Below are positions 1 through 64,000 of a stretch of 64,000 nt of DNA, one piece after another. Where the stretch lies: the NCBI RefSeq assembly GCF_023913515.1, contig NZ_CP099391.1:3038001-3102000 (forward strand), written 5' to 3'. The notes beneath the pieces were generated by a model. That model saw nothing but the letters and a program-made list of their open reading frames with translations, was not told where the DNA came from and did not search any database. Source of the stretch: Natronococcus sp. CG52 (GTDB lineage Archaea > Halobacteriota > Halobacteria > Halobacteriales > Natrialbaceae). The translations under genes and the position numbers were made by a program. Each line of letters begins with the position of its first letter. The stretch's first letter is position 1.

Positions 1-40
1 GGACGCAGACCAGCTGCGTCGCGAAGGCCACATCGACTAA
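1..40 (+). CDS. 3' end of a truncated gene
   Basis: The first 40 bases can be read as the last 12 codons of a gene entering from the left, ending DADQLRREGHID and then TAA at 38-40. The composition is acidic and G/C-rich at third positions as in neighbouring genes. Nothing more can be said about function because only the extreme C-terminus is present. The reading is tentative. Confidence 0.35.
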   Translation, partial: DADQLRREGHID

Positions 41-189
41 TTTACGTTCACGTCGCGTAGCGACGCCTCAGAACGGAGCTATTTGATACTATTCGAGCGA
101 CTGGAGAGACGCCGTCGCGTCTCGACGGACGGCGAACGCAGTCTCTTGCAACGGAAACGTTTGACCGAGCGGCTGTCGTAGCGTTCGAC

Positions 190-489
190 ATGTACGACTC
201 CAGGTACGACGCCGCGGTGAAGTTCGACGATCACAGGGAGGACGACGTCGAGTACGTCGGATCGACGGCCAAGGGGAACCCCATGTTCTTCGATACGGCG
301 AACAAGTCCGTCTTCGAGGGAGAGTACGACGAAGCCAACGAGACGGTCGTCGACCGGCCGGAGACCGAGCGTGAACTCGAGCCCCGCGAGACGCTCGGCG
401 AGACCCTCGAGGACCTCGGCGACGACCTCGACTGGGACTCGCTGTCCGAGTTCGCTCGCGAGCACGTCCAGCGCGACGAGGACGCGTAA
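190..489 (+). CDS. Small acidic haloarchaeal protein of unknown function
   Basis: This 99-residue protein begins at ATG 190 (MYDSRYDAAVKF) and is rich in Asp and Glu, as expected for a soluble cytoplasmic halophile protein. The N-terminal half contains a compact segment around YVGSTAKGNPMFFDTANKS that looks like a small beta structure. The C-terminal half is charged and probably helical. I see no signal peptide, membrane helix, metal-binding motif or catalytic motif, and I do not recognise the family. It ends 3 bases before the stop of the convergent SDR gene, so the two share a very tight 3' junction. Confidence 0.7.
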   Translation: MYDSRYDAAVKFDDHREDDVEYVGSTAKGNPMFFDTANKSVFEGEYDEANETVVDRPETERELEPRETLGETLEDLGDDLDWDSLSEFAREHVQRDEDA

Positions 490-492
490 CGC

Positions 493-1191
493 TCACCGTG
501 TAGCCTGCTTCCACTCGCGGAGGCCGAGTGTGGTCCCGTTCAGATCGTCCCCAGGTGCGTCGGTCGCGGCCCAGACGAACATCCCGGCGACGTCTTCGGG
601 TTCGCGCCCCTGACCGCCGGCGAGCCCCGTCGCGACCTGGCCCGGATCGAGACAGCCGACGACGTGGTCCGTGTCGGCTGCGAACCCGCGCACGACGGCC
701 TCGGCCGTCGCCTTCGAGATCGCGTAGGAGCCGTAGCCGGGTTTCGTCTCACGAGCGATCGATCCCGTCGGAACGAGCACCCGCGCGCCCTCGTTGAGGT
801 GCGCCAGGGACTCGTGGATCGTTGCGAAGACCCCGCGGCCGTTCGTGCGCCAGTGGTCGTCGAACGCCGCGTAGGACTCCCGGTCCGTCGACGTGTGACC
901 CGGGTCTCCGTGATAGACGCCGGCTGCGGCGACGACGACGTCGATCCCCTGCTCGTCGCCGGTTCGCGACGCGGTCTCGACCAGCCGCTCCACGTCGTAC
1001 TCGTCGCGGACGTCCGTCCGAACGCCCGCCGCCGTCGTTCCGGCGTCCTCGAGTTCGGCGACCGTCTCCTCGACCGCGTCCCCGTCTCGAGCGCCGACCA
1101 CGACGGTCGCACCCTCCCGTGCGAACGCGTTGGCAACGGCGCGTCCGATACCGCGCGTCCCGCCGGTCACGACGACTGTCTGCTCGTCCAT
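493..1191 (-). CDS. SDR family NAD(P)-dependent oxidoreductase
   Basis: A 232-residue short-chain dehydrogenase/reductase. The N-terminal Rossmann signature TGGTRGIGRAVA (about residues 9-20, TGxxxGIG) binds NAD(P). The catalytic Ser lies in VLVPTGSIA and the YxxxK pair in GYGSYAISKATAE, both near two thirds of the protein. A VVAAAG segment corresponds to the conserved NNAG-type motif but lacks its Asn residues. Length is normal for a classical SDR. The substrate cannot be inferred. Start ATG 1191 places the glycine-rich loop at the expected distance from the N-terminus. It is convergent with the small gene to its left. Confidence 0.88.
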   Translation of the reverse strand: MDEQTVVVTGGTRGIGRAVANAFAREGATVVVGARDGDAVEETVAELEDAGTTAAGVRTDVRDEYDVERLVETASRTGDEQGIDVVVAAAGVYHGDPGHTSTDRESYAAFDDHWRTNGRGVFATIHESLAHLNEGARVLVPTGSIARETKPGYGSYAISKATAEAVVRGFAADTDHVVGCLDPGQVATGLAGGQGREPEDVAGMFVWAATDAPGDDLNGTTLGLREWKQATR

Positions 1192-1263
1192 GGCCGACGT
1201 ACGGTGGGGGTCTACAGGAAAGCATCGACGCGGTCGGCGCTCGCGACCCGGCGGGCCGTCGCG

Positions 1264-3147
1264 TTACCGTCCGAACAGCCGCTGATAGAGCGTCCGCTCC
1301 GTCGGCCGCTCCGTGAGCAACACCGAACAGTCGACCGTGTTGACGACGTCGAAGTGGAGCGAGCCGGTTACGAGACGCGCGAGCAGGCCGCGCTCGGTTG
1401 CGCCGATGACCAACAGTGTATGGTCGTCCGCCTCGCGGGAGATCGCGTCTCCGACGTCGCCGGAATCGTCGACCGTGAGCACGGCGTCGTCCAGATCGTG
1501 ATCGGCGGCCCACTCCCGAAGGAACCGTTCGCCCGCCTCGCGCTCGTCGGGCGCGTCGACGACGTGCAGGAGCGAGACGGTCGAACCGAGCGCCGAACGG
1601 AGGGTCCGCGCTACCTCAGCGCTCAGATCCGAGTCCGGACCGCCGGCCGTCGGCAAGAGGATCCGCGAGGGGTCGAATCCACGCTCCTTGAGTACGAGGA
1701 AGTCACAGGGAAGATTCCCGGTTAACTCGTCGAGTCGCCGATCAGCGCGGGCGGCGCCCCACAGGTGATTCGCGTCCCACCCCATCACGACGAGATCGGC
1801 GTTCTCGCGCCTCGAGATGGTGAATATCTCCTCGAACGACCGGTGGGAGACGACCGTCGAGGTCTCGCACTCGAGGTCGTAGTCGCCGACCGCTTCGTGG
1901 ACGCCCTCGAGCAAGTCCTCGGATTCGGCGACGATTCGCCGGTGCTGGCCGCCGCCGATTTCGGATTGCCGAACCTCGGAAAGCTGGACGACGTGGACGA
2001 CGTGAACGGTTGCGGATTCGTGCTTGTCGGCGATGGTGGCGGCGAGGTCGACCAGCGGGGATTCGGTACGCGGGTTCGCGATCGGCACCACCACCCGGTA
2101 GGAGTCGTCGTCGCCCGCCGTCGTCTCGGCGGTATCGACCAGCGGAACGTACGAGCGACCGGCGAATCCTCCCAGCGCCATCTCGCTGACCGAAAGGCGT
2201 CGAACGCTGCCCGCGAAGCGCGCGGACTCGAGGCGCTCCTCGCTCGTCTGGTAGTAGTTGACGACGGTCACGAGCAGCACGCCGCCGATGGTGTTTCCGA
2301 GCAGTACCGGCAACACGAACTGGGAGAGACCGACGGTGAAGGGGAGATCCGCGGCGAAGACCGCGTAGGACATCTCCGCGAACGACGTGACCACGTGAAA
2401 CAGGTTTCCGATCGGAATCGCGAGGAAGGCCAGGTAAACGACCACGAGCCGGGAGATCGTATCGCGAGACGCGAACGTGACCCAGACGACGCCGGCGACG
2501 ATCAGTCCGGCGAAGGCCGCCTTGAAGAACAGGTCCCACCACGGCGTTTCGACGCCGTGCATACCGAGGTGTACCGCCGCCTCGGCCGCCTCGGGTTCGA
2601 ACACGCCGCCCCACGCGAGCACCGCCGTTCCGATGACGGCGCCGACGAAGTTCCCGATGAGGACGATCGTCCAGTGGCGCAAGAGCGCCGGAACGCTGGC
2701 CAATCGCTCGAGCGTGAGCGCGACCGGCGGAAGCGTGTTCTCGGTGTACAGCTGATAGCCCCCGATGATGATGTAGATGAATCCGAGCGGGTACAGCAGG
2801 GCGCTCAGTATCGAGTGTCCGTCGGTCGCACCGTACAGAGAGGCGTAGAGGAGGAACGTGATGGTGATCGCGAACCCGGCGGCGATACCGCTGAAGAACA
2901 GTTCGCGTCGGCCCGACGTGACCTCCTCGTCGGCGGCCGCGACGATTCGCTGAAAGACCTCGTCGGAGGAGAACCGGTCCCGAACGACCGATCCGACCGC
3001 GGGCGCGCCGCTTCTGGACCGTTCGACCGCGTCGCGGACCGAGTCACTTCGGTCCGAGTCGTTCGGGTCCGTTCGACCGGGGTCGGAGAAAGCGGTGTCG
3101 TCCGCCTCGCGTGGAGAACGAGCGTGCTCACGTTCGGGATCGGCCAT
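1264..3147 (-). CDS. Formate/nitrite transporter-like channel fused to two UspA domains
   Basis: A 627-residue membrane protein. After a charged disordered N-terminus of about 80 residues come six predicted hydrophobic helices typical of the FNT family (formate, nitrite or hydrosulfide channels). A histidine in the GNLFHVV segment is the likely central pore His of FNT channels. The C-terminal half is two successive UspA-like Rossmann domains; the segments VVMGWDAN and LLVIGATERGLLARL resemble the ATP-binding G-2x-G-9x-G region of Usp proteins. I infer a channel whose flux is modulated by nucleotide-binding cytoplasmic domains. The start at 3147 (MADPEREHA) is chosen over an in-frame ATG 18 bases upstream, which would add only MDSIPV. 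Confidence 0.82.
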   Translation of the reverse strand: MADPEREHARSPREADDTAFSDPGRTDPNDSDRSDSVRDAVERSRSGAPAVGSVVRDRFSSDEVFQRIVAAADEEVTSGRRELFFSGIAAGFAITITFLLYASLYGATDGHSILSALLYPLGFIYIIIGGYQLYTENTLPPVALTLERLASVPALLRHWTIVLIGNFVGAVIGTAVLAWGGVFEPEAAEAAVHLGMHGVETPWWDLFFKAAFAGLIVAGVVWVTFASRDTISRLVVVYLAFLAIPIGNLFHVVTSFAEMSYAVFAADLPFTVGLSQFVLPVLLGNTIGGVLLVTVVNYYQTSEERLESARFAGSVRRLSVSEMALGGFAGRSYVPLVDTAETTAGDDDSYRVVVPIANPRTESPLVDLAATIADKHESATVHVVHVVQLSEVRQSEIGGGQHRRIVAESEDLLEGVHEAVGDYDLECETSTVVSHRSFEEIFTISRRENADLVVMGWDANHLWGAARADRRLDELTGNLPCDFLVLKERGFDPSRILLPTAGGPDSDLSAEVARTLRSALGSTVSLLHVVDAPDEREAGERFLREWAADHDLDDAVLTVDDSGDVGDAISREADDHTLLVIGATERGLLARLVTGSLHFDVVNTVDCSVLLTERPTERTLYQRLFGR

Positions 3148-3308
3148 TACTGGAATCGAATCCACAGACCAACTAAGGGCTTGGCATCTGTGCGCAGACT
3201 ACCGCCGAATTGCCGACGAATACGAGCATTACGGTCGCGGAATCCGGTCGGGTTCCGACCGGTCCGAAACCGGCTTCCGGCTCGAGTTCGACGCGCACAT
3301 GACGTACG

Positions 3309-3314
3309 TTTATC
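3309..3314 (+). promoter_or_regulatory. TATA box of the carotenoid operon
   Basis: TTTATC lies 26-31 bases upstream of the crtD ATG at 3340. This is the normal distance for an archaeal TATA box driving a leaderless transcript, and the gene has no Shine-Dalgarno sequence. It would drive crtD, lyeJ and cruF together. Confidence 0.55.
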
Positions 3315-3339
3315 ACCGAGCCAACACTCAGTTACACCC

Positions 3340-4821
3340 ATGCAATCGCTTGCCGGTGAGTCGGTCGTCGTGATCGGCGCCGGCGTCGGCGGACTCTCGA
3401 CGGCCTGCTATCTCGCCGATGCCGGTGCCGACGTGCGGGTGATCGAGAAGAACGAACAGCTCGGCGGGCGGGCGAGCCGCCTCGAGCGCGACGGCTTCCG
3501 GTTCGATATGGGGCCTTCGTGGTACCTGATGCCGGACGTCTTCGAGCGCTTTTTCGACACCTTCGACCGGACGCCGAGCGACTACTACGGGCTGACCCAT
3601 CTCGACCCCCACTACCGGATCTTCTTCAAAGACGACGATCGGGTGGATATCACGCCCGACCTCGAGCGAACGAAAGACGTCTTCGAGGAGTACGAGGACG
3701 GGGCCGGCGACGCCCTCGAGCGCTACCTCGAGAAATCGAAGGAGAACTACGAGGTCGGGATGGAACACTTCGTCTACGAGGATCGATCCCGGCTCCGGGA
3801 CTACCTCGACCTCGACGTCGCCCGGCAGGCTCGCGGCCTCTCCCTCCTCGGATCGATGCAGGGACACGTCGAGGACTACTTCGACCACCCGAAGCTCCAG
3901 CAAATCATGCAGTACACGCTGGTGTTCCTCGGCGGCTCCCCGAAGAACACGCCGGCGCTGTACAACCTGATGAGTCACGTCGACTTCAACCTCGGCGTCT
4001 GGTACCCCGAGGACGGCATCGGCGGCGTCATCGACGGAATCGCCGAACTCGGAGGAGAACTCGGCGTCGAGTACGAGACGAACCGTCCCGCGACCCAGAT
4101 CAAGGGTCGGGAGGGCGCGTTCGTCGTCGAGACGCCGGAGGGCCCCCTGCGGCCGGACCTCGTGGTCAGCAACGCGGACTACCCCCACACCGACCAGGAA
4201 CTGCTGTCGCCCGAGCGACGGGGGTACGACGCCGATTACTGGGAGTCGCGCACGTACGCTCCCTCCGCGTTCCTGCTCTACCTCGGTATCGAGGGCGACG
4301 TGGACGAACTCGCCCACCACACCCTCGTCCTCCCCTCCGACTGGAACGAGCACTTCGACCAGATCTTCGAGGAGCCGGCGTGGCCCGACGATCCGGCCTA
4401 CTACTGCTGTGTCCCCTCCGAGACCGACGACGACGTCGCCCCCGACGGACACAGCGCCCTCTTCGTCCTCGTCCCCATCGCACCCGGACTCGAGGACACC
4501 CCGGAGAACCGCGAACAGTACCGCGAGACGATCCTCGCCGATCTCGCCGAAAGCACGGGGACCGACCTGCGCGGCCGGATCGTCCTCGAGGAGCAGTTCT
4601 CTATCGAGGACTTCGCGGAACGGTACAACAGCTACGACGGGACGGCGCTCGGCCTCGCGCACACGCTTCGCCAGACGGCCCTCTTTCGACCGCCCCACCG
4701 TTCCAAGCGGGTCGACGGCCTCTACGTCACGGGCGGGGACACCACGCCCGGAATCGGCGTTCCGATGTGTCTCATCAGCGGCGAACTGACCGCCGAGAAG
4801 GTCCTCGAGGATCACGGGTGA
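3340..4821 (+). CDS. crtD: Carotenoid 3,4-desaturase (CrtI family)
   Basis: A 493-residue flavoprotein of the phytoene-desaturase family. The N-terminal dinucleotide-binding motif VIGAGVGGLSTACYLA (about residues 10-25) is followed by the acidic end of the second strand (VIEKNEQLGGRAS). The conserved C-terminal FAD-contact segment is YVTGGDTTPGIGVPM. In haloarchaea the gene order crtD-lyeJ-cruF encodes conversion of lycopene to bacterioruberin, and this order is what I see, so CrtD is preferred over CrtI. ATG 3340 is the natural start because it lies 26-31 bases after a TATA box; a long upstream open frame is a shadow of the opposite gene. The stop overlaps the lyeJ start. Confidence 0.9.
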   Translation: MQSLAGESVVVIGAGVGGLSTACYLADAGADVRVIEKNEQLGGRASRLERDGFRFDMGPSWYLMPDVFERFFDTFDRTPSDYYGLTHLDPHYRIFFKDDDRVDITPDLERTKDVFEEYEDGAGDALERYLEKSKENYEVGMEHFVYEDRSRLRDYLDLDVARQARGLSLLGSMQGHVEDYFDHPKLQQIMQYTLVFLGGSPKNTPALYNLMSHVDFNLGVWYPEDGIGGVIDGIAELGGELGVEYETNRPATQIKGREGAFVVETPEGPLRPDLVVSNADYPHTDQELLSPERRGYDADYWESRTYAPSAFLLYLGIEGDVDELAHHTLVLPSDWNEHFDQIFEEPAWPDDPAYYCCVPSETDDDVAPDGHSALFVLVPIAPGLEDTPENREQYRETILADLAESTGTDLRGRIVLEEQFSIEDFAERYNSYDGTALGLAHTLRQTALFRPPHRSKRVDGLYVTGGDTTPGIGVPMCLISGELTAEKVLEDHG

Positions 4822-5672
4822 GACGGGTGTCGGGTGGCACCGACCCACTACGCTACCTGTTGACGCTCTCGCGACCCCGGTTCTGGCTCTACCTGGCCGG
4901 CCCCGTCCTCGTCGGCGTCGCCTACGCGGCGACGTCGGTCGGTGACCTGTTCGCGCCGGCAGTGCTCGCACTGTTCGGCTACTTTCTCCTGCCGGCGAAC
5001 GTCTTCCTCTACGGCGTCAACGACATCTTCGACCGCGAGATCGACGCCGCGAACCCGAAGAAAGACGAGAGAGAGGCGCGGTACCGGGGACAGCGCTCCG
5101 TCCCCCTCGCAGTCGCCGTCTCCGGAGCGCTCGGGCTGGCGGTGCTTCCGCTGGTCTCGACGGCAGCGCGGGGGTGGATCGCCGGCTTTCTCGTCCTCGG
5201 AGCCGCTTACAGCGCGCCGCCGATCCGGTTCAAGACGACGCCGCCGCTGGACTCGGTTTCGAACGGGCTCTACATCATGCCGGGGGCCGCGGCGTACGCC
5301 GCAGTCGCCGGCTCACAGCCGCCCGCACTCGCGGTTCTCGGCGGCTGGCTGTGGGCGATGGGAATGCACACGTTCTCGGCGATTCCGGACATCCGACCCG
5401 ATCGGGAGACCGGAATCCGGACGACGGCGACGGTGCTCGGCGAGCGCCGGACCTACGCGTACTGCGGCGCGTGCTGGCTCGCCGGCGCCCTCGCGTTCGG
5501 CGCGCTCGACTACCGCCTCGGCGCGCTCATGGCGGTTTATCCCGCGCTCGTCGGAACGATCGCGCTCTTCCCGGTCGCCGTCGACCGGGCGTACTGGTGG
5601 TTTCCGGCGATCAACACCGTCGTCGGCGCGGTGCTGACGATGGGCGGCCTCTGGGTGATGCTGTATGGATGA
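4818..5672 (+). CDS. lyeJ: Bifunctional lycopene elongase/1,2-hydratase (UbiA family)
   Basis: A 284-residue integral membrane prenyltransferase that adds C5 units to both ends of lycopene in bacterioruberin synthesis. It has the two Asp-rich motifs of the UbiA superfamily: NDIFDREID in the first third and DIRPDRETG in the middle. About eight hydrophobic segments surround them. The start is GTG 4818, embedded in the GTGA that also holds the crtD stop, so translation is coupled. An AAYSAPPIRFK segment between the two motifs also matches the family. The 3' end overlaps cruF by 8 bases. Confidence 0.9.
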   Translation: MRRVSGGTDPLRYLLTLSRPRFWLYLAGPVLVGVAYAATSVGDLFAPAVLALFGYFLLPANVFLYGVNDIFDREIDAANPKKDEREARYRGQRSVPLAVAVSGALGLAVLPLVSTAARGWIAGFLVLGAAYSAPPIRFKTTPPLDSVSNGLYIMPGAAAYAAVAGSQPPALAVLGGWLWAMGMHTFSAIPDIRPDRETGIRTTATVLGERRTYAYCGACWLAGALAFGALDYRLGALMAVYPALVGTIALFPVAVDRAYWWFPAINTVVGAVLTMGGLWVMLYG

Positions 5673-6525
5673 GGCGACGACGCGAACGAGCGATTGGACG
5701 CGATCGACCGTTCAGCGGCGACTCGAGCAACTCGTGCGCGAAAACCGCTTTACGATCGCCGTGATCTTCCCCCTCGTCGGCGCGGTGACGCTGATCGCGA
5801 GCGCCGAGGGGCTGTTGCCGGAGCCGCTCGCGTACAATCCGCTGTTGATCCTCTTCGGCACGATGGTGATGCGCTCGCCGCTGCTCGTCGGCCTGCTGCC
5901 GCGAATCGGTTGGCGGGCGCTCGGCTGTCTCGGCGTTTTGACGGCGTACACGTACGCCATCGAGACCGTCGGCGTGCGAACGGGCTGGCCCTACGGCGCC
6001 TTCGAGTACACGATCCAGCTCGGGCCGATGCTGTTCGGCGAGGTGCCGGCGGCGCTGCCGCTGTTTTTCGTCCCGCTCGTGTTGAACGCCTACCTGCTGA
6101 CGCTGCTGGTGCTCGGCGACCGGGCCGGCTCCGTCCTCGTTCGCATCCCGACGGCGATCGCCGCCGTCGTCGCGATCGATCTCGTGCTCGATCCCGCCGC
6201 CGTCGCCATCGGCTTCTGGGCGTTCGACTCCGGCGCGTACTACGGCGTTCCGCTCTCGAACTACGTCGGCTGGATTATCTCGGGGAGCGTTGCGGTCGTC
6301 CTGGTCGACCTCGCCTTCGACCGGACGGCGCTGCTCGAGCGCGTTCGCACCTGCGCGTTCATCCTCGACGATCTGGTGAGCTTCGTCCTGCTGTGGGGGA
6401 CGATTAACCTCCTCTACGGTAACTGGCTGGCCGCGGGCGTCGCCGGTCTGCTCTGTCTCGGCCTGTTCCGGACGGGGCGATACGACCTCGCGCTCGTCCG
6501 GACGGCGCTGCCGGCCAGGCGCTGA
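5665..6525 (+). CDS. cruF: Bisanhydrobacterioruberin hydratase (CruF family)
   Basis: A 286-residue polytopic membrane protein with about seven hydrophobic helices, matching the carotenoid hydratase family (CruF, formerly DUF422). It adds water at the psi ends of bisanhydrobacterioruberin to give bacterioruberin. Conserved polar stretches inside the membrane region include GWPYGAFEYT and WAFDSGAYYGVPLSNYVGW, typical of the family. ATG 5665 overlaps the last 8 bases of lyeJ, confirming a single transcript with crtD and lyeJ. The arrangement is that described for bacterioruberin synthesis in Haloarcula japonica. Confidence 0.9.
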   Translation: MDEATTRTSDWTRSTVQRRLEQLVRENRFTIAVIFPLVGAVTLIASAEGLLPEPLAYNPLLILFGTMVMRSPLLVGLLPRIGWRALGCLGVLTAYTYAIETVGVRTGWPYGAFEYTIQLGPMLFGEVPAALPLFFVPLVLNAYLLTLLVLGDRAGSVLVRIPTAIAAVVAIDLVLDPAAVAIGFWAFDSGAYYGVPLSNYVGWIISGSVAVVLVDLAFDRTALLERVRTCAFILDDLVSFVLLWGTINLLYGNWLAAGVAGLLCLGLFRTGRYDLALVRTALPARR

Positions 6526-6633
6526 GAAGGTGACTCGAGTCCGGTTCTCGATCCAGTCTCCCCGTTCGGGGGCCATAAGAAACGGCGAATCTGCCAGCTA
6601 CAACCTTTTGGCGGAGAGTATTCTGTCGTACGT

Positions 6634-6789
6634 ATGGCGTCTCGATTACCGGTCGAGTGTCCGCTCTGTCGCGAGACGATGCCACCCGAGCAGGCGCTCG
6701 AGGACCACCTCGTCAGCGTCCACGAGAAGCGCAAGCTGGCACGGCTCGTCGTCGAGGAGACGACGGCGCTCGAGGAAGACGTCTCCTGA
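6634..6789 (+). CDS. 51-residue C2H2-like zinc-finger microprotein
   Basis: ATG 6634 opens a 51-residue protein with CPLC near residue 9 and two histidines in DHLVSVHEKRK, spacing that resembles a single C2H2 zinc finger. The C-terminus is an amphipathic, charged helix (LARLVVEETTALEED). It follows cruF by 108 bases and is convergent with crtB, ending 9 bases from that gene's stop. Third-position G/C bias supports it being real. A DNA- or RNA-binding or protein-docking role is inference; a link to carotenoid control rests on position only. Confidence 0.72.
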   Translation: MASRLPVECPLCRETMPPEQALEDHLVSVHEKRKLARLVVEETTALEEDVS

Positions 6790-6798
6790 CGATCCGGA

Positions 6799-7761
6799 TT
6801 ACCGTGTCGGGACGCCGTCGCTGTGTTCGGGACTGTGGCGCTCGGGCTCCGGCGAGGGAACCGCAGAGACGCGGTCGAAGACCGCCTCCGGATCCTGGTT
6901 CCGGTGCCAGTACCAGCGCGTTTTCCCGAGACACCATAGTTTGCGAGCCGTCGAGAGCGACGGCTCCGTCGTGAGCACGTCGTACCCCTGGGCGCGGATG
7001 ACGGCGTGGTGTTCCGCGTAGAGGACGGCCGAGAGCAACACCGGGATCTGACAGTCCTCGGGCAGGTACCGAATGCCGGCGACGCCCTCACGGTAGAGGC
7101 GCTCCGTTCGCCTGAGTTCCTCCGCCATCGCCGCCCGGAACGACGCCGAGTACTCGAGATTCTCGATCTGTGCCGCCGGGATGCCGTGAGATTGGAGCGT
7201 CTCCTGCGGGATGTAGATCCGGTCGCGCTCGAGGACGTCCTCGCGGACGTCTCGCAGGAAGTTCGTCAGCTGGAACGCCTTTCCGAGTTTGATCGCGTGC
7301 GGGAGCGCGGTCGCCGGGTCGTCGGGTTCCATGATCGCGGTCATCATCACGCCGACGGCCGCGGCCGACCCGCGCATGTAGGTCTCGAGGTCGTCGTAGG
7401 TCTCGTACCGACCGGTGGCGATGTCCGTCTCCATCGCGTCGATGAACGCGTCGATCTCGCGATCGTCGATGTCGTACCGCCGCCGAAGCTCCTGGAACGC
7501 CTCGAGGACCGGATCCTCCGGCTCGGTACGGCCGAGCGCCTGGGCGCGAAGCGACTCGAGTTCCGCACGCTGTTGTGCGGGCGGAACCCCCGCTGCGTCG
7601 TCGACGACTTCGTCCGCGATTCGAAAGAACGCGTAGAGGACGTGCGTGGCGTTGCGAACCCGATCCGGGAGAAACCGCGTCGCGAGATAGAACGTTTTCC
7701 CGGTTCGCTTCTGTATTGCCTCGCTTGCCTCGATATGTTCCTGTCGCATTTGCTGGTTCAT
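6799..7761 (-). CDS. crtB: Phytoene synthase
   Basis: A 320-residue squalene/phytoene synthase-family enzyme that joins two geranylgeranyl diphosphates to phytoene, the first committed step of the carotenoid pathway whose late steps are encoded by crtD-lyeJ-cruF. Both Asp-rich Mg-diphosphate motifs are present: RIADEVVDDAAG in the first quarter and LRDVREDVLERDRIYIPQE in the middle. I chose ATG 7761 (MNQQMRQEH) because the upstream in-frame codons cover the promoter. MRQEH at 7749 is an alternative. An AT-rich TATA element and a Bat-like site lie upstream. Confidence 0.92.
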   Translation of the reverse strand: MNQQMRQEHIEASEAIQKRTGKTFYLATRFLPDRVRNATHVLYAFFRIADEVVDDAAGVPPAQQRAELESLRAQALGRTEPEDPVLEAFQELRRRYDIDDREIDAFIDAMETDIATGRYETYDDLETYMRGSAAAVGVMMTAIMEPDDPATALPHAIKLGKAFQLTNFLRDVREDVLERDRIYIPQETLQSHGIPAAQIENLEYSASFRAAMAEELRRTERLYREGVAGIRYLPEDCQIPVLLSAVLYAEHHAVIRAQGYDVLTTEPSLSTARKLWCLGKTRWYWHRNQDPEAVFDRVSAVPSPEPERHSPEHSDGVPTR

Positions 7762-7829
7762 CTTCCCCGCTTTTGCTTTGCCGATAGCGCCACCTGACAA
7801 CGATCGGATATAGATCATACGCCAGATCC

Positions 7830-7837
7830 GTATAAAA
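7830..7837 (-). promoter_or_regulatory. TATA box of crtB
   Basis: Read on the minus strand this is TTTTATAC. It is followed about 26 bases on by a plausible transcription start near 7803, leaving a leader of roughly 40 bases before ATG 7761. Confidence 0.5.
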
Positions 7838-7845
7838 CCACTACC

Positions 7846-7860
7846 CCTCACTAGTGTGGT
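7846..7860 (-). promoter_or_regulatory. Bat-type upstream activating sequence of crtB
   Basis: On the minus strand the sequence is ACCACACTAGTGAGG. It matches the UAS consensus reported for the Halobacterium Bat regulon (ACCcnactagTTnGG, which controls bop, brp, bat and crtB1) at all but two of the specified positions. It ends 8 bases upstream of the TATA box, where an activator site is expected. The consensus is from memory of published work; that Bat-like protein acts here is inference. Confidence 0.5.
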
Positions 7861-7865
7861 TGTGA

Positions 7866-7878
7866 CTGAACAGTTCAG
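7866..7878. promoter_or_regulatory. Perfect short palindrome upstream of crtB
   Basis: CTGAAC-A-GTTCAG is an inverted repeat with perfect 6-base arms, sitting just upstream of the UAS-like site in the crtB promoter. It could be a second operator, or simply part of the terminator region between the two same-strand genes. Confidence 0.3.
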
Positions 7879-7913
7879 CAAAAGGTACGGCTAGACGGTT
7901 CGGTGGTGCCGGT

Positions 7914-9143
7914 TTATGGCTCGAGCAGGTCGTCGGCGAGCATCGGGATGAACGTCCCGATGTCGGTGACCATCCCGATCGCCTGGGCGCTACCGCGGTC
8001 GAGCAACTGGGTGACCGTCGCGGGGTTGATGTCGACGCAGACGGTTTTGGTCGTCGAGGGCAGACAGTTGCCGACGGCGACGGAGTGCAACAGCGTCGAG
8101 AGCATGAGCACGAGGTCGGCCTCCTGGGCCTGTTCGCGGATCGCGTTCTGGGCCTCGATCGAGTCGGTGATCGTGTCCGGCAGCGGGCCGTCGTCGCGGA
8201 TCGATCCCGCGAGCACGTAGGGGACGTCCTTCTCGACGCACTCGTACATCACACCATCGTCGACGATACCCTCCTCGACGGCCGCCTCGATCCCGCCGAG
8301 ACGAGCGATCTCGCTGATCGTGTAGATGTGGTGCTTGTGGCCCTTCCGCGGGTGCTCCAGGCTCTCCGTGTCGACGCCGAGCGACGTCCCGTACAGGTCC
8401 CGCTCGAGGTCGTGGACCGCGAAGCCGTTCCCCGCACTAAGCGCGTCGACGTAACCCGCTCGAACGAGGTCGGCGAGCGCGTCCCGGCCGCCGGAGTGAA
8501 CGATCGCCGGGCCGCAGACCACGAGGACGGTGCCGTCGTTCGCGTTGACCTCGCGCATCTCGTCGGCGATCTCCTCGATGAGCGACGCGGAGGGGCGCTC
8601 GCTCGAGACGCCGCCCTGCATGAAGCCGAACGAACCGCCGCCGTTTCGGGGTCGTTCCGGCGGATCGACTCTGATTCCGGTCTCGCCCGTCACGACGAGA
8701 TCGCCCTCCTCGACGGCGTTGAGTACCTTCGTGTGGACGCGGGTTCCGCTCGCCTCGCGCTCGACCACGAGCGCGCAGTCCATCTCGACGTCCTCGACCT
8801 CGAGCCACTCGCCGTCGACGCGGACGACCGTCGGATGGTTGGTCGTCGAGTAGAAGTCGGCCGGCACGATCCCGTCGCCCGGTGCCGCCTGAAGCGTCGC
8901 GTCCCGGGGATCGGCGACCGCCGCTCCCTGCTGGTTGAGCTCGTGGAGGATCGCCCGAAGATCCTCCTCGGTGTCAGCCATCACCCGCATTCGGCAGTAG
9001 GTCTCCTCGTGTTTGTGCCGCCCGACCTCGAACTCCTCGACCTCGAACTCGCCACCCATGTCCATCACGGCGCCGAAACACGCGCCCATCGACCCCGAGT
9101 CGATGATGTGGCCCTCGAGTTCCACGGTTCGCGAGACTGTCAT
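7914..9143 (-). CDS. Archaeal ornithine cyclodeaminase (TIGR00300, LOR/SDH domain)
   Basis: A 409-residue protein matching the TIGR00300 family. The N-terminal third (start MTVSRTVELEGHIIDSG) is the LOR/SDH domain and the remainder is a Rossmann-like domain containing the signature SAGNGFAVHDLERDLYGTSL. Members of this family convert ornithine to proline and ammonia in methanogens, and the same domain forms the C-terminus of cyanobacterial AgrE. A segment HPRKGHKHHIYTISEI is strongly conserved as I remember the family. It is transcribed in the same direction as crtB but is separated from it by more than 150 bases. It is probably monocistronic. Confidence 0.75.
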   Translation of the reverse strand: MTVSRTVELEGHIIDSGSMGACFGAVMDMGGEFEVEEFEVGRHKHEETYCRMRVMADTEEDLRAILHELNQQGAAVADPRDATLQAAPGDGIVPADFYSTTNHPTVVRVDGEWLEVEDVEMDCALVVEREASGTRVHTKVLNAVEEGDLVVTGETGIRVDPPERPRNGGGSFGFMQGGVSSERPSASLIEEIADEMREVNANDGTVLVVCGPAIVHSGGRDALADLVRAGYVDALSAGNGFAVHDLERDLYGTSLGVDTESLEHPRKGHKHHIYTISEIARLGGIEAAVEEGIVDDGVMYECVEKDVPYVLAGSIRDDGPLPDTITDSIEAQNAIREQAQEADLVLMLSTLLHSVAVGNCLPSTTKTVCVDINPATVTQLLDRGSAQAIGMVTDIGTFIPMLADDLLEP

Positions 9144-9245
9144 TGTCCCGTAGTTGGCGACCGGGGACCGTCAATCTGTGCGTCTCCGGCGAAACTTCTC
9201 AACTCGGTATAATAGCACATCTATTGATAACTCAGTAAGGATGAA

Positions 9246-9251
9246 TTTAAG
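9246..9251 (+). promoter_or_regulatory. TATA box of the PGF-CTERM protein gene
   Basis: TTTAAG lies 25-30 bases before ATG 9276 in an AT-rich stretch (GATGAATTTAAGTG), giving a leaderless transcript. Confidence 0.5.
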
Positions 9252-9275
9252 TGAGTCCGGTATCCATTCGGTGCT

Positions 9276-10520
9276 ATGAATCGTATCGCCCTTCTCACCG
9301 CGGTTCTCGTGCTAACTGCTCCCCTCGTCGGCGTCGGAACCGCCGTCGCGAGCGAGGACGTGACACTGACGGTGACTGTTACCGACGGCGATGAGAACGC
9401 CGTCGCCGGCGCGCTAGTCACGGTTTCGTGGGACGACGACGAACGCACGGAGGAAACGCGGTCGAACGGACAGGCGCTGATCGACGTCCCGAGCGGCGCG
9501 GACGTCGAGGTCGACGTCGAACACGACGACCTCGTTCAGAACAACCCGAAGGAAGTGGGGACGGTCGACGACCACACGACGGTCGCCGTCGATCTCTTCT
9601 CCAAAACCGACGGCGAGATCACCGTCGTCGAGAACGACGCGTCGATCGCCGACGCGACGGTCGCGCTCACCAAGGACGATGATACGCGCGCCGCGGCCAC
9701 GGGAACGACCGACGACGACGGCGTCTTTACGGCCGAGGCTATCGAGGCCGGCACTTACGACGTCGACGTCGAAAAGGCGGGCTACTACGACGAGTCGGCG
9801 TCCGTCGACCTGCGATCGAACGACGGAACGACCGTCGCGCTCGAGTCGGGGACCGAACGGGTCACCGTCTCGGTCACCGACGGCTACTTCGAGGAACCGC
9901 TTCAGACCGACGTCACGATCCTGCAGGACGGGGAACGCGACGCCACGCTCTCGACGAACGCGGACGGCGAACGAAGCGTCCCGCTCGCGGTCAATACGGC
10001 GTACACGGCCGTTATCGAAGCGGACGAGTACGACGACGCGAGCAACGAACACGAGTTTACCGTCGGCGAGTCCGCGACCGAGGTCGACTACGTGGTCGAG
10101 CGCGCCCCCGTGGTGGCGCTCGAGGCCTCCAACGAGCGCGTCCTGGTCGGGGAGACCGTCGGCGTCGACGTGACCGACGAGTACGGCGACCCGGTCGCCG
10201 ACGCCGAACTCGTTCTCGACGGCTCGACCGTCGCGACGACGGACGACGGCGGTTCGGCGACCGTGACGATCGAACGACACGGCGAACTCGAGTTAACGGC
10301 CCAGCACGGGGACGTCGCGGACGCGGTCGTAATCGACGGCGTCGATCCCGACGCGACCGACGACTCGCTGACCGAGGAGCGAAGCGAGGTCGAGAACGAG
10401 ACGGACACCGACGACGCGGACGACTCAGTCCCCGGGTTCGCCGCCGGTACGGCCGGCGCCGCGCTGGCTCTCGTTCTCGGAGTCGCGATCGTTCGCCTTC
10501 GCGGGTACGGTAACCGTTGA
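9276..10520 (+). CDS. Surface-anchored repeat protein with PGF-CTERM sorting signal
   Basis: A 414-residue secreted protein. Residues 1-26 are a Sec signal peptide (MNRIALLTAVLVLTAPLVGV) cleaved around AVAS. The body is four to five repeats of about 85 residues resembling carboxypeptidase-regulatory or Ig-like beta domains, each with a variant of TDDDGVFTAEAIEAGTYDVD. An acidic linker leads to a C-terminal VPGF motif, a hydrophobic helix and a basic tail (RLRGYGNR), the layout of PGF-CTERM proteins that archaeosortase A cleaves and transfers to a membrane lipid. It is expected on the cell surface. Adhesion or structural roles are possible; no catalytic residues are visible. Confidence 0.8.
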   Translation: MNRIALLTAVLVLTAPLVGVGTAVASEDVTLTVTVTDGDENAVAGALVTVSWDDDERTEETRSNGQALIDVPSGADVEVDVEHDDLVQNNPKEVGTVDDHTTVAVDLFSKTDGEITVVENDASIADATVALTKDDDTRAAATGTTDDDGVFTAEAIEAGTYDVDVEKAGYYDESASVDLRSNDGTTVALESGTERVTVSVTDGYFEEPLQTDVTILQDGERDATLSTNADGERSVPLAVNTAYTAVIEADEYDDASNEHEFTVGESATEVDYVVERAPVVALEASNERVLVGETVGVDVTDEYGDPVADAELVLDGSTVATTDDGGSATVTIERHGELELTAQHGDVADAVVIDGVDPDATDDSLTEERSEVENETDTDDADDSVPGFAAGTAGAALALVLGVAIVRLRGYGNR

Positions 10521-10526
10521 ACGTCG

Positions 10527-10580
10527 GCGCACACCCGATCGCACGACTGTCGTGTAATCGGTGTGTAAACCGTTTCAGTC
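10527..10580. repeat. Decayed copy of the palindromic MITE-like repeat
   Basis: The arms GCACACCCGATCGCACGAC and ATCGGTGTG-AAACCGTTTCAG are shared with the copies at 51853 and 62593, but the CTATAGTA ends are lost. It begins directly after the stop of the PGF-CTERM gene. Confidence 0.6.
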
Positions 10581-10654
10581 GTCGGGCCCTGTTGCTGACA
10601 GGTAATTATCTGTCGTGTTACGTATAGGCGATACAGGTACCGCGCGGTCAGCAT

Positions 10655-10779
10655 CTGCTCGCTTTGCGAGCAGTCCACCGCCGAAGCGGACGAAGTCCGC
10701 GCAGGCGGCCTTTTTCATCGAAGTTTTTGCGCCGAGGGTGAGCGAGCACAGCGAGCGAACCCGAGGCGGAAAAACTTCG
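10655..10779. repeat. Cluster of perfect and near-perfect hairpins
   Basis: Two strong inverted repeats fill this gap. The first, 10655-10673, has perfect 8-base arms CTGCTCGC/GCGAGCAG around TTT. The second, 10719-10779, is 61 bases with outer arms CGAAGTTTTT/AAAAACTTCG and an inner GAGCGAG/AGCGAGCGA segment. A T run sits between them. The whole stretch lacks credible coding potential and could act as a bidirectional terminator or be a mobile palindrome. Confidence 0.6.
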
Positions 10780-10925
10780 TTGTGCATATACACCTAACGG
10801 CTATTTCAGCCAAAACCACAGCTAAAGAACGGGACTTCGACGAGCCCCGTTGCTATCGGAGTTATGCGAGCACGACGATACCGATGGTCGACTCGAGCCG
10901 TCCCGACGCGAGGAACCGCGGGACC

Positions 10926-10933
10926 AAATATAT
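10926..10933 (+). promoter_or_regulatory. TATA box of a zinc-ribbon gene
   Basis: AAATATAT lies 26-33 bases before ATG 10959. It supports that ATG over the in-frame ATG at 10932, which would fall inside the TATA element. Confidence 0.55.
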
Positions 10934-10958
10934 GTTCCTCGATACCATATATCAGTGC

Positions 10959-11120
10959 ATGGCCAGTGACACATCTACACTCGGCGCGTCCCGGTGTCGA
11001 AACTGCGGCTTCGAGGCACCCGGCGGCGACGACGCGTGGATCCGGATCGACGTCCCGAAACTCGGTCGGATGACACAGTGTCCGGACTGCGGCAGCACGG
11101 ACGTCATGACCCACCGGTAG
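10959..11120 (+). CDS. 53-residue double-CxxC zinc-ribbon protein
   Basis: The protein starts MASDTSTLG and contains CRNC near residue 13 and CPDC near residue 41, enough to form one zinc ribbon. Between them is the hydrophobic stretch AWIRIDVPKLGRMTQ. This is a common haloarchaeal small-protein type (CPxCG-related). The start is fixed by a TATA box 26-33 bases upstream. It precedes msrB by 64 bases on the same strand but probably has its own promoter. Function is unknown; such proteins often act as regulators or accessory subunits. Confidence 0.78.
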   Translation: MASDTSTLGASRCRNCGFEAPGGDDAWIRIDVPKLGRMTQCPDCGSTDVMTHR

Positions 11121-11184
11121 CTGACTGACGGGATACGCTCGCGACGAAGACAGACTCTTGACCGTCACGCCTCTATGGGTTCAC

Positions 11185-11586
11185 ATGAGCAACGAGTCCG
11201 ACGATATTCCGCAGGCGGACGAGGAGTGGCGCGACGAACTCAGCGACGAGGAGTACCGAATCCTGCGCGAGGCGGGCACCGAAGCACCGTTCAGCGGCGA
11301 GTACGTCGACCACAAGGAAGACGGAAGCTACGTTTGTGCCGGGTGTGGAGCCACGCTGTTCGAGTCCGGGACGAAGTTCGACTCCAGCTGTGGCTGGCCG
11401 AGTTTCTACGACGTCGACGACGATCGCGTCGAAACCCGCGTCGATACCAGCCACGGGATGAACCGCACCGAAGTGGTGTGTGCGAACTGCGGCGGCCACC
11501 TCGGCCACGTGTTCGAGGACGGCCCGGAGCCGACGGGCAAGCGCTACTGTATCAACTCCGTCGCGCTCGACTTCGACGAGGAGTGA
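11185..11586 (+). CDS. msrB: Peptide-methionine (R)-S-oxide reductase
   Basis: A 133-residue MsrB that reduces methionine-R-sulfoxide in oxidised proteins. The two structural zinc CxxC pairs are at residues 51/54 ([11 protein letters not shown]) and 99/102 ([14 protein letters not shown]). The catalytic Cys is residue 122 in [10 protein letters not shown] and C69 in SSCGWPSF is near the usual recycling Cys position. Length and motifs are typical. ATG 11185 (MSNESDD) is preferred to the GTG-like upstream codons because homologues begin about 20 residues before the [19 protein letters not shown] region. Confidence 0.95.
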
Positions 11587-11645
11587 GCCCCGTCAAAGCG
11601 AATGCAGGCAGCACCCTTTTCGACGAAAACGGACCATCACCGTCC

Positions 11646-11852
11646 ATGTCCGACGAACGACCGACCGCGGACGAACTGCGACAGGGACTGACCGTCGAGA
11701 TCGTCCAGGAGGATCAGGACGTCCACTCCGAAGACACGGAGCCGCTGATCGGCGAGATCGGGACGATCTACGAAGACGACCCGGACGGACCCAAAGTCGA
11801 ACTGAAAAACGGCGTCGTCGGCCACGTCCAGTCCGTGGTCCACGACGAGTAG
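11646..11852 (+). CDS. YwbE-like protein (DUF2196)
   Basis: A 68-residue protein with the pattern of the YwbE/DUF2196 family: an N-terminal helix (ELRQGLTVEIVQEDQD) followed by a small beta barrel containing IGEIGTIYEDDPDGPKVEL and ending GVVGHVQSVV. The family is widespread and its function is not established. It follows msrB by 59 bases on the same strand and may be co-transcribed. Confidence 0.8.
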   Translation: MSDERPTADELRQGLTVEIVQEDQDVHSEDTEPLIGEIGTIYEDDPDGPKVELKNGVVGHVQSVVHDE

Positions 11853-11918
11853 CGGTCCCGTCGGCTCCCGTTCTATCGCCGGGGGAATCGATTTCCTCGT
11901 GGATGACGACGACCAGTC

Positions 11919-12773
11919 ATGGGCAGATCGTGGTGGCTCGAGTTGGCCACTGACGTCACGGCCGTCAGTCGAGAACGACAGATCAGCGTCAAATCCGCGG
12001 GACTGGCCTATCACGCGTTCAACACGCTCGTTCCGCTCGTCATCCTCGTTCTCGTCGGTGCGACGCTCGTCGACGCGCTCGAGCCGATCCTCCGGGGGCT
12101 CGAATCGGCGACCGGTCTCGAGGGGGTGGTGACCGAAGACGGGGTCGAGAAAGCAGCCGGAACCACCGGCGACCGGGTGCGAGCGGGGTCGATCGCGCTC
12201 GTGATTCTGGTGTGGAGCGCGGCCCGACTGTTCCAGGCGGTTAACAGCGCATTTACCGACGTGTACGACTCCCGGGACGACCAGTCGTACGTCGGTAACG
12301 TCGCCACCGTAACCGCCGTGACCGTCGTCAACGCCTTGCTCCTGACGGCGACGTTCGCGTTCGGAATCGCCCTGGTGAGCGTCGTCGGAATTAGCCTCCC
12401 GGTGCAAGCCGGCGGGATGCTGGCGGCGATCGGAAGCGCTCTCGTTCTCGCCGTGCTCCTCCCGATCGTCTTTTTCCCGATGTACTACCTCTTTCCGCAG
12501 GCGGACGTCTCGGTAACCGAGGTGCTTCCGGGAACGATGCTCGCCGCGCTCTCCTGGACGATCCTCGCCGCCGGATTTCGATTCTACGTCGTCACCTCCG
12601 AGAGCGTCGCGCTCTTCGGCATCGCCGGTGCGATCCTGTTGATCCTGACGTGGGTCTACCTCGGCGGACTCTGTCTCCTTTTGGGTGCCGTACTCAACGC
12701 CGTTCTGGCCGGGCGCGTCGATCCCGAGGAGGAGTGGGTTCCCATGCAGGAGGTGTGGCTGAAAGACGCCTGA
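11919..12773 (+). CDS. YihY/BrkB family membrane protein
   Basis: A 284-residue integral membrane protein with six predicted helices. The N-terminal region KSAGLAYHAFNTLVPL and the middle segment WSAARLFQAVNSAFTDVY are hallmarks of the YihY (once called RNase BN, BrkB) family. A conserved LLPIVFFPMYYLFP segment follows. The molecular function of the family is not settled; transport or envelope roles are suspected. It is preceded by a 66-base gap after the YwbE-like gene. Confidence 0.88.
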   Translation: MGRSWWLELATDVTAVSRERQISVKSAGLAYHAFNTLVPLVILVLVGATLVDALEPILRGLESATGLEGVVTEDGVEKAAGTTGDRVRAGSIALVILVWSAARLFQAVNSAFTDVYDSRDDQSYVGNVATVTAVTVVNALLLTATFAFGIALVSVVGISLPVQAGGMLAAIGSALVLAVLLPIVFFPMYYLFPQADVSVTEVLPGTMLAALSWTILAAGFRFYVVTSESVALFGIAGAILLILTWVYLGGLCLLLGAVLNAVLAGRVDPEEEWVPMQEVWLKDA

Positions 12774-12884
12774 CCGTCGAGTCGAAAACGCGACGGAACG
12801 GAAACGCCCTCGTCAGTCGCTCGTACTGTCGTCGTTCGGACGCTGTCGGTCCCGACAGAGAGTCGCAGATCGATCTTCCGACGC

Positions 12885-13598
12885 TCAGCAAACGACGACC
12901 AGCGTGCCGGTTTCGGTCTCGTCCTCGACCGTCGCAGTCCACTCGTGTTCCCCCCGCTCGAGTTCGACCGCCGCGGAGATATATTCGGAGTCACGACCGT
13001 CCAGTTCGACGGAAATCGGCTCGTGTTCGCCGGCAATCTCGAACGATCCTTCCGCCGAAACGGGGTCGTCGTCGTGGTTGAAGACGGTCATGTTACACCC
13101 GATTCGGGCGGTGGTTTCGCCGTCCTGGATCCGGACGGTCGCTCCGTCGTGGAGGTGCACCGTCAGTTCGAGATCCTCGCGATCCTCGTCGTACTCGTCG
13201 TGGGACTCGACGGTCACCGTGCCGGTCTCGACCTCGCCGCCGGCGGTAACCGTCCAGTCGTGCTCGCCCGAGCCGAGGCTTCTGGCCTCGAGACTCGCGT
13301 ACGCGTCCCCGCTCTCGCCCGGCGCTAGCTCGAGCGTCTCGAGTTCGTCGTAGACGTGTGCGATCTCGAGGACCACCGGCACCGAGACTGGGGCGTCGCC
13401 GCGGTTCGTCACCGTGACCAGGAAATCCGCGTGGCCCTCTCGAACGGGCGTCGAATCGGACGCGGAGACCGACAGTTCGAGTTCTTCCTCGGCGGGATCG
13501 TCGTCTCGCGCACCGACCGTCGTGAGTGATGCGAGCGTGCCACCGATCAGCAGCGTTGCCCCTCCCGCGATCAGACTCCGTCTATTGTGGTTCGACAT
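12885..13598 (-). CDS. Tat-exported CARDB-like protein
   Basis: A 237-residue exported protein. The N-terminus MSNHNRRSLIAGGATLLIGG carries a twin-arginine motif before a hydrophobic stretch, and maturation is likely near TTVGA. The mature part consists of about two Ig-like CARDB-type beta domains with matching segments LELAPGESGDAYASLEA and ELDGRDSEYISAAVELERGE, and repeated GEHEW/GEHDW turns. It ends in a single Cys. A binding or structural role outside the cell is likely, with no enzyme motif seen. ATG 13598 is preferred over the upstream ATG at 13646, which lies within the AT-rich promoter. Confidence 0.72.
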   Translation of the reverse strand: MSNHNRRSLIAGGATLLIGGTLASLTTVGARDDDPAEEELELSVSASDSTPVREGHADFLVTVTNRGDAPVSVPVVLEIAHVYDELETLELAPGESGDAYASLEARSLGSGEHDWTVTAGGEVETGTVTVESHDEYDEDREDLELTVHLHDGATVRIQDGETTARIGCNMTVFNHDDDPVSAEGSFEIAGEHEPISVELDGRDSEYISAAVELERGEHEWTATVEDETETGTLVVVC

Positions 13599-13757
13599 AC
13601 TCCACTCCTCACCGAACTCGTATGTCACTATCACTATCATATACACTGTTGAAAGGAGTGAAACAATCGATGTCTGATAATTAGTGGGCCGTTATCCGCC
13701 CGGTTTCGCTCGATTCAAAACCGCCGGCAAACCGCTTTCCGGATCCTGAATCAGCTG

Positions 13758-14414
13758 TTACCGTTCTGAGCCGTGAAATGCTGCGTGGATCGCCCGTGCT
13801 CGCGTCTCGCCGATCCCGTCGATCCGTTCGAGGTCCGAAACGCTCGCTTCGAGCAGGCCCGCGACGGTCGGGTACGCCTCGTACAGCGTCGCCGCGAGTC
13901 CGGGCCCGATACCGTCGATACAGCCGTACATCCGCTTCGTCATCGGTTCGCGACGGCTCGGAACCGAGCCGGTGGGGAGCCGTCGCCGGGAGGGATCCTC
14001 CGCGTGTTTGCGTCCGAGTCGGACCGCGAAGTCGACGAGCCGTCGACGATCCGTACAGGGAATAACTGGAACCGCCTGTCGGGCCGTGATCGACGCCATC
14101 GAGCCCCGAATTGCGGCCGGATCGACGCTCGTTCGCAGCGCGTCGAGATCCGCAAAGTCCCCCTCGAGAAGCAGGTAGGGGTGGTCGTAGCTCGCGGCCA
14201 GTCGCTCGAGTTGCTCGTGGAGATCCGGGCCGGCACGACCCATGACGCCGTTGACGTAATCGCGGGGCGTTTTCCGCTCGACGGCGACCGATCCGATAAC
14301 GAGGTCACCGGCGGGGAGCCGATCGATCGCGACGTCCGAGACGTCGGCGTGGCTCCGTACGGCCTCGATCAGTCCGGCGGGCTCCCGGTCGTCGACGGTA
14401 ACCGCGACGCGCAT
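13758..14414 (-). CDS. Stand-alone XPF/ERCC4-type nuclease with HhH domain
   Basis: A 218-residue nuclease. The N-terminal ERCC4 domain has the metal-binding features of XPF nucleases: VDDREPAG near residue 7, then GDLVIGSVAVERKTPRDYVN (GDxxn VERKxxxD). The C-terminus is a double helix-hairpin-helix (CIDGIGPGLAATL and LERIDGIGETRARAIHAAF) for branched-DNA binding. No helicase is attached, unlike euryarchaeal Hef, so it resembles the short crenarchaeal XPF. Likely role: cleavage of 3' flaps or forks in repair. ATG 14414 (MRVAVTVDD) starts the ERCC4 domain; an extended upstream frame is a shadow of the divergent regulator. Confidence 0.88.
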   Translation of the reverse strand: MRVAVTVDDREPAGLIEAVRSHADVSDVAIDRLPAGDLVIGSVAVERKTPRDYVNGVMGRAGPDLHEQLERLAASYDHPYLLLEGDFADLDALRTSVDPAAIRGSMASITARQAVPVIPCTDRRRLVDFAVRLGRKHAEDPSRRRLPTGSVPSRREPMTKRMYGCIDGIGPGLAATLYEAYPTVAGLLEASVSDLERIDGIGETRARAIHAAFHGSER

Positions 14415-14507
14415 ACGCGAGTAGTACGGTCTCGATCGGGGAACGGGTACCGGTCGGAGTAACGAAGACCGGTACCTTCTATCAGCGCGGACACATAGTG
14501 TCGACGA

Positions 14508-17423
14508 ATGGCTTTCGCACGGACTCGCGACGATACCCGTCTCCTCGTCGTCGAACCCGCCCCCGCGGACGAGGAGACGACCACGATCACAGAGCGTGCA
14601 CGCGAGACGGACGCCGTCGCCGACGTACGCTCGTTCGCGAGCGCGCAGGCGGCGCTCGAGTCCCTCGAGTCGAACGCGATCGACTGTATCGTGTGCGCTC
14701 ACGAACTGGGTACGACGAACGGCCTCGACCTGCTCGAGACGATTCGAGACCGCGAGCCGAATCTGCCGGTCGTGTTCGCACCGGCGAACGGCGACGAGAG
14801 GCTCGCCAGCGACGCGGTCGCCGCGGGTGTCACCGAGTACGTGCCCCGCGAGCGGCGGGACTCGCTCGCGGCGGCGATCGACAGCGCGATCGCGCGAGGT
14901 CAAACGGATCGAGCCGCGCAGGAACGCGCCCGCCAGTTCGAGTCGATCTTCGAGGATTCGGACACCTACTCGTGGGTGCTCGAGCCCGACGGTGACGTTC
15001 GCCGGACGAATACGGGCGCACTCGAGGCGATCGACGCGACCGAAAGCGACGTCCAGGGCCGTCCGTTCTGGGCGCTCCCCTGGTGGGAGCGTACCGAAGA
15101 CGGACGGGAAGCGATCCGGACCGCAGTAGAGCGGGCAGCGGACGGAACGGCCGCACACCGAGAACTGACTCGAACGGTACCGCCGGAGACCGAACGTGAC
15201 CGAACCGACGCGGGTGGGGCGCGGACCTTCGAGGTATCGGTGCGACCGGTGCGAGACGAGATCGGAACGGTCGTCTCGCTGTTCGCCCAGGCGACGGACG
15301 TCACCGAACGCGTCCGACTCGAGGCGGAGCTTCGGGAGTCCGAGGAACTCCACCGGGTGACGCTCAACAACATGACCGACACCGTCCTCATCACCGACGA
15401 CGACGGTGCGTTCACCTACGTCTGTCCGAACGTCCACTTCATCTTCGGCTACACCGACGACGAGATCCACGAAATGGGGACGATCGACGAGCTGCTCGCA
15501 CCGGAGCTCTTCGATCGCGAGGAACTCGCCGAGGAGGGCGTCCTGACGAATATCGAGTGTACGGCGACGGACAAAGCGGGACGCGAGCACACCCTGCTGG
15601 TCAACGTCCGCGAGGTGTCGATTCAGGACGGGACGATCCTCTACAGCTGCCGCGACGTTACTAAACGCAAGCGCCGCGAGGAAGCGCTGACGGCGCTCCA
15701 CCGGACCGCTCGAGCGCTGCTGTACGCCGAAACGGACCGCGAAATCGCCGACCGAATCGTCGCGGACGGCACGGACGTGCTCGACCTGGGGGCCAGCGCG
15801 GCCTTCCGATTCGACACCGACGAGAACGTGTTACAACCGGTCGCGTCCTCGCCGGGAATGGACCGACTACACGGACCGTTACCGACCAGACGAGCGAACG
15901 ACGAGAGCGTTCCGGGCCAGGTCTTCGTCGAGGGCGAACCGCGGTTCTTCGCGGACGTCCACGAGTCGTCGTCGCTGTCGAATCCGACCACGGAGCTTCG
16001 AAGCGCCGGTTTCGTTCCCCTGGGCGATCACGGCGTCTTCGTCGCCGGCTCACCGACGGTCGACGCCTTCGACGACGTCTCGCGAGAGCTGACCGAGCTG
16101 CTGGCGGCGACGGCGGAGGCGGCGCTCGATCGAGTCGAACGGGAACGGACCCTGCGCGAACGCGACCGGGAGCTCAAACGCCGCAACCGGCAGCTTACCC
16201 GCCTCAATCAGGTGAACGAGATCATCAGGGAGATCGACGCCGCGCTGGTCCGGGCCGAGACCCGCGACGAGATCGAACGCGCCGTCTGCGAGCGGCTCAC
16301 GGCGGCGGAACGGTTCGCCTTCGCCTGGATCGGCACGACCGACGCCGCCGGCGACCGCCTCGAGTCGAACGCCCACGACGGCACCGGGCGAGGCCAGGAG
16401 TACCTCGACAGCGTCTCGTTCTCGCTCGCGGACGCGACCGAACCCGCGGCGCGCACGGCTGCGACGCGCGAGGTGACGGTCGTTCCGAACGTCGTCGACC
16501 GCCTTCACGACGAACCGTGGCGGAAGGCCGCACTCTCGCGGGATTACCAGTCGGCGATCGGCGTTCCGCTCGCGTACGACGAGTTCACCTACGGCGTGTT
16601 GACCGTCTACGCCGACCGGCCCGACGCGTTCGACGAAACCACGCGCGCGGTCCTCGCGGAACTCGGCGAGACGATCGCCTCCGCGATCGCCGCGGTCGAG
16701 CGCAAGCGCGCGCTGCTGACCGACTCGCGGACGCGCTTCGAGTTCGACGTGAACGACGATAGCTTCGTCTTCACGCAGCTCGCACGCCGGGCCGACTGCG
16801 TGCTCTCGTTCGACGGCGGCGTTCGCCAGCACGACGAACGGATCTCCGTGTTCGTAACGGTCGACGGAGCGCCGGTAGCCGACGTCGCGACCGCCGCCGC
16901 CGACCTCGTCGCCGTCGAGGACGTCCGAGTCATCAGCGTCGAGCAAGCCGGCGACGGACCCGGCGGGACGGTGCTCCTCGAGCTCACGCAGCCGTTTCTG
17001 GCGCTTCAGCTCGCGGATCACGGGGTCGTCCTGCGCCGCCTCGAGGCGACGCCGGAGGCCGCACAGCTCGTCGTCGACGTGCCGAGCGCCGTCAACGCGA
17101 GCGGCAGCGTCGATCTCGTCACGAACGCCTTCACGGAGGTCGAACTCCGATCGAAACGGACCGTCGAACGAACGTCGCCGCGCGATCTGCACTCGGAGCT
17201 GGTCGACCGGCTGACGGAGCGACAGCTCGAGGTCGTCCAGATGGCCTACTACGGCGGCTACTTCGAATCTCCGCGCGAGCGATCCGGCGAAGACGTCGCC
17301 GAGACGCTCGACATCTCCCCGGCCGCGTTCTACCGTCACATCAGGCGCGTCCAGCGCTCGCTCTTCGTGGTCCTGTTCGAGGAGGCCGGCCTCCCGGCTG
17401 ACGCCGCACCAGGTGTTGAATAG
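14508..17423 (+). CDS. Bat-like multi-domain sensor/transcription regulator (HTH-10)
   Basis: A 971-residue regulator. Residues about 10-130 form a response-receiver-like fold, but the phospho-acceptor position reads CIVCAHELG, so the Asp appears lost. Two PAS domains follow (about 145-270 and 280-395), then two GAF domains (about 400-540 and 570-730). The C-terminal part is the Bat-type GAF/HTH module ending in an HTH-10 domain with LTERQLEVVQMAYYGGYFESPR and LDISPAAFYRHIRRV. Such proteins sense redox or light and activate target promoters directly. It is divergent from the XPF-like nuclease. A link to the Bat-like site before crtB is inference. Confidence 0.85.
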   Translation: MAFARTRDDTRLLVVEPAPADEETTTITERARETDAVADVRSFASAQAALESLESNAIDCIVCAHELGTTNGLDLLETIRDREPNLPVVFAPANGDERLASDAVAAGVTEYVPRERRDSLAAAIDSAIARGQTDRAAQERARQFESIFEDSDTYSWVLEPDGDVRRTNTGALEAIDATESDVQGRPFWALPWWERTEDGREAIRTAVERAADGTAAHRELTRTVPPETERDRTDAGGARTFEVSVRPVRDEIGTVVSLFAQATDVTERVRLEAELRESEELHRVTLNNMTDTVLITDDDGAFTYVCPNVHFIFGYTDDEIHEMGTIDELLAPELFDREELAEEGVLTNIECTATDKAGREHTLLVNVREVSIQDGTILYSCRDVTKRKRREEALTALHRTARALLYAETDREIADRIVADGTDVLDLGASAAFRFDTDENVLQPVASSPGMDRLHGPLPTRRANDESVPGQVFVEGEPRFFADVHESSSLSNPTTELRSAGFVPLGDHGVFVAGSPTVDAFDDVSRELTELLAATAEAALDRVERERTLRERDRELKRRNRQLTRLNQVNEIIREIDAALVRAETRDEIERAVCERLTAAERFAFAWIGTTDAAGDRLESNAHDGTGRGQEYLDSVSFSLADATEPAARTAATREVTVVPNVVDRLHDEPWRKAALSRDYQSAIGVPLAYDEFTYGVLTVYADRPDAFDETTRAVLAELGETIASAIAAVERKRALLTDSRTRFEFDVNDDSFVFTQLARRADCVLSFDGGVRQHDERISVFVTVDGAPVADVATAAADLVAVEDVRVISVEQAGDGPGGTVLLELTQPFLALQLADHGVVLRRLEATPEAAQLVVDVPSAVNASGSVDLVTNAFTEVELRSKRTVERTSPRDLHSELVDRLTERQLEVVQMAYYGGYFESPRERSGEDVAETLDISPAAFYRHIRRVQRSLFVVLFEEAGLPADAAPGVE

Positions 17424-17536
17424 TGAACCCCGAAGAAACGTTGGCGCTAGTTATCTGACGAACACTCTCATCCTAATATCCCTAATATTGTCCATACGCG
17501 ACGACGCCCCGATCAGAATCGCTCGTCGTGCCCATC

Positions 17537-17677
17537 ATGAAAGACGTCGAACTCGACCCGAGTGAGGAATCGACTTACGAGTGTTTCACGTGCGGGACCG
17601 TCGTCAGGGCAGTGTCGTCGGCTGCCTGTCCCGACTGCGGCGCCGACATGCGTAACCGTCAGACGCCGCTCGAGTGA
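17537..17677 (+). CDS. 46-residue rubrerythrin-like zinc-ribbon protein
   Basis: Starting [12 protein letters not shown], the protein has ECFTCG near residue 15 and [16 protein letters not shown] near the C-terminus. This is the rubredoxin-like metal knuckle of rubrerythrins without the ferritin domain, a frequent haloarchaeal microprotein. It probably binds Zn or Fe. It ends 2 bases before the ATG of the glutamate dehydrogenase gene, so the two are probably co-transcribed. Confidence 0.8.
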
Positions 17678-17679
17678 CG

Positions 17680-18983
17680 ATGAGTTCACAACAGCGTTCT
17701 TCCTCGCCCCCAGCCGACGCGCCGGCCTCGGAGGCCACCGAGCGTGAGACGGCGCTCGAGACAGCGCGCAGACAGCTGCGTCGCGCTACGACCCACCTGG
17801 CGCTCGACGACACGGTCCTCGAGCGGCTCAAGCATCCGACAAAGGTCCACGAGGTGACCGTCCCGCTCGAGCGCGACGACGGCTCGATCGAGATCTTCAC
17901 GGGGTACCGCGCCCAGCACGACAGCGTCCGCGGTCCGTTCAAGGGCGGACTACGGTATCACCCGGCGGTCACGCGCGACGAGTGCGTAGGGCTCGCGATG
18001 TGGATGACCTGGAAGTGCGCCGTCATGGATCTCCCCTTCGGCGGCGCGAAAGGCGGGATCGTCGTCGATCCCAAGTCGCTGAGCGACGGCGAGAAAGAGC
18101 GGCTCACTCGTCGGTTCGCCCAGGAAATCCGCGAGGTGATCGGGCCGACGAAAGACATCCCGCACCCGACATGGGGACCGATCCGCAGACGATGGCCTGG
18201 CTGATGGACGCCTACAGCATGCAGGAGGGAGAGACGATCCCCGGCGCCGTCACCGGCAAGCCGCCCGCCATCGGCGGCAGCTACGGACGCGAGGAGGCAC
18301 CCGGTCGCAGCGTCGCGATCGTCACGCGCGAGACCTGTGCGTACTACGACTCCCCGCTCGAGGAGACGACCGTCGCCGTTCAGGGATTCGGCAGCGTGGG
18401 TGCGAACGCCGCCCGCCTGCTCGAGGAGTGGGGCGCGACCGTCGTCGCCGTCAGCGACGTCACCGGCGGCGTCTACGATCCCAGCGGAATCGACGTCGCC
18501 AGCATCCCCGCTCACGACGAGGAACCGGAAGCAGTCACCAACAACGCCGAGGGAACGCGCATCTCGAACGCGGAGTTACTGGAGCTCGAGGTGGACGTGC
18601 TGATCCCCGCCGCGGTCGGGAACGTCATCACCGCGGACAACGCCGACAGCATCGCGGCCGAGATCGTCGTCGAGGGCGCGAACGGCCCGACGACGTTCGC
18701 CGCCGACACGATCCTCGAGAAGCGCGGCGTCCGCGTGATTCCGGACATCCTCGCCAACGCCGGCGGGGTGACGGTGAGCTACTTCGAGTGGCTCCAGGAC
18801 ATCAACCGCCGGAAGTGGAGCCTCGAGGAGGTCAACGAGGAACTCGAGGCCGAGATGGTTCGGGCATGGGACGAGCTCCGCGAGGAAGTCGAGACGCGGG
18901 ACGTCTCCTGGCGAGACGCGGCCTACGTCGTCGCGCTCTCGCGGATCGGCGAGGCCCACGAGGCGCGCGGGCTCTGGCCCTGA
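17680..18983 (+). pseudogene. gdhA: Glutamate dehydrogenase gene interrupted by a -1 frameshift
   Basis: Two frames together encode a full-length Glu/Leu/Phe/Val dehydrogenase of 434 residues. The first frame runs from ATG 17680 through the substrate site [11 protein letters not shown] and the catalytic region [12 protein letters not shown] to KDIP. The second resumes at [13 protein letters not shown] and continues through the NAD-binding [12 protein letters not shown] to EARGLWP at 18983. One base is missing near 18163: CCCGCACCC stands where CCC-GGC-ACCC-like sequence is needed. The enzyme interconverts glutamate and 2-oxoglutarate plus ammonia. Everything else is conserved, so this is either a very recent inactivation or a sequencing error. 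Confidence 0.85.
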
Positions 18984-19264
18984 GACGCGAACTCGAGTTC
19001 CCGATTCCGTTTCGGTGGCGCCGTCGAAATACTCGGCGAGTGCTGTGTGCCAACTCCGCGCTACTCGGTACGGGAGAAGCACAGACCGGTGTACGGGGTC
19101 CGTATCTACGAAGTAGTACCGTGACCGACTGGAGGCGGGTATAGCGCCCGGCACCGAATCGGTCGGCGTGACCGATCAGTACGGACCAGGCGTATCGCGG
19201 AATTACTATTTCGTGACCGCCACGTACACAAGGCATATGATCTTCTCTGATGTACCCGCGTTCG
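18984..19264. other. Intergenic stretch without recognised gene
   Basis: Between the dehydrogenase and the next microprotein I find no open frame with native codon bias. The last 60 bases are AT-richer and probably hold the promoter of the 37-residue zinc protein. Confidence 0.4.
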
Positions 19265-19378
19265 ATGACGAAATCACATTACAACTGTGTAGAGTGTAAC
19301 TACGAATTGAGCTATCGAACGACGAAACACAACGGCTGCTCGAACTGTGGATTCGTGCCTCTCCACAGTGCTGACTGA
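19265..19378 (+). CDS. 37-residue two-CxxC zinc microprotein
   Basis: ATG 19265 opens MTKSHYNCVECNYELSY, followed by CSNCGFVPLHSAD and a TGA. The CVEC and CSNC pairs are 21 residues apart, enough for one zinc knuckle. Codon bias is weaker than in large genes and the protein is unusually rich in Asn, His and Tyr for a halophile. An in-frame ATG 15 bases upstream (MYPRS) is an alternative start. Function unknown. Confidence 0.62.
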   Translation: MTKSHYNCVECNYELSYRTTKHNGCSNCGFVPLHSAD

Positions 19379-19549
19379 GTCGAGTCTCGCTATCGGTCGG
19401 ATCGCCCCGATAAGGTTGTACGTGTAGCGAGCGGCTGTTTCACCGACGATTGCGACCGAGTCGGTTCGATGGCCCGTTAGTACGGCGTTTCGGGTACCCG
19501 TCACGATAGCGACCGGATCGGCGCCCCATCCAGACCGACCTCGAGCCGG

Positions 19550-20182
19550 CTACCGATCGCTTCCTCCGAGGTACTCGATCGCCTCTTCGTCGCTCACCTG
19601 ACCGAAGTTCCGGTAGAACTGTCCAACAGCCTGGAAGCTCGCGGGGGTCTGGAGCGCGATCACGTCGTCGGCTTCGTCCTCCAGAGCCTCGATCGAGTCG
19701 GGTGAACCCACGGGAACCGCGAGTGCCACGTACTCGGCCCCGGAATCCTGCACCTGGCGAAGGCAGGCGATTGCGGTCGCACCGGTCGCGACGCCGTCGT
19801 CGACGACGACGGCACGTTTTCCCTCGAGATCGGGCAGCCCGGGCGTCTCGCGATAGCGGTCGGCCTTCTGTCGGGCGTTCTCGGCCTCCTCTTCGCGGAC
19901 GTCCTCGAGGTACGCCTCCGAGACGCCCAGCCGGTCGATGAGCCTCTCGTTTCGCCAGACGCTGCCGTCGCTCGCGACCGCACCGATCGCCAGTTCGGGA
20001 TTGTTCGGCGACCCCATCTTTCTGGCGACGACGACGTCGAGATCGGCCTCGAGCGCGTCGGCCACCGGTCGAGCGACCGGCAACGCGCCGCGAGGGATCC
20101 CGAGGACGACGTCGGCTTCGAGGCCGCGACGCTCGAGTTCCGCTGCGAGCTGATCGCCGGCGTCGGTTCGATCCGCGAACAT
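19550..20182 (-). CDS. Phosphoribosyltransferase-domain protein
   Basis: A 210-residue type I phosphoribosyltransferase-fold protein. The PRPP-binding signature is AVVVDDGVATGATAIAC (hydrophobic strand, DD, then TGAT). The N-terminal segment VLGIPRGALPVARPVADAL and the loop ARKMGSPNNPELAIGAV are characteristic of a family of predicted PRTases often annotated only as such. It is not an obvious match to a specific purine or pyrimidine enzyme. Start MFADRTDAG at 20182 fits homologues; an upstream ATG at 20203 would add seven residues. Confidence 0.82.
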   Translation of the reverse strand: MFADRTDAGDQLAAELERRGLEADVVLGIPRGALPVARPVADALEADLDVVVARKMGSPNNPELAIGAVASDGSVWRNERLIDRLGVSEAYLEDVREEEAENARQKADRYRETPGLPDLEGKRAVVVDDGVATGATAIACLRQVQDSGAEYVALAVPVGSPDSIEALEDEADDVIALQTPASFQAVGQFYRNFGQVSDEEAIEYLGGSDR

Positions 20183-20301
20183 GGTCGTCCCTACGACGGC
20201 CACGTTCTATGCTTTGGCGTAGCATGTGACGGCAGTGAGTCCACTCGCTGACCGGAACACGCCTGCCGAACGGCTACCCGTCGCCGACCGGCAACACCGG
20301 T

Positions 20302-21078
20302 ATGGGACGACTCCAGCGAACGCTCTCGAACATTTCCGAGGAGTCAGGCACCGACAACGGCCGCGTCGGTATCGTCGCCGGCAGCGTCGACTACCCGAAC
20401 CAGCCCGCGCTCGTCGGCCGGGCTGCGCTTCGAACCGGCTCCGATCACGTCCGCGCGGTCGTCACCGAAGAGATCTACGAGATCGTCGCGACCCACGATC
20501 CGAACCTGCTCGCCAGCAAGTACGAGGGAGAACGGTTCGACCAGGTCGCCGTCGAGCGCGCCGTCGAGGTCGGCGAGTGGGCGGACGCGATGGTAATCGG
20601 TCCCGGCTTCGCCGACGCCGAGCCGGCGGCGATTCGCGAGACGATAGACCGGATCGACGTCCCGACCGTCGTCGACGCCATCGCGATCGAACCGGCGCTC
20701 GAGGCCGACCTCTCGAACGCGGTGCTCACGCCGAACGACGACGAAGAGGACACGATCGCCGACTCCTACGAGTCGCTCGAGGCGTTTACCGAGGAGACGG
20801 GCGCCGTCATCACGTTCACGGGCGGCGTCGACGAGATCATCGCCGCCGGCGAGCGAGCGGAAAACGATACCGGAACCTCGGCGCTGACCGTCGCCGGTAC
20901 GGGCGACACCCTGACCGGTATCACCGCCTCGCTGCTCGGCCAGGGGATGGAACGCGAAGACGCCGCGGAACTCGGTGCCTGGATCCTCGGTAAGAGCGGC
21001 GAACTCGCGACGGCCGAGTACGGACCGGGCGTCCTCGCGACCGACGTCATCGACCGGATTCCGGACACGATCCGCTGA
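20302..21078 (+). CDS. ADP-dependent NAD(P)H-hydrate dehydratase-like kinase-fold protein
   Basis: A 258-residue ribokinase-fold protein matching the C-terminal (YjeF-C/NnrD) domain that repairs hydrated NAD(P)H using ADP or ATP. Visible motifs are GRVGIVAGSVDYPNQPALVG near the N-terminus, VIGPGFAD in the middle, and VAGTGDTLTGITASLL, which contains the GTGD anion hole and catalytic Asp. The partner epimerase domain is absent, unlike the common fused form. It lies between a phosphoribosyltransferase and a methyltransferase with no evident functional link. Confidence 0.8.
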   Translation: MGRLQRTLSNISEESGTDNGRVGIVAGSVDYPNQPALVGRAALRTGSDHVRAVVTEEIYEIVATHDPNLLASKYEGERFDQVAVERAVEVGEWADAMVIGPGFADAEPAAIRETIDRIDVPTVVDAIAIEPALEADLSNAVLTPNDDEEDTIADSYESLEAFTEETGAVITFTGGVDEIIAAGERAENDTGTSALTVAGTGDTLTGITASLLGQGMEREDAAELGAWILGKSGELATAEYGPGVLATDVIDRIPDTIR

Positions 21079-21132
21079 CGACGCCGCGGACGGCGTAACC
21101 CATTTCCGGCGGTCCGTCGTCGGCTCGACTGT

Positions 21133-21852
21133 ATGGCTTCCCACGGCGACGAGCGATCGACGGCCGCGACGAGCGGCGACGAGATCTCCCACCCGCTGGT
21201 CGCGGCGGTCTACGACCGGGTCGTCCCAGACCGGTTCCTCTTCGGACCGCACCGCCGGTATCTGACCGCCGACCTCTCGGGGCGCGTACTCGACGTCGGG
21301 GCCGGAACCGGCGCGAACTTCCCGTACGTCGCCGACGGGAGCGAGCGCATCTCCTACTACGCGATCGAACCCGACCCCCACATGCGGGAGCAGGCGGTCG
21401 AGAAGGCGCGAGAGGCCGGCTGCAGTGTAACCCTGCGGGACGCCCGCGCCGAATCGCTTCCCTACCCCGACGAGAGCTTCGACGTCGTCGTCGCCAGCCT
21501 CGTCTTCTGCACCATCGCGGATCCCGACGCCGCCCTCGAGGAGGTCGCCCGCGTGCTGAAACCCGGCGGCGAACTGCGGTTCCTCGAGCACGTCCGCGCC
21601 GACGGCTGGCGGGCGACCGGTCAGGACCTCCTGAACCCGCTCTGGAGCCGCGCCGCCGGCGGCTGTCAGCTCACCCGGGAGACCGCCGAGCGGTTCGTCT
21701 GTCACGACGCGTTCGCCGTCGAGGAGATCGAGCGCGTCGCGTTCGGGATCTTTCCGGCGACGCCGATCGTGCGCGGGACGGTGCGGCGGCGTCGTGACGG
21801 CGGCCTCACGGGCTGGTCGGCTCACTTTTATTTGAACGGAACGCGCCGATAG
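21133..21852 (+). CDS. Class I SAM-dependent methyltransferase
   Basis: A 239-residue methyltransferase of the UbiE/Methyltransf_11 type. Motif I is VLDVGAGTGANFPYV (about residues 57-71), with the acidic ribose ligand in YYAIEPDPHM and the post-motif ARAESLPYPDESFDVVV. The FVC-like lid GCQLTRETAERF follows the LKPGGELRFLEH motif. The substrate is unknown. It ends 4 bases before the aminotransferase ATG, suggesting co-transcription. Confidence 0.85.
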   Translation: MASHGDERSTAATSGDEISHPLVAAVYDRVVPDRFLFGPHRRYLTADLSGRVLDVGAGTGANFPYVADGSERISYYAIEPDPHMREQAVEKAREAGCSVTLRDARAESLPYPDESFDVVVASLVFCTIADPDAALEEVARVLKPGGELRFLEHVRADGWRATGQDLLNPLWSRAAGGCQLTRETAERFVCHDAFAVEEIERVAFGIFPATPIVRGTVRRRRDGGLTGWSAHFYLNGTRR

Positions 21853-21856
21853 AGCT

Positions 21857-22960
21857 ATGACCGACGACAGACTGCGGATGACGCCCGGTCCGACGGAGGT
21901 ACCGGAGGCCGTCCGCCAGGCGATGAGCGAACCGACGCCGAACCCCGACCTCGAGTCCGAGTTCTTCGAGTTCTACCGGTCGCTGACGGGCAAACTCGAG
22001 ACCGTCTATCACGCGGGAGCTGAAACCGACAGGGCGAACGCCTCCGAGAGGGACGTCGTCGTCCTCGGCGGCGAGGGAATTCTCGGCCTCGAGGCGGCCG
22101 TCGCCTCGCTGGTCGGCGAGGGCGATCGGGTGCTCTGTCTCTCCAACGGGCTCTACGGCGACGGGTTCGCCGACTTCGTCGAGCGGTACGGCGGCGAGGC
22201 CGTCGTCTGCGAAGTCCCCTGGCGCGAGACGCTCGACCCCGAGACCGTCGCGGACTGTCTCGAGGAAGAGGGGCCATTCGACGTCGCGACGATGGTCCAC
22301 TGCGAGACGCCGACCGGGACGCTGAACGACCTCGAGCCGATCCTCGACCTGCTCGAGGAGCACGACGTGCTCTCGGTCGTCGACGCCGTCTCGTCGCTCG
22401 GCGGAACGCCCGTTCCGACCGGGAAGATCGACGTCTGTCTCGGTGCGAGCCAAAAGTGTCTCAGCGCGCCGCCGGGGCTCACCACCTGCGCGGTCAGCGA
22501 GCGCGCCTGGGACCGCATCGAGTCCGTCGAGAACCCGACGTTCTACGCCGACCTCGAGCCCTGGCGAACCGCCGCGGACGACGAGTGGTTCCCGTACACG
22601 CACCTCGCGTCGAACCTGTACGGACTCGACGCCGCGGTCGACCTGCTGTTCGAGGAAGGACTCGACGAGGTGTTCGCACGCCACGAGGAGGCCGCGACGC
22701 TGTGTCGCGAGCGCGCCGCGGACCTCGGCCTGGAGACGTACCCGGCCGACGAGGCCGACTGTTCGCCGACCGTGACCGCGCTCGACGTCGAGCGGGCTAC
22801 CGAACTACAGCAAGCGGTGCTGGAGGAACACGATATCGTCCTCGCGACCGGTCTCGGCGACCTCGAGGACGAGATCCTCCGGATCGGTCACACGGGCCAC
22901 AACGCGCGGACGGATCGCGTGGAGCGAGCGATGGACGCGGTCGCCGACGCGCTCGACTAA
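21857..22960 (+). CDS. PLP-dependent alanine-glyoxylate-type aminotransferase
   Basis: A 367-residue class V aminotransferase. MTPGPTEVPEAV at the N-terminus is the family hallmark. The PLP Lys is in CLGASQKCLSAPPG, the cofactor Asp in SVVDAVSSLGG, and the phosphate-contact region GGEGILGLEAA. It belongs to the group of alanine-glyoxylate, serine-glyoxylate and phosphonate aminotransferases; the exact donor and acceptor cannot be read from sequence. It follows the methyltransferase by 4 bases. Confidence 0.88.
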   Translation: MTDDRLRMTPGPTEVPEAVRQAMSEPTPNPDLESEFFEFYRSLTGKLETVYHAGAETDRANASERDVVVLGGEGILGLEAAVASLVGEGDRVLCLSNGLYGDGFADFVERYGGEAVVCEVPWRETLDPETVADCLEEEGPFDVATMVHCETPTGTLNDLEPILDLLEEHDVLSVVDAVSSLGGTPVPTGKIDVCLGASQKCLSAPPGLTTCAVSERAWDRIESVENPTFYADLEPWRTAADDEWFPYTHLASNLYGLDAAVDLLFEEGLDEVFARHEEAATLCRERAADLGLETYPADEADCSPTVTALDVERATELQQAVLEEHDIVLATGLGDLEDEILRIGHTGHNARTDRVERAMDAVADALD

Positions 22961-23040
22961 CCGAAAGTCGCCCGACGTCCCGAGAGAACCCGGAACCTGC
23001 AGGTGGAACCGTTTCCCACGAGTCTAGACTAGTTTTACGC

Positions 23041-23320
23041 ATGGACGAACCCGATCAGGAGCCGACGGAGAAACCGACGGAAGACAGGGAGGAGGCCGAG
23101 CAAGAGAGCAAGTGGATGGCTCGCAACTGGATCGGAATTGCCGTCGTCTCGATATTCGCGTTGCTCCTGCTCGTCGTCGGGATGATGCAGGCGACCGGGG
23201 CTCGTGGACGTCCTCGCGCCCGTCGCCGACACCCAGGGCGGGCAGTGGGCTGCGTTCGGCGTCCTCGCGCTCATCGTCCTCGTCCTCGCCGGCTGGAGCT
23301 GGCGCGCGATCCTGAGCTAA
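23041..23320 (+). pseudogene. Two-helix membrane protein interrupted by a +1 frameshift
   Basis: ATG 23041 starts a protein with an acidic N-terminus (MDEPDQEPTEKPTEDREEAE) and a first membrane helix (WIGIAVVSIFALLLLVVG). At the GGGG run near 23198-23201 the frame shifts. Skipping one G gives LVDVLAPVADTQGGQW, a second helix (FGVLALIVLVLAGWSW) and a natural end RAILS-TAA at 23318-23320. Without the skip the frame runs into Arg-rich nonsense. I infer a 92-residue two-helix protein carrying an extra base, real or artefactual. Family not recognised. Confidence 0.65.
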
Positions 23321-23510
23321 TCGATTGCTGACCACGACGGCGGCCGCTCCTCCGGGCGACTCCTCTCCGTTCCGGGCGATTACGATGTCGGTTTGTTACG
23401 GAAGTCAAGGAGAACGCCCGCCCTTTAGGGCGAGAAGGATGTCAAGGCGAGACGTATCACGGTAACGGCGGACAGAAACCCGTTTAGGTGCCGCCCGTCC
23501 AGACCAGTCA

Positions 23511-24704
23511 ATGAGTTACCGGATCGGACTCGTCGGCAAGCCGTCCGTCGGCAAGTCCTCCTTCTTCAACGCTGCCACGATGAACGACGTCCCGGAAGGG
23601 GCCTACCCGTTCACGACTATCGACCCCAGCGTGGGCGAAGCGTACGTCCGCGTCGAGTGTGCGGCCCCCGAGTTCGACGAGGAGTGTACGCCGAACGTCG
23701 GCTACTGCGACCGCGGAACGCGGTTCGTCCCGACGAAACTCGTCGACGTCGCCGGACTGATCCCCGGCGCCCACGAGGGTGCCGGCCTCGGCAACCAGTT
23801 CCTGACCGACCTGAACGAGACCGACGTCCTGATCCACGTCGTCGACTTCTCCGGCGAGACCGATCTCGAGGGAGAGCCGACCGAGGACCACGATCCCCGG
23901 AAGGACATCGACTTCCTCGAGGAGGAACTCGACCAGTGGTATCTGGGCATCCTCGAGAAGGGGATCGAGCGCTACGAGTCGGGGTATACGACCGAGGACG
24001 ACGCCATCGAGGAAGAACTCGCCGAGCAGATGAGCGCCTTCAAGACGAACGAGGACGAGATCAAGCGTCTCGTTCGCCGCGTCGACGTCGGCTTCGATCC
24101 GACCGAGTGGGATGCCGACGACCGCCTCGCGCTCGCCCGCGAGATCCGCACGGAGACCAAGCCGATGGTGATCGCGGCGAACAAGATGGACACCCCGGAG
24201 GCGCAGGCGAACTACGAGGAGATCACGAACGATCCCGACTACGAACACCTGACGATCGTTCCCGCGAGCGCTCACGCCGAGCGAGCGCTCAAGTCGGCCG
24301 ATAAGGCCGGCGTCGTCGACTACCGTCCCGGCGACGACGACTTCGAGATTACGGGCGACGTTTCGGGCGAACAAGAGCAGGGCCTCGAGGAGATCCGCGA
24401 CTTCCTCGACCGGTACGGCGCGACGGGCGTCCAGGCGGCCCTCGAGACCGCGCTGTTCGACGTGCTCGGCGTCGTCCCGGTCTTTCCCGGCGGTGCCAAC
24501 GGGCTCGGCAACGAACGCGGCGAGGTACTCCCCGACTGCTATCTGATTCCGCCGAACTCGACGGCGGAGGACTTCGCCTACAGCCTCCACTCGGACATCG
24601 GCGACGGCTTCCTCCACGCGATCGACTGCCGGTCGAACCGCCAACTCGGCAAGAGCTACGAGGTCGAATCGCGGGATGTGATCGAGGTTATTACGACGAA
24701 CTGA
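23511..24704 (+). CDS. YchF/Obg-type translation-associated GTPase
   Basis: A 397-residue P-loop NTPase of the Obg-HflX superfamily. G1 is LVGKPSVGKSSFFNA, switch and G2 follow in PFTTIDPS, G3 is DVAGLIPGAHEGAG and G4 is AANKMD, which should favour GTP over the ATP used by bacterial YchF (which has a different G4). A helical insert occupies the middle. The C-terminus is a TGS domain (PNSTAEDFAYSLHSDIGDGF). Such proteins bind ribosomes. The gene has its own upstream region of about 190 bases. Confidence 0.9.
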   Translation: MSYRIGLVGKPSVGKSSFFNAATMNDVPEGAYPFTTIDPSVGEAYVRVECAAPEFDEECTPNVGYCDRGTRFVPTKLVDVAGLIPGAHEGAGLGNQFLTDLNETDVLIHVVDFSGETDLEGEPTEDHDPRKDIDFLEEELDQWYLGILEKGIERYESGYTTEDDAIEEELAEQMSAFKTNEDEIKRLVRRVDVGFDPTEWDADDRLALAREIRTETKPMVIAANKMDTPEAQANYEEITNDPDYEHLTIVPASAHAERALKSADKAGVVDYRPGDDDFEITGDVSGEQEQGLEEIRDFLDRYGATGVQAALETALFDVLGVVPVFPGGANGLGNERGEVLPDCYLIPPNSTAEDFAYSLHSDIGDGFLHAIDCRSNRQLGKSYEVESRDVIEVITTN

Positions 24705-25270
24705 CGGCTCTCAGCTGTCTCAGTCGGATTTCTCGACGAAACCGTACTGCCGATAGACGGGATACTCTTGACAGGCGATGACCGTGCGTGTACGGCTCTG
24801 TACTGGGTGACACCGCCGTCGTACGAAGGGACGGGTGTGTCGCTGGCTCGGTCTCCCTACTCTCGCCAGATCAGGCGCTGAGCCGCGTCGCCGAGGCGAC
24901 TCGGGAGTTCCGAGAGCCGGGCATCCGGTGAGGGGGTCCGTAACTGATCTTCGTCGACCTTGATTCCGGTCCTCCTCGGAGGGATCCCCTTTGGCCCGTT
25001 CCTCGGCGTCCCGATCGACGTTCGCGGTGGCCTGCAGCTGACATCGAGCAGCGGCCACACGCTTCGCGATCTTGCCCGCAGGTGGTCGGATACGCGGAGG
25101 GGCTCTCGTCGCGGTAGTGTTATCGCGAGGACGAGCGATCGCGATACTCGCGGGTCGGTGCCGACGGACTTTTAGACGCGTCGTGCCATCGGACCGCATG
25201 GACGCGCCACTCGCCGAGTCAGCCCCGTTTGGCTGGTACCTCCCACACGACGACCGGACTGATGATCCAC
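24705..25270. other. 566-base gap with possible decayed gene fragments
   Basis: No intact gene is convincing here. On the minus strand, two frames between about 25080 and 24857 join into a plausible peptide (CQLQATANVDRDAEERAKG, then PPRRTGIKVDEDQLRTPSP and SELPSRLGDAAQRL), suggesting a relic broken by a frameshift. The last 60 bases are the leader of the next gene, with a TTTTAG stretch near 25170 that may be a TATA element. Confidence 0.35.
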
Positions 25271-25933
25271 ATGAGTGACCGCACACGCGACCCTGACGGC
25301 GCTGACGGCACGACGGAGCCGCTCGAGACCGACGGCGAGCCAGCCGACCTCCCCTCGAGTGAGGTCCTCGAGAACGTCCCCGACTGGGACGATGAGTACG
25401 TCGACCGGGTGAGCGACCGGCTGATGCACAACTACGATCTCGAGAAGGAGTTCGCGGTCGACGGCGAGCGGTTCACGCTGTACGGGGAGATGGAACTCGT
25501 GAGCAAGAAGCACTTCCTCCACCCGTCGCTCTCGCTCGGCGAACACGGCTCGACCGAACACCTCTTCGTCGGGCGAGTCGACCGCGTCGACGACCGAACG
25601 CTCGATCGGTTCGTCGAACTGGGCGAGCGACTGGCTGACGAGTGGATCGAACCGGACGAAGAACACTTCTCGACGGAATTTACGTTCGTCGCGATCGCGG
25701 ACTCGATCCCCGAGAATATCCGCGAGCGCGTCGTCGGGTTCGACGGTCGAACGCTGCTGAAGTACGGCTTCCACGGCCACTACGAAATCAATCTGGTCGT
25801 CGTTGCCCCCGACAGCGAGGAACTGGCGGCGAGCGAGAACACCGACGTCGCGACCGCTTTCCGGCTCTGGGATCCGATCGAGAAAGAGGACCCGGGCATT
25901 CTCGACCTCGTCTCCCGGCGACTGCAGTTGTAG
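25271..25933 (+). CDS. Conserved haloarchaeal protein of unknown function
   Basis: A 220-residue soluble acidic protein. Notable segments are DEYVDRVSDRLMHNYDLEKEF near the N-terminus, FVGRVDRVDDRTLDRFVELG in the middle and KYGFHGHYEINLVVVAPD in the last third. I see no membrane helix or nucleotide-binding loop. It looks like an alpha/beta domain of a haloarchaea-specific family. ATG 25271 (MSDRTRDPD) is preferred over an upstream in-frame ATG at 25229 because the extra residues lack native bias. Confidence 0.75.
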   Translation: MSDRTRDPDGADGTTEPLETDGEPADLPSSEVLENVPDWDDEYVDRVSDRLMHNYDLEKEFAVDGERFTLYGEMELVSKKHFLHPSLSLGEHGSTEHLFVGRVDRVDDRTLDRFVELGERLADEWIEPDEEHFSTEFTFVAIADSIPENIRERVVGFDGRTLLKYGFHGHYEINLVVVAPDSEELAASENTDVATAFRLWDPIEKEDPGILDLVSRRLQL

Positions 25934-26077
25934 TCGCCCCGCGGTCGCGAGCCGTACACGCGGTTGGCGTTGCTCTCGTCAGCCCAGAGATGCGAAACGA
26001 GCGGCTGACAGCAGTCGAACGGACTCGAGTCGAAAAACAGCGTCATTGCAGCCGGGAATCGCGACCCGGCGTCACGA

Positions 26078-27943
26078 TCAGTCGTCGTCCGTACTCACGT
26101 CGGCTGCGACGCCATCACCCGTTTCACGGGCCGTCTGCATGTTGTCGTAGCCGATTTTGAACAGCGACAGCGCGAGTCCGATGAGGACCACGATGAGGAC
26201 GATCTGGACGACGGCCGATAGCTGGCCGATCAGCGACGTCTCCGCGTCGGCGGTGATACCGAGCAGCCGACCGCCGAGGATCTGATAGAGCCCGACCCAG
26301 CTGAGACCGGCGACCGTGATGATTCCCATCAGCACCATGGGGCCGCCGGTCGAAATCAGCTGCTTAGACTTGCTCCAGTTGGCCAGCCAGACGGTGGCAG
26401 ACAGCAGTGCCAGCGACGCCAGCAGCTGGTTCGCACCGCCGAACAGCGTCCAGAGATCCTCCCACCGGCCGCTGCCGAGCAGGAAGAACGCGACGACGGC
26501 GATGACCGTCGTGTTGACGTAGCGGTTGGCCGCGTACTCCTCGGCCTGCGTCTCCGGCGTACCGACGATCTCCTCCAACATGTACCGACCCAGTCGGACG
26601 GCCGTGTCCATGCTCGTCAGCAGGAAACTCGCGAGCACGAGCGCCATAAACGGTGCGGCGTACTCGAACGGAACGCCGAGCGCGGTGAGGATCGCGCCGC
26701 CACCGGTCGCGAAGTTCGGCAGCGCCAGTCCGATCCCGCCGGCACCGGCCGGGATCGCGACGAGCGTCACCGCACAGAGTGCGACTGCCGCGAGCAGTCC
26801 CTCCGCGAGCATCCCGCCGTAGCCGATCAGTTTGGCGTCGGTTTCCTTGTTCAGTTGCTTGGACGTCGTCCCCGAGGAGACCAGCGAGTGGAAGCCGCTG
26901 ATGGTCCCACACGCGATGGTGAGGAACAACAGCGGGAACAGCGGCATGAGCGGAAGCATCTCCGCGAGCGGGCCGCCCTGTCCGAGGAAGCCGTACCAGG
27001 CCCCGGTCGTGATCTCGAAGCTCAACTGATCACCGGTCTCGGGGTGGATCGCGTCGCTTCCCATTCCGGTGATGAACGTCCCGACGATGACCGCGAGCAA
27101 ACTCCCACCGACCCCCGTGTACAGGAGGAACGACGAGAGGTAGTCACGCGGCTGCAGCAGCATCCAGACCGGCAGGATGCTCGCGGCGGCCCCGTACACG
27201 AGTATCACCAGCACCCACGCGCCGATGTTCGCACTGTCGAGCAGTTCCGGGAAGAACGCCGCCGACTCGAGCAACACGATCGTCCCGTCGGGGTAGTCGC
27301 CGGGGACGATCGCGAGCGGGTACTGGATACCGATCCAGACCGACGCGAAGACGCCCGCAACGAAGACGACTGTGCCGACCGAGAACGGAAGTCCCAGTTG
27401 GTACAGCCAGACCCCGAAGACGAACGCGAGCGTAATGTACAGCAGGCTCGCGGTCGCTGCCGACGGGTACGCGTTCAGCACGACCCCGATGACCAGTGCG
27501 AACACTGCGACGACGAGAATCGTCAGCAAGAACGCGAACCACAACAGCATATCCTTGCCTCGCTCACCGACGTACTCGCCGATGATGTAGCCGATCGACT
27601 TCCCCTCGTGTCGAAGGCTGCTCGACAGCGAGACGAAGTCGTGGACCGCACCCATCAGCGGGTTCCCGATCGCAACCCACAGCACGGCCGGGATCCAACC
27701 CCAGACCAGTGCGGCCGTGATCGGCCCGACGACGGGTGCGCCACCCGCGATACTCGAATAGTGATGTCCCAGTAGTACCGGCTTCTTCGCCGGGACGTAC
27801 TCCTGCCCGTCTTGATACTTGTGCGCTGGCGTCTCTCGACTATCGTCGAGCCCCACGAACTGCGAGAGGTACCGACCGTAGCCGATGTACGCGGCGGTAA
27901 ACGTCGTCAGCACCAGTGCGACGATCCAGATTACACCTACCAT
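26078..27943 (-). CDS. cstA: Carbon starvation protein CstA family transporter
   Basis: A 621-residue membrane protein with about 15-16 helices and full family length. Diagnostic segments are HKYQDGQEYVPAKKPVLLGH and HHYSSIAGGAPVVGP near the N-terminus, and HSLVSSGTTSKQLNKE in the middle. Members import pyruvate or small peptides at carbon limitation. The last 40 residues are cytoplasmic and acidic. The start ATG 27943 follows an AT-rich minus-strand promoter (ATTATATTTATGG near 27985-27997) by a short leader. No LytTR/BtsR-type regulator is nearby. Confidence 0.93.
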   Translation of the reverse strand: MVGVIWIVALVLTTFTAAYIGYGRYLSQFVGLDDSRETPAHKYQDGQEYVPAKKPVLLGHHYSSIAGGAPVVGPITAALVWGWIPAVLWVAIGNPLMGAVHDFVSLSSSLRHEGKSIGYIIGEYVGERGKDMLLWFAFLLTILVVAVFALVIGVVLNAYPSAATASLLYITLAFVFGVWLYQLGLPFSVGTVVFVAGVFASVWIGIQYPLAIVPGDYPDGTIVLLESAAFFPELLDSANIGAWVLVILVYGAAASILPVWMLLQPRDYLSSFLLYTGVGGSLLAVIVGTFITGMGSDAIHPETGDQLSFEITTGAWYGFLGQGGPLAEMLPLMPLFPLLFLTIACGTISGFHSLVSSGTTSKQLNKETDAKLIGYGGMLAEGLLAAVALCAVTLVAIPAGAGGIGLALPNFATGGGAILTALGVPFEYAAPFMALVLASFLLTSMDTAVRLGRYMLEEIVGTPETQAEEYAANRYVNTTVIAVVAFFLLGSGRWEDLWTLFGGANQLLASLALLSATVWLANWSKSKQLISTGGPMVLMGIITVAGLSWVGLYQILGGRLLGITADAETSLIGQLSAVVQIVLIVVLIGLALSLFKIGYDNMQTARETGDGVAADVSTDDD

Positions 27944-27983
27944 GCTATGAGCTCACGTGACGGGCAACGAACCGCCAGACCAT

Positions 27984-27996
27984 AAATATAATTTGT
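27984..27996 (-). promoter_or_regulatory. Probable TATA box of cstA
   Basis: The AT-rich minus-strand stretch AAATTATATTTATGG in otherwise GC-rich sequence lies about 40-50 bases upstream of ATG 27943, giving a predicted leader of about 15-20 bases. Confidence 0.4.
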
Positions 27997-28104
27997 TTAG
28001 GTTCCAATGACCGGTTATCCTATCGACAGCCGTGACGATTCTATCCTCGAGAGCGCAATCCGGTAGTACCTCGAGTCAATAGCGTGCTACCGATCGAGTC
28101 GGCC

Positions 28105-29082
28105 TCACCGGGATTGCACTGAACCCTCGTCCTCGACCGCGACCTCGAGTTCGGCGGCGACTTCCTCAAGAATCGAGCCCCGAACCTCCTCGACGCGCGT
28201 TTCGATCGTCGCGACGACCGGAACGGCGAACTCGCGCTCGATCCGCTCGAGGCGGTCGCGTTCGGTGGCGACCCGCTGACGGAGGTACCGCGCCCCTCTC
28301 CCCTCCTCGTGGGGTTCGGGTTCGGGCGTCAGCCGGTTGACCACGAGACCGCGAACCGGAAGCGCCGCATCTTCGAGGGTCTCGACCGAGCGGCGCGTCT
28401 CGCGGATCGAGAGTTCGTCGGGATTCATCACGAGGTAAAACGCCGCGTCGTCGCGCAACACCTCCCCGGCGAACTCGAACCGTTCCTTTCGTTCCTGCAG
28501 TCGCGCGAGGATCGGATCGCCGTCCATCACGCGCCGGGGTTCCCGGTTCCCGATCGCGGCCTTCTCGTAGAGGTCGATGCTGCGCTCGCGTTTGTCCATC
28601 AGCCGGTCGATCCACCGCTCGAGGAGTTCCGGCAGCGCGAGCAGTCGCAGCGTCGACCCCGTCGGCGACGTGTCGAACACCACCCGATCGTACGGGTCGG
28701 CGGTTCGCATCACCTCGACGAACCGATCGAAGAGGGCGGCCTCGTAGGCGCCGGGCGTCTGGTGGGCCATCTCGAGTTGAATGTCGACCTCGTTGACCAT
28801 CGCCGCGGACAGCTGCGAACTCAGCTGGCGCTTGAGCCCCTGCAGGTGGTCCTGGACCTCCTGTTCCGGATCGATCTCGAGCGCCGAGAGCCCGTCGTAC
28901 CCCTCGACGGGCTGCGGTTCGTCGCCGAACTCCTGGTCGAAGACGTCAGCCGTGCTGTGTGCCGGGTCCGTCGAAACGAGCAGCGTCTCGAGTCCACCGC
29001 CGACGCACTCGAGACCGTAGGCGCTCGAGACGGTCGTCTTACCGACCCCGCCTTTCCCACCGAAGAAGACGAACTCGGTCAT
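28105..29082 (-). CDS. ArsA/Get3-like ATPase
   Basis: A 325-residue single-domain ATPase of the ArsA/TRC40 family. The deviant Walker A GGKGGVGKTT is at about residues 8-17, switch I is STDPAHSTADVF and switch II VVFDTSPTGSTLRLLALPE. No CxxC zinc motif or arsenite-binding Cys cluster is visible, so arsenite export is unlikely; membrane-protein targeting or another client-handling role is more plausible. ATG 29082 shares its A with the TGA of the upstream small gene, so translation is coupled. The longer upstream frame overlaps that gene and is rejected. Confidence 0.87.
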   Translation of the reverse strand: MTEFVFFGGKGGVGKTTVSSAYGLECVGGGLETLLVSTDPAHSTADVFDQEFGDEPQPVEGYDGLSALEIDPEQEVQDHLQGLKRQLSSQLSAAMVNEVDIQLEMAHQTPGAYEAALFDRFVEVMRTADPYDRVVFDTSPTGSTLRLLALPELLERWIDRLMDKRERSIDLYEKAAIGNREPRRVMDGDPILARLQERKERFEFAGEVLRDDAAFYLVMNPDELSIRETRRSVETLEDAALPVRGLVVNRLTPEPEPHEEGRGARYLRQRVATERDRLERIEREFAVPVVATIETRVEEVRGSILEEVAAELEVAVEDEGSVQSR

Positions 29083-29378
29083 CAGAAGTGGTACTGGTGG
29101 CCCTTGCGCTCGATGACTGACTGGCGATCCCACAGCCGCCGTTCCCAGGCCTCGTACTCGTCTTCCAGGTACGGCAGGAGTTCGGCCGTGTAGTACGACA
29201 CCGGGCTCGGGATACCGAACGCGTCCGGGAAACAGGCGAGCATGAATCCGTCCTCCGCGTCTTCGGCCTCCGCTTCGATCTTCTCGTAGGCGGGATGGCT
29301 GATCATCCCGTGGTAGAGTCCGCGGACCCACTCCTCGAGCGTGGCCCGAAACGTCGCGATCCGGTCGGCGAGTGTCAT
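29082..29378 (-). CDS. Small partner gene of the ArsA-like ATPase
   Basis: A 98-residue protein starting MTLADRIATFRATLEEWVRG. It is rich in aromatic residues (YHGMISHPAYEKIEAE, PVSYYTAELLPYLEDEYEAW) and ends KGHQYHF. No membrane helix is evident. The stop overlaps the ATPase start by one base, which implies stoichiometric expression and possibly a physical complex. I do not recognise a named family. ATG 29378 is chosen; the GTG two codons upstream is possible. Confidence 0.75.
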   Translation of the reverse strand: MTLADRIATFRATLEEWVRGLYHGMISHPAYEKIEAEAEDAEDGFMLACFPDAFGIPSPVSYYTAELLPYLEDEYEAWERRLWDRQSVIERKGHQYHF

Positions 29379-30012
29379 CGTCACTCATCCTCAGTGCCGG
29401 AGACTCAAATGTGTCGTGGCCCGCCACTAGCGGACCGCGATCCGAATCCGGCCGTCGATCCTCGCGAGAGAGTGCCGTGAGCGAGGCGTTCGCCGTCGGA
29501 TCGTGAGCGAACGCGAGTCGACGGGATGGAACGCGCTCGAAGGCTTTCGGTCGACGCTGGAGTTCGAGGTCTCTCGGATCCGCTGCAACTCGTCCCGAAC
29601 GGGCCGAAATCCGGGGCACCGCTCGAGTCGTCCTACGGGTGCGACGCTGGCGAATCGCGTTCCGGCAAACCAGTACCGTTCCGCGTTCTCCAGGACGAAA
29701 ACCCATAGAGACGCCCGGAAGTGTCCGGTATCGTTCCCGGTTGTAGTCGCGTACAGATAGCGGCAGTGACGCAGACGTCGAACTTGGACTCGCGCTCGTA
29801 AACCGGGGTCGCCGATTTCCAGCCGTCGGGAATCAGCCCGTGGCTGATTCTTCCGATCGACGAAGAACGAGTGATGGCAGAACGACGAGTCCTACTCGAC
29901 CGCTTCCGCCGGCGATTAGCTGCCAATCGAGATCTGCCCGGATGCAGTCGTCCAGCTGCCGGAGTCCCCTCGATACCGAGGAAACTCTCGAGTCGACGGC
30001 ACGGTGGTACCG
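29379..30012. other. 634-base divergent intergenic region upstream of cydAB
   Basis: This lies between the divergent small-partner gene and cydA. It has open frames on both strands but none with the usual G/C third-position pattern or recognisable protein. It must hold the promoters of both operons. A segment near 29800-29930 on the minus strand (ISHGLIPDGWKSATPVYE) could be a decayed gene fragment. Confidence 0.35.
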
Positions 30013-31404
30013 ATGATTGATCCCGTTCTCGCGAGTCGACTCCAGTTCGCTATCGCGATCACGATTCACATCCTGTTCGCCTCGCTATCGGTCGGACTGG
30101 CGCCGTATCTGGTCTACTTTACCGTTCAGGAGGTTCGGACCGGTGAGGACCGGTATCGGAAGCTCCGCGAGTTCTGGACGAAGGTATTCGCCGTCGGATT
30201 CGTGATGGGGACGGTCACCGGCATCCCCATGAGCTTCATGTTCGGCACGAACTTCTCGCAGTTCTCGACGGTCGCCGGCGAGCTCATCGGCGGTCCGCTC
30301 TCGTTCGAGGCGAAGATGGCGTTCTTCCTCGAGGCTATCTTCCTCGGGATCCTGCTGTTCGGCCGCGATCGGGTGTCCGGCCGGTTCTACACACTTTCGG
30401 CGTTTTTCGTCGCGCTCGGCGCGTGGCTCTCGGCGTTCTGGATCCTCGTCGTGAACTCGTGGATGCAGACGCCCCGCGGCTACGAGGTCGCCACTAACGG
30501 CGGGACCGAAATCGTTCGGATGACGGATCCGCTCGCCGCGTTCTTCACTCCTCGCTTCCCGTGGATGTTCGTGCATATGCAGAACGCAGCGATCATTTCG
30601 GTCACGCTTCTCGTCGCCGGCGTCGCCGCGTACTTCGTCTGGCAGAACCGAGAGTCAGAGACGTGGAACACGGCGCTCCGGGTTGCCGTCGGCGTCTTGC
30701 TGCTTACTTCCGCCTTCCAGGTCGTTCACGGCGACATGTACGGCCGCCACGTCGCCGACACGCAACCGCAGAAGTTTGCAGCGATGGAAGCCCACTACGA
30801 CACCGAACGCGGTGCCGATCTCCACATCATCGCGATCCCGACGAGCCTCGAGGCGATTACCGATCCGCGAGCCGACAACCTCTACACAGTTAGTATTCCG
30901 TATCTCACCTCGTACCTCGCGAGCGGCGGTGATCCGACCGCCGAGGTAACCGGACTGGACGACTTCGAGTACGAGTCGCCGCCCGTCGCGATCGTGTTCT
31001 GGTCGTTCCGAATCATGGTCGGGCTCGGATTCTGGTTCGTCTTCCTCGGAACGTGGGGCGCGTACGAGCGGTGGCGAGGCGGTCTACGCGACAGTCCGCG
31101 GTACCTCATCGCCACGATGCTGTCGGCGCCCCTCGGGTTCGTCGCGCTCGTTACCGGCTGGTACGTCACGGAAGTCGGCCGCCAGCCGTGGCTCATTCAG
31201 GGCGTCCTCAAAACGAGCGACGGCGTCTCGCCGGCACTGGACGGGACTGAGGCGCTGCTTACGCTCGTCGGCGTCAGCGGGAGCTATCTCTTTCTGCTCG
31301 GGATCTTCCTCTGTATCGTCCGTCGGCTCGTCACCGCTGAACGCGACGACGTCGTCGACGAAGACGACCGGTCGGTTCCGAAGTGGGTGATCGCGGATGA
31401 CTGA
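30013..31404 (+). CDS. cydA: Cytochrome bd quinol oxidase subunit I
   Basis: A 463-residue subunit with about nine membrane helices. The first helix carries the b595-type His in ITIHILFASLSVGLAPYL. Helix 3 has the conserved acidic KMAFFLEAIFLGILLFG. A second haem His occurs in PWMFVHMQNAAII. The GRQPW motif is intact (YVTEVGRQPWLIQG). The periplasmic Q-loop is short. The complex oxidises quinol and reduces O2 to water. ATG 30013 (MIDPVLASRLQF) fits the family; the upstream GTG is less likely. It overlaps cydB by 8 bases. Confidence 0.95.
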   Translation: MIDPVLASRLQFAIAITIHILFASLSVGLAPYLVYFTVQEVRTGEDRYRKLREFWTKVFAVGFVMGTVTGIPMSFMFGTNFSQFSTVAGELIGGPLSFEAKMAFFLEAIFLGILLFGRDRVSGRFYTLSAFFVALGAWLSAFWILVVNSWMQTPRGYEVATNGGTEIVRMTDPLAAFFTPRFPWMFVHMQNAAIISVTLLVAGVAAYFVWQNRESETWNTALRVAVGVLLLTSAFQVVHGDMYGRHVADTQPQKFAAMEAHYDTERGADLHIIAIPTSLEAITDPRADNLYTVSIPYLTSYLASGGDPTAEVTGLDDFEYESPPVAIVFWSFRIMVGLGFWFVFLGTWGAYERWRGGLRDSPRYLIATMLSAPLGFVALVTGWYVTEVGRQPWLIQGVLKTSDGVSPALDGTEALLTLVGVSGSYLFLLGIFLCIVRRLVTAERDDVVDEDDRSVPKWVIADD

Positions 31405-32371
31405 TCCGATCGTCGAGGCGGCCTACGTCGTCGGCTGGCTGCCGGAGGCGTGGTTCTGGCTCCTGTTCGGCATTCTGGCGATCTACCTGGTCCTCGACGG
31501 GTTCGATTTCGGAGTCGGACTCCTCTATGCGACACGAGAGACCGAATCCGACCGTGAGACGTTCCACGCCGCGTTCGGCCCGATCTGGAAGGCGAACGAG
31601 GTCTGGTTCGTTCTGTTCACGACGGTGCTGTTTGCGGCGTACCCGGTCGCTTACGCGAATCTGCTGTCCAGACACTATCTTCTCGTGTTCCTCCTGCTTC
31701 TCGGCCTGATCCTGCGAGGGGTCGGTATCAAACTCCGGAAGGAGCGCGACGACGAACGGTGGAAGCGATACTGCGATTACGCGTTCGTCTCGGGGAGCGC
31801 GATTTCGCCGCTCGCCCTCGGCGTGTTCATCGCGGAGTGGGCGTTCGGCGGTGTGCCGGCGGGCGTGGCGCTTCTCGGCGGCGTCGCACTCGTCGCGCTC
31901 TGTTTTGTCCTCGGCGCAGCGTTTCTCGCGCTCAAAACCCGGGGGACGCTACGAACGGAGATGGCGACCTACGCGACGAACGGGACGCTAGTTTACCTCG
32001 CACTCTTCGCCGTCGCCGGAGGGGCGCTGTTCGGCGTCAACAGCATCCGACTTCCGGCCGTCGGTATCGCGGCGGGCGCGACCGGGCTCTGTTCGGTCGG
32101 CATCGTCACGGGGTCGCGTCTAGACCAGTACTACGTCCTCTTCGGGGCAGCAGCGGGTCTGGCGGTCGTATTCGTCGGGTTCCTCGCGGGAGGGCTCTAC
32201 CCGATGATCGATCCGGTGGCCGGTCTGGCGATCCGCGACGCGGTCGTCTCACCGCAGACGCTGAACGTAACGACGGCCATGGCGCTCGTATTCCTCCCTG
32301 CCGTTTCGATCGGGTTCGCGATGCTGTACTCGATCTTCGAGGGCGTCGCCGATCCGGATAACGGCTACTGA
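31397..32371 (+). CDS. cydB: Cytochrome bd quinol oxidase subunit II
   Basis: A 324-residue membrane subunit with about eight to nine helices. The YVLDGFDLG-type motif reads LVLDGFDFGVGLL near residue 40, followed by PIWKANEVWFVLF. It pairs with CydA to form the oxidase. The start overlaps cydA by 8 bases. No cydX-like small subunit or cydCD assembly transporter is visible downstream, which is usual for haloarchaea. Confidence 0.94.
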   Translation: MTDPIVEAAYVVGWLPEAWFWLLFGILAIYLVLDGFDFGVGLLYATRETESDRETFHAAFGPIWKANEVWFVLFTTVLFAAYPVAYANLLSRHYLLVFLLLLGLILRGVGIKLRKERDDERWKRYCDYAFVSGSAISPLALGVFIAEWAFGGVPAGVALLGGVALVALCFVLGAAFLALKTRGTLRTEMATYATNGTLVYLALFAVAGGALFGVNSIRLPAVGIAAGATGLCSVGIVTGSRLDQYYVLFGAAAGLAVVFVGFLAGGLYPMIDPVAGLAIRDAVVSPQTLNVTTAMALVFLPAVSIGFAMLYSIFEGVADPDNGY

Positions 32372-32648
32372 CGAATCTCGCGTTTCTTCACCGTCACCGT
32401 ACGTATCGTGAGTGATCGTCCGTCTCCCGGCCGTCGGGTGCCCGCCCGGTCGCGAACGATCACAGAAACATTCGATATCGTGCCATAGTGTTTATCGAGA
32501 CGGACACTCGACCCGACAACCGTCCCGCTCGAGGAGAACGCTCCGCTCGGATCGACGATTTCGAGGGGACGAGCGCGACGACACGGACTAGCCGCTCGCG
32601 CGCTGCGTTCGTACTCAGCGTCCGAAGAAGGAATCCGGCGAAACGCGC
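32372..32648. other. Intergenic region downstream of cydB
   Basis: I find no credible gene here. Open frames are Arg/Ser-rich, as expected of antisense or out-of-frame GC-rich DNA. Confidence 0.35.
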
Positions 32649-32947
32649 CTATCGTGCCGGATACGCGTAGCCGATCCGATACTGATCGTCGTAGATCAGC
32701 GACACGCTGTGGATTCGTCGGCCTCGAGTTGCCGTTCGACGTCCGTCGTCGCGAGTACCACCGAGCCCTCGGCGACTGACGCCGGCAGGTAGTCGAGTAT
32801 CGACTCGAACGTCGCGGGAGTCGACTCGTCGGTGTCGGCCGCCGTCGTCGAGTGTTCGTCCGCTGCCGTCGCAGCGTTGCCGGCCGGTACGACGGTAATC
32901 GTCGTCCTGATACCACCGAAGAGGGTACGGCGGGGACACTTCTCCAT
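32649..32947 (-). pseudogene. Broken exported-protein gene
   Basis: ATG 32947 starts MEKCPRRTLFGGIRTT, a twin-arginine-like leader, followed by a low-complexity Thr/Asp linker and TFESILDYLPASVAEGSVVLA, resembling the start of a haloarchaeal exported family. The frame stops at 32696. A shift of one base near 32712 recovers VSLIYDDQYRIGYAYPAR, which continues logically and ends at 32649. Homologues as I remember them are about 300 residues, so the copy is both frameshifted and truncated. Probably a decaying gene. Confidence 0.55.
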
Positions 32948-33074
32948 GCACCTCGATAGCTGATGGTTTGCCCACAAGTGAGTTTTCGGTACATTCGTTC
33001 GTAGTAACGTTCATCGGCACGATGGCCAGTCCCGAGCCGACGCTTCTTAACCCCTGCATCACGATCTCACACGT

Positions 33075-34397
33075 ATGTCATCGACGATTCCCGTTACCGT
33101 CCTCTCGGGGAGTCTGGGAGCGGGAAAGACGACGCTGCTCAATCACCTGCTGCGCAACGCGGGCGAACGCGACCTCGCCGTGCTGGTCAACGATATGGGC
33201 GCGGTGAACGTCGATGCCGAACTCGTCGCCGACGGATCGGATCTCGACGCAGGCGGCGTCGCGGAGCTCTCGAACGGCTGTATCTGCTGCGAGCTGCAGG
33301 ACGATCTCGAGACGGCGGTCGTCCGACTGGCCCGCAATCGGGAGTTCGACCACCTGATCGTCGAATCGTCGGGTATCTCCGAACCCGAACCGGTCGCCAG
33401 CCTGTTCACGACCGCCTCGCGGGTCGCCGCCCGCTACGAGATCGACGCGCTCGTCACCGTCCTCGACACCCGACTGTTCCTCGACGCCTTCGCCGGCGAT
33501 GACGTTCCCGAGCGCCGCGGCGATCCGGACGGAGAGGCCGACCGTCCCCTCTCGGACCTCCTGATCGAGCAACTCGAGGTCGCGAACGTCGTGCTGCTCA
33601 ACAAGGCGGACCTCTGCGACCCGAACGAACTCGAGGAGGCGGAGGTTCTCGTCCGGGCGCTCCAGCCGGACGCGGAGACGATCCGGACGGAGTTCTCCGC
33701 GGTCGATCCCGACCGCCTGCTCGGCGTCGGCCTGTTCGAGCCCCAGCACCTCGGCGAGGGAGCCGGGTGGCAGCGGGCGCTCGAGGGGGACGAAACCGAC
33801 GAGAAAGCGGCGGATCACGGAGGCGAGCGCGGTCAGGGTGACGAGCGAAGCCACGAAGGCGACCACAGTCACGGAGACGGCCACGACCACGATGACGGGC
33901 AGGGAGACGACCCGGACGGCGACCAGAACCACGATCACGACCACCGCCACCCCGACGAGGTCTACGGCGTCGAGTCGGTCGTCTTCCGGGAACGACGACC
34001 GGTCCACCCCGAGCGGTTCGCGTCGTTCCTTCGGGAACTGCCCGACAACGTCGTCCGATCGAAGGGAGTCGTCTGGGTCGCCGGCCGCGACGCGAAGGTC
34101 GAACTCTCCCAGGCCGGCCCGTCCGTCCGGGCAACGAACAACGGTCCCTGGATCGCAACCCTCCCCGAGATCCGGCGAGACCTGTACCGCTCCAACCGCC
34201 CCGACCTCGAGTGGCACGACGAGCACGGCGACCGGCGGACGGAACTCGTCGTCATCGGAACGGGCCTCGACGAGAAACGACTGCGTTCGAGGCTCCGGGA
34301 CTGCCTGGTCACGGACGAGGAGTGGGAGCGAGCCGAGACGCTCGCGAACCCGTTTCCGGACGAGGCCGAGGAGGCGGTCGTGCTCCGCGAACCCTGA
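33075..34397 (+). CDS. CobW/ZNG1-family GTPase with His-rich metal loop
   Basis: A 440-residue GTP-dependent metallochaperone-like protein. The P-loop is SGSLGAGKTTLLNH (about residues 11-24), the metal CxCC motif is NGCICCELQDD, the Walker B region ESSGISEPEPV, and the base-specificity LLNKADL. A His/Asp-rich segment (about residues 252-295, for example HDHDHRHPDEVYG) separates it from the C-terminal CobW_C domain (SVVFRERRPVHPERF). The family delivers zinc or other metals to client enzymes. There is no obvious Zur-type operator that I can identify. Confidence 0.9.
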   Translation: MSSTIPVTVLSGSLGAGKTTLLNHLLRNAGERDLAVLVNDMGAVNVDAELVADGSDLDAGGVAELSNGCICCELQDDLETAVVRLARNREFDHLIVESSGISEPEPVASLFTTASRVAARYEIDALVTVLDTRLFLDAFAGDDVPERRGDPDGEADRPLSDLLIEQLEVANVVLLNKADLCDPNELEEAEVLVRALQPDAETIRTEFSAVDPDRLLGVGLFEPQHLGEGAGWQRALEGDETDEKAADHGGERGQGDERSHEGDHSHGDGHDHDDGQGDDPDGDQNHDHDHRHPDEVYGVESVVFRERRPVHPERFASFLRELPDNVVRSKGVVWVAGRDAKVELSQAGPSVRATNNGPWIATLPEIRRDLYRSNRPDLEWHDEHGDRRTELVVIGTGLDEKRLRSRLRDCLVTDEEWERAETLANPFPDEAEEAVVLREP

Positions 34398-34485
34398 TAC
34401 GGTCTGCTGTAACGATTTTCCGGCGAAACCGCAGACGGGTCGCAGTTTCGACGGAAATGACTTACAGCAATCCGTATGAGTCGAC

Positions 34486-34893
34486 TCAGTCGAACGCCGA
34501 TTCGATCGCCTCGAGCGCGCGGTTCAGTTCCCCCTTCCGTTTCCAGGCGGCGATCCGATCACCGAAGGGAAGCGGCGCGGCGAGCGACACGGACGATCGG
34601 AACGTGATCGTCGTTTCGCCGTCCAGTGCGTCAAACTCCAGCCACGTTTCCATGTGCTCGAACGGCCCCTGTTCGCCCTCCTGGGTGTAGTAGAGCGCAT
34701 CGTCGCGGTACTCGAATCGCAGCGGAAGCTGCATGCCGGGACCGCTGGCGACCACGATCGTCGCCTCGTCTCTCTCGTCGACGGTCTCGACGGTAAAGCT
34801 GCCTTCGGCCTCGACGAGCGCCGGTGGATCGAATCGCGACGAAATCTCGACGGGCGTCGCGTCAATCCGTCGAGACACGGTGACCTCCCGCAT
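34486..34893 (-). CDS. SRPBCC (START-like) domain protein
   Basis: A 135-residue single-domain protein starting MREVTVSRRIDATPVEI, the typical first strand and helix of SRPBCC/polyketide-cyclase folds. WLEFDALDGETTITFRSSV is the central strand pair and ELNRALEAIESAFD the long C-terminal helix. It probably binds a hydrophobic ligand. ATG 34893 is favoured because a TATA-like CATTTATGG lies about 27 bases upstream on the minus strand; an ATG at 34920 would sit inside that element. Confidence 0.8.
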   Translation of the reverse strand: MREVTVSRRIDATPVEISSRFDPPALVEAEGSFTVETVDERDEATIVVASGPGMQLPLRFEYRDDALYYTQEGEQGPFEHMETWLEFDALDGETTITFRSSVSLAAPLPFGDRIAAWKRKGELNRALEAIESAFD

Positions 34894-34989
34894 ACCGCTG
34901 TCCTTCGAGTCGGCTACCATAAATGCCGGTGTCGCGTGTCGCGGAAGGCGGACGGAAACGCTAAGTGACCGACGTTCGCGTGTTCACGT

Positions 34990-35214
34990 ATGAGCGGTCC
35001 CGACGCCGACCGAGAGGGGCTCCGCGAGGGGCTCGAGTCCTCGCACGGTGATCCACGCGTCTTGCTCGTCCTCAACGCGGTACTCTCGGTGCTGTTCGCA
35101 TTGATGTTCGTCACCGGCGCCGATTTCGTCGGGATACTCGAGTTCAGTCTCGCGAGCGTCGCGATCGTCACCGGCGGATTGTTCGTGCTCACGCATCTCG
35201 TAACGCGCTCCTGA
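34990..35214 (+). CDS. 74-residue two-helix membrane protein
   Basis: The protein has a charged N-terminus (MSGPDADREGLREGLES) and two hydrophobic helices, VLLVLNAVLSVLFALMFVTG and FSLASVAIVTGGLFVLTHLV, joined by a short acidic loop. No motif identifies its function. It is divergent from the SRPBCC gene and convergent with the phosphoesterase gene. Confidence 0.7.
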   Translation: MSGPDADREGLREGLESSHGDPRVLLVLNAVLSVLFALMFVTGADFVGILEFSLASVAIVTGGLFVLTHLVTRS

Positions 35215-35254
35215 GTCTCGGATCGGTGAGTCCGTCGCGATCGGATCGAACCGG

Positions 35255-36685
35255 TTATCGCCGCTCTCGCGGCGAATCGATCGTCCTGTTCGGCGTTCCG
35301 TCATCGCGTTCGCTCACTGGCACGTCATCGCTGCCGTCGCTGTCATCGCTGCCGTTGGGTGGCGATCCGTCGCCGAGATCGGCCGGCACCTCGAGCGGCC
35401 TCTCGGGGTCGATCACCGTTCGATTCGGGATCGGAGGTTCCGGCGGCGGGCGGCGGGTGACGAGGCGCTGAAAGCGGGTAAGATCCCGCGGCTGTTCGGT
35501 CTCGACCTCCTCGTAGTCGACGACGATCCGGTCGCCCTCGGCGAAGATCCGGAAGTAGTTCAGTCGAAACGAGGGGTAGTAGATATCCGGCAACCGCGAG
35601 AACCGCGTCTCGACGTGTCGTAGCTTCTTCAGCCAGGTGCCGGTGTTGAGGACGAGCCGATCACCCCACCGCGTCAGCGACGCTCGGTGGGTGTGTCCGT
35701 AGACGAAGACGGCGACGTCCCGGTTCGCCTCGAAGACGTCCCTGGCCGCCACCAGGAACGGCTCGTCGCCCTGGCCGACGTGCACGCCCGATAGGATGAT
35801 TCCGAAGCGCCCGAGCGTGTGCCGAAAATCGCGTCTGAACAGCCAGAGCGGAATCGCGAGCAACAGGAGGACGAAAATGACGATGAGGTTGATCGTGATG
35901 ATTATCTCGAGGACGATGTCGGCGATGCCGAGCGCGCGAACGAGCGGGTTGTCGGTGAACAGCCGGGCCGGAAGGATGCCGAACGCCTCGAGGACGGTGC
36001 CGAAGAGGTAGAGCAGGGTGATATTGAAAAACAGCAACAGCGGGACGACGATCGCACGCAGCACCGGACTCATCTCCCGGTAGAAGTAGTTGGAGAAGAG
36101 CCAGCGCGGAATCTCTTCCATCGGCGCGACCGACTGGATGTCCCGAAGCCAGTCGCCCCTGGCGCGTTCGGAGTATCGCCCGGCGGCGGCGACGATCCGC
36201 TGGACGATGAAGTAGCCGACGGGGAGTGCGTCGGGGTTCCCCCAGTCGGGCATCCGGTTGTTCGAATCGTGTTGCTGGCCGTGCTCGATCCAGATGTCGG
36301 CGTCACCGACCTCGCGCGTGATCGCGACCGCCGGCTCGAGCGAGACGTTGAACTCGGCGAGCCGGTCGATGTGCGACGGATAGCAGGCGAGATCGTAGTC
36401 GTGGTTGCCCGGGATGATCGTGATGTCGATCGCCTCGCCGGTCGTGCGAAGCTGTTCGAACACCCGCGGGTGATCCTCGATCACGCGCTCGAGTTTGTCC
36501 CGATCCGACGTTTCCGTGTACTCCCACAGCCCGAAGGTATCGCCGTTGATGATCAGCTCCACGTCGCCGCCTCGCTCCTCGAGATCCTCGAGAAACGAGA
36601 GGAGTTCCGCCTCGAAGTCGAGCGTCGTGAGCTGTTCGTCGCCGCCCATGTGGAGGTCGCTAATGAAGACGTACTCGGTAGCCAT
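35255..36685 (-). CDS. Membrane metallophosphoesterase interrupted by two helices
   Basis: A 476-residue calcineurin-like phosphoesterase. Metal-binding residues appear in order: D10 and H12 (FISDLHMGG), D49 (IINGDTFG), N94 and H95 (PGNHDYD), H135/H139 (EHGQQHD) and H331/H333 (YGHTHRA). Unusually, two hydrophobic helices at about 209-237 and 253-283 fall between the fourth and fifth motifs, so the catalytic fold straddles a membrane anchor. The C-terminal 70 residues are Pro/Asp/Ser-rich and disordered. The core resembles UDP-diacylglucosamine hydrolase-like enzymes, but the substrate is unknown; lipid A is absent in archaea. Confidence 0.82.
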   Translation of the reverse strand: MATEYVFISDLHMGGDEQLTTLDFEAELLSFLEDLEERGGDVELIINGDTFGLWEYTETSDRDKLERVIEDHPRVFEQLRTTGEAIDITIIPGNHDYDLACYPSHIDRLAEFNVSLEPAVAITREVGDADIWIEHGQQHDSNNRMPDWGNPDALPVGYFIVQRIVAAAGRYSERARGDWLRDIQSVAPMEEIPRWLFSNYFYREMSPVLRAIVVPLLLFFNITLLYLFGTVLEAFGILPARLFTDNPLVRALGIADIVLEIIITINLIVIFVLLLLAIPLWLFRRDFRHTLGRFGIILSGVHVGQGDEPFLVAARDVFEANRDVAVFVYGHTHRASLTRWGDRLVLNTGTWLKKLRHVETRFSRLPDIYYPSFRLNYFRIFAEGDRIVVDYEEVETEQPRDLTRFQRLVTRRPPPEPPIPNRTVIDPERPLEVPADLGDGSPPNGSDDSDGSDDVPVSERDDGTPNRTIDSPRERR

Positions 36686-36822
36686 TCGGAGGGGTCCACC
36701 CTCCTACCAGCCCGAACGGAATAGTGGTTTGCCCCGTGTCGATCGGTACAGACGCTCGAGAAGTTGGCGAGCGAGAACGCCCGAAGACGCTCCGCTGCCT
36801 GAAGACGAACGGATCTCGGCGA

Positions 36823-37440
36823 TCACTCCTCGAGCGGGCCGATCTCCCGCCGGTAGTGGCGCACCCACAACGCCTGCAGCGGCAAGATCAACAGCGGCGT
36901 GTAGAACGCGAGCGAGAGATCGACGGCGGCGACGCCGATCGAGAGGGCGAAGACGGCGGGCGAGATCAGTCCGCGGACGGTGATCAGTCGCGCAGCCCGG
37001 TCGTCGACCGCGTCGCCCGCGAACCCCGCTCGGGCGGCGTACTCCCAGACGGCGGTCACGAGCGCGCCGACCAGCACGAAGTTGGTCGCGTACAGCGTCC
37101 AGGCGAACCGCGTCCCGTAGCTGCCCATCAGCTCCGTCGGATAGGGGAGAAAGGAGATCGACAGCAAGAACAGGAGATTCAGCCACAGCAGGATCCGGTC
37201 GTGGCCGACGATGTATCGAAAGAGGTTGTGATGGATGGTCCAGTAGAGACCCACGACGACGAAGCTCAGGAGGTAGCTGATCAGCAGCGTCTCCTGATCG
37301 GCGACTGCCGCCGGCAGCTCGTCCGCGGGAACGTCGGGGACCTCGAACTGCAACACTAACAGCGTGAGAACGATCGCGAACAGTCCGTCGCTCAGGGCTT
37401 CCATCCGATCCGTTCCCTCCCCGCCGAGCGTCCTCACCAT
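36823..37440 (-). CDS. TMEM175-like (DUF1211) potassium-channel family protein
   Basis: A 205-residue protein with six predicted helices. Helix 1 bears RMEALSDGLFAIVLTLLVL, a variant of the RxxxFSDxxxAI signature of the TMEM175 family, with Leu in place of the Phe. SYLLSFVVVGLYWTIHHNLF is the conserved helix 3. Prokaryotic members form tetrameric K+-permeable channels. ATG 37440 (MVRTLGGEGTD) is chosen because residues upstream in the same frame are Arg-rich and lack homology-like character. Confidence 0.85.
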   Translation of the reverse strand: MVRTLGGEGTDRMEALSDGLFAIVLTLLVLQFEVPDVPADELPAAVADQETLLISYLLSFVVVGLYWTIHHNLFRYIVGHDRILLWLNLLFLLSISFLPYPTELMGSYGTRFAWTLYATNFVLVGALVTAVWEYAARAGFAGDAVDDRAARLITVRGLISPAVFALSIGVAAVDLSLAFYTPLLILPLQALWVRHYRREIGPLEE

Positions 37441-37709
37441 ACGGCCCACTCCACCCGAATCGGGGAATAACCTATCCCGGTTCACGTCCGTCGATTCTCC
37501 ACGTCGTTCGCTTGTCGCCTCTCGGCGCCGCTTCCGGTCGCCGGATTCCGTTACCGAGCGCTCGAGTAGCCCCACCTGGGATCACCGCTCGAGAGACGCT
37601 CGGTCCACGATCCGATTGCGGGACGAGTTGTACACGCCTTCGGACGTTCATTCCTCTCGGTCGGAGCCGACAGGTACTCACGGGCCGGCCGATACTGTGC
37701 GAACAACGA

Positions 37710-39296
37710 ATGGAGAAGGAGGCGATCACGTCCTATCGGCCCACGAAACCCGAGATCGCCGTTTTCGTCTCGGGCGTGACCAGTATGGGTCTCGAGATCC
37801 TCGCGGTGCGCGTCGTCGCACCGCAGTTCGGGAGTCACATCTACACCGTCGGCGGCATTCTGACGGTCTTCCTCGCCGCGCTGAGCCTGGGCTACTGGCA
37901 GGGCGGCAAGCGTGCGAGACTGGCGACGAACCGGGAGATGTCCTGGATCATGCTCGCGACCGCAGTGTACGTCGCGGTGGTGGTCTACGCGAGCGATCTG
38001 TTGCTCGTGTCCACGTCGACGCTGGCGTTGCCGCCGCGGTACGCCTCGCTTCCGGCCGTGATCGCCCTCTTCGGTCCGCCGACCTATCTGCTGGGCTTCA
38101 TCAGCCCCTACGCCGCCGAACTCTCGCAGAAGCAGGGTATCGGCGAGGCGTCGGGCCACGTCTACGCGCTGGGGACCATCGGGAGCATCCTCGGCTCGGC
38201 GGCGACGACGTTCGTCCTCATTCCCGTCCTGAGCATCGGCGAGATCGGAGTTCTCTTCGGACTCGTGCTCGTCGCCGCCGCGCTCGCGCTCACGCTGCCG
38301 TCGCCGTCGCGCAATCCGACGGTCGCGAGCGTCTTCGTCGTGCTGTTGCTCGTCGGCGCGGCCGGCGGCGGTCCCGTCGCGTTCGACTATCGCGGTGACG
38401 TCGTCTACGAGAGCCAGACTCCCCACCAGCAACTCGAGGTCGTCGACGACGGCGATACCCGGACCATGTACCTGGACGGCGCCCGTCACAGCGCGATCGA
38501 CCTCGAGGATCCCGACCGTCACGTCTTCGCCTACACGCGGTACTTCCACCTGCCGATGCTCGTGACCGACGAACCCGACGACGTCGACCGCGTCCTCTTC
38601 ATCGGCGGCGGCGGCTACACCGGTCCGCAGGACTTCGAGGAAGAGTACGACGCGACCGTCGACGTCGTCGAGATCGATCCCGAAGTGACCGAAGCCGCCG
38701 AGACGTACTTCGGCCTCGAGCAGGACGAGGAGCTGAACGCCCACGCCGAGGACGGCCGGCAGTTCCTCCAGAATACGGACGAGACGTACGATCTGATCGT
38801 GCTGGACGCCTACAAGCAGGATCAGGTGCCGTTTCACCTGACGACCGAGGAGTTCATGCAGCTGGCTGCGGACCGGCTGAGCGACGACGGCGTCCTCCTC
38901 GCGAACGTCGTCTCCTCGCCGAACGGCCCCGCATCGGAGTTCTACCGCGCGGAGTACAAGACCATGGAACAGGCGTTCCCGGAGGTCTACAGCTTCCGCA
39001 CGTCCGAGGAGAGCTCCGTCCAGAACATCGAACTCGTCGCGACGAAAGACGACGGCGAACTCACGCAGGCCGACCTCGAGCAGCGAAACGAAAATCGGGA
39101 GCTGGGAATCGATCTGAGCGACGAGATCGACCACCGGATGGCCGATCCCGAAACCGATGACGTCCCGGTTCTGCGCGACGACAGAGCGCCGGTCGACAGC
39201 CTGCTCGATCCGATGATGGGCCAGCGGTACGTCATCGAGGAGACGGGGGAGTCGGAGCCGGCGACGGCGAAGACGGCGACATCCCCGGCGACGTGA
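37710..39296 (+). CDS. Membrane-anchored spermidine-synthase-like protein
   Basis: A 528-residue protein with an N-terminal membrane half of about seven helices (through about residue 220) and a C-terminal Rossmann aminopropyltransferase-like domain. The SAM/dcSAM loop is VLFIGGGGYTGPQDF, followed by VDVVEIDPEVTEAA and the catalytic-loop region DLIVLDAYKQDQVPFHL. Such fused proteins are common in archaea and bacteria, and polyamine synthesis has not been shown for most. The last 60 residues are polar. ATG 37710 (MEKEAITSYRPTKPE) begins shortly before the first helix; the long upstream frame is rejected. Confidence 0.85.
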   Translation: MEKEAITSYRPTKPEIAVFVSGVTSMGLEILAVRVVAPQFGSHIYTVGGILTVFLAALSLGYWQGGKRARLATNREMSWIMLATAVYVAVVVYASDLLLVSTSTLALPPRYASLPAVIALFGPPTYLLGFISPYAAELSQKQGIGEASGHVYALGTIGSILGSAATTFVLIPVLSIGEIGVLFGLVLVAAALALTLPSPSRNPTVASVFVVLLLVGAAGGGPVAFDYRGDVVYESQTPHQQLEVVDDGDTRTMYLDGARHSAIDLEDPDRHVFAYTRYFHLPMLVTDEPDDVDRVLFIGGGGYTGPQDFEEEYDATVDVVEIDPEVTEAAETYFGLEQDEELNAHAEDGRQFLQNTDETYDLIVLDAYKQDQVPFHLTTEEFMQLAADRLSDDGVLLANVVSSPNGPASEFYRAEYKTMEQAFPEVYSFRTSEESSVQNIELVATKDDGELTQADLEQRNENRELGIDLSDEIDHRMADPETDDVPVLRDDRAPVDSLLDPMMGQRYVIEETGESEPATAKTATSPAT

Positions 39297-39382
39297 CACC
39301 GGATCGAGCGGGTTCCATCGCGGAACCGTCCGCTCTCACCGGCCGGTAGAAGCTTCAGGAGGATGGTCCCCGTACACGGTCT

Positions 39383-40381
39383 ATGAGCGACGAGGCGGCC
39401 GAGTGGCGCCACTCGGCATTCCCGTGGACAGTCATCGAGGGGAACCGACTGGTCGTCGCGGGCACGCTTCTCGGGGGGATACTGCTGCTGTTGCTCGCCC
39501 TGCTCGCCGTGAACCTGTTTCCGCGAGCGCCCGGCGACCCGCTCTATCTCCTCATCAGTGCGTTTCTGGGCGGAAACCTCACGCTCATCACGGTCGTCAT
39601 CGCGATCAACCAGCTCGTGTTCTCGCAGGAACTCGGCTCGCCCGGAGACCTGGAGCAGCGAACCCGGAACGCCGTCGAGTACCGCAATCAGGTTCAGGAA
39701 GTGATGGATCGGGAGGTGAGCCCGGTGATGCCGGGCTCGTTTCTGCTGGTGCTTCACGAGAACCTCGGCAAGCGAGCGCAGGCGTTGCGCGAAACGATCA
39801 CGAATCCCGGCGACGACGATCTCGCCGCGGAGATCGACGAACTCGTGGCTGCGCTCCGCGGCGACGTCCGAGACGTCGCGAGGGCGGTCGACACGCCCGC
39901 CGCGGACGAACAGATTTTCGGCGCGATCGCAGCGACGCTGGGAACGACGCAGGCGGAGCAGTTGTACGATCTGTCCCGCGTCGAAGCGGAGTACGACGCC
40001 CAGTTGTCGGCCGAGCAACGCGAACTGTTCGAGTCGCTCCGCGAGCACCTGCTCCACATCGACGTCGCCCGGAAGTACTTTCGGACGGTCTACATCACTA
40101 AGGAGCTCTCCTTTCTCTCGAGAGTACTCCTGATCGTCGGACTGCCGGCGCAACTGTTCCTCGCTGCGACGCTCGCGGTGTACGATCTCGCCGCGATCGA
40201 AGCGCTGCCCGCGGCCGCGATCGTCGGTGCGACGCTCGTCGCGACGGTCGCCTGCTTCGCACCGCTCGCGATCCTGGCGTCGTTCGTCCTCCGACTGTCG
40301 TGGGTCGCACAGCGAAACGCGACCGTCATGCCGTTTGCGGCCTCGGAGAAGGATTACACGCTGTTCTCGAGCGAGAAGTGA
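39383..40381 (+). CDS. Haloarchaeal four-helix membrane protein
   Basis: A 332-residue protein with two helices near the N-terminus (about residues 25-80), a roughly 150-residue soluble helical domain (from SPGDLEQRTRNAVEYRNQVQ to HLLHIDVARKYFRT), and two more helices near the C-terminus. It ends SEKDYTLFSSEK. The arrangement suggests a cytoplasmic or extracellular helical hairpin between two membrane hairpins. The family is not one I can name. It follows the spermidine-synthase-like gene by 86 bases on the same strand. Confidence 0.75.
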   Translation: MSDEAAEWRHSAFPWTVIEGNRLVVAGTLLGGILLLLLALLAVNLFPRAPGDPLYLLISAFLGGNLTLITVVIAINQLVFSQELGSPGDLEQRTRNAVEYRNQVQEVMDREVSPVMPGSFLLVLHENLGKRAQALRETITNPGDDDLAAEIDELVAALRGDVRDVARAVDTPAADEQIFGAIAATLGTTQAEQLYDLSRVEAEYDAQLSAEQRELFESLREHLLHIDVARKYFRTVYITKELSFLSRVLLIVGLPAQLFLAATLAVYDLAAIEALPAAAIVGATLVATVACFAPLAILASFVLRLSWVAQRNATVMPFAASEKDYTLFSSEK

Positions 40382-40593
40382 GAACCGCTGCAATGAATTA
40401 CCTCCTCACTCGCGAGGCGGATCTCGTATCGGTCGCTCGTCTCTCGAGGCAGCGGTAGCGAAGAACAGGTCGACGAGACGGTGAGGGATAGTCGATCCGG
40501 TCTCCGTAACAGCGAGAAACTTGATAGGTGTTCGACATCCGGCGCCCTCAAATCCCAAAAAGGACTTGTAGGACTGTTCGAAAGTCACGGTAG

Positions 40594-41376
40594 ATGAACC
40601 GTCGACATGTCATCGCCGGCGTAGGAAGCATCGGACTCGGGAGTCTGGCGGGCTGTCTGGGGCTGGTCGGTCTCGACGAGCACGAGGCATCGCCGGCCGG
40701 CGTCGAACCGTCCGTCCGCGACGATACCGGGTACGAACAGACCGACGTCGACGACCTGCGGATCGAAGAGGAGGTCGGCGTCTCCGCGCTCTCCGAGACG
40801 GTCGTCGTGACGAACTACCTCACGGAACACGAGAAGGCGGTGGACATGGGTCCACTCGGCGAACAGCGAGGGGCGACGTTCGTGATCCTCTCGACCCCGA
40901 AGATCTCCATCGCGGGTCAGAACGTCAATCCGGTCGAAGACAAGTCGACCGCCGAACTCGTCGAACTGGTCGCCGACAACTACGACGACATCGGCGACGT
41001 CGAGCACGTCGAGGACGAAGAGGCGACCGTGCTCGAGCAGTCGGCGACGATGTCGACGTTCGTCGCCGACGCGGAGTTCAACGGCTCGAGCGTCGACGTG
41101 AACCTCCACGTCACCGAGGCCGTCGAGACCGACGACGACCTGCTCGTGACGATCGGCGTCTACCCCCAGCGCGTCGAGAGTCAGGAAGAACCCAACGTGC
41201 GCTCGCTCGTCGAACACGTGATCGAGGACGCCGAAGGCGACGACGGCGCTCAGAACGGCGGCGACCAGAACGGAGCGGACGAGAGCGACGACGAAGACGG
41301 TGACGAGGCGGAAAGTGACGATGAGGAAGAAGACGGGGAGAGTGAAGACGACGAAGACGACGGGATCGGCGTCTGA
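40594..41376 (+). CDS. DUF6517-type exported lipoprotein
   Basis: A 260-residue protein. MNRRHVIAGVGSIGLGSLAG is a twin-arginine signal followed by a lipobox ending in GC at about residue 21. The mature domain has alternating strands and helices, including TVVVTNYLTEHEKAVDMGPL and GATFVILSTPKISIAGQNVN, which fit the haloarchaeal DUF6517 family. The last 45 residues are almost entirely Asp, Glu, Ser and Gly, an acidic tail. It should sit on the outer face of the membrane. Function unknown. Confidence 0.8.
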   Translation: MNRRHVIAGVGSIGLGSLAGCLGLVGLDEHEASPAGVEPSVRDDTGYEQTDVDDLRIEEEVGVSALSETVVVTNYLTEHEKAVDMGPLGEQRGATFVILSTPKISIAGQNVNPVEDKSTAELVELVADNYDDIGDVEHVEDEEATVLEQSATMSTFVADAEFNGSSVDVNLHVTEAVETDDDLLVTIGVYPQRVESQEEPNVRSLVEHVIEDAEGDDGAQNGGDQNGADESDDEDGDEAESDDEEEDGESEDDEDDGIGV

Positions 41377-41439
41377 GCCCGTGCCTCCGCTCCGAAATCG
41401 CCCGACCGTCCGTTTTTCCCAGTTGGTCGTTCCTCGCTC

Positions 41440-42051
41440 TCAGAGTCCGGCGCCCGAGGGCGCATCCGGTAGCTCGTACTTCTCGGCGTCGATCCCCAGT
41501 TCCTCGAGCGCGCCCTCGAGGTGACGTTCCTCGGCGAAGTCGACGCCATCCTCTTCGCGGAGTCGCTGGGCCGTCGCCAGCACCTCGCCGCGGCGGTCGT
41601 CGGGAACGTCGAACTTGTCGGTCGAGAGTTCGATCGTGAGTCCGTTGTGGTCGCGAGTGTACAGCGAGTGGAAGATGCCGCGGTCGAACTCGTTGTAGCC
41701 GTGGTCGGCGTCCTCGAGCGCTTCTTTCGTCTCGACGAACCGCTCGGGGTCGAGCGAAAACGAGATGTGGTGGACGGAGCCGATCTGGTGGCGAAGCGGC
41801 TGCGGGTTCGACTGCCGGTCGTCGGTGACGAAGAAGGTGATGATCCGGCCGTCACCCGTATCGAAGAAGAGGTGCGTGGAGTCCGGATCGTCGAGGTTCG
41901 GCTGTCTGAGGACCAGCGGCATGCCGAGCAGGTCGCGGTAGAACGCGATCGTATCCTCCTCGTTGCTCCCGATGAGCGTGACGTGGTCGGTTCCCGAGAG
42001 TCGGATCGGACTGTCCGGTCGGTCGGCCGTGATCTCGATGTCGTCTGTCAT
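41440..42051 (-). CDS. VOC/glyoxalase superfamily protein
   Basis: A 203-residue protein with one vicinal-oxygen-chelate module. The first metal-ligand strand is GTDHVTLIGSNEEDTIAFYR and the second half starts GSVHHISFSLDPERF, with the last ligand Glu in HNGLTIELSTDKF. These give the H-H-E triad of extradiol dioxygenases and glyoxalase-like proteins. The C-terminal 50 residues form helices. The substrate cannot be assigned. It is convergent with the lipoprotein gene. Confidence 0.83.
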   Translation of the reverse strand: MTDDIEITADRPDSPIRLSGTDHVTLIGSNEEDTIAFYRDLLGMPLVLRQPNLDDPDSTHLFFDTGDGRIITFFVTDDRQSNPQPLRHQIGSVHHISFSLDPERFVETKEALEDADHGYNEFDRGIFHSLYTRDHNGLTIELSTDKFDVPDDRRGEVLATAQRLREEDGVDFAEERHLEGALEELGIDAEKYELPDAPSGAGL

Positions 42052-42209
42052 CGGTTCCTCCTACGAATCCCCGATACGTAAACCTGCGACCACGGTCGAC
42101 CGCGGGACGAATCATCGGTACTCGAGTTCGAACGAATCAGGATCGTACCGACTTAAAGTCGAAAGCAGGACACGGCAAGGACTATCCGGATCTCGTTCAC
42201 AATCGGGGT

Positions 42210-42707
42210 ATGCAACTCGAACAGCGGTCTCAGGAACGCCGCTGGCGCGGCACCGTTCCGAGCGCGCTCGACGGACGCGTGCTCGGACTGGTCGTCGTGA
42301 CGGCGGCGCTCGCGGCCTCGCTGAACGTCCCGTACGGCGGGCTCCCGTTCGGAGTCGTCGCGTTCGCGGTGCTCGCGGGCGGCGGCGTCGCCGTCCACCT
42401 GCTCGGCGAACGCAAACTGCGACGGATCACGGACGGACTCGTCGAGCGGTGGGCCGACGCCGGCGGACGGATCGAAGACGTCACGCAGGCGTCGGACGGG
42501 ATGCGAACGGAGTGGATCGTCCACACCCCCGACGGGACGATCAGGATCGGCGGCGTCGCGCTGGTGCCGGTCAGCCGGCTCTCCGTCGAGTGGCGGGGCG
42601 TCGGTGACACGATGGACGCCAGCGAGGCCGAGGCGGAGCTGGATCGGCTCGCGGACAGTCTGTTCGAGGAGATTTTCGAGATCGGGTCGGCGCCGCAGCG
42701 ATCGTAG
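42210..42707 (+). CDS. Small membrane-associated protein of unknown function
   Basis: A 165-residue protein with two short hydrophobic helices (about residues 27-70, including LGLVVVTAALAASLNVPYGG) and a soluble alpha/beta C-terminal domain (RIEDVTQASDGMRTEWIVHT). It ends IGSAPQRS. I do not recognise the family. Confidence 0.7.
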   Translation: MQLEQRSQERRWRGTVPSALDGRVLGLVVVTAALAASLNVPYGGLPFGVVAFAVLAGGGVAVHLLGERKLRRITDGLVERWADAGGRIEDVTQASDGMRTEWIVHTPDGTIRIGGVALVPVSRLSVEWRGVGDTMDASEAEAELDRLADSLFEEIFEIGSAPQRS

Positions 42708-42878
42708 GATCGGCGCCTGATGGATTCTCGACGGACAGATTTTTTTGCAGAGCGGAATCGACTGGCGAAACGCTCGAGGACGAAGCTACCGTCGTACGTC
42801 CGTTCCAGCGTCCCTCGAGCCGAAGAGCGATCAGGCGGGGAGGCTGAACGTTAAGGTAATCCATACAATCGTTCACGT

Positions 42879-42971
42879 ATGACGGACAGTTCGATCGGCG
42901 GCGTGAGTTTCGGCGCCGACGAGGAGACGCGACTCCTCCTGTACGCTGCATATTCCGTACCCCGACAGTAA
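42879..42971 (+). CDS. Possible 30-residue protein or gene remnant
   Basis: ATG 42879 opens MTDSSIGGVSFGADEETRLL and stops at TAA 42969-42971. The N-terminus has native-looking composition and could be the start of a longer gene lost by mutation. There is no clear continuation in another frame. Weakly supported. Confidence 0.3.
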   Translation: MTDSSIGGVSFGADEETRLLLYAAYSVPRQ

Positions 42972-43093
42972 TTTCTTTGACAGATATCGTCGAGCACGGA
43001 CCGACGACCGACCCTCGCGACGACAGGTCCGTTCTCGCGAAACGGGCCGTTCCCAACGTCTATTGGTACTGTTCCCGAACGTTAGCGCGTACT

Positions 43094-44242
43094 ATGAAGA
43101 CAGCAGTCGTCGTCGACGCGGTTCGAACGCCCTTCGGAAAGCGCGACGGAGCGTTCAGGGACACGCACCCCCAGGATCTCGCGGCCGCGCCGCTCGAGGC
43201 GCTCGAGGCACGCAACGAGTTCGATCCGGAGACGATCGAGGACGTGATCTACGGCTGTGTGACTCCGATCGACGAGCAGGGTCTCAATATCGGCCGACTC
43301 GCGCCGATGGTCGCCGGCTGGGGCGACGTCGTTCCCGGCGTCCAGCTCAACCGGATGTGCGGCTCCGGCCAGCAGGCCGTCAACTTCGCCGCTGCGAACC
43401 TCATAGCCGGCCAGCACGACGTCCTGATCGCCGGCGGCGTCGAGCACATGACCCGCGTACCGATGGGCTCGGACGGCGACAGCGTCACCGACACGTACTT
43501 CGAGCACTTCGACGAGCTGACGACCCAGGGCGAGGGTGCCGAGCGCATCGCCGAGGAGTACGGGCTCTCGCGTCGTGACGTCGACGAGATAGCCGTCGAC
43601 TCGCAGCGACGCTGGGCAGACGCCCGGGAGGACGGCCGCTACGAAGACCAGGTGGTCCCCGTCGAGACCGAACTCGACGGCGAGTCGGTCGTCGTCGACG
43701 AAGACGAACACCCCCGACCGGAGACCGACCTCGAGACGCTCTCGAATCTCCCGCTCTCGTTCCGCGAGGAGGGCGGCGGCGTTCACCACCCGGGTAACTC
43801 CTCGGGGATCGTCGACGGCTCGTCGGCTCTCCTGCTCGCCAGCGAGGAAGCCGCGGAGCGACACGGCTGGGAGCCGATGGCCCGGATCGTCCAGACGGAA
43901 GTCGTCGGCGTCGACCCCGTGACGATGCTCACAGGGCCGATTCCCGCGACCGAACAGATCATCGAGAGATCCGAGTACGAACTCGGGGATATCGACCTGT
44001 TCGAGGTCAACGAGGCGTTCGCGTCCGTCGTCGCCGCCTGGCTCGAGGAGACCGGCGTCTCCTGGGAGCGCACGAACGTCAACGGCGGCGCGATCGCCCA
44101 CGGTCACCCGCTCGGGGCGACCGGCGCGGCGTTGCTCACCAAGCTGGTTCACGAACTCGAGCGGACGAACCGGGACACGGCGCTCTCGACGATGTGTATC
44201 GGCTTCGGACAGGGCGTCGCGACGATCGTCGAACGACTGTAG
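43094..44242 (+). CDS. Acetyl-CoA C-acyltransferase (thiolase)
   Basis: A 382-residue thiolase. The nucleophilic Cys is in LNRMCGSGQQAVNFAA, the catalytic His in GGAIAHGHPLGATGA and the second Cys in MCIGFGQGVA. It condenses or cleaves acyl-CoA, either for beta-oxidation or in the first step to polyhydroxyalkanoate. The next gene, 41 bases downstream, is a CoA-transferase, so an acyl-CoA metabolic operon is likely. ATG 43094 (MKTAVVVDAVRTPFGKRDG) is standard for the family. Confidence 0.92.
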   Translation: MKTAVVVDAVRTPFGKRDGAFRDTHPQDLAAAPLEALEARNEFDPETIEDVIYGCVTPIDEQGLNIGRLAPMVAGWGDVVPGVQLNRMCGSGQQAVNFAAANLIAGQHDVLIAGGVEHMTRVPMGSDGDSVTDTYFEHFDELTTQGEGAERIAEEYGLSRRDVDEIAVDSQRRWADAREDGRYEDQVVPVETELDGESVVVDEDEHPRPETDLETLSNLPLSFREEGGGVHHPGNSSGIVDGSSALLLASEEAAERHGWEPMARIVQTEVVGVDPVTMLTGPIPATEQIIERSEYELGDIDLFEVNEAFASVVAAWLEETGVSWERTNVNGGAIAHGHPLGATGAALLTKLVHELERTNRDTALSTMCIGFGQGVATIVERL

Positions 44243-44283
44243 TCGGGGCCAAGGTAAAGTATCGGTGCGACGACCGATTTGAT

Positions 44284-45459
44284 ATGCGACTGGATGGCAT
44301 TCGGATCGTCGATCTCTCGCGGTTGTTACCCGGCCCATACGCGACCCAGCTTTTGGCCGACTCGGGAGCCGAGGTGGTGAAAGTCGAGGACACCGGCGCG
44401 GGCGACTACGCCCGGTCGATGGAGCCACGCACTTCTCGCGGCGTCGGTGCGATCTTCGAGATGGTGAATCGGGGGAAACGAAGCGTCGCGATCGATCTAA
44501 AGAGCGAGGACGGGCGCGCCGCCTTCTACCGACTCGTCGAGGACGCCGACGTCGTCCTCGAGGGGTTTCGGCCGGGCGTCGCCGACCGGCTGGAAATAGA
44601 CTACGAGACGCTCGCGTCGTACAACGACGACCTCATCTACTGCTCGCTCACGGGCTACGGGCAGGACGGCCCCTGGGCGAAACGGGCCGGCCACGACCTC
44701 AACTACGCCGCGCTGGCCGGGCTGCTCGATATGACTCGCGACTCGCCCGACGAGAAGCCACAGGTTCCCGGCTACCCGATCGGCGACATGGCCGGCGGAC
44801 TGTTCGCCGCGTTCGCCGTCGTCGAGGCGCTGCTCTCGCGCGAACTCGGAAACACCGGCGGCGAGTATCTCGACATCGCGATGGTCGACGTCGTCGCCTC
44901 GCTCTCCCAGCCGGTCGCCTACCAGGCGCTCACCGGCGATCCCGCCGAACCGCGGCCCGGCGAGACGCCGCTGACGGGCGGGGTTCCCTGGTACGACAGC
45001 TACGAGACCGCGGACGGACGGTGGGTGACGCTGGCCGCCCTCGAGCCGAAGTTCTGGCGTGCGTTTTGCGGGGCAGTCGGTCGGGACGACCTCGTCGACG
45101 AACACGGCTCGCGCGATCCTGACGTCCGCGCCGCCCTCGAAGGCGAACTCCGGGAACTATTCCGCAAGAAAACGCGAGACGAGTGGGAGGCCGCGCTCGA
45201 GGACGTCGACGCCGCGTTTGCCGGGGTGTACACGCTCGCGGAGGCGGTCGATCATCCGCAGGTTCGGGCCAGAGAGCTCGTCGAGCGTCCCGACGACGCG
45301 CCACCCCGGATCGGATTCCCGGCGCGCTGTAGCGAGGAGCCGGCGGCGGTCGCCGATTCGATCCCCGACCGGGGCGAACACACCCGACGGTACCTCGCCG
45401 AAGCGGGGTACGGCGACGACGAGATCGAACGGCTCCTCGAGTCCGGTGCGGTTCGCTGA
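44284..45459 (+). CDS. CaiB/BaiF family CoA-transferase
   Basis: A 391-residue class III CoA-transferase. The N-terminus MRLDGIRIVDLSRLLPGPY and ADSGAEVVKVEDTGAGDYAR are diagnostic, and the catalytic Asp is in YPIGDMAGGLFAAF. It is slightly shorter than the usual family length but covers both interlocked domains. Members act on carnitine, succinyl, methylacyl or racemase substrates; alpha-methylacyl-CoA racemase-like activity is possible. It is probably co-transcribed with the thiolase. ATG 44284 was chosen because it begins the first beta strand. Confidence 0.9.
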   Translation: MRLDGIRIVDLSRLLPGPYATQLLADSGAEVVKVEDTGAGDYARSMEPRTSRGVGAIFEMVNRGKRSVAIDLKSEDGRAAFYRLVEDADVVLEGFRPGVADRLEIDYETLASYNDDLIYCSLTGYGQDGPWAKRAGHDLNYAALAGLLDMTRDSPDEKPQVPGYPIGDMAGGLFAAFAVVEALLSRELGNTGGEYLDIAMVDVVASLSQPVAYQALTGDPAEPRPGETPLTGGVPWYDSYETADGRWVTLAALEPKFWRAFCGAVGRDDLVDEHGSRDPDVRAALEGELRELFRKKTRDEWEAALEDVDAAFAGVYTLAEAVDHPQVRARELVERPDDAPPRIGFPARCSEEPAAVADSIPDRGEHTRRYLAEAGYGDDEIERLLESGAVR

Positions 45460-45474
45460 TCGCGAGACGCGAGC

Positions 45475-45993
45475 CTACTCGAACAGATCACCGTGGCGCT
45501 GGGCCAGGTCCGTGTACTCGCCCGACGAGAACGCCTCGAAGATTTCCTCGGGATCGATTCCCGTCTCCTCGAGCGGCGTGATTTCGGCCGGAACGCCGCG
45601 GACGAACGACTTCGACGGGATCGCGTACTCGTCAGGGATCACCGTTCCCGCGGCGACGATGCTTTCGGACCCGACCGTGGCGTCGGTGTTGATCGTCGTG
45701 TTGAATCCGACCAGTGCGCGCTCCTCGACGGTCGCCTCGTTGAGAACCGCGCCGTGACCGACCATCACCCGGTCCTCCAGGACTGACGCGTGAAGCGTCG
45801 CGTTGTCGCCGACGTGCGTCTGTCGGCCGATGCGAACGGGGCCGATGTCGCCGCGGAGCACGACTCCCGGCCAGACGCTCGCTTCCGCTTCGACCGTCAC
45901 GTCGCCGACGAGCGTCGCCTCCCGGCTTACGCGCGCCTCGTCGTGAATCGACGGCGACGCGCCCTCGAACTCGTAGGTTCGGCTGTCGACCAT
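45475..45993 (-). CDS. Gamma-carbonic-anhydrase-like left-handed beta-helix protein
   Basis: A 172-residue protein of hexapeptide repeats (VGDVTVEAEASVWPGVVLRG, ATVGSESIVAAGTVIPD) followed by a C-terminal helix. In gamma-carbonic anhydrases zinc is held by three His. Two are visible here (DNATLHAS and VMVGHGAV), but the third position, in the VGHxxxLH pattern, is Asn (VGHGAVLNEA). It may therefore be inactive as a carbonic anhydrase or bind another ligand, as in many acyltransferase-like relatives. ATG 45993 (MVDSRTYEFEG) fits homologues. It is convergent with the CoA-transferase. Confidence 0.82.
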   Translation of the reverse strand: MVDSRTYEFEGASPSIHDEARVSREATLVGDVTVEAEASVWPGVVLRGDIGPVRIGRQTHVGDNATLHASVLEDRVMVGHGAVLNEATVEERALVGFNTTINTDATVGSESIVAAGTVIPDEYAIPSKSFVRGVPAEITPLEETGIDPEEIFEAFSSGEYTDLAQRHGDLFE

Positions 45994-46115
45994 GGAGATT
46001 CCGACCACGATGTCCCTCATAATGGTTCGTTGTCGAAATCCCTACTGTCACCGTTTCAGAACGGACGTCAGGGGATCAACCCGCTCGATCCGTCAGCTCC
46101 GACGAACGTCGCCTA

Positions 46116-46149
46116 TACCATTCAATACCATTTAGAACCATACAGAGGT
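46116..46149. promoter_or_regulatory. Three ACCAT boxes at exact 10-base spacing
   Basis: ACCAT occurs at 46116, 46126 and 46136, all in the same orientation, followed by an inverted GGTAT near 46147. This lies in the promoter region of the phasin-like gene, 60-85 bases before its ATG. The 10-base repeat places all boxes on one helix face, as for a cooperatively bound operator. Confidence 0.45.
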
Positions 46150-46200
46150 ATGCAAGCCCGCACCTTATACCGTCCACGAGCGGAGACACACTCGAAGATC

Positions 46201-47040
46201 ATGAGCCAGTCAGAATCACCGATTCGAGCGATGTTCGACGTCCAGCGAAGCGCGATCAAACAGAGTCAGCAGCTGTTCAAGCAGAGCCTCGCAGCCCAGC
46301 GAAACGCCGACCACATAGCCCTCACCGGTCTCAAGGGCCAGGAGTCGCTGCAGCGCCAGCAACTCGAGATCGGACAGGCCGCGACTCACGGCGCCGTCAG
46401 CGCGATGGCCGCGATGATTCCCGGTGACGATCAGCCGTCAGCCCACCGGAGCATCGACGAGAGTTTCGCACAGCTGAAAACGACCCACGAGGAGTTCTAC
46501 GACGCCGTCGAGCGCGAACTTGAGCGCGACGTCGAGTCGATCGACGAGCTCTCCGAGGAGTTCGTCGACGCGATGGAGGACGGAACCGAGCAGTTGCTCG
46601 AGTCCTCGCACACGATCGAGGACCAGACGGTCGAGAACGTCGGCGAGCTCTCGACGCAGCTCCGCGAACAGCTCGAGCAGACCGAGGAGATGCAAGACCG
46701 GCTCGAAGACCAACTCGAGCGCCAGACCGGCGACGTCGAGGAACTGCTCGAGCGCCAGGCCGAGCAGATCGAGTCCTTCCAGCAGCAACTCGAGGAGCAG
46801 GCCGAGCGGGTCCAGGCGCAGTTCGAGGAAGCGAACCAGGAGCGGACGAAGATTCGGACCGATCCCGAACACGCGATCGAGGATATCGACGGGATCGACA
46901 CGACGACCCGCGAGCAGCTAGCGGACGCCGGAATCGCGACGATCGACGACCTGACGCGATCCGATCCCGAAACCGTCGCCGAGGCCGCGGAAGTGTCGCC
47001 GTCGCGCGCTCGAGAGTGGATCGATCAGGCCGAAGCCTGA
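46201..47040 (+). CDS. Phasin-like coiled-coil protein with C-terminal HhH domain
   Basis: A 279-residue protein. Residues 1-75 are an amphipathic Gln-rich helix region (KQSQQLFKQSLAAQRNADHI), then about 150 residues of heptad coiled coil rich in Glu, Gln and Leu (QLREQLEQTEEMQDRLEDQL). The last 55 residues (DIDGIDTTTREQLADAGI and DLTRSDPETVAEAAEVSPSR) are a helix-hairpin-helix of the kind found in DNA polymerases and topoisomerases. Phasins coat PHA granules and some contact DNA. The combination here suggests a granule- or nucleoid-associated scaffold, which is inference. ATG 46201 (MSQSESPIRAMFD) is chosen; 46150 is an alternative. Confidence 0.72.
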   Translation: MSQSESPIRAMFDVQRSAIKQSQQLFKQSLAAQRNADHIALTGLKGQESLQRQQLEIGQAATHGAVSAMAAMIPGDDQPSAHRSIDESFAQLKTTHEEFYDAVERELERDVESIDELSEEFVDAMEDGTEQLLESSHTIEDQTVENVGELSTQLREQLEQTEEMQDRLEDQLERQTGDVEELLERQAEQIESFQQQLEEQAERVQAQFEEANQERTKIRTDPEHAIEDIDGIDTTTREQLADAGIATIDDLTRSDPETVAEAAEVSPSRAREWIDQAEA

Positions 47041-47130
47041 ATCCGAGATCCTCGTTGCTACCGGCGGCTCCGTTCCGCTCGCGGCAGACGCGCCGTTCGT
47101 TCGCATTTTCCGCAGACCCTCCGCACCGCC

Positions 47131-48096
47131 TTACTCGAGTTCGGGCAGCACGCGCTCGCCGAAGTCGTCGATGAACTGCTCCTGTTCTCGATTGACGTTG
47201 TGGAGCAGGAGTTTGTCGACGTCGAGCGACAGATCCTGCTGGAGCCACTCGAGGTGCTGCTCGAGGTCGGCCGAGACCCGGACGTTCTCCTCCACCTGCT
47301 CTCGACTGATCCCCTCGCCCAGTTCGTCGTACTCCTCGGGCGTTCGGAGCTGCTGGGTCACCGGCCCGGGAACGCAGTTGGTCCGCCACTGGTCGTACGC
47401 CCCCTCGAGCGCGGCATCTTCGTCGGTGTCGTAGGAGAGCTGTACCTTGAGATAGACGGGTTTGTCGGGCGCGTGTTCCCGGAACGCCTCGACGCGCTGG
47501 GCAACCTCGTCGTGGGCCGGCGTCGCGATCGTAATCATTCCGTCGACCCAGTCGCGTTCCCCCAGCCAGCGGGCGGTCTCCTCGGAGAGGGCGGCGCCGA
47601 TCACCGGCGGCGGCGTGTCGGGCCGGGAGTAGAGCGTCGCCCGTTCGACCGCGATCCGACCGTCGTGCGTGACCTCTTCGCCCTCCCAGAGGCGCTTCAT
47701 CACGTCGGCGCACTCCTCGAGTCGAGCGTTTCGGTCCGACTTGACGGGCCAGTCCGTCCCCGCGATTCCCTCGTTGAGCAGTTGCCCGCTGCCGATCGAG
47801 AGCCAGAACCGCTCGGGGTACATCTCCCGGAGCGTCGCCGCCGCCTGCGCGATGATCGCGGGATGGTAGCGGTAGCCGGGCGCATTGACCGTCCCGAACG
47901 AGAGCGACGTCGCCTCCATCGCCGAGCCGAGCCACGACCAGACGAAACCTGATTCGCCCTGACGTTCGCTCCAGGGGTGGAAGTGGTCCGACGCGAGCAC
48001 GTCGTCGAACCCGTACTCGTCCGCGAGCGTCGCGCACTCGAGGAGGTCGCTCGGCGCGAACTGCTCGTGGGACGCGTGAAAACCGATGTCGGGCAT
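47131..48096 (-). CDS. LLM-class F420-dependent oxidoreductase
   Basis: A 321-residue luciferase-like TIM-barrel protein. Family features are MPDIGFHASHEQFAPSDLL, the conserved DVLASDHFHPWSERQGESGF and WLSIGSGQLLNEGI. The spacing resembles F420-dependent glucose-6-phosphate dehydrogenase and the TIGR03885-type LLM oxidoreductases. Cofactor F420 is abundant in haloarchaea. The substrate cannot be fixed. It starts 5 bases after the stop of a small upstream gene, suggesting a two-gene operon. Confidence 0.88.
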   Translation of the reverse strand: MPDIGFHASHEQFAPSDLLECATLADEYGFDDVLASDHFHPWSERQGESGFVWSWLGSAMEATSLSFGTVNAPGYRYHPAIIAQAAATLREMYPERFWLSIGSGQLLNEGIAGTDWPVKSDRNARLEECADVMKRLWEGEEVTHDGRIAVERATLYSRPDTPPPVIGAALSEETARWLGERDWVDGMITIATPAHDEVAQRVEAFREHAPDKPVYLKVQLSYDTDEDAALEGAYDQWRTNCVPGPVTQQLRTPEEYDELGEGISREQVEENVRVSADLEQHLEWLQQDLSLDVDKLLLHNVNREQEQFIDDFGERVLPELE

Positions 48097-48101
48097 GTGC
48101 G

Positions 48102-48278
48102 TTAGGAGTCTCCCTTCGGATCGCGTTCGTGGGTTCGGTCCTCACGCTCCGCGGCAGTCTTTGCGTCCGGGATACTGGCGACGATCCAGTTTCCGTCCGC
48201 GAGACGGCTCGTTCGCAGTTCGCTACGTTCGGACGGCGCGTGAATCGGAGCGTCCGTTCGGTCAGACGTGTCAGACAT
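48102..48278 (-). CDS. 58-residue protein upstream of the LLM oxidoreductase
   Basis: ATG 48278 starts MSDTSDRTDAPIHAPSERSE and the protein continues RLADGNWIVASIPDAKTAAE to a charged C-terminus. It is acidic with native-looking composition. Its stop lies 5 bases before the oxidoreductase start. It contains no Cys. Function unknown. Confidence 0.6.
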   Translation of the reverse strand: MSDTSDRTDAPIHAPSERSELRTSRLADGNWIVASIPDAKTAAEREDRTHERDPKGDS

Positions 48279-48408
48279 AGATGACGATATCGTCGTGCTC
48301 GGCCTAAACCTCCGAGCCTGAATGTGCCCCCCGGTATCGCGAGGCGACGACAACCAGGCGGGCGGCGGTCGCCACCAGACGTATTCGGATCGCGCCCGTC
48401 TACCGGGT

Positions 48409-49044
48409 ATGCTCGTGCTCGGTGACGCCCACGCGTCCGACTCGGAGCGTCGGGAGATACTGCTCGACCACTATCACACGCTCGAGCCGGACGCCGTGTT
48501 ACAGCTCGGCGACCTCGAACGGTACGAACTGCCGGCCCCGACGTGGTTCGTCGCCGGCAACAACGAGGATTTCGACGTAATCGACGCGCTTCGAGCGGGA
48601 GAGACCGCAGAGACGCGAAACCTCCACCTCCTCGCGAGCACGGTCGCGACGGTCGCCGGCCTGCGCGTCGCCGGCCTCTCCGGAAACTACGCGCCCACGA
48701 AGTACGACCTGCCCAGATCGGAGCTCTCGGGTGAGCGACGCCGTCACTTCACTCACGAGGACGTCGAGCGGGCGGCGTCGCTGTCCGACGTCGACGTCTT
48801 CCTCACCCACGAGGCCCCGACAGGACTGCTGTCGTACGGCTACGACCCCGGCTGCGAGCACGTCGACGAGATCCTCGAGGCCCTCTCGCCCGAACTCTGT
48901 CTGGTCGGCCACCACCACCGTCATCGCGAGGCGACGATCGAGGGAACGCGCGTCGTGAGCCTCGCACCCGCCTGGGAGCGCTACTACACGTTCGATCCGG
49001 ACAGCCTCGCGCTCGAGAAACACGATCTCGGCTCGAGCGGGTAA
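48409..49044 (+). CDS. Metallophosphoesterase
   Basis: A 211-residue calcineurin-like phosphoesterase. Ligands are in VLGDAHASD (D-A-H in place of D-x-H), LQLGDLER, VAGNNEDFD (GNNE in place of the usual GNHD/E), LTHEAPTG and VGHHHRH. The motif order and small size match YfcE/MJ0936-like phosphodiesterases. The Asn in place of His in GNxxD/E is common in this subfamily. ATG 48409 (MLVLGDAHAS) is at the beginning of the first strand. Confidence 0.87.
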   Translation: MLVLGDAHASDSERREILLDHYHTLEPDAVLQLGDLERYELPAPTWFVAGNNEDFDVIDALRAGETAETRNLHLLASTVATVAGLRVAGLSGNYAPTKYDLPRSELSGERRRHFTHEDVERAASLSDVDVFLTHEAPTGLLSYGYDPGCEHVDEILEALSPELCLVGHHHRHREATIEGTRVVSLAPAWERYYTFDPDSLALEKHDLGSSG

Positions 49045-49069
49045 CGGCTCGACGCTCGAGCGACGGCGA

Positions 49070-49867
49070 TCACTGTTTCTGGGGAACCCGCTGGCGCACG
49101 AAGTTCCGGACGCGGGACGTGTACGTCTCGGGTCGGTGGAGGTTGCAGATGTGGCCGACGTCAGCGAGTACCTCGATGCGGGCGTCCTGCGCGGCGGCCG
49201 CGTGCTCCTGCTCGCCGCGTCGCATGACCTTGTCGTTCTCGCCGTTGAGGATCAGCGTCGGCCCGGGGTACGTCGACAGCTTCTCCCGGAAATTCACGCC
49301 GGCGACGTCCGGCCCCGCGTCCCCGAACTGCTTGGGATAGAATCCGGCGTCGATGATCGCCGTTTCGATATCCGGCGGCAGATCGCGGTTGCGAACCCAC
49401 CGCGTCGCCAGTCGCTCGACGGCGCGTTTGCCGACGTCGGGTCGGGTCAGAAGCCGAGCGATCCCGCCGTTGACCCGCGTGAGCAGATTCATCCCGCGGA
49501 CGGGGTTCGCGCTGCTGCCGGTCAGCACCAGTCCGTCGACCTCATCAGGGTGGCGGGAGGCGTACTCCGTCGCCACGTACCCGCCGAGCGAGAGGCCGAC
49601 GAGGACCGCGCTTCCGTCGGTTTGCGTCTCGATCACCTCCTCGAGGCGCTCGATCGCCGGCTCCATCCGGAACGTTTCGTCACCGAACGCTCCGTGGCCG
49701 GGGAGGTCGAGCGAGACCACGCGGAACTCGTCGGACAGCCCCCGCTGCTGGGGAAGCCACATCGCGCGCGTGAACATCGCACCGTGGACGAATACGATCG
49801 CCTGTGCATCCGACGGACCGTCGGCGTCGACGCCCTCGAGGTTGCTGCTGTCTCCGAACAGTGGCAT
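49070..49867 (-). CDS. Alpha/beta-fold hydrolase
   Basis: A 265-residue alpha/beta hydrolase. The oxyanion strand IVFVHGAMFTRAMWLP is followed by the nucleophile elbow VLVGLSLGGYVATEYA (Ser), the acid in LILNGENDKVMRRG and the His in VLADVGHICNLHRPETY. It resembles 3-oxoadipate enol-lactonase or general esterases, but the substrate is unknown. ATG 49867 (MPLFGDSSNLEGV) is chosen because the upstream residues in frame show no family resemblance. Confidence 0.88.
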   Translation of the reverse strand: MPLFGDSSNLEGVDADGPSDAQAIVFVHGAMFTRAMWLPQQRGLSDEFRVVSLDLPGHGAFGDETFRMEPAIERLEEVIETQTDGSAVLVGLSLGGYVATEYASRHPDEVDGLVLTGSSANPVRGMNLLTRVNGGIARLLTRPDVGKRAVERLATRWVRNRDLPPDIETAIIDAGFYPKQFGDAGPDVAGVNFREKLSTYPGPTLILNGENDKVMRRGEQEHAAAAQDARIEVLADVGHICNLHRPETYTSRVRNFVRQRVPQKQ

Positions 49868-50464
49868 AGGCAGCGTTCGTACCACAAGGACGTCCTTAGT
49901 TCCCGGGCCGTCGATGGCGTTCGAGCCGGACCGATTGTCGGTCGATCGACCGAGTACGACGGTGTGTTCGGGTTTCAGCGGTACCACCCCTCGTCGGCAT
50001 CTTCTGGGCGCTCTCGATCGCACGCCCGGACCCGGATCGAATTGCGACCGTCTCGCGGTCGGTTCTACCGCAGAAGCGACCCCCATCCGACCGAGGTACT
50101 TAAGATAAATCGAGTACTGCGATATCAAACTGCAGCCTTCGGCAGACGAGGCTACAGGGCGGTTAGCGGGGTCAGAATGCGCAGTTTCAGCGGGAGGAAC
50201 TGGCGTGATCGGCGATAGAGATAACCGTGCTCGTCGGTGTTCACAACCCCGATATAACCGTACGTACACGGCCCAGAATCGAGCGATGCTCGTCTACCCC
50301 TCCGCCGAAGATTGCTGAAAAGCCGCCAAGAATCTGCTACGCCATCGTCCGCATTTCACCGAGTACAGTACGGTGTTACGTGTATCGAGAGCTCAAAGAG
50401 CGATTCACGGAAGGGGAGCAGCAGGCGAGGTTCTACCAACAGCGGTGATTGAGGAGAACGGATT
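49868..50464. other. 597-base gap with possible relics
   Basis: No complete gene is supported. On the plus strand around 50360-50448 a short frame (SPSTVRCYVYRELKERFTEG) resembles the C-terminal end of a helix-turn-helix or recombinase-like protein and may be a fragment. The region before it includes an AT-rich stretch (TTAAGATAAATCG near 50100). Transcription from the hydrolase side may start here. Confidence 0.35.
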
Positions 50465-51487
50465 TCAGGAAGACGGCTCCGTTTCTGATGATTCAATACC
50501 AACGGCCACGCGCTCGCCAGTGTGCGCCGATTCGTACGCCGCTTCGGTCAATGCCGTCGCGTACAGCGCGTCCCTCGCCGTTGCCGGCGGCGTTTCGCCG
50601 GATCGAACCGCCCGCACGAACGCGTCGACTTTATCGTACGACGAGAGCCCCTCGGAGACTGCTGACACCTCCGTTCCCTCCGTATCGGTGATAGACACTT
50701 CACGGTCGGACCACCCCGTTCCCCGTATAGTGCAGCGGCCACCGTCTCCGCGTACGGTGATCCGCTCGGAGACGTCGGGCGCGTCCCCGGAGACGGTAAT
50801 GCTGGCTACCGTGCCCTCGTCGAATCGAACCGCAAGCGCCGCCTGCACGTCGATGCGCTCGTTTACGAACTCCATTTCCGCGGTAACAGTTACTGGGACT
50901 TCGTCGATCATCCAAACGATCGCGTCGAGCAGATGACTACCGCTGTCGTACAGTTGACCGCCGCCGCTAAGATCCGGATCGACGCGCCACGTCCCGGACA
51001 CCTCCTGGATCCACCCTTGCGTGAGTTCGGCGGTGACGAGTTTGGGTTCGATGTCACCGCTCGTGACCGCTCGGCGAGTTTCGACGTAGGCAGAATTGAC
51101 GTGGCGCTGATATCCGATCATCGTCACCTGATCGCTGGTTTCGATCCGACGGGTGAGCTCCCGTGCCCGTCCGAGATCCGGGACGAACGGCTTCTCACAG
51201 AAGATATGAAGCTCTTCGTCGAGAGCGGCGACGGCGTGGTCGTAGTGGAGTTCGTGCGGCGAACTGATTTGCACGCCGTCCAGTTCCTCGTTGCCTAGCA
51301 TCGCCTGGTGATCCGTGTACTGGTGTTCCGGATCCACCTCGAGCACCTCTCCTGCCCGTTCACGGTTTGCGTCCGAGATGTCAGTAAGCGCGATGACTTC
51401 CGCATCGGGATTCTCGTGAAACTGCTCCGCGATATGGGTCCCCCAGCCCCCGGTTCCAATAATACCTATTCGTAGTGCGTTCGGCAT
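50465..51487 (-). CDS. Gfo/Idh/MocA family oxidoreductase
   Basis: A 340-residue dehydrogenase. The NAD(P)-binding motif RIGIIGTGGWGTHIAEQF is at residues 6-23, followed by the EKP motif in HIFCEKPFVPDLG (catalytic Lys). The C-terminal domain has GGGQLYDSGSHLLDAIVWM, whose D and H residues are typical for sugar or inositol dehydrogenases. The substrate is unknown. ATG 51487 (MPNALRIGI) is standard. The long frame upstream covers the intergenic region and is rejected. It stands alone, with repeats on its upstream side. Confidence 0.88.
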   Translation of the reverse strand: MPNALRIGIIGTGGWGTHIAEQFHENPDAEVIALTDISDANRERAGEVLEVDPEHQYTDHQAMLGNEELDGVQISSPHELHYDHAVAALDEELHIFCEKPFVPDLGRARELTRRIETSDQVTMIGYQRHVNSAYVETRRAVTSGDIEPKLVTAELTQGWIQEVSGTWRVDPDLSGGGQLYDSGSHLLDAIVWMIDEVPVTVTAEMEFVNERIDVQAALAVRFDEGTVASITVSGDAPDVSERITVRGDGGRCTIRGTGWSDREVSITDTEGTEVSAVSEGLSSYDKVDAFVRAVRSGETPPATARDALYATALTEAAYESAHTGERVAVGIESSETEPSS

Positions 51488-52161
51488 ACATCCTGATACT
51501 TCAGAGCGAGCGAAAAGGATTCTGGTGCCAGTATGACGTTGTTCGGCTCCGTTGAAACCCTCTCGGAGTGAGACGTTTGGAGTCCTCTCGATAAGTACAG
51601 GTGATACAGTTCCCCTGCGGGTGCGGAGAAAAGTGAAAGCGCGTAGCGAACCCGTGTGTTCGTTCGAACCACCGGTGCTACGCGTCACAGAAATGTAAAA
51701 TTCCCGCCGGTTCGAATTTTGGCCTCGTGACAAGAGATCCGTATCGGTCTCAGAGGACACCGATCGGATTTTCGAGGTGGGTAACGACTCCACGGCCGTA
51801 ACGTCCGCATCGAAACTGGTACCGGAAGGACACTGCGCGAGCGGATCGTCGAATATAGTAGCCACTGAAAGTCAATGCACACCCGATCGCACGACGGGAG
51901 CGCGGTTCGGAACGAGCGAAGCAAGCGAGAACCGCGGACAGTGCGATCGGTGTGGAAACCGTTTCAGTTGGTACTATAGTACGGTAGCGGTATCTGGACC
52001 AGAACCGGGTGAGGGGTGTCGTTTTCGTTCACGCTTCTGGCAGCGCGTGAGCGATACTCACGCTGTATTATGCCATAGCTCGTCCACGTTTGAGAGGCTA
52101 CGAGAACGGCTCGATAACGGTTCTCTCGAGGATTTCGACGTCGGACGAGGCGGGCTCGAGA
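51488..52161. other. 674-base gap hosting a MITE-like element
   Basis: No intact gene is seen. Several short open frames exist, with codon use unlike the neighbouring genes. The only strong structure is the palindromic element at 51853-51979. The AT content is higher than the window average, which suggests decayed or recently acquired DNA between the oxidoreductase and the ABC transporter. Confidence 0.4.
51853..51979. mobile_element. MITE-like palindromic element with loop insertion
   Basis: Ends are ATATAGTA and TACTATAG. The arms carry GCACACCCGATCGCACGAC and GTGCGATCGGTGTGGAAACC, as in the copies at 62593 and 10527. The loop is expanded to about 40 bases by an inner hairpin, CGCGGTTC to GAACCGCG, with GAGCGAAGCAAGCGAG between. 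No coding capacity. Length is about 127 bases. Confidence 0.65.
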
Positions 52162-53013
52162 TCAACTCAGCGTCGCGTTTTTGAAGCGAGCGTAGCCGAC
52201 CCCGAGCGGAACGAGAATCCACATCGCGACGATGAGCCAGGCGAACCAGTTCTCGAGGTAGAACGGAACCTCGCCGGCCACTCGTCCCGCGGCGGTCATA
52301 TCGAAATCTCCCGCGCCCGCGAAGTCGACGAGAGTGAGCGCGATCGCGCTGAGCGACTGCCCCGGGCTCAGCCGCAACACGAACAGGTACCAGGCGGGAA
52401 GCCCGTCGAACCCGGGGAGGCTGCCCTCGAGCGCCCAGTAGATCCCCATCGTAACGAACTCCCAGAGGAAGTCGAAGAGCACGAAGAACCCGAGGACGCC
52501 CGCGAGCGCTTTCGCGCGGGAACTGACGCTCGCCGAGATGCCGACCGCGACCGCGACGTAGACGAGTCCCATAATCAGCGAAAAGACCAGGAGTCCGAGA
52601 TAGTCGACGATCGCGAACCCGTCGTACAGCGCGCCGATGACGACCGCGCCGACGACGAAGCCGATCACCGTCGGGATCGCGACGACGCCGGTTCGGCCCA
52701 GGACCTTCCCGAGGATGACGTCACGGCGGGTGTTCGGGAGCCCGAGCAGAAAGCGGATGCTCCCCGACTCGCGTTCGCTGACGATCGCCTGATAGCCGAC
52801 GACCAGTCCGATGATCGGGATCAGAAAGCCGATCGGCGTGAACAGGAAGCTGAGCGCCTCTTCGAACGCCGGTGTCGCCCCCTCGGTCGCGAGGAGGTAC
52901 GGGATCGACGAGACGCCGGCGACGAGCAGGATCAGCAGTACCGTCAACGCCCACAGCATCAGCGACCGCCCCGCGTCCGCGAAGTCCTTTCTGGCGATGT
53001 GTACCCAACTCAT
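52162..53013 (-). CDS. ABC-2 type transporter permease
   Basis: A 283-residue integral membrane protein with six hydrophobic segments, starting MSWVHIARKDFADAGRS. The segment IVSERESGSIRFLLGLPNTR is the hallmark of ABC-2/NatB-like permeases (elbow helix before the coupling region). It pairs with the ATPase encoded upstream, whose stop overlaps this start in ATGA. Export of a small molecule, lipid or peptide is inferred; the substrate is unknown. Confidence 0.9.
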   Translation of the reverse strand: MSWVHIARKDFADAGRSLMLWALTVLLILLVAGVSSIPYLLATEGATPAFEEALSFLFTPIGFLIPIIGLVVGYQAIVSERESGSIRFLLGLPNTRRDVILGKVLGRTGVVAIPTVIGFVVGAVVIGALYDGFAIVDYLGLLVFSLIMGLVYVAVAVGISASVSSRAKALAGVLGFFVLFDFLWEFVTMGIYWALEGSLPGFDGLPAWYLFVLRLSPGQSLSAIALTLVDFAGAGDFDMTAAGRVAGEVPFYLENWFAWLIVAMWILVPLGVGYARFKNATLS

Positions 53014-53960
53014 GCGTCGATCACCTCCGAGTCAGCGCCGGCGAGTCGGTCATCGTCCACGGTCGTGAGCGCCGCGAACAACTCCTCGAGCGACGGCTCT
53101 TCCGAGGTAATGTCGGCTATCTCGGCACCGGACGCCTCGACGGCGTTAATGACCGCCGCCTTTCGGCCCGAGTCGTTCAACACGACGACGATGTCGTTCT
53201 CCGAAAGGTGAACGTCCGAGACGCTCCCCATCGTCCGAAGCTCCGAGAGCAGTCCGTCCGGCACCGCATCGACCGTGACGAGAAGCCGCGATTCGGCGTC
53301 GAACTGATCCTTTAGCGCGTCGATCGTGTCTTCGGCGACGAGTTGTCCGCCGCGCATGATGCCGACCCGGTCGCAGATCGCCTCGACCTGTTCCATGATG
53401 TGACTCGAGAAGAACACCGTCGCACCGCGGTCGACCTCGTCCAAGATGATCTGGCGCATCTCGCGAGCGCCGTTCGGATCGAGACCCGACGACGGTTCGT
53501 CGAGAATCAGCAGTTCGGGCTCGCCGACGAGCGCCATCGCGAGTGCGACGCGCTGTTTCATGCCGGTCGAGAAGCCGCCGGCTTTGCGATCGGCGGCCTC
53601 CTCGAGACCGACTCGCCGGAGCAACGCGTCGGGGTCGTCGGACGCTCCCTTCGTATCGACGGCGAACTGAACGTGCTTTCGCGCGGTCAGGCGGTCGTAC
53701 ATTCCGAAGTCCTCGGGGAGCACGCCGGTCGACTGACGGATAGCGAGCGACTCGTCCCCGATATCGTGACCCAGAACGGTTCCGGAACCCGCCGTCGACG
53801 GAGTAAATCCGAGGAGCATGTTGATCGTCGTCGATTTCCCGGCACCGTTCGGTCCGAGAAATCCGTACACCTCGCCGCGTTTCACCTCGAGGTCGAGTCC
53901 GTCGACGGCTGTAACGTCGCCGAACCGCCGCGTGAGCGAATTTGTTCGTATCGCAACCAT
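53010..53960 (-). CDS. ABC transporter ATP-binding protein
   Basis: A 316-residue ATPase of the DrrA/NatA type. Walker A is GPNGAGKSTTINML, the signature is GFSTGMKQRVALAMAL, Walker B is LLILDEPSSGLDP and the switch His is in FFSSHIMEQVE. A C-terminal DUF4162-like domain follows. ATG 53960 (MVAIRTNSLTRRFG) is chosen because the AT-rich TATA element CTAAAAATATTTG near 53993-54003 lies upstream; an in-frame ATG at 53990 falls in or near it. Confidence 0.93.
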   Translation of the reverse strand: MVAIRTNSLTRRFGDVTAVDGLDLEVKRGEVYGFLGPNGAGKSTTINMLLGFTPSTAGSGTVLGHDIGDESLAIRQSTGVLPEDFGMYDRLTARKHVQFAVDTKGASDDPDALLRRVGLEEAADRKAGGFSTGMKQRVALAMALVGEPELLILDEPSSGLDPNGAREMRQIILDEVDRGATVFFSSHIMEQVEAICDRVGIMRGGQLVAEDTIDALKDQFDAESRLLVTVDAVPDGLLSELRTMGSVSDVHLSENDIVVVLNDSGRKAAVINAVEASGAEIADITSEEPSLEELFAALTTVDDDRLAGADSEVIDA

Positions 53961-53991
53961 TTTGTTCGGACGAAGAAACAGGGAGTACACT

Positions 53992-54004
53992 CAAATATTT
54001 TTAG
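53992..54004 (-). promoter_or_regulatory. TATA element of the ABC exporter operon
   Basis: AT-rich minus-strand sequence ACTAAAAATATTTGA, predicting a transcription start near 53967-53972 and a short leader before ATG 53960. Confidence 0.45.
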
Positions 54005-54201
54005 TTTATGATGTGAGTGAAAAGATGACAGCGCGGGCACCGCGAACCGACGGTGCGAATGGTGTCTCGACGAGGCAGCGCCTTTTTGGAAAGATTCCGC
54101 TTTTGCGAGGCAACTGATTCGTTTCGGGGAGGACGTTCCAGAAAATCGGCGTACGAATCGACAACGCCGCACTCGGGCCCGGCGCGGCGGCTCACCGGCA
54201 G

Positions 54202-54729
54202 TCAGGAGTCGTCGGACTCGAGTTCGGCGTCGCTGCGTTGCGTGTCGTCGTCCGGATCGACCGTCGCGTTCGTTCGACGGAGTTCTTCGTCGGCCGAAAC
54301 CGCCGCGTCGGTCCGGCGATCGGCGTCGTCCGGACTGAGTTCGGCCTCGGGATCGTCTTCCGTCAGCGCCTCCGGATCGACCGTTGCACCGGGATCCGTC
54401 GGTCTCTCCTCGAGTTCCTCGGAAGCGTCCGTCGCTGCTCCTCCCGTCCGATCGCTCGAATCGGGTGCACCCATCTCGGTCGGGACGGGGGAGTCCTCCG
54501 TCAGAACGACCCGGTCGTCGGTGGCTTCGCGAACGAACGTTTCCTCGATCGGCCGAACCTCGTCGGTTTCGATCCTCATCGACGGCGTGAGCGGATCCGA
54601 TCTCTCGGCCGTTGGAACCGGGCTCACGCGGGCGACGGTACCATCGACCGCGGCAACGACGCCGACCGTTTCGCCGTCGGCGGTCTCGACGAGTTTCCCG
54701 ATGTCGTCGTCCGTGAACGATTCACACAC
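54202..54729 (-). CDS. PRC-barrel-like protein with acidic tail (paralog 1)
   Basis: From GTG 54729 a 175-residue protein starts CESFTDDDIGKLVETADGE and continues VGVVAAVDGTVARVSPVP, the pattern of a haloarchaeal PRC-barrel. The C-terminal 90 residues are Asp, Glu, Thr and Ser-rich and disordered. The N-terminus aligns with the neighbours at 55158 and 55657, which supports GTG 54729 over the ATG at 54816. PRC barrels mediate protein or RNA contacts. First-neighbour spacing to the next paralog is about 105 bases. Confidence 0.65.
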   Translation of the reverse strand: MCESFTDDDIGKLVETADGETVGVVAAVDGTVARVSPVPTAERSDPLTPSMRIETDEVRPIEETFVREATDDRVVLTEDSPVPTEMGAPDSSDRTGGAATDASEELEERPTDPGATVDPEALTEDDPEAELSPDDADRRTDAAVSADEELRRTNATVDPDDDTQRSDAELESDDS

Positions 54730-54834
54730 GGGGCGAACGTATCGACAGTCGAGAAAATTTGTGGTGCCTGCAACAGCCGGTTGCGCGTCCGCCCGTTTCG
54801 CGTTCAGAACCGGCACCCGAGGGACAGCCGAGCC

Positions 54835-55446
54835 TCACTCCGTGGCGACCGAGACGTCGTCAGCGTCGGCTTCGGGCGTCGAGTCGTCGGCGTCGGGCGT
54901 CGGGCCGCCGGTCGGTCGGACGAAATCGCGCTCGAGGTGAATTCGCGTGTCGCTGATCTCGCGAACCGACTCGGCCTCGAGAACGAAGGGATCGCCGATC
55001 TCCTTTCGGCCGACTCGGATCAGAATCTGATCTACGGCGTCGGGTGCCGGTTCGACGCGAGCCGTTTCGCCGTCGGCCGACGCGACGGTTCCGATCACCT
55101 TGCCGTCGGCTCGCTCGACGAGTTTACCGATCTCCTCGTTCGTAAACGTCCCGGACATACTGTTACCTACCGCGTCTCGATCAATAGAGGTACTGCCTGC
55201 GCCGGTCTCGACTTCATCGGTCTCGACTTCATTAGCCTCGCCTCCGTTGGCTTCGGGGGAGGGTCTACTGCTGGAGGGGGACTCCAGCTGTTCGGCCCAC
55301 GTCGAGGAGACGAGCGGCGCGACGGCGGGAAAGACCATCATGAGGACAAACAGCGCCAGCATGACGGTCGCGACGGCCGTGATGCCGATCGTGGGATCGA
55401 ACGGGACGATACTCGCGACGGTGCCACCGGTAGTGACGAGACTCAT
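54835..55446 (-). CDS. Membrane-anchored PRC-barrel-like protein (paralog 2)
   Basis: A 203-residue protein with one N-terminal helix (ITAVATVMLALFVLMMVFPA), a Ser/Glu linker and, from residue 97, the PRC-barrel-like domain (SGTFTNEEIGKLVERADGK, then IGTVASADGETARVEP). The tail is acidic. An internal ATG at 55158 would give only the 107-residue barrel form, like its paralogs, so either two products exist or a membrane-anchored version evolved. Domain is repeated in the genes on both sides. Function unknown. Confidence 0.65.
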   Translation of the reverse strand: MSLVTTGGTVASIVPFDPTIGITAVATVMLALFVLMMVFPAVAPLVSSTWAEQLESPSSSRPSPEANGGEANEVETDEVETGAGSTSIDRDAVGNSMSGTFTNEEIGKLVERADGKVIGTVASADGETARVEPAPDAVDQILIRVGRKEIGDPFVLEAESVREISDTRIHLERDFVRPTGGPTPDADDSTPEADADDVSVATE

Positions 55447-55477
55447 TGACGGTTATCGACACGTTACGACCCGGGTC

Positions 55478-55657
55478 CTATGAGGATTTCTGTTCGCGGT
55501 AGCTCTGGTCGGTCCGATCCCCGCCGCCCGTCGACGGACCCGACCGACACGGAACGGAGAGCGGCCTCGCGTCGACTGACGCGACGGTTCCGACCACCTC
55601 GCCGCCGGAAGCGCCGACGAGTTCGCCGATCTCGTCGTCCGTAAACGTCACGCGCAC
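55478..55657 (-). CDS. Truncated PRC-barrel-like protein (paralog 3)
   Basis: A 59-residue frame from GTG 55657 (another GTG at 55651) starts RVTFTDDEIGELVGASGGE and VVGTVASVDA, matching the first half of the domain in the two genes downstream. It then diverges into Pro/Ser/Gly/Arg-rich sequence (GPSTGGGDRTDQSYREQ) and stops. I read it as a truncated third paralog, perhaps no longer functional. Confidence 0.45.
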   Translation of the reverse strand: MRVTFTDDEIGELVGASGGEVVGTVASVDARPLSVPCRSGPSTGGGDRTDQSYREQKSS

Positions 55658-55715
55658 ACTGACCGTCTACCCGGTATCGACGAAACCGATACGGCCCCCG
55701 ACAGCCCGTCCTTGG

Positions 55716-56789
55716 TTAGTCGATCGGGAACCGCAGAATGGCACCGATCCCGTCGAACGCGTCCGCGAACCGGTTTCCGTCCGGGAAGTCGTCGGGAACG
55801 ACGAGCGTGTCGCCGCCCTGTTCTTCCGTTCGTTCGCCCAGCGACTGGAGCTGTGGCGCGTCGAGCGCCGTCGAGAGCAACAGCGTCTCGACCGCGTCGT
55901 ACTCGAGCGCCCGGTCAACCTCGTCGTGGCCGTACGCGATCTCGCCCGAGCCGACGTCGCCGAGGAAAGTGTCGAGCGCCTCGCGGGCCTCGCGCCGGTC
56001 GCGCTCGTCGATCGCTTCCTGTCCCTTCCCGGCGAGTTGCTCGAGTCCCTGCTCGCTGGCGTACTCGACGGCGAACTCGCCGACGATCTCGTCCTCGAGG
56101 CGGTGATCGAGGTCGGCCTCCTCGCGGAACCGCTCGATCGTTCCCGTCGTGCCGCCGAGCAGCAGGCCGTCGACCTCGTCGTCCTCGAGGAAGGTGTACG
56201 CGGCCCGCTCCGCGACCTCGTCGAAGAACTCGCGCTTCTGGCGCTCGCGGTCGCGCTCGAAGCGCTCGGCCGACTGGCCGCCGGCGCTGGATTTCCCGGG
56301 GACGTCGCTGTCGAACGAGTCGATCGGTTCGACGCCCTCGTCGTCGAGTCGGCCCAGCGCCGCGCCGCCGCGCTCGACGACGAGCAGTCCGTGCGTCGAG
56401 GAGGGCTCGGTGATGGACTCCAGCGGCTCGAGGTGGAACTCGTTGCTGTGCTCGTACACCGACTCCTCGATCTCGACGGGGAGATCGTCGAAGACCGACG
56501 TGAGGAGGTCGCCACCGGCGGCACCCGCGTAGATGACGAGTCCGTTCTCCGGAATCTCGTCGTACTCGTTCAGGTTCCGCCGGACGGCCTCGAGCGCGTC
56601 GACGAGCGGCTTCGGAAACGACCGCTCGTCGAGCTGGGTCGCTTCGGCGTAATCGGTTTCGACGGGCTGGCGCGCCTCGCCGATCGATTTGTCGGGCGGA
56701 ACGACGAGGGTGACGAGCACGTCCCGGTCGGCGACGGTTTCGGAGAGACGATCGAGCTGCTCGTGGAGTTCGTAGTCTGAGAGTGCCAT
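55716..56789 (-). CDS. Archaeal Vms1/eRF1-like GGQ protein
   Basis: A 357-residue protein with the tripartite layout of eRF1-family release factors. The N-terminal domain starts MALSDYELHEQLDRL. In the middle, GKSSAGGQSAERFERDRERQ contains the GGQ tripeptide with the flanking helix used for peptidyl-tRNA hydrolysis. The C-terminal alpha/beta domain has LLLGGTTGTIERF and LLLSTALDAPQL. It lacks the decoding NIKS motif, as in Vms1/ANKZF1-type hydrolases that release stalled nascent chains. Archaeal members are predicted ribosome-rescue factors. It follows the PRC-barrel cluster on the same strand. Confidence 0.85.
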   Translation of the reverse strand: MALSDYELHEQLDRLSETVADRDVLVTLVVPPDKSIGEARQPVETDYAEATQLDERSFPKPLVDALEAVRRNLNEYDEIPENGLVIYAGAAGGDLLTSVFDDLPVEIEESVYEHSNEFHLEPLESITEPSSTHGLLVVERGGAALGRLDDEGVEPIDSFDSDVPGKSSAGGQSAERFERDRERQKREFFDEVAERAAYTFLEDDEVDGLLLGGTTGTIERFREEADLDHRLEDEIVGEFAVEYASEQGLEQLAGKGQEAIDERDRREAREALDTFLGDVGSGEIAYGHDEVDRALEYDAVETLLLSTALDAPQLQSLGERTEEQGGDTLVVPDDFPDGNRFADAFDGIGAILRFPID

Positions 56790-56922
56790 GGGACTCGAGT
56801 ACCGATCCGAAAGCGGAGTGGTCGTCGAACCGGCAACCGTCCCCGACTACAGGAAGCGAGCGATTAGAAGGACGGCCGGCGGTATCATGCGTCGCGGCTC
56901 GAGCGTGCCGACCGATCGGCGC

Positions 56923-57933
56923 TCAGTCCGAACGCTGCCACTTCGGCTCGTCCGTCACCGACGACCGGTCCTCCGCGCGGTGAGCGTCGCGGTCCGATCG
57001 AACGTCCTCGATCCGGAGCGGTGAGGAGGGGAGTCGAGATCTGATATCGATCGATTCGCTCCCGAGGACCGCAAAGCCCGCGAAGATCGTCAGGAAGCCG
57101 ACGACGGCCAGCGGCGCGATCCGTTCGCCGAGAAGCGCCCAGCCCCCGATCGTCGAGACGACCGGTACGACGTAGAAGATCAGGTTCGCCTGGATCGCGC
57201 CGGTCTCGTCGAGGAGGGCGAAGTACGCGAGGTACGCGAGGACGCCGGCGAAGACGCTGACGTAGCCGAGCGCCAGGACCGCGCCGGTGGTCCACGTGAT
57301 CGCCGCCGCCGATTCGCCGCTCGCCAAGGCGAAGCCGTGACTGAGCGCCGCCGCGAGCGGAAGTCCCCACGCGATTCGAACCGAACTCGAGAGCGTCGCG
57401 TCGGCCCGCCGGATGAGGACCGCACCGAGCGCGGCGCTCACCGCGCCGGCGAACAGGATCGCCCGTCCGAACGCGTCGCCGCCGAACAGCATCGCCGGGT
57501 CGGGGCTGACCACGAGCGCGACGCCGAGCAGACCGAGCACCATTCCGATCGTCCCGCGAGCGGAGAGTCGCTCGTTCGAGAGCAGGACGGCCGCGAACAC
57601 GGGTGTCAGGATCGGGTTGAGACTGAAGACGATCGACCCGACGGCGCTGGTCGCGTACTGCTGGCCGACGAACAGGAGCGAGTTCGCCAGTCCGATCACG
57701 AGAACGCCGGTCGCGAGGATCCCGACGACGTCGCCGCCGGTGCGCGGGAGCAACTCCTCGCGAGAGGACCGGATCGCCACGTACGCCAGCATGAGAACGG
57801 CGGCGATATCGAACCGGATCGCGACGAACAGCAGCGGCGGAAAGTACTCGAGACCTGCCTTCGCGGCGACGAACGTGCCGCCGAAGAAGACGCTCGAGAG
57901 GACGAACAGCGCGAGGGTTCGGCGATCGATCAC
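56923..57933 (-). CDS. DMT/EamA family exporter
   Basis: A 336-residue transporter with ten hydrophobic helices and the two tandem EamA repeats (VFFGGTFVAAKAGLEYFPPL in the first, AGVLAYLAYFALLDETGAIQ in the second). The tail is charged. I place the start at GTG 57933 because it is preceded by GGAGGTG and because the alternative ATG at 58017 lies within a TATATG element that is the likely TATA box. Exports amino acids, nucleotides or drugs in the family. Divergent from the regulator gene, with which it shares the operators at 58031-58098. Confidence 0.83.
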   Translation of the reverse strand: MIDRRTLALFVLSSVFFGGTFVAAKAGLEYFPPLLFVAIRFDIAAVLMLAYVAIRSSREELLPRTGGDVVGILATGVLVIGLANSLLFVGQQYATSAVGSIVFSLNPILTPVFAAVLLSNERLSARGTIGMVLGLLGVALVVSPDPAMLFGGDAFGRAILFAGAVSAALGAVLIRRADATLSSSVRIAWGLPLAAALSHGFALASGESAAAITWTTGAVLALGYVSVFAGVLAYLAYFALLDETGAIQANLIFYVVPVVSTIGGWALLGERIAPLAVVGFLTIFAGFAVLGSESIDIRSRLPSSPLRIEDVRSDRDAHRAEDRSSVTDEPKWQRSD

Positions 57934-58016
57934 TGACTGTACACCTCCGTTCGATCGAACGCGGAGCGTGAAAATTCCAGAAGCATCATCTTGGTATTCC
58001 GTACGAACGCCGGGCA

Positions 58017-58023
58017 TATAGTT
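58017..58023 (-). promoter_or_regulatory. TATA box of the DMT exporter gene
   Basis: CTATATG on the minus strand; the predicted start of transcription is near 57993, which gives a 60-base leader with the ribosome site GGAGGTG at about 57940-57946. Confidence 0.5.
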
Positions 58024-58030
58024 TCGTTCA

Positions 58031-58098
58031 GAAATTATTTCACGTCAAGAAAAGACCCTTCCCCGCGCAGCTGTTTCGTGACGTGAAATTATTTCACG
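58031..58098. promoter_or_regulatory. Two GAAA-TTA-TTTC operators between exporter and regulator
   Basis: GAAATTATTTC occurs at 58031-58041 and 58085-58095, with centres 54 bases apart. The second is an extended perfect inverted repeat, CGTGAAA-TTA-TTTCACG (58082-58098); the first keeps the right arm TTTCACG only. Site 1 flanks the exporter TATA box and site 2 flanks the TATA-like element before the regulator ATG. This fits repression of both genes by the adjacent regulator. Confidence 0.6.
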
Positions 58099-58137
58099 GT
58101 GCGAAAGCGGTTTAGTCGGGGAGGCCGGAGCGGGAGT

Positions 58138-58932
58138 ATGGAATCGGCACTCGAGGAGATCGAGTTTCTCGCGCTCTCGGCGAACCGCGTGGAGGTGCTC
58201 AGCCTCCTCGCCGAGCGGCGCCACCGCCGCAGCGAACTGGCCGAGGCTACCGGCGCCTCGCAGGCGACGCTCGGCCGGATCCTCGGCGACTTCGAGGAGC
58301 GATCGTGGATCAGACGCGACGAGGAGGCGTACGTGGCGACGGCGACGGGTCGGATCGTCGCTGCGGGGTTCACGGATCTCCGGGAAATTCTCGAGGCCGA
58401 GATGCGACTCCGCGAGGTCGTCGACTACCTGCCGACGCACGCGATGGACGTCGACCTCCGACGGCTGGCGGACGCGACGATCACGCTTCCGACCCAGACG
58501 CGGCCGAACGCGCCGCTGTCCCGTCTCCTCGGACTTCTTCGAGAGGCCGACGAGGTTCGCGCGTTCTCCCACGCGTTCAACGAGCAGACGCTGACGATCG
58601 TCGAAGAGCGGACGACGGCGGACGAACAGCGGTTCAAGGGCGTCTTCTCGCGCACCGCTATCGACGCACTGGCCGAGGAGTCGACGCTTCGGAGCCAGCT
58701 TCGGACGCTGCTCGAGTCCGACCGGGCCGAACTCAGGGTTCGCAACGAGGGCGTCCCGATCGCAGCGATGATCGTCGACGAGACGGTCTACCTGCTCCTG
58801 CGCGACGAGAACGGCGTTCTCCGGGCCTCGATCGATACCGACGATCCGGCCGTGCGCTCGTGGGCCGAGGATACTTACGATCACTACTGGCGGACGGCAC
58901 AGCCCCTCGAGCCGGATGCGCTTTCCTCGTAG
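58138..58932 (+). CDS. Winged-helix transcriptional regulator (FilR1-like)
   Basis: A 264-residue regulator. The N-terminal winged helix is visible as VEVLSLLAERRHRRSELAEA and GASQATLGRILGDFEERSWI. The C-terminal 170 residues contain FSHAFNEQTLTIVEERTTAD and AELRVRNEGVPIAAMIVDETVY, a DUF1724/FilR1-like ligand-sensing domain common in archaeal regulators. ATG 58138 is preceded by a TATA-like TTTAG about 25 bases upstream. It probably controls itself and the divergent DMT exporter through the paired palindromes. Confidence 0.83.
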   Translation: MESALEEIEFLALSANRVEVLSLLAERRHRRSELAEATGASQATLGRILGDFEERSWIRRDEEAYVATATGRIVAAGFTDLREILEAEMRLREVVDYLPTHAMDVDLRRLADATITLPTQTRPNAPLSRLLGLLREADEVRAFSHAFNEQTLTIVEERTTADEQRFKGVFSRTAIDALAEESTLRSQLRTLLESDRAELRVRNEGVPIAAMIVDETVYLLLRDENGVLRASIDTDDPAVRSWAEDTYDHYWRTAQPLEPDALSS

Positions 58933-59028
58933 CGTTCGCCGATCCGCGGGAAACGCGGCGATCCAAGAAGGGCTGGTCCGACCGGAGCGGGCCCGGCGGA
59001 GACTCCTGCGGACCGATCAATCGCGATT

Positions 59029-59211
59029 CTAGCCGCTCCATTCGCCGGTGAGATCGTCTGCGAGGTTCGTTCGCCAGTTTTCGAAGTCGGTTTCGCAGGT
59101 CTCGTTTTCGTCGATGTGATCGATGAAGCCGGCGCCGGGATCGGGCAGTTCGCCGCCACAAAAGGGACAAGTGCCGGGATCGGACCAGTTCGTCGTCGCG
59201 TTCACGGACAT
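59029..59211 (-). CDS. 60-residue CPFCG zinc-finger protein
   Basis: MSVNATTNWSDPGTCPFCGG leads to CPFC near residue 15 and a second ligand set HIDENETC (His and Cys), so a C2HC-like zinc site. It ends TNLADDLTGEWSG. Closely similar haloarchaeal small proteins exist. ATG 59211 is fixed by an AAATTTATAT element about 30 bases upstream, i.e. a leaderless transcript. Function unknown. Confidence 0.8.
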   Translation of the reverse strand: MSVNATTNWSDPGTCPFCGGELPDPGAGFIDHIDENETCETDFENWRTNLADDLTGEWSG

Positions 59212-59237
59212 AGTACTCGGCAGGTCATCGAACCACC

Positions 59238-59247
59238 ATATAAATTT
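59238..59247 (-). promoter_or_regulatory. TATA box of the CPFCG protein gene
   Basis: AAATTTATAT on the minus strand lies about 27-36 bases before ATG 59211 in an AT-rich island. Confidence 0.55.
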
Positions 59248-59306
59248 AACCGGCAAACATACAAGACACCTAGTACGCCATTAAATCACGATCATATCAA
59301 ACTGGA

Positions 59307-59780
59307 CTATAACGTATCGAGCGGTGCGCCGCGTTCGTCGATCTCCCCGCGAACGATCCGCGTCGAGGAAATTCGGTCACCGTCTTCGGCGAGCACGTGC
59401 GGGGCGACGATTCCGGTCAGCGGATCGAGACCCCGATCTCTTCGGGTTTCGTTGATCGCCTCGAGTTCGTCGACCGTTTCGGGCGAAGCGACCAGCGCGT
59501 CGATCGCGGGATCGTCGACGATGATCTCTGCGGGCCGTCCAGTTCGCTGATCGTCACGTCTCGATCCCGCTCGTCGATGGTTTCGACGACCGACTCGAGT
59601 GATCGCTTTCGCTCCTCGCAGGACGGGATCGGCCGCGAGACGGAGCGCGTCTCGACCGCGAGTTCGTCGCTCGTCAGCCCGACGATCACGCGCTCCTCTC
59701 CGAACCGAAGGGCGTGATCCAACGACACTCAGGTGGCCGTCGTGGATCGGCCCGAACGTGCCGGCGACTGCAACGCGCAT
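59307..59780 (-). pseudogene. coaD: Phosphopantetheine adenylyltransferase gene with two compensating frameshifts
   Basis: Three frame segments together make a 157-residue archaeal CoaD. The first, from ATG 59780, gives MRVAVAGTFGPIHDGHL with the nucleotidyltransferase HxGH motif. A shift of one base near 59729 is needed to read SLDHALRFGEERVIVGLTSD and VETIDERDRDVTISELDGP. A missing C near 59532-59534 returns to the first frame for IIVDDPAIDALVASPE, IVAPHVLAEDGD and ISSTRIVRGEID (the ISSTxIR motif). CoaD makes dephospho-CoA from 4'-phosphopantetheine and ATP and is expected to be essential, so sequence error is likely. Confidence 0.78.
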
Positions 59781-60412
59781 ACCGCTTCGACGAGGCGGAG
59801 CGGCAAGAAGGCCGCGTCGTCGAACGAAGGGGACCTTCAGCAACCGTCGGGCGACGGAGATCGAGCGTACGGCGAACACGCTCTCTACTTCCGGTACGGA
59901 AAAATCAACGGACGAAAGCCACGGTCTGGAGCCGAACAGGAGCGCGTTTCTACGACCCTTCGGCCGTCGTTCGCGAATCTCGCTTGCGCGGGATCCGTTA
60001 CTGAGCCTTCCCACCATCCGCGACGTGGATGGGTTACGGGTCGCTTTGGTCTCCTTCGAGGCGTTTACCTCGTCCCCGTCTGACCGGGTCTTCAGTTGTA
60101 CCCCTCACCCGACGTTCGAATCGAGTTGTTCGGTGTCTCCTCGCGGCTTCGTCCGTTACATCTTGTGGTACGCTACCAATACACATAAGACTTGCTCGCC
60201 TCAGTATTCCCGGACTGTTCGGTCGAGAGGACGATTTCCTCGAGCGACGTGCGATTCGCTTCGCACCCACTAACCGTTGCGCGAGTCGGATGTCGGTCGC
60301 GACCGTCTCGGACGCCGAGTTCGAACGGCTCGAGGGAGGCTCCGTTTCTGCAGCCGGAAGGCGAACCCGCGCGAATTTTCACAGGGGGATCTGTGACCGC
60401 GAGCGAGACGAC
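59781..60412. other. 632-base gap without recognised gene
   Basis: Lies upstream of coaD and downstream of the permease gene. Open frames on both strands are Arg/Ser-rich and lack family resemblance. I considered RNase P RNA and SRP RNA but found none of their conserved core sequences. A regulatory or structured RNA cannot be excluded. Confidence 0.35.
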
Positions 60413-61792
60413 TCAGTCGTCGTTCGGACCGACAGTCGGCGATTCGATTTCCGATCCGGTGGAAACCTCGTCGAACAGAGGACTCTGCTCACCGGGAACG
60501 AACGTGTTGAGCACCAGCGCCGACAGCGCGGTCAGGATGACGGGTTCGCCGAAGAAGGTCCGGGCGGCCGACGGCAGTCCCGCGAGCGCTTCGGGGGTCG
60601 TCGCGATGCCGAGACCGAGACCGAGGGAGACGGCGACGATGACCATGTTCCGGCGGTCCAGTTCGGTGTGGAGGATGATGAGTCGGACGCCGCTTGCGGC
60701 GACCATGCCGACCATGAGCAGGACGGCGCCGCCGAAGACCGCGCTGGGGATCGTCGTGACGACGGCGCCGACTTTTGGACTGAAACCGAGCACACCGAGA
60801 ATGATCCCGCTGACGGCGACGACGTGACGGCTCATTACACCCGTGAAGCTGACGATTCCGACGTTCTGGGAGAACGTCGTTACCGGGAACGTGGCGAAGA
60901 TCGAACCGATCGAGCTCACGATCCCGTCGGTGAAGAGCCCGCCGCGGACCTCTTCCTCCGAGGGAGATCGGCCCTCGGCGGCCGTGACGCCGGACATGTC
61001 GCCGACGGTCTCCATCGCGGAGACGAGAAAGAGGAAGGCGAAGGTGACGATCGCGATCGGCTCGAACTCGAAGCCGTACCTGGTCGGCGAGGGGACGGCG
61101 ACCCACGCCGCGTCGCCGACCGGCGAGAAGTCGACGAGGCCGAGCGCGACGGCGGCGGCGTAGCCGACGACGATGGCGGCGAGAATCGAGAGGAGGCGGG
61201 CGACCCCGCGAGTGAAGAGGTTGAGACCGACGGCGACGGCCAGCACGAGCGCGGCCAGACCGACGTTGTGGAGGGCACCGAAGTCCTCCGCGCCGACGCC
61301 GCCCGCGGCGTACTCCATTCCGACGGGGATGAGGTAGAGACCGATGATGACGACGACGAGTCCGGTGACGAGCGGGGGGAAGAAGGGTTTGACGCGGTTG
61401 AACTGCCAGCCGATGAGTCCCTCGACCGCGAAACCGCTGACGAGGATCGCGCCGAAGACCGCGGCCAGTCCGAAATCCGCGCCGATCGTCGTGATCGCGC
61501 CGACGAACGTGAAACTCGTCCCCATGACGAGCGGGAGTCGGGCACCGACGGGACCGACCGTGTACGCCTGGATAACCGTCGCCAGTCCGGAAAAGAGCAG
61601 GATCATCTGGACGATGTAGGCCGTATCTCCCGGAGCGAGGCCGACGCCGTCGGCGACGATGTACGCCACCGCGGTCGCCGGCACGATCATCACCGCGACG
61701 TGTTGCAGGCCGAGCAGGATCGATTTCGGCCACGGCGGCCTGTCGTCGAGACCGTACTCGAGTTCCATCTCCCCGTCCGTGTTAGCCGACAT
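60413..61792 (-). CDS. Uracil/xanthine permease (NCS2 family)
   Basis: A 459-residue transporter with about 14 membrane segments. NCS2 signatures include SILLGLQHVAVMIVPATAVA in helix 1, PLVMGTSFTFVGAITTIG in helix 3, and AMETVGDMSGVTAAEGRSP in helix 8 with the conserved Glu. The motif ATFPVTTFSQNVGIVSFTGV corresponds to the family's QNxG motif (TTxxQNVG). Substrates are uracil, xanthine or uric acid. It lies 78 bases downstream of the purine phosphoribosyltransferase gene on the same strand, giving a salvage pair. Confidence 0.9.
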   Translation of the reverse strand: MSANTDGEMELEYGLDDRPPWPKSILLGLQHVAVMIVPATAVAYIVADGVGLAPGDTAYIVQMILLFSGLATVIQAYTVGPVGARLPLVMGTSFTFVGAITTIGADFGLAAVFGAILVSGFAVEGLIGWQFNRVKPFFPPLVTGLVVVIIGLYLIPVGMEYAAGGVGAEDFGALHNVGLAALVLAVAVGLNLFTRGVARLLSILAAIVVGYAAAVALGLVDFSPVGDAAWVAVPSPTRYGFEFEPIAIVTFAFLFLVSAMETVGDMSGVTAAEGRSPSEEEVRGGLFTDGIVSSIGSIFATFPVTTFSQNVGIVSFTGVMSRHVVAVSGIILGVLGFSPKVGAVVTTIPSAVFGGAVLLMVGMVAASGVRLIILHTELDRRNMVIVAVSLGLGLGIATTPEALAGLPSAARTFFGEPVILTALSALVLNTFVPGEQSPLFDEVSTGSEIESPTVGPNDD

Positions 61793-61870
61793 GCTATGGC
61801 CGCCACGTTACGAACCGCCGTACAAAAAATTTCGCAATGACGCCCATATCGGCGCCTATTCACCCACTAG

Positions 61871-62473
61871 TTATTCACTTTCGTGCACAGAATCGAGGAC
61901 CGCGTCGGCGTCGGCGGTCTCCAGCGTCTCGTGAACCGTCACCTCGCCGCCCTCGACGGTGATGTCGATGAGACTCGTCGCCTCGAACGCCGTCTCGTCG
62001 AGCGCCGAGTCGCCGACCTTTCGCATGACGACGACGATGTCCGCGATCTCGGCACCGATATCGTCCAGGGACTCACAGATCGCCGCCAGCGTTCCGCCGG
62101 TCGAGAGCATGTCGTCGATGACGACCACGCGGTCTCCCTCGCTGATATCGTTGATGTACATCTCCGACTCCGAGTAGCCCGTCTCCTGGTGGAGCGACAC
62201 CTCGCCCTCGAGGCCGTACGGACGCTTGCGGATCACGACCAGCGGAACGTCGGTCTGGAGCGAGACGGCGGTCGCGAGGTGAATCCCCATCGCCTCCGGC
62301 GCGACGATTTTGTCGACGTCCAGATCGGCGGTCTTCATCACCTCGACGACGACCTCTCGCAACAGGGCGGGATCGAGCATCGGGACGCCGTTGCTGATCG
62401 GGTGGACGAGGTACTCGTAGCCGTCCTTGTCGATGATCGGTGCGTCGTCCAGCGAGTCGAGGAGTCGCTCCAT
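61871..62473 (-). CDS. Hypoxanthine/guanine phosphoribosyltransferase
   Basis: A 200-residue type I PRTase. The PRPP loop is [19 protein letters not shown], the pyrophosphate loop lies in [16 protein letters not shown], and [18 protein letters not shown] is the conserved N-terminal strand of archaeal HGPRTase/APRT-like enzymes. It converts hypoxanthine or guanine plus PRPP to IMP or GMP. It sits upstream of the NCS2 permease, forming an uptake-and-salvage pair. ATG 62473 ([12 protein letters not shown]) is supported by a TTTTACT element about 27 bases upstream. Confidence 0.87.
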
Positions 62474-62592
62474 ACCGTGGGTTCGGCCAATCCGAGTAAA
62501 AGCGGTTCGTTCTCGAGGACGGCCGAGACGGCACCGTTCGACGGAGACGGTGAGCCGACGCCTCGTCCGCTCGGGACGAGTAGCGAACGAAG

Positions 62593-62678
62593 CTATAGTA
62601 CCAGCTGAAACGGTTTCCACACCGATCGCACAGCCGTCGTGCGATCGGGTGTGCACTGACTTTCAGCGGTTACTATAG
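62593..62678. mobile_element. 86-base palindromic MITE-like element
   Basis: Perfect terminal inverted repeats CTATAGTA/TACTATAG bound an imperfect hairpin. The left arm CCAGCTGAAACGGTTTCCAC and ACCGATCGCAC pairs with the right arm GTGCGATCGGGTGTGCACTG and ACTTTCAGCGG. It has no coding capacity. It shares ends and arms with the copies at 51853 and 10527. It lies between the phosphoribosyltransferase and the MEDS sensor gene. Confidence 0.7.
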
Positions 62679-62764
62679 AGATCCGCAACGTTCGTTCGAC
62701 GGTCGTTCGCCGCGCCGGTGATGCCCACATCACGTTTAACCGTTTCGCGTGAGAAGGGGTGTTA

Positions 62765-64000
62765 ATGAGCAGGCAGGCCGAAAACGGGACCCAGGAGGGT
62801 GTGCTAGGCCTCAAGAGCGGACTCGACGCGCTCCGACGGAGCCGGGATTTTCGGGGACCCGTCGAACCCCTCGACGATCACGAGCACGCAAACGATCACT
62901 TTGCGCTTATTTACGAGAGTCAGGAAGAGCAGTTTGCAGCCGTCATGCCGTTCATCCGACAGGGCCTGGAACGAGGCGAACGGTGTCTCTACATTGCCGA
63001 CGACCGCTCTCGGGAGACGGTTCTCGAGGCGATGCGGGAGTACGGAATCGACGCGGACGCCGCGCTCGAGTCGGGCGCGCTGATGGTTCAGACCAAGCAG
63101 GATACCTACCTCCGGAACGGTTCGTTCGATCCCGACGACATGATTGCCTTCCTCGCCGACGCCGTCGACGACGCGATCGAGGAGTACGAGGGGCTGCGGG
63201 TCACGGGCGAGATGAGCTGGGTGTTCGGTGACGATCTCGAGATCGAGGACCTCCTCGAGTACGAAGGAAAGCTCGACACGCTCTTCCCGGACGTGAACGG
63301 AATCGCGCTCTGTCAGTACAACCGCGAGCGGTTTGCCCCGGAGATCATCCGCGACGTCGTTCGGACTCACCCCCACATCATCCACGACACCGTCGTCTCT
63401 CACAACTTCTACTACACGCCGCCCGAGGAGTTCTTCGGCCCCGACCAGCCCGCCAACGAAGTCGACCGGATGCTCGGGACGCTACACGACAGAACCGAGG
63501 CGAAGGCGGAGCTAAAGGGACGCCAGCAGTTCCTGCGCAAACAGAACGAGGTGACGGCCGATCCGAACCGCTCGTTCGAGGAGAAGCTACAGACGCTGTT
63601 CGAACTGGGGTGCGAGCGGTTCGACCTCGAACTCGGCGCGATGGCCCGCGTCGACACCGACGACGACTGGTTCGAGGTCGAGTGCGTCAGCGACGACCAC
63701 GCCCACTTCGAGCCCGGCGTCGAACTGCCGCTCTCGGAGACCTACTGTACTGCTGCCACCGAAATCAAAGCCGCAGGGTGCGTCTCCAATCCTCGAGCGG
63801 AAGGGTACGACGACATCTTCGTCTATCAGGAGTTCGGCATCCGCGCGTATCTCGGCACCTACGTGGCGGTCGAGGGCGGCACCGACCGGACGTTCTTCTT
63901 CGTCTCCTCCGAACCGCGCGAAGACGGGTTTTCCGATGACGAACGCGCCTTCCTCCAGTTGATGGGCCAGTGGGTCCAGTACGAACTCGAGCACCACCGG
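62765..64000 (+). CDS. MEDS- and GAF-domain sensor protein (truncated by window end)
   Basis: The first 412 residues of a sensor, open at the window edge. After MSRQAENGTQEGVLGLKSGL come DHFALIYESQEEQFAAVMPF and RCLYIADDRSRETVLEAMRE, the MEDS (DcmR sensory) domain, to about residue 220. A short linker leads to a GAF domain from about residue 260 (LQTLFELGCERFDLELGAMA, then PLSETYCTAATEIKAAGC). In haloarchaea this arrangement often continues into PAS and histidine-kinase domains. ATG 62765 is preceded by a TTTAACC element about 28 bases upstream (leaderless). Confidence 0.8.
   Translation, partial: MSRQAENGTQEGVLGLKSGLDALRRSRDFRGPVEPLDDHEHANDHFALIYESQEEQFAAVMPFIRQGLERGERCLYIADDRSRETVLEAMREYGIDADAALESGALMVQTKQDTYLRNGSFDPDDMIAFLADAVDDAIEEYEGLRVTGEMSWVFGDDLEIEDLLEYEGKLDTLFPDVNGIALCQYNRERFAPEIIRDVVRTHPHIIHDTVVSHNFYYTPPEEFFGPDQPANEVDRMLGTLHDRTEAKAELKGRQQFLRKQNEVTADPNRSFEEKLQTLFELGCERFDLELGAMARVDTDDDWFEVECVSDDHAHFEPGVELPLSETYCTAATEIKAAGCVSNPRAEGYDDIFVYQEFGIRAYLGTYVAVEGGTDRTFFFVSSEPREDGFSDDERAFLQLMGQWVQYELEHHR

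Follow-up and report, generated by a model that had tools for sequence, protein, structure and literature searches.

Upstream of the phytoene synthase gene crtB of Natronococcus sp. CG52 lies a sequence that resembles the UAS of Bat, which raises the question of what such a site does in this genome and which protein reads it. In Halobacterium, crtB1 is reported to be a UAS gene (PMC1447603, PMC2253796), and the Bat UAS with crtB1 as a target is already known (PMC1447603, PMC2253796, PMC1502140). The initial annotation of the window, by which we mean the whole 64-kb stretch of DNA that was analysed, read the site as one of Bat control and pointed to an HTH_10 protein encoded 7 kb away. Bat-type control of crtB was supported by our sequence comparisons: a Bat-UAS-like site is present where expected, is conserved and is absent from the crtD operon, whereas the regulator 7 kb away had to be given up. 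The features concerned are listed in Table 1.

Table 1. Features of the crtB locus and of the regulator genes considered
Feature	Position	Strand	Basis
crtB, phytoene synthase	6799..7749	minus	Pfam SQS_PSY, E 1.4e-71 on 6799-7761
TATA box TTTTATA	7831..7837	minus	Sequence; crtB promoter
Bat-UAS-like dyad ACCACACTAGTGAGG	7846..7860	minus	Sequence; single exact genomic place; kept family-wide
Dyad core CCACACTAGTGAGG	7859-7846	minus	Part of the ACCACACTAGTGAGG site
ArgZ-like gene, next upstream of crtB	7914..9143	minus	Pfam
HTH_10 protein named in the initial annotation	14508..17423	plus	Domains; outside the Bat group in the tree
Candidate regulator (LOV-Bat protein)	G000:C1:572517-574373		Sole own-genome member of the Bat group in the tree
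Zinc-finger protein, 62 residues	L148:6223-6410 (G000:C1 near 572.3 kb)	minus	Divergent beside the LOV-Bat gene

Translation of crtB more likely starts at the ATG at 7749 than at the ATG at 7761. Judged by pattern, 39 of 40 relatives have an ATG equivalent to the former; the fortieth (L029) has MQQDH at this point. In L027, the nearest relative, an in-frame stop codon precedes the equivalent ATG. The sequence and coordinates originally given for the site were correct. It is a near-perfect dyad separated from the TATA box by exactly 8 bases, GGTAGTGG, and thus lies directly above the TATA region of its target, as looked for in a UAS. Compared with ACCNNACTAGTTNGG, which we take to be the Bat UAS consensus as quoted in the initial annotation, the site differs at position 12 only, where it has G instead of T. 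Loose matching to this consensus was uninformative, since up to three mismatches gave 34 matches in the window versus 28.5 expected; a match with a single mismatch occurred in the window at the crtB site only.

The genome-wide scan that had been proposed as a check was performed, and CCNNACTAGTKNGG was found in exact form at one place in the 4,743,419 bases of the genome, the crtB site. The pattern GTGAGGGN7TTTTATA with up to two mismatches also matched one place in the whole genome, and site and TATA box together occur once in 4.74 Mb. With CCNNACTAGTGAGGN8TTTTATA and up to three mismatches, eight of the nine genomes of the genus gave one place each, at crtB by position, and the controls gave no match. 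The ninth genome, G203, had no match to this pattern; its crtB promoter nonetheless carries GTGAGG at the same distance from the TATA box. Elsewhere in the own genome there are 29 one-mismatch places, and TTTTATA was found right below none of the 25 that were read (one unread place is on contig C2 and three are on C3), so that other target genes were rejected for these 25 places. A purple-membrane regulon would comprise several genes with a common UAS; here one exact and one composite place were obtained. The crtD promoter region contained no site scoring at least 8/10, which bears out the earlier statement that the crtD-lyeJ-cruF operon lacks the site.

Of 125 family genomes, two (G279 and G459) gave no crtB; the promoters of 133 crtB copies from the other 123 were analysed for conservation. 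A strict form of the site, defined as GTGAGG followed after 7 to 9 bases by a TATA-like word, was present at 87 of the 133 copies by the main pattern (88 with TTATATA allowed) compared to 0.25 expected from dinucleotide shuffles, and a dyad score of at least 8/10 at the right distance was reached by 66 copies compared to 0.3 expected from shuffles. The spacing between GTGAGG and the TATA-like word was exactly 8 in 84 of the 87 copies having both within 12 bases. A lack of the site in close relatives had been named as an argument against its function; the strict form was kept in 32 of the 40 nearest crtB loci. The most complete form seen in the family is CCCNACTAGTGAGGG. Of the two halves of the dyad, the right one (GTGAGGG) is the more strongly conserved; the left one is weakly conserved in several lineages, among them much of the genus to which the window belongs. 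The dyads of g6 (ACTAGTTAGG) and those of second crtB copies were counted as absent because the strict definition requires a TATA-like word. Such related dyads precede the second copies in G264, G377, G371, and G200, and both these copies and the g6 copies have a Bat-type gene directly upstream. All six g18 genomes have variant sites without the strict form. Four g5 genomes (L277, L278, L279, and L280) contain a second crtB copy that is linked to an HTH_10 gene and carries a nearly perfect palindrome, CCACACTAGTGTGG or CCATACTAGTGTGG; the site at their first copy is degenerate.

The strict form was found at none of the 33 crtB genes read in other haloarchaeal families, out of 34 found (that on G002:C34 was left out). 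Bat-UAS-like sites are present at some crtB genes of these families, such as ACCCGTACTAGTTTGG in L116 and ACCTGACTAGTAGGG in L129. In L140, where a crtB copy belongs to the rhodopsin cluster, this copy carries the Bat-UAS-like CCAAACTGGTGGGG; the gene order there is crtB, Bat-type gene, rhodopsin, which suggests Halobacteriaceae. Seven f5 crtB genes (L112, L114, L115, L117, L119, L120, and L121) share an upstream block like AACTGTTATG, possibly a different regulatory element. Three f12 crtB genes (L134, L135, and L136) have in common CCTTCAGTCGTTTGGAG and, further down, CACCGTGTTTTTTCTTCTCT.

A search of the own genome for rhodopsins with PF01036 gave no match, and 14 named controls were also unmatched; the same search matched 273 of the 392 genomes of the order, including one of six of the genus. 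The absence of bop noted for the window thus extends to the whole genome at the level of PF01036. The crtB site therefore does not serve bop here, and a bop or rhodopsin gene, which would belong to the targets of a purple-membrane regulon, is missing from them. Inspection by eye of the g2 rhodopsin promoters (L153, L154, L155, L156, and L162) revealed no clear Bat UAS, and a UAS common to them was rejected; these genes share a different upstream block, TTATTT(T/C)CGTTAGG, which is TTATTTTCGTTAGG-like. The g19 rhodopsin genes (L159 and L160) have the Bat-UAS-like sequence (G)CNCAACTAGTTCGG close upstream, beside a gene for a cysteine-bearing LOV Bat.

Candidate readers of the site were compared in a tree of 39 HTH_10 proteins, 15 of them from the own genome; 3 of the 18 own-genome hits were too short and were left out. 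Most of the 18 HTH_10-type hits lie outside the Bat group. The HTH_10 protein of the window consists of receiver, PAS, GAF, BAT, and HTH_10 domains; the BAT and HTH_10 domains that had made it appear Bat-like are present, but it falls outside the Bat group and has a different recognition helix. It groups with paralogs of its own genome, at 99/97 with the nearest. The Bat-type group (85/77) comprises seven rhodopsin-near regulators, 17 regulators encoded directly upstream of crtB in relatives, and a single one of the 15 own-genome proteins. The latter nests among Bats encoded beside rhodopsin genes (97/91 and 97/89), and its gene is located 2.47 Mb from the crtB site. A Bat-group regulator, as a purple-membrane regulon would possess, is thus encoded in this genome. 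This grouping is matched by the recognition helices, which read ISRSTFHQHLR in regulators of the crtB-linked clade, VSRPTFHEHLR in the own-genome Bat-group protein, and ISPAAFYRHIR in the HTH_10 protein of the window; the last was ruled out as regulator of the crtB site by tree and helix.

A second set of possible readers is encoded next to crtB itself. The C-terminus of a Bat-type HTH_10 protein was found at most 320 bases upstream of 67 of the 133 crtB copies, in 67 of the 123 genomes; assignment of these 67 genes to the Bat group was by tree for 17 and was otherwise inferred from the helix. The ArgZ-like gene and crtB adjoin in the window, and in L044 and L057 the order is ArgZ-like, Bat-type HTH_10, crtB; a linked HTH_10 regulator also lies upstream of crtB in L054 and L066. 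No Bat-type HTH_10 gene lies directly upstream of crtB in the window's own genome, and a regulator of the crtB-linked type was rejected for it, there being no ortholog (best own hit, 39%). In about half of the family, this sister Bat-type regulator directly upstream of crtB probably reads the same site.

The candidate regulator has the domains of a Bat protein, PAS_9 (84 bits), BAT (130 bits), and HTH_10 (68.5 bits). It showed no GAF match at E 0.001, a domain present in the Bats of L140, L143, and L160, and no N-terminal receiver domain, which L160 has and for which L140 and L143 gave weak matches below the cut-off. Among known structures, its PAS domain best matched the LOV domain of YtvA (2mwg, E 1.2e-35), and it carries the PAS/LOV motif NCRFLQG. 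The LOV adduct cysteine (GxNCRxLQ), expected of a LOV photoreceptor, was present in all 31 orthologs that were read, of 97 found. At this position the rhodopsin-adjacent Bats L159 and L160, of the same family, also have Cys, whereas His is found in L140 and L143 and Pro in L139. The proposed crtB circuit is probably LOV-gated, and the presence of a LOV domain makes a light response of crtB plausible. Divergent beside the LOV-Bat gene is the zinc-finger gene, in 29 of 30 ortholog loci; its product matched no Pfam family above the cut-off. Autoregulation of the LOV-Bat gene was considered and rejected: GTGAGG occurs in the own gap between the zinc-finger and LOV-Bat genes and in none of the nine other gaps read.

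Orthologs of the LOV-Bat protein (57-100% identity) were found in 97 of the 125 family genomes; 12 have only a relative of 42-47% identity, and 16 gave no match at E 1e-100. The strict site was present in 86 of the 97 genomes with the ortholog but in only 2 of 26 without it (Fisher 5e-15, kinship ignored). When dyad scores of at least 8 were accepted besides the strict site, a site was counted in 95 of the 97 ortholog-bearing genomes, in all 6 that have the crtB-linked clade alone, and in 2 of the 20 that have neither. Among the 11 ortholog-bearing genomes without the strict site, nine reach a score of at least 8 (AGTAAGG or AGGTAGG variants), and G174 and G458 have no good site. In six of the 26 genomes lacking the ortholog (G140, G455, and four of g5), the gene directly preceding crtB encodes a protein of the crtB-linked clade (58-73% alike), and all six show the full dyad at this regulator-linked copy. 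In the four g5 genomes, which are Natrialba-type, the other crtB copy has lost the dyad, so that the full dyad exists only beside the linked regulator. Two of the remaining 20 genomes without either clade score as site-bearing, G433 and G200; the site of G433 is complete, with neither regulator clade found at the cut-offs used. In seven of these 20 genomes a crtB copy is directly preceded by a Bat-type gene of another kind, and most of the seven carry a related dyad that falls outside the definition.

A small number of deep lineages (g5, g6, g19, and g22) account for much of this co-occurrence. Within genera, the strict site was present in 28 of 28 genomes with the ortholog versus 0 of 1 without in g2, in 5 of 8 versus 0 of 2 in g14, where the other three ortholog-bearing genomes have a variant, and in 1 of 1 versus 0 of 1 in g4. 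The g4 genome without the ortholog, G457, is 67% complete and contains an ortholog fragment and a degenerate site. In g25 the ortholog made no difference: both genomes that have it and the single genome that lacks it carry the site. The association of site and regulator across the family is thus strong, yet it rests on a limited number of lineages.

Another explanation is that the dyad is a Bat-type operator read mainly by one or more other HTH_10 paralogs, with the LOV-Bat protein conserved for other reasons. The genome offers 18 HTH_10-type hits, three of them too short for the tree, G433 retains the site without either Bat-group clade, and Natronococcus genomes like L177 have retained the ortholog together with a dyad that has diverged in its left half. 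We nevertheless consider this explanation unlikely, as just one of the 15 own-genome proteins in the tree belongs to the Bat group and the site co-occurs with the LOV-Bat ortholog or the crtB-linked Bat-type clade. Very unlikely, in our estimate, is that the block is a core-promoter feature, such as an element for an unusual TFB or a supercoiling-sensitive element, to which no specific regulator binds. The fixed spacing to the TATA box and the better preservation of GTGAGGG compared to the left half would fit such a feature, but the block does not adjoin the TATA box, it is dyad-symmetric in many genomes, and a core element should recur, whereas the block occurs once per genome of the genus, at crtB. 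Binding of an unrelated activator or repressor outside the HTH_10 family is hardly to be expected: a palindrome near a TATA box suits many dimeric regulators, and its overlap with promoter function would fit a repressor, but Bat-type HTH_10 genes lie directly upstream of half of the crtB copies and the site is similar to those found at rhodopsin and crtB1 genes where a Bat is encoded nearby.

We consider it likely, judging from the comparative data, that the dyad serves as operator in a Bat/UAS circuit that lacks bop, has a single target, and sets crtB transcription, with the LOV-Bat protein as the probable reader of the dyad. A dimer of this unlinked LOV-PAS/BAT/HTH_10 protein, the likely factor in the own genome, would bind the dyad (CCNNACTAGTGAGG) a short distance above the TATA box and, acting in the manner of Bat, would activate rather than repress crtB. 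Its activity might be set by blue light, through a flavin-cysteine adduct, or by redox state. As crtB catalyses the first committed step to carotenoids, phytoene supply would follow LOV-Bat activity, and bacterioruberin output would follow phytoene supply via the separate crtD-lyeJ-cruF genes. The divergent zinc-finger protein may partner the LOV-Bat protein as Brz accompanies Bat, and in genomes with a linked regulator both regulators may act on the crtB site. A more specific version, in which a cysteine-bearing LOV photoreceptor with a Bat-type HTH_10 domain reads blue light directly and switches the single gene crtB in archaea without bacteriorhodopsin, assisted by a Brz-like zinc-finger partner, seems to us possible rather than probable. 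If this more specific version is true, control of carotenoids may be the earlier role of Bat regulators, and the purple-membrane regulon may be an offshoot whose Bat lost the cysteine in some lineages.

The circuit was unreported in the open-access literature searched, a scope outside of which most subscription papers lie. As far as this literature goes, the new elements are a rhodopsin-less one-gene circuit, its conservation throughout the family, and the link to a cysteine-bearing LOV-Bat protein. The Bat UAS is known as the switch of the purple membrane, and its counterpart described here occurs by itself at crtB across most of a large family of haloarchaea, including a genome in which no rhodopsin gene was found. 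The LOV-Bat/crtB pair would offer a mechanism for light control of bacterioruberin.

Features in common with the Bat/UAS regulon of Halobacterium (bop, brp, bat, and crtB1) are a UAS-like dyad close above the TATA region, crtB among the targets, a genome that encodes an HTH_10 protein of the Bat group, and a small zinc-finger gene near the gene for that protein. The present system differs in that no rhodopsin gene was found, in having one target only and a regulator encoded far from it, in its canonical TTTTATA box, and in the presence of the LOV cysteine. The zinc-finger protein is similar to Brz of Halobacterium (PMC2253796, PMC3184054) in its length of about 60 residues, its CPxCG-type zinc-finger motif, and its location next to a Bat-group gene; its gene is divergent to the regulator gene and far from the target gene, unlike that of Brz, and the likeness is one without a Pfam family above the cut-off. 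The report on BAT-LOV* of Halorubrum (Yee et al. 2015, PMC4682037) describes a LOV-type PAS domain in a Bat protein with an HTH module, as in our candidate, and proposes it as a redox or light sensor; BAT-LOV* has Pro in place of the adduct cysteine, whereas the candidate and the L159 and L160 Bats keep Cys. The same authors note that BAT has been suggested to respond directly to light but that this has not been established definitively (Yee et al. 2015, PMC4682037). The question becomes directly testable with a Bat-group protein that retains the LOV cysteine and for which one target promoter is predicted. With YtvA and other LOV photoreceptors the candidate shares the PAS domain similarity and the NCRFLQG motif described above, and it differs from them in its output, which is BAT plus HTH_10 instead of a STAS domain or a histidine kinase.
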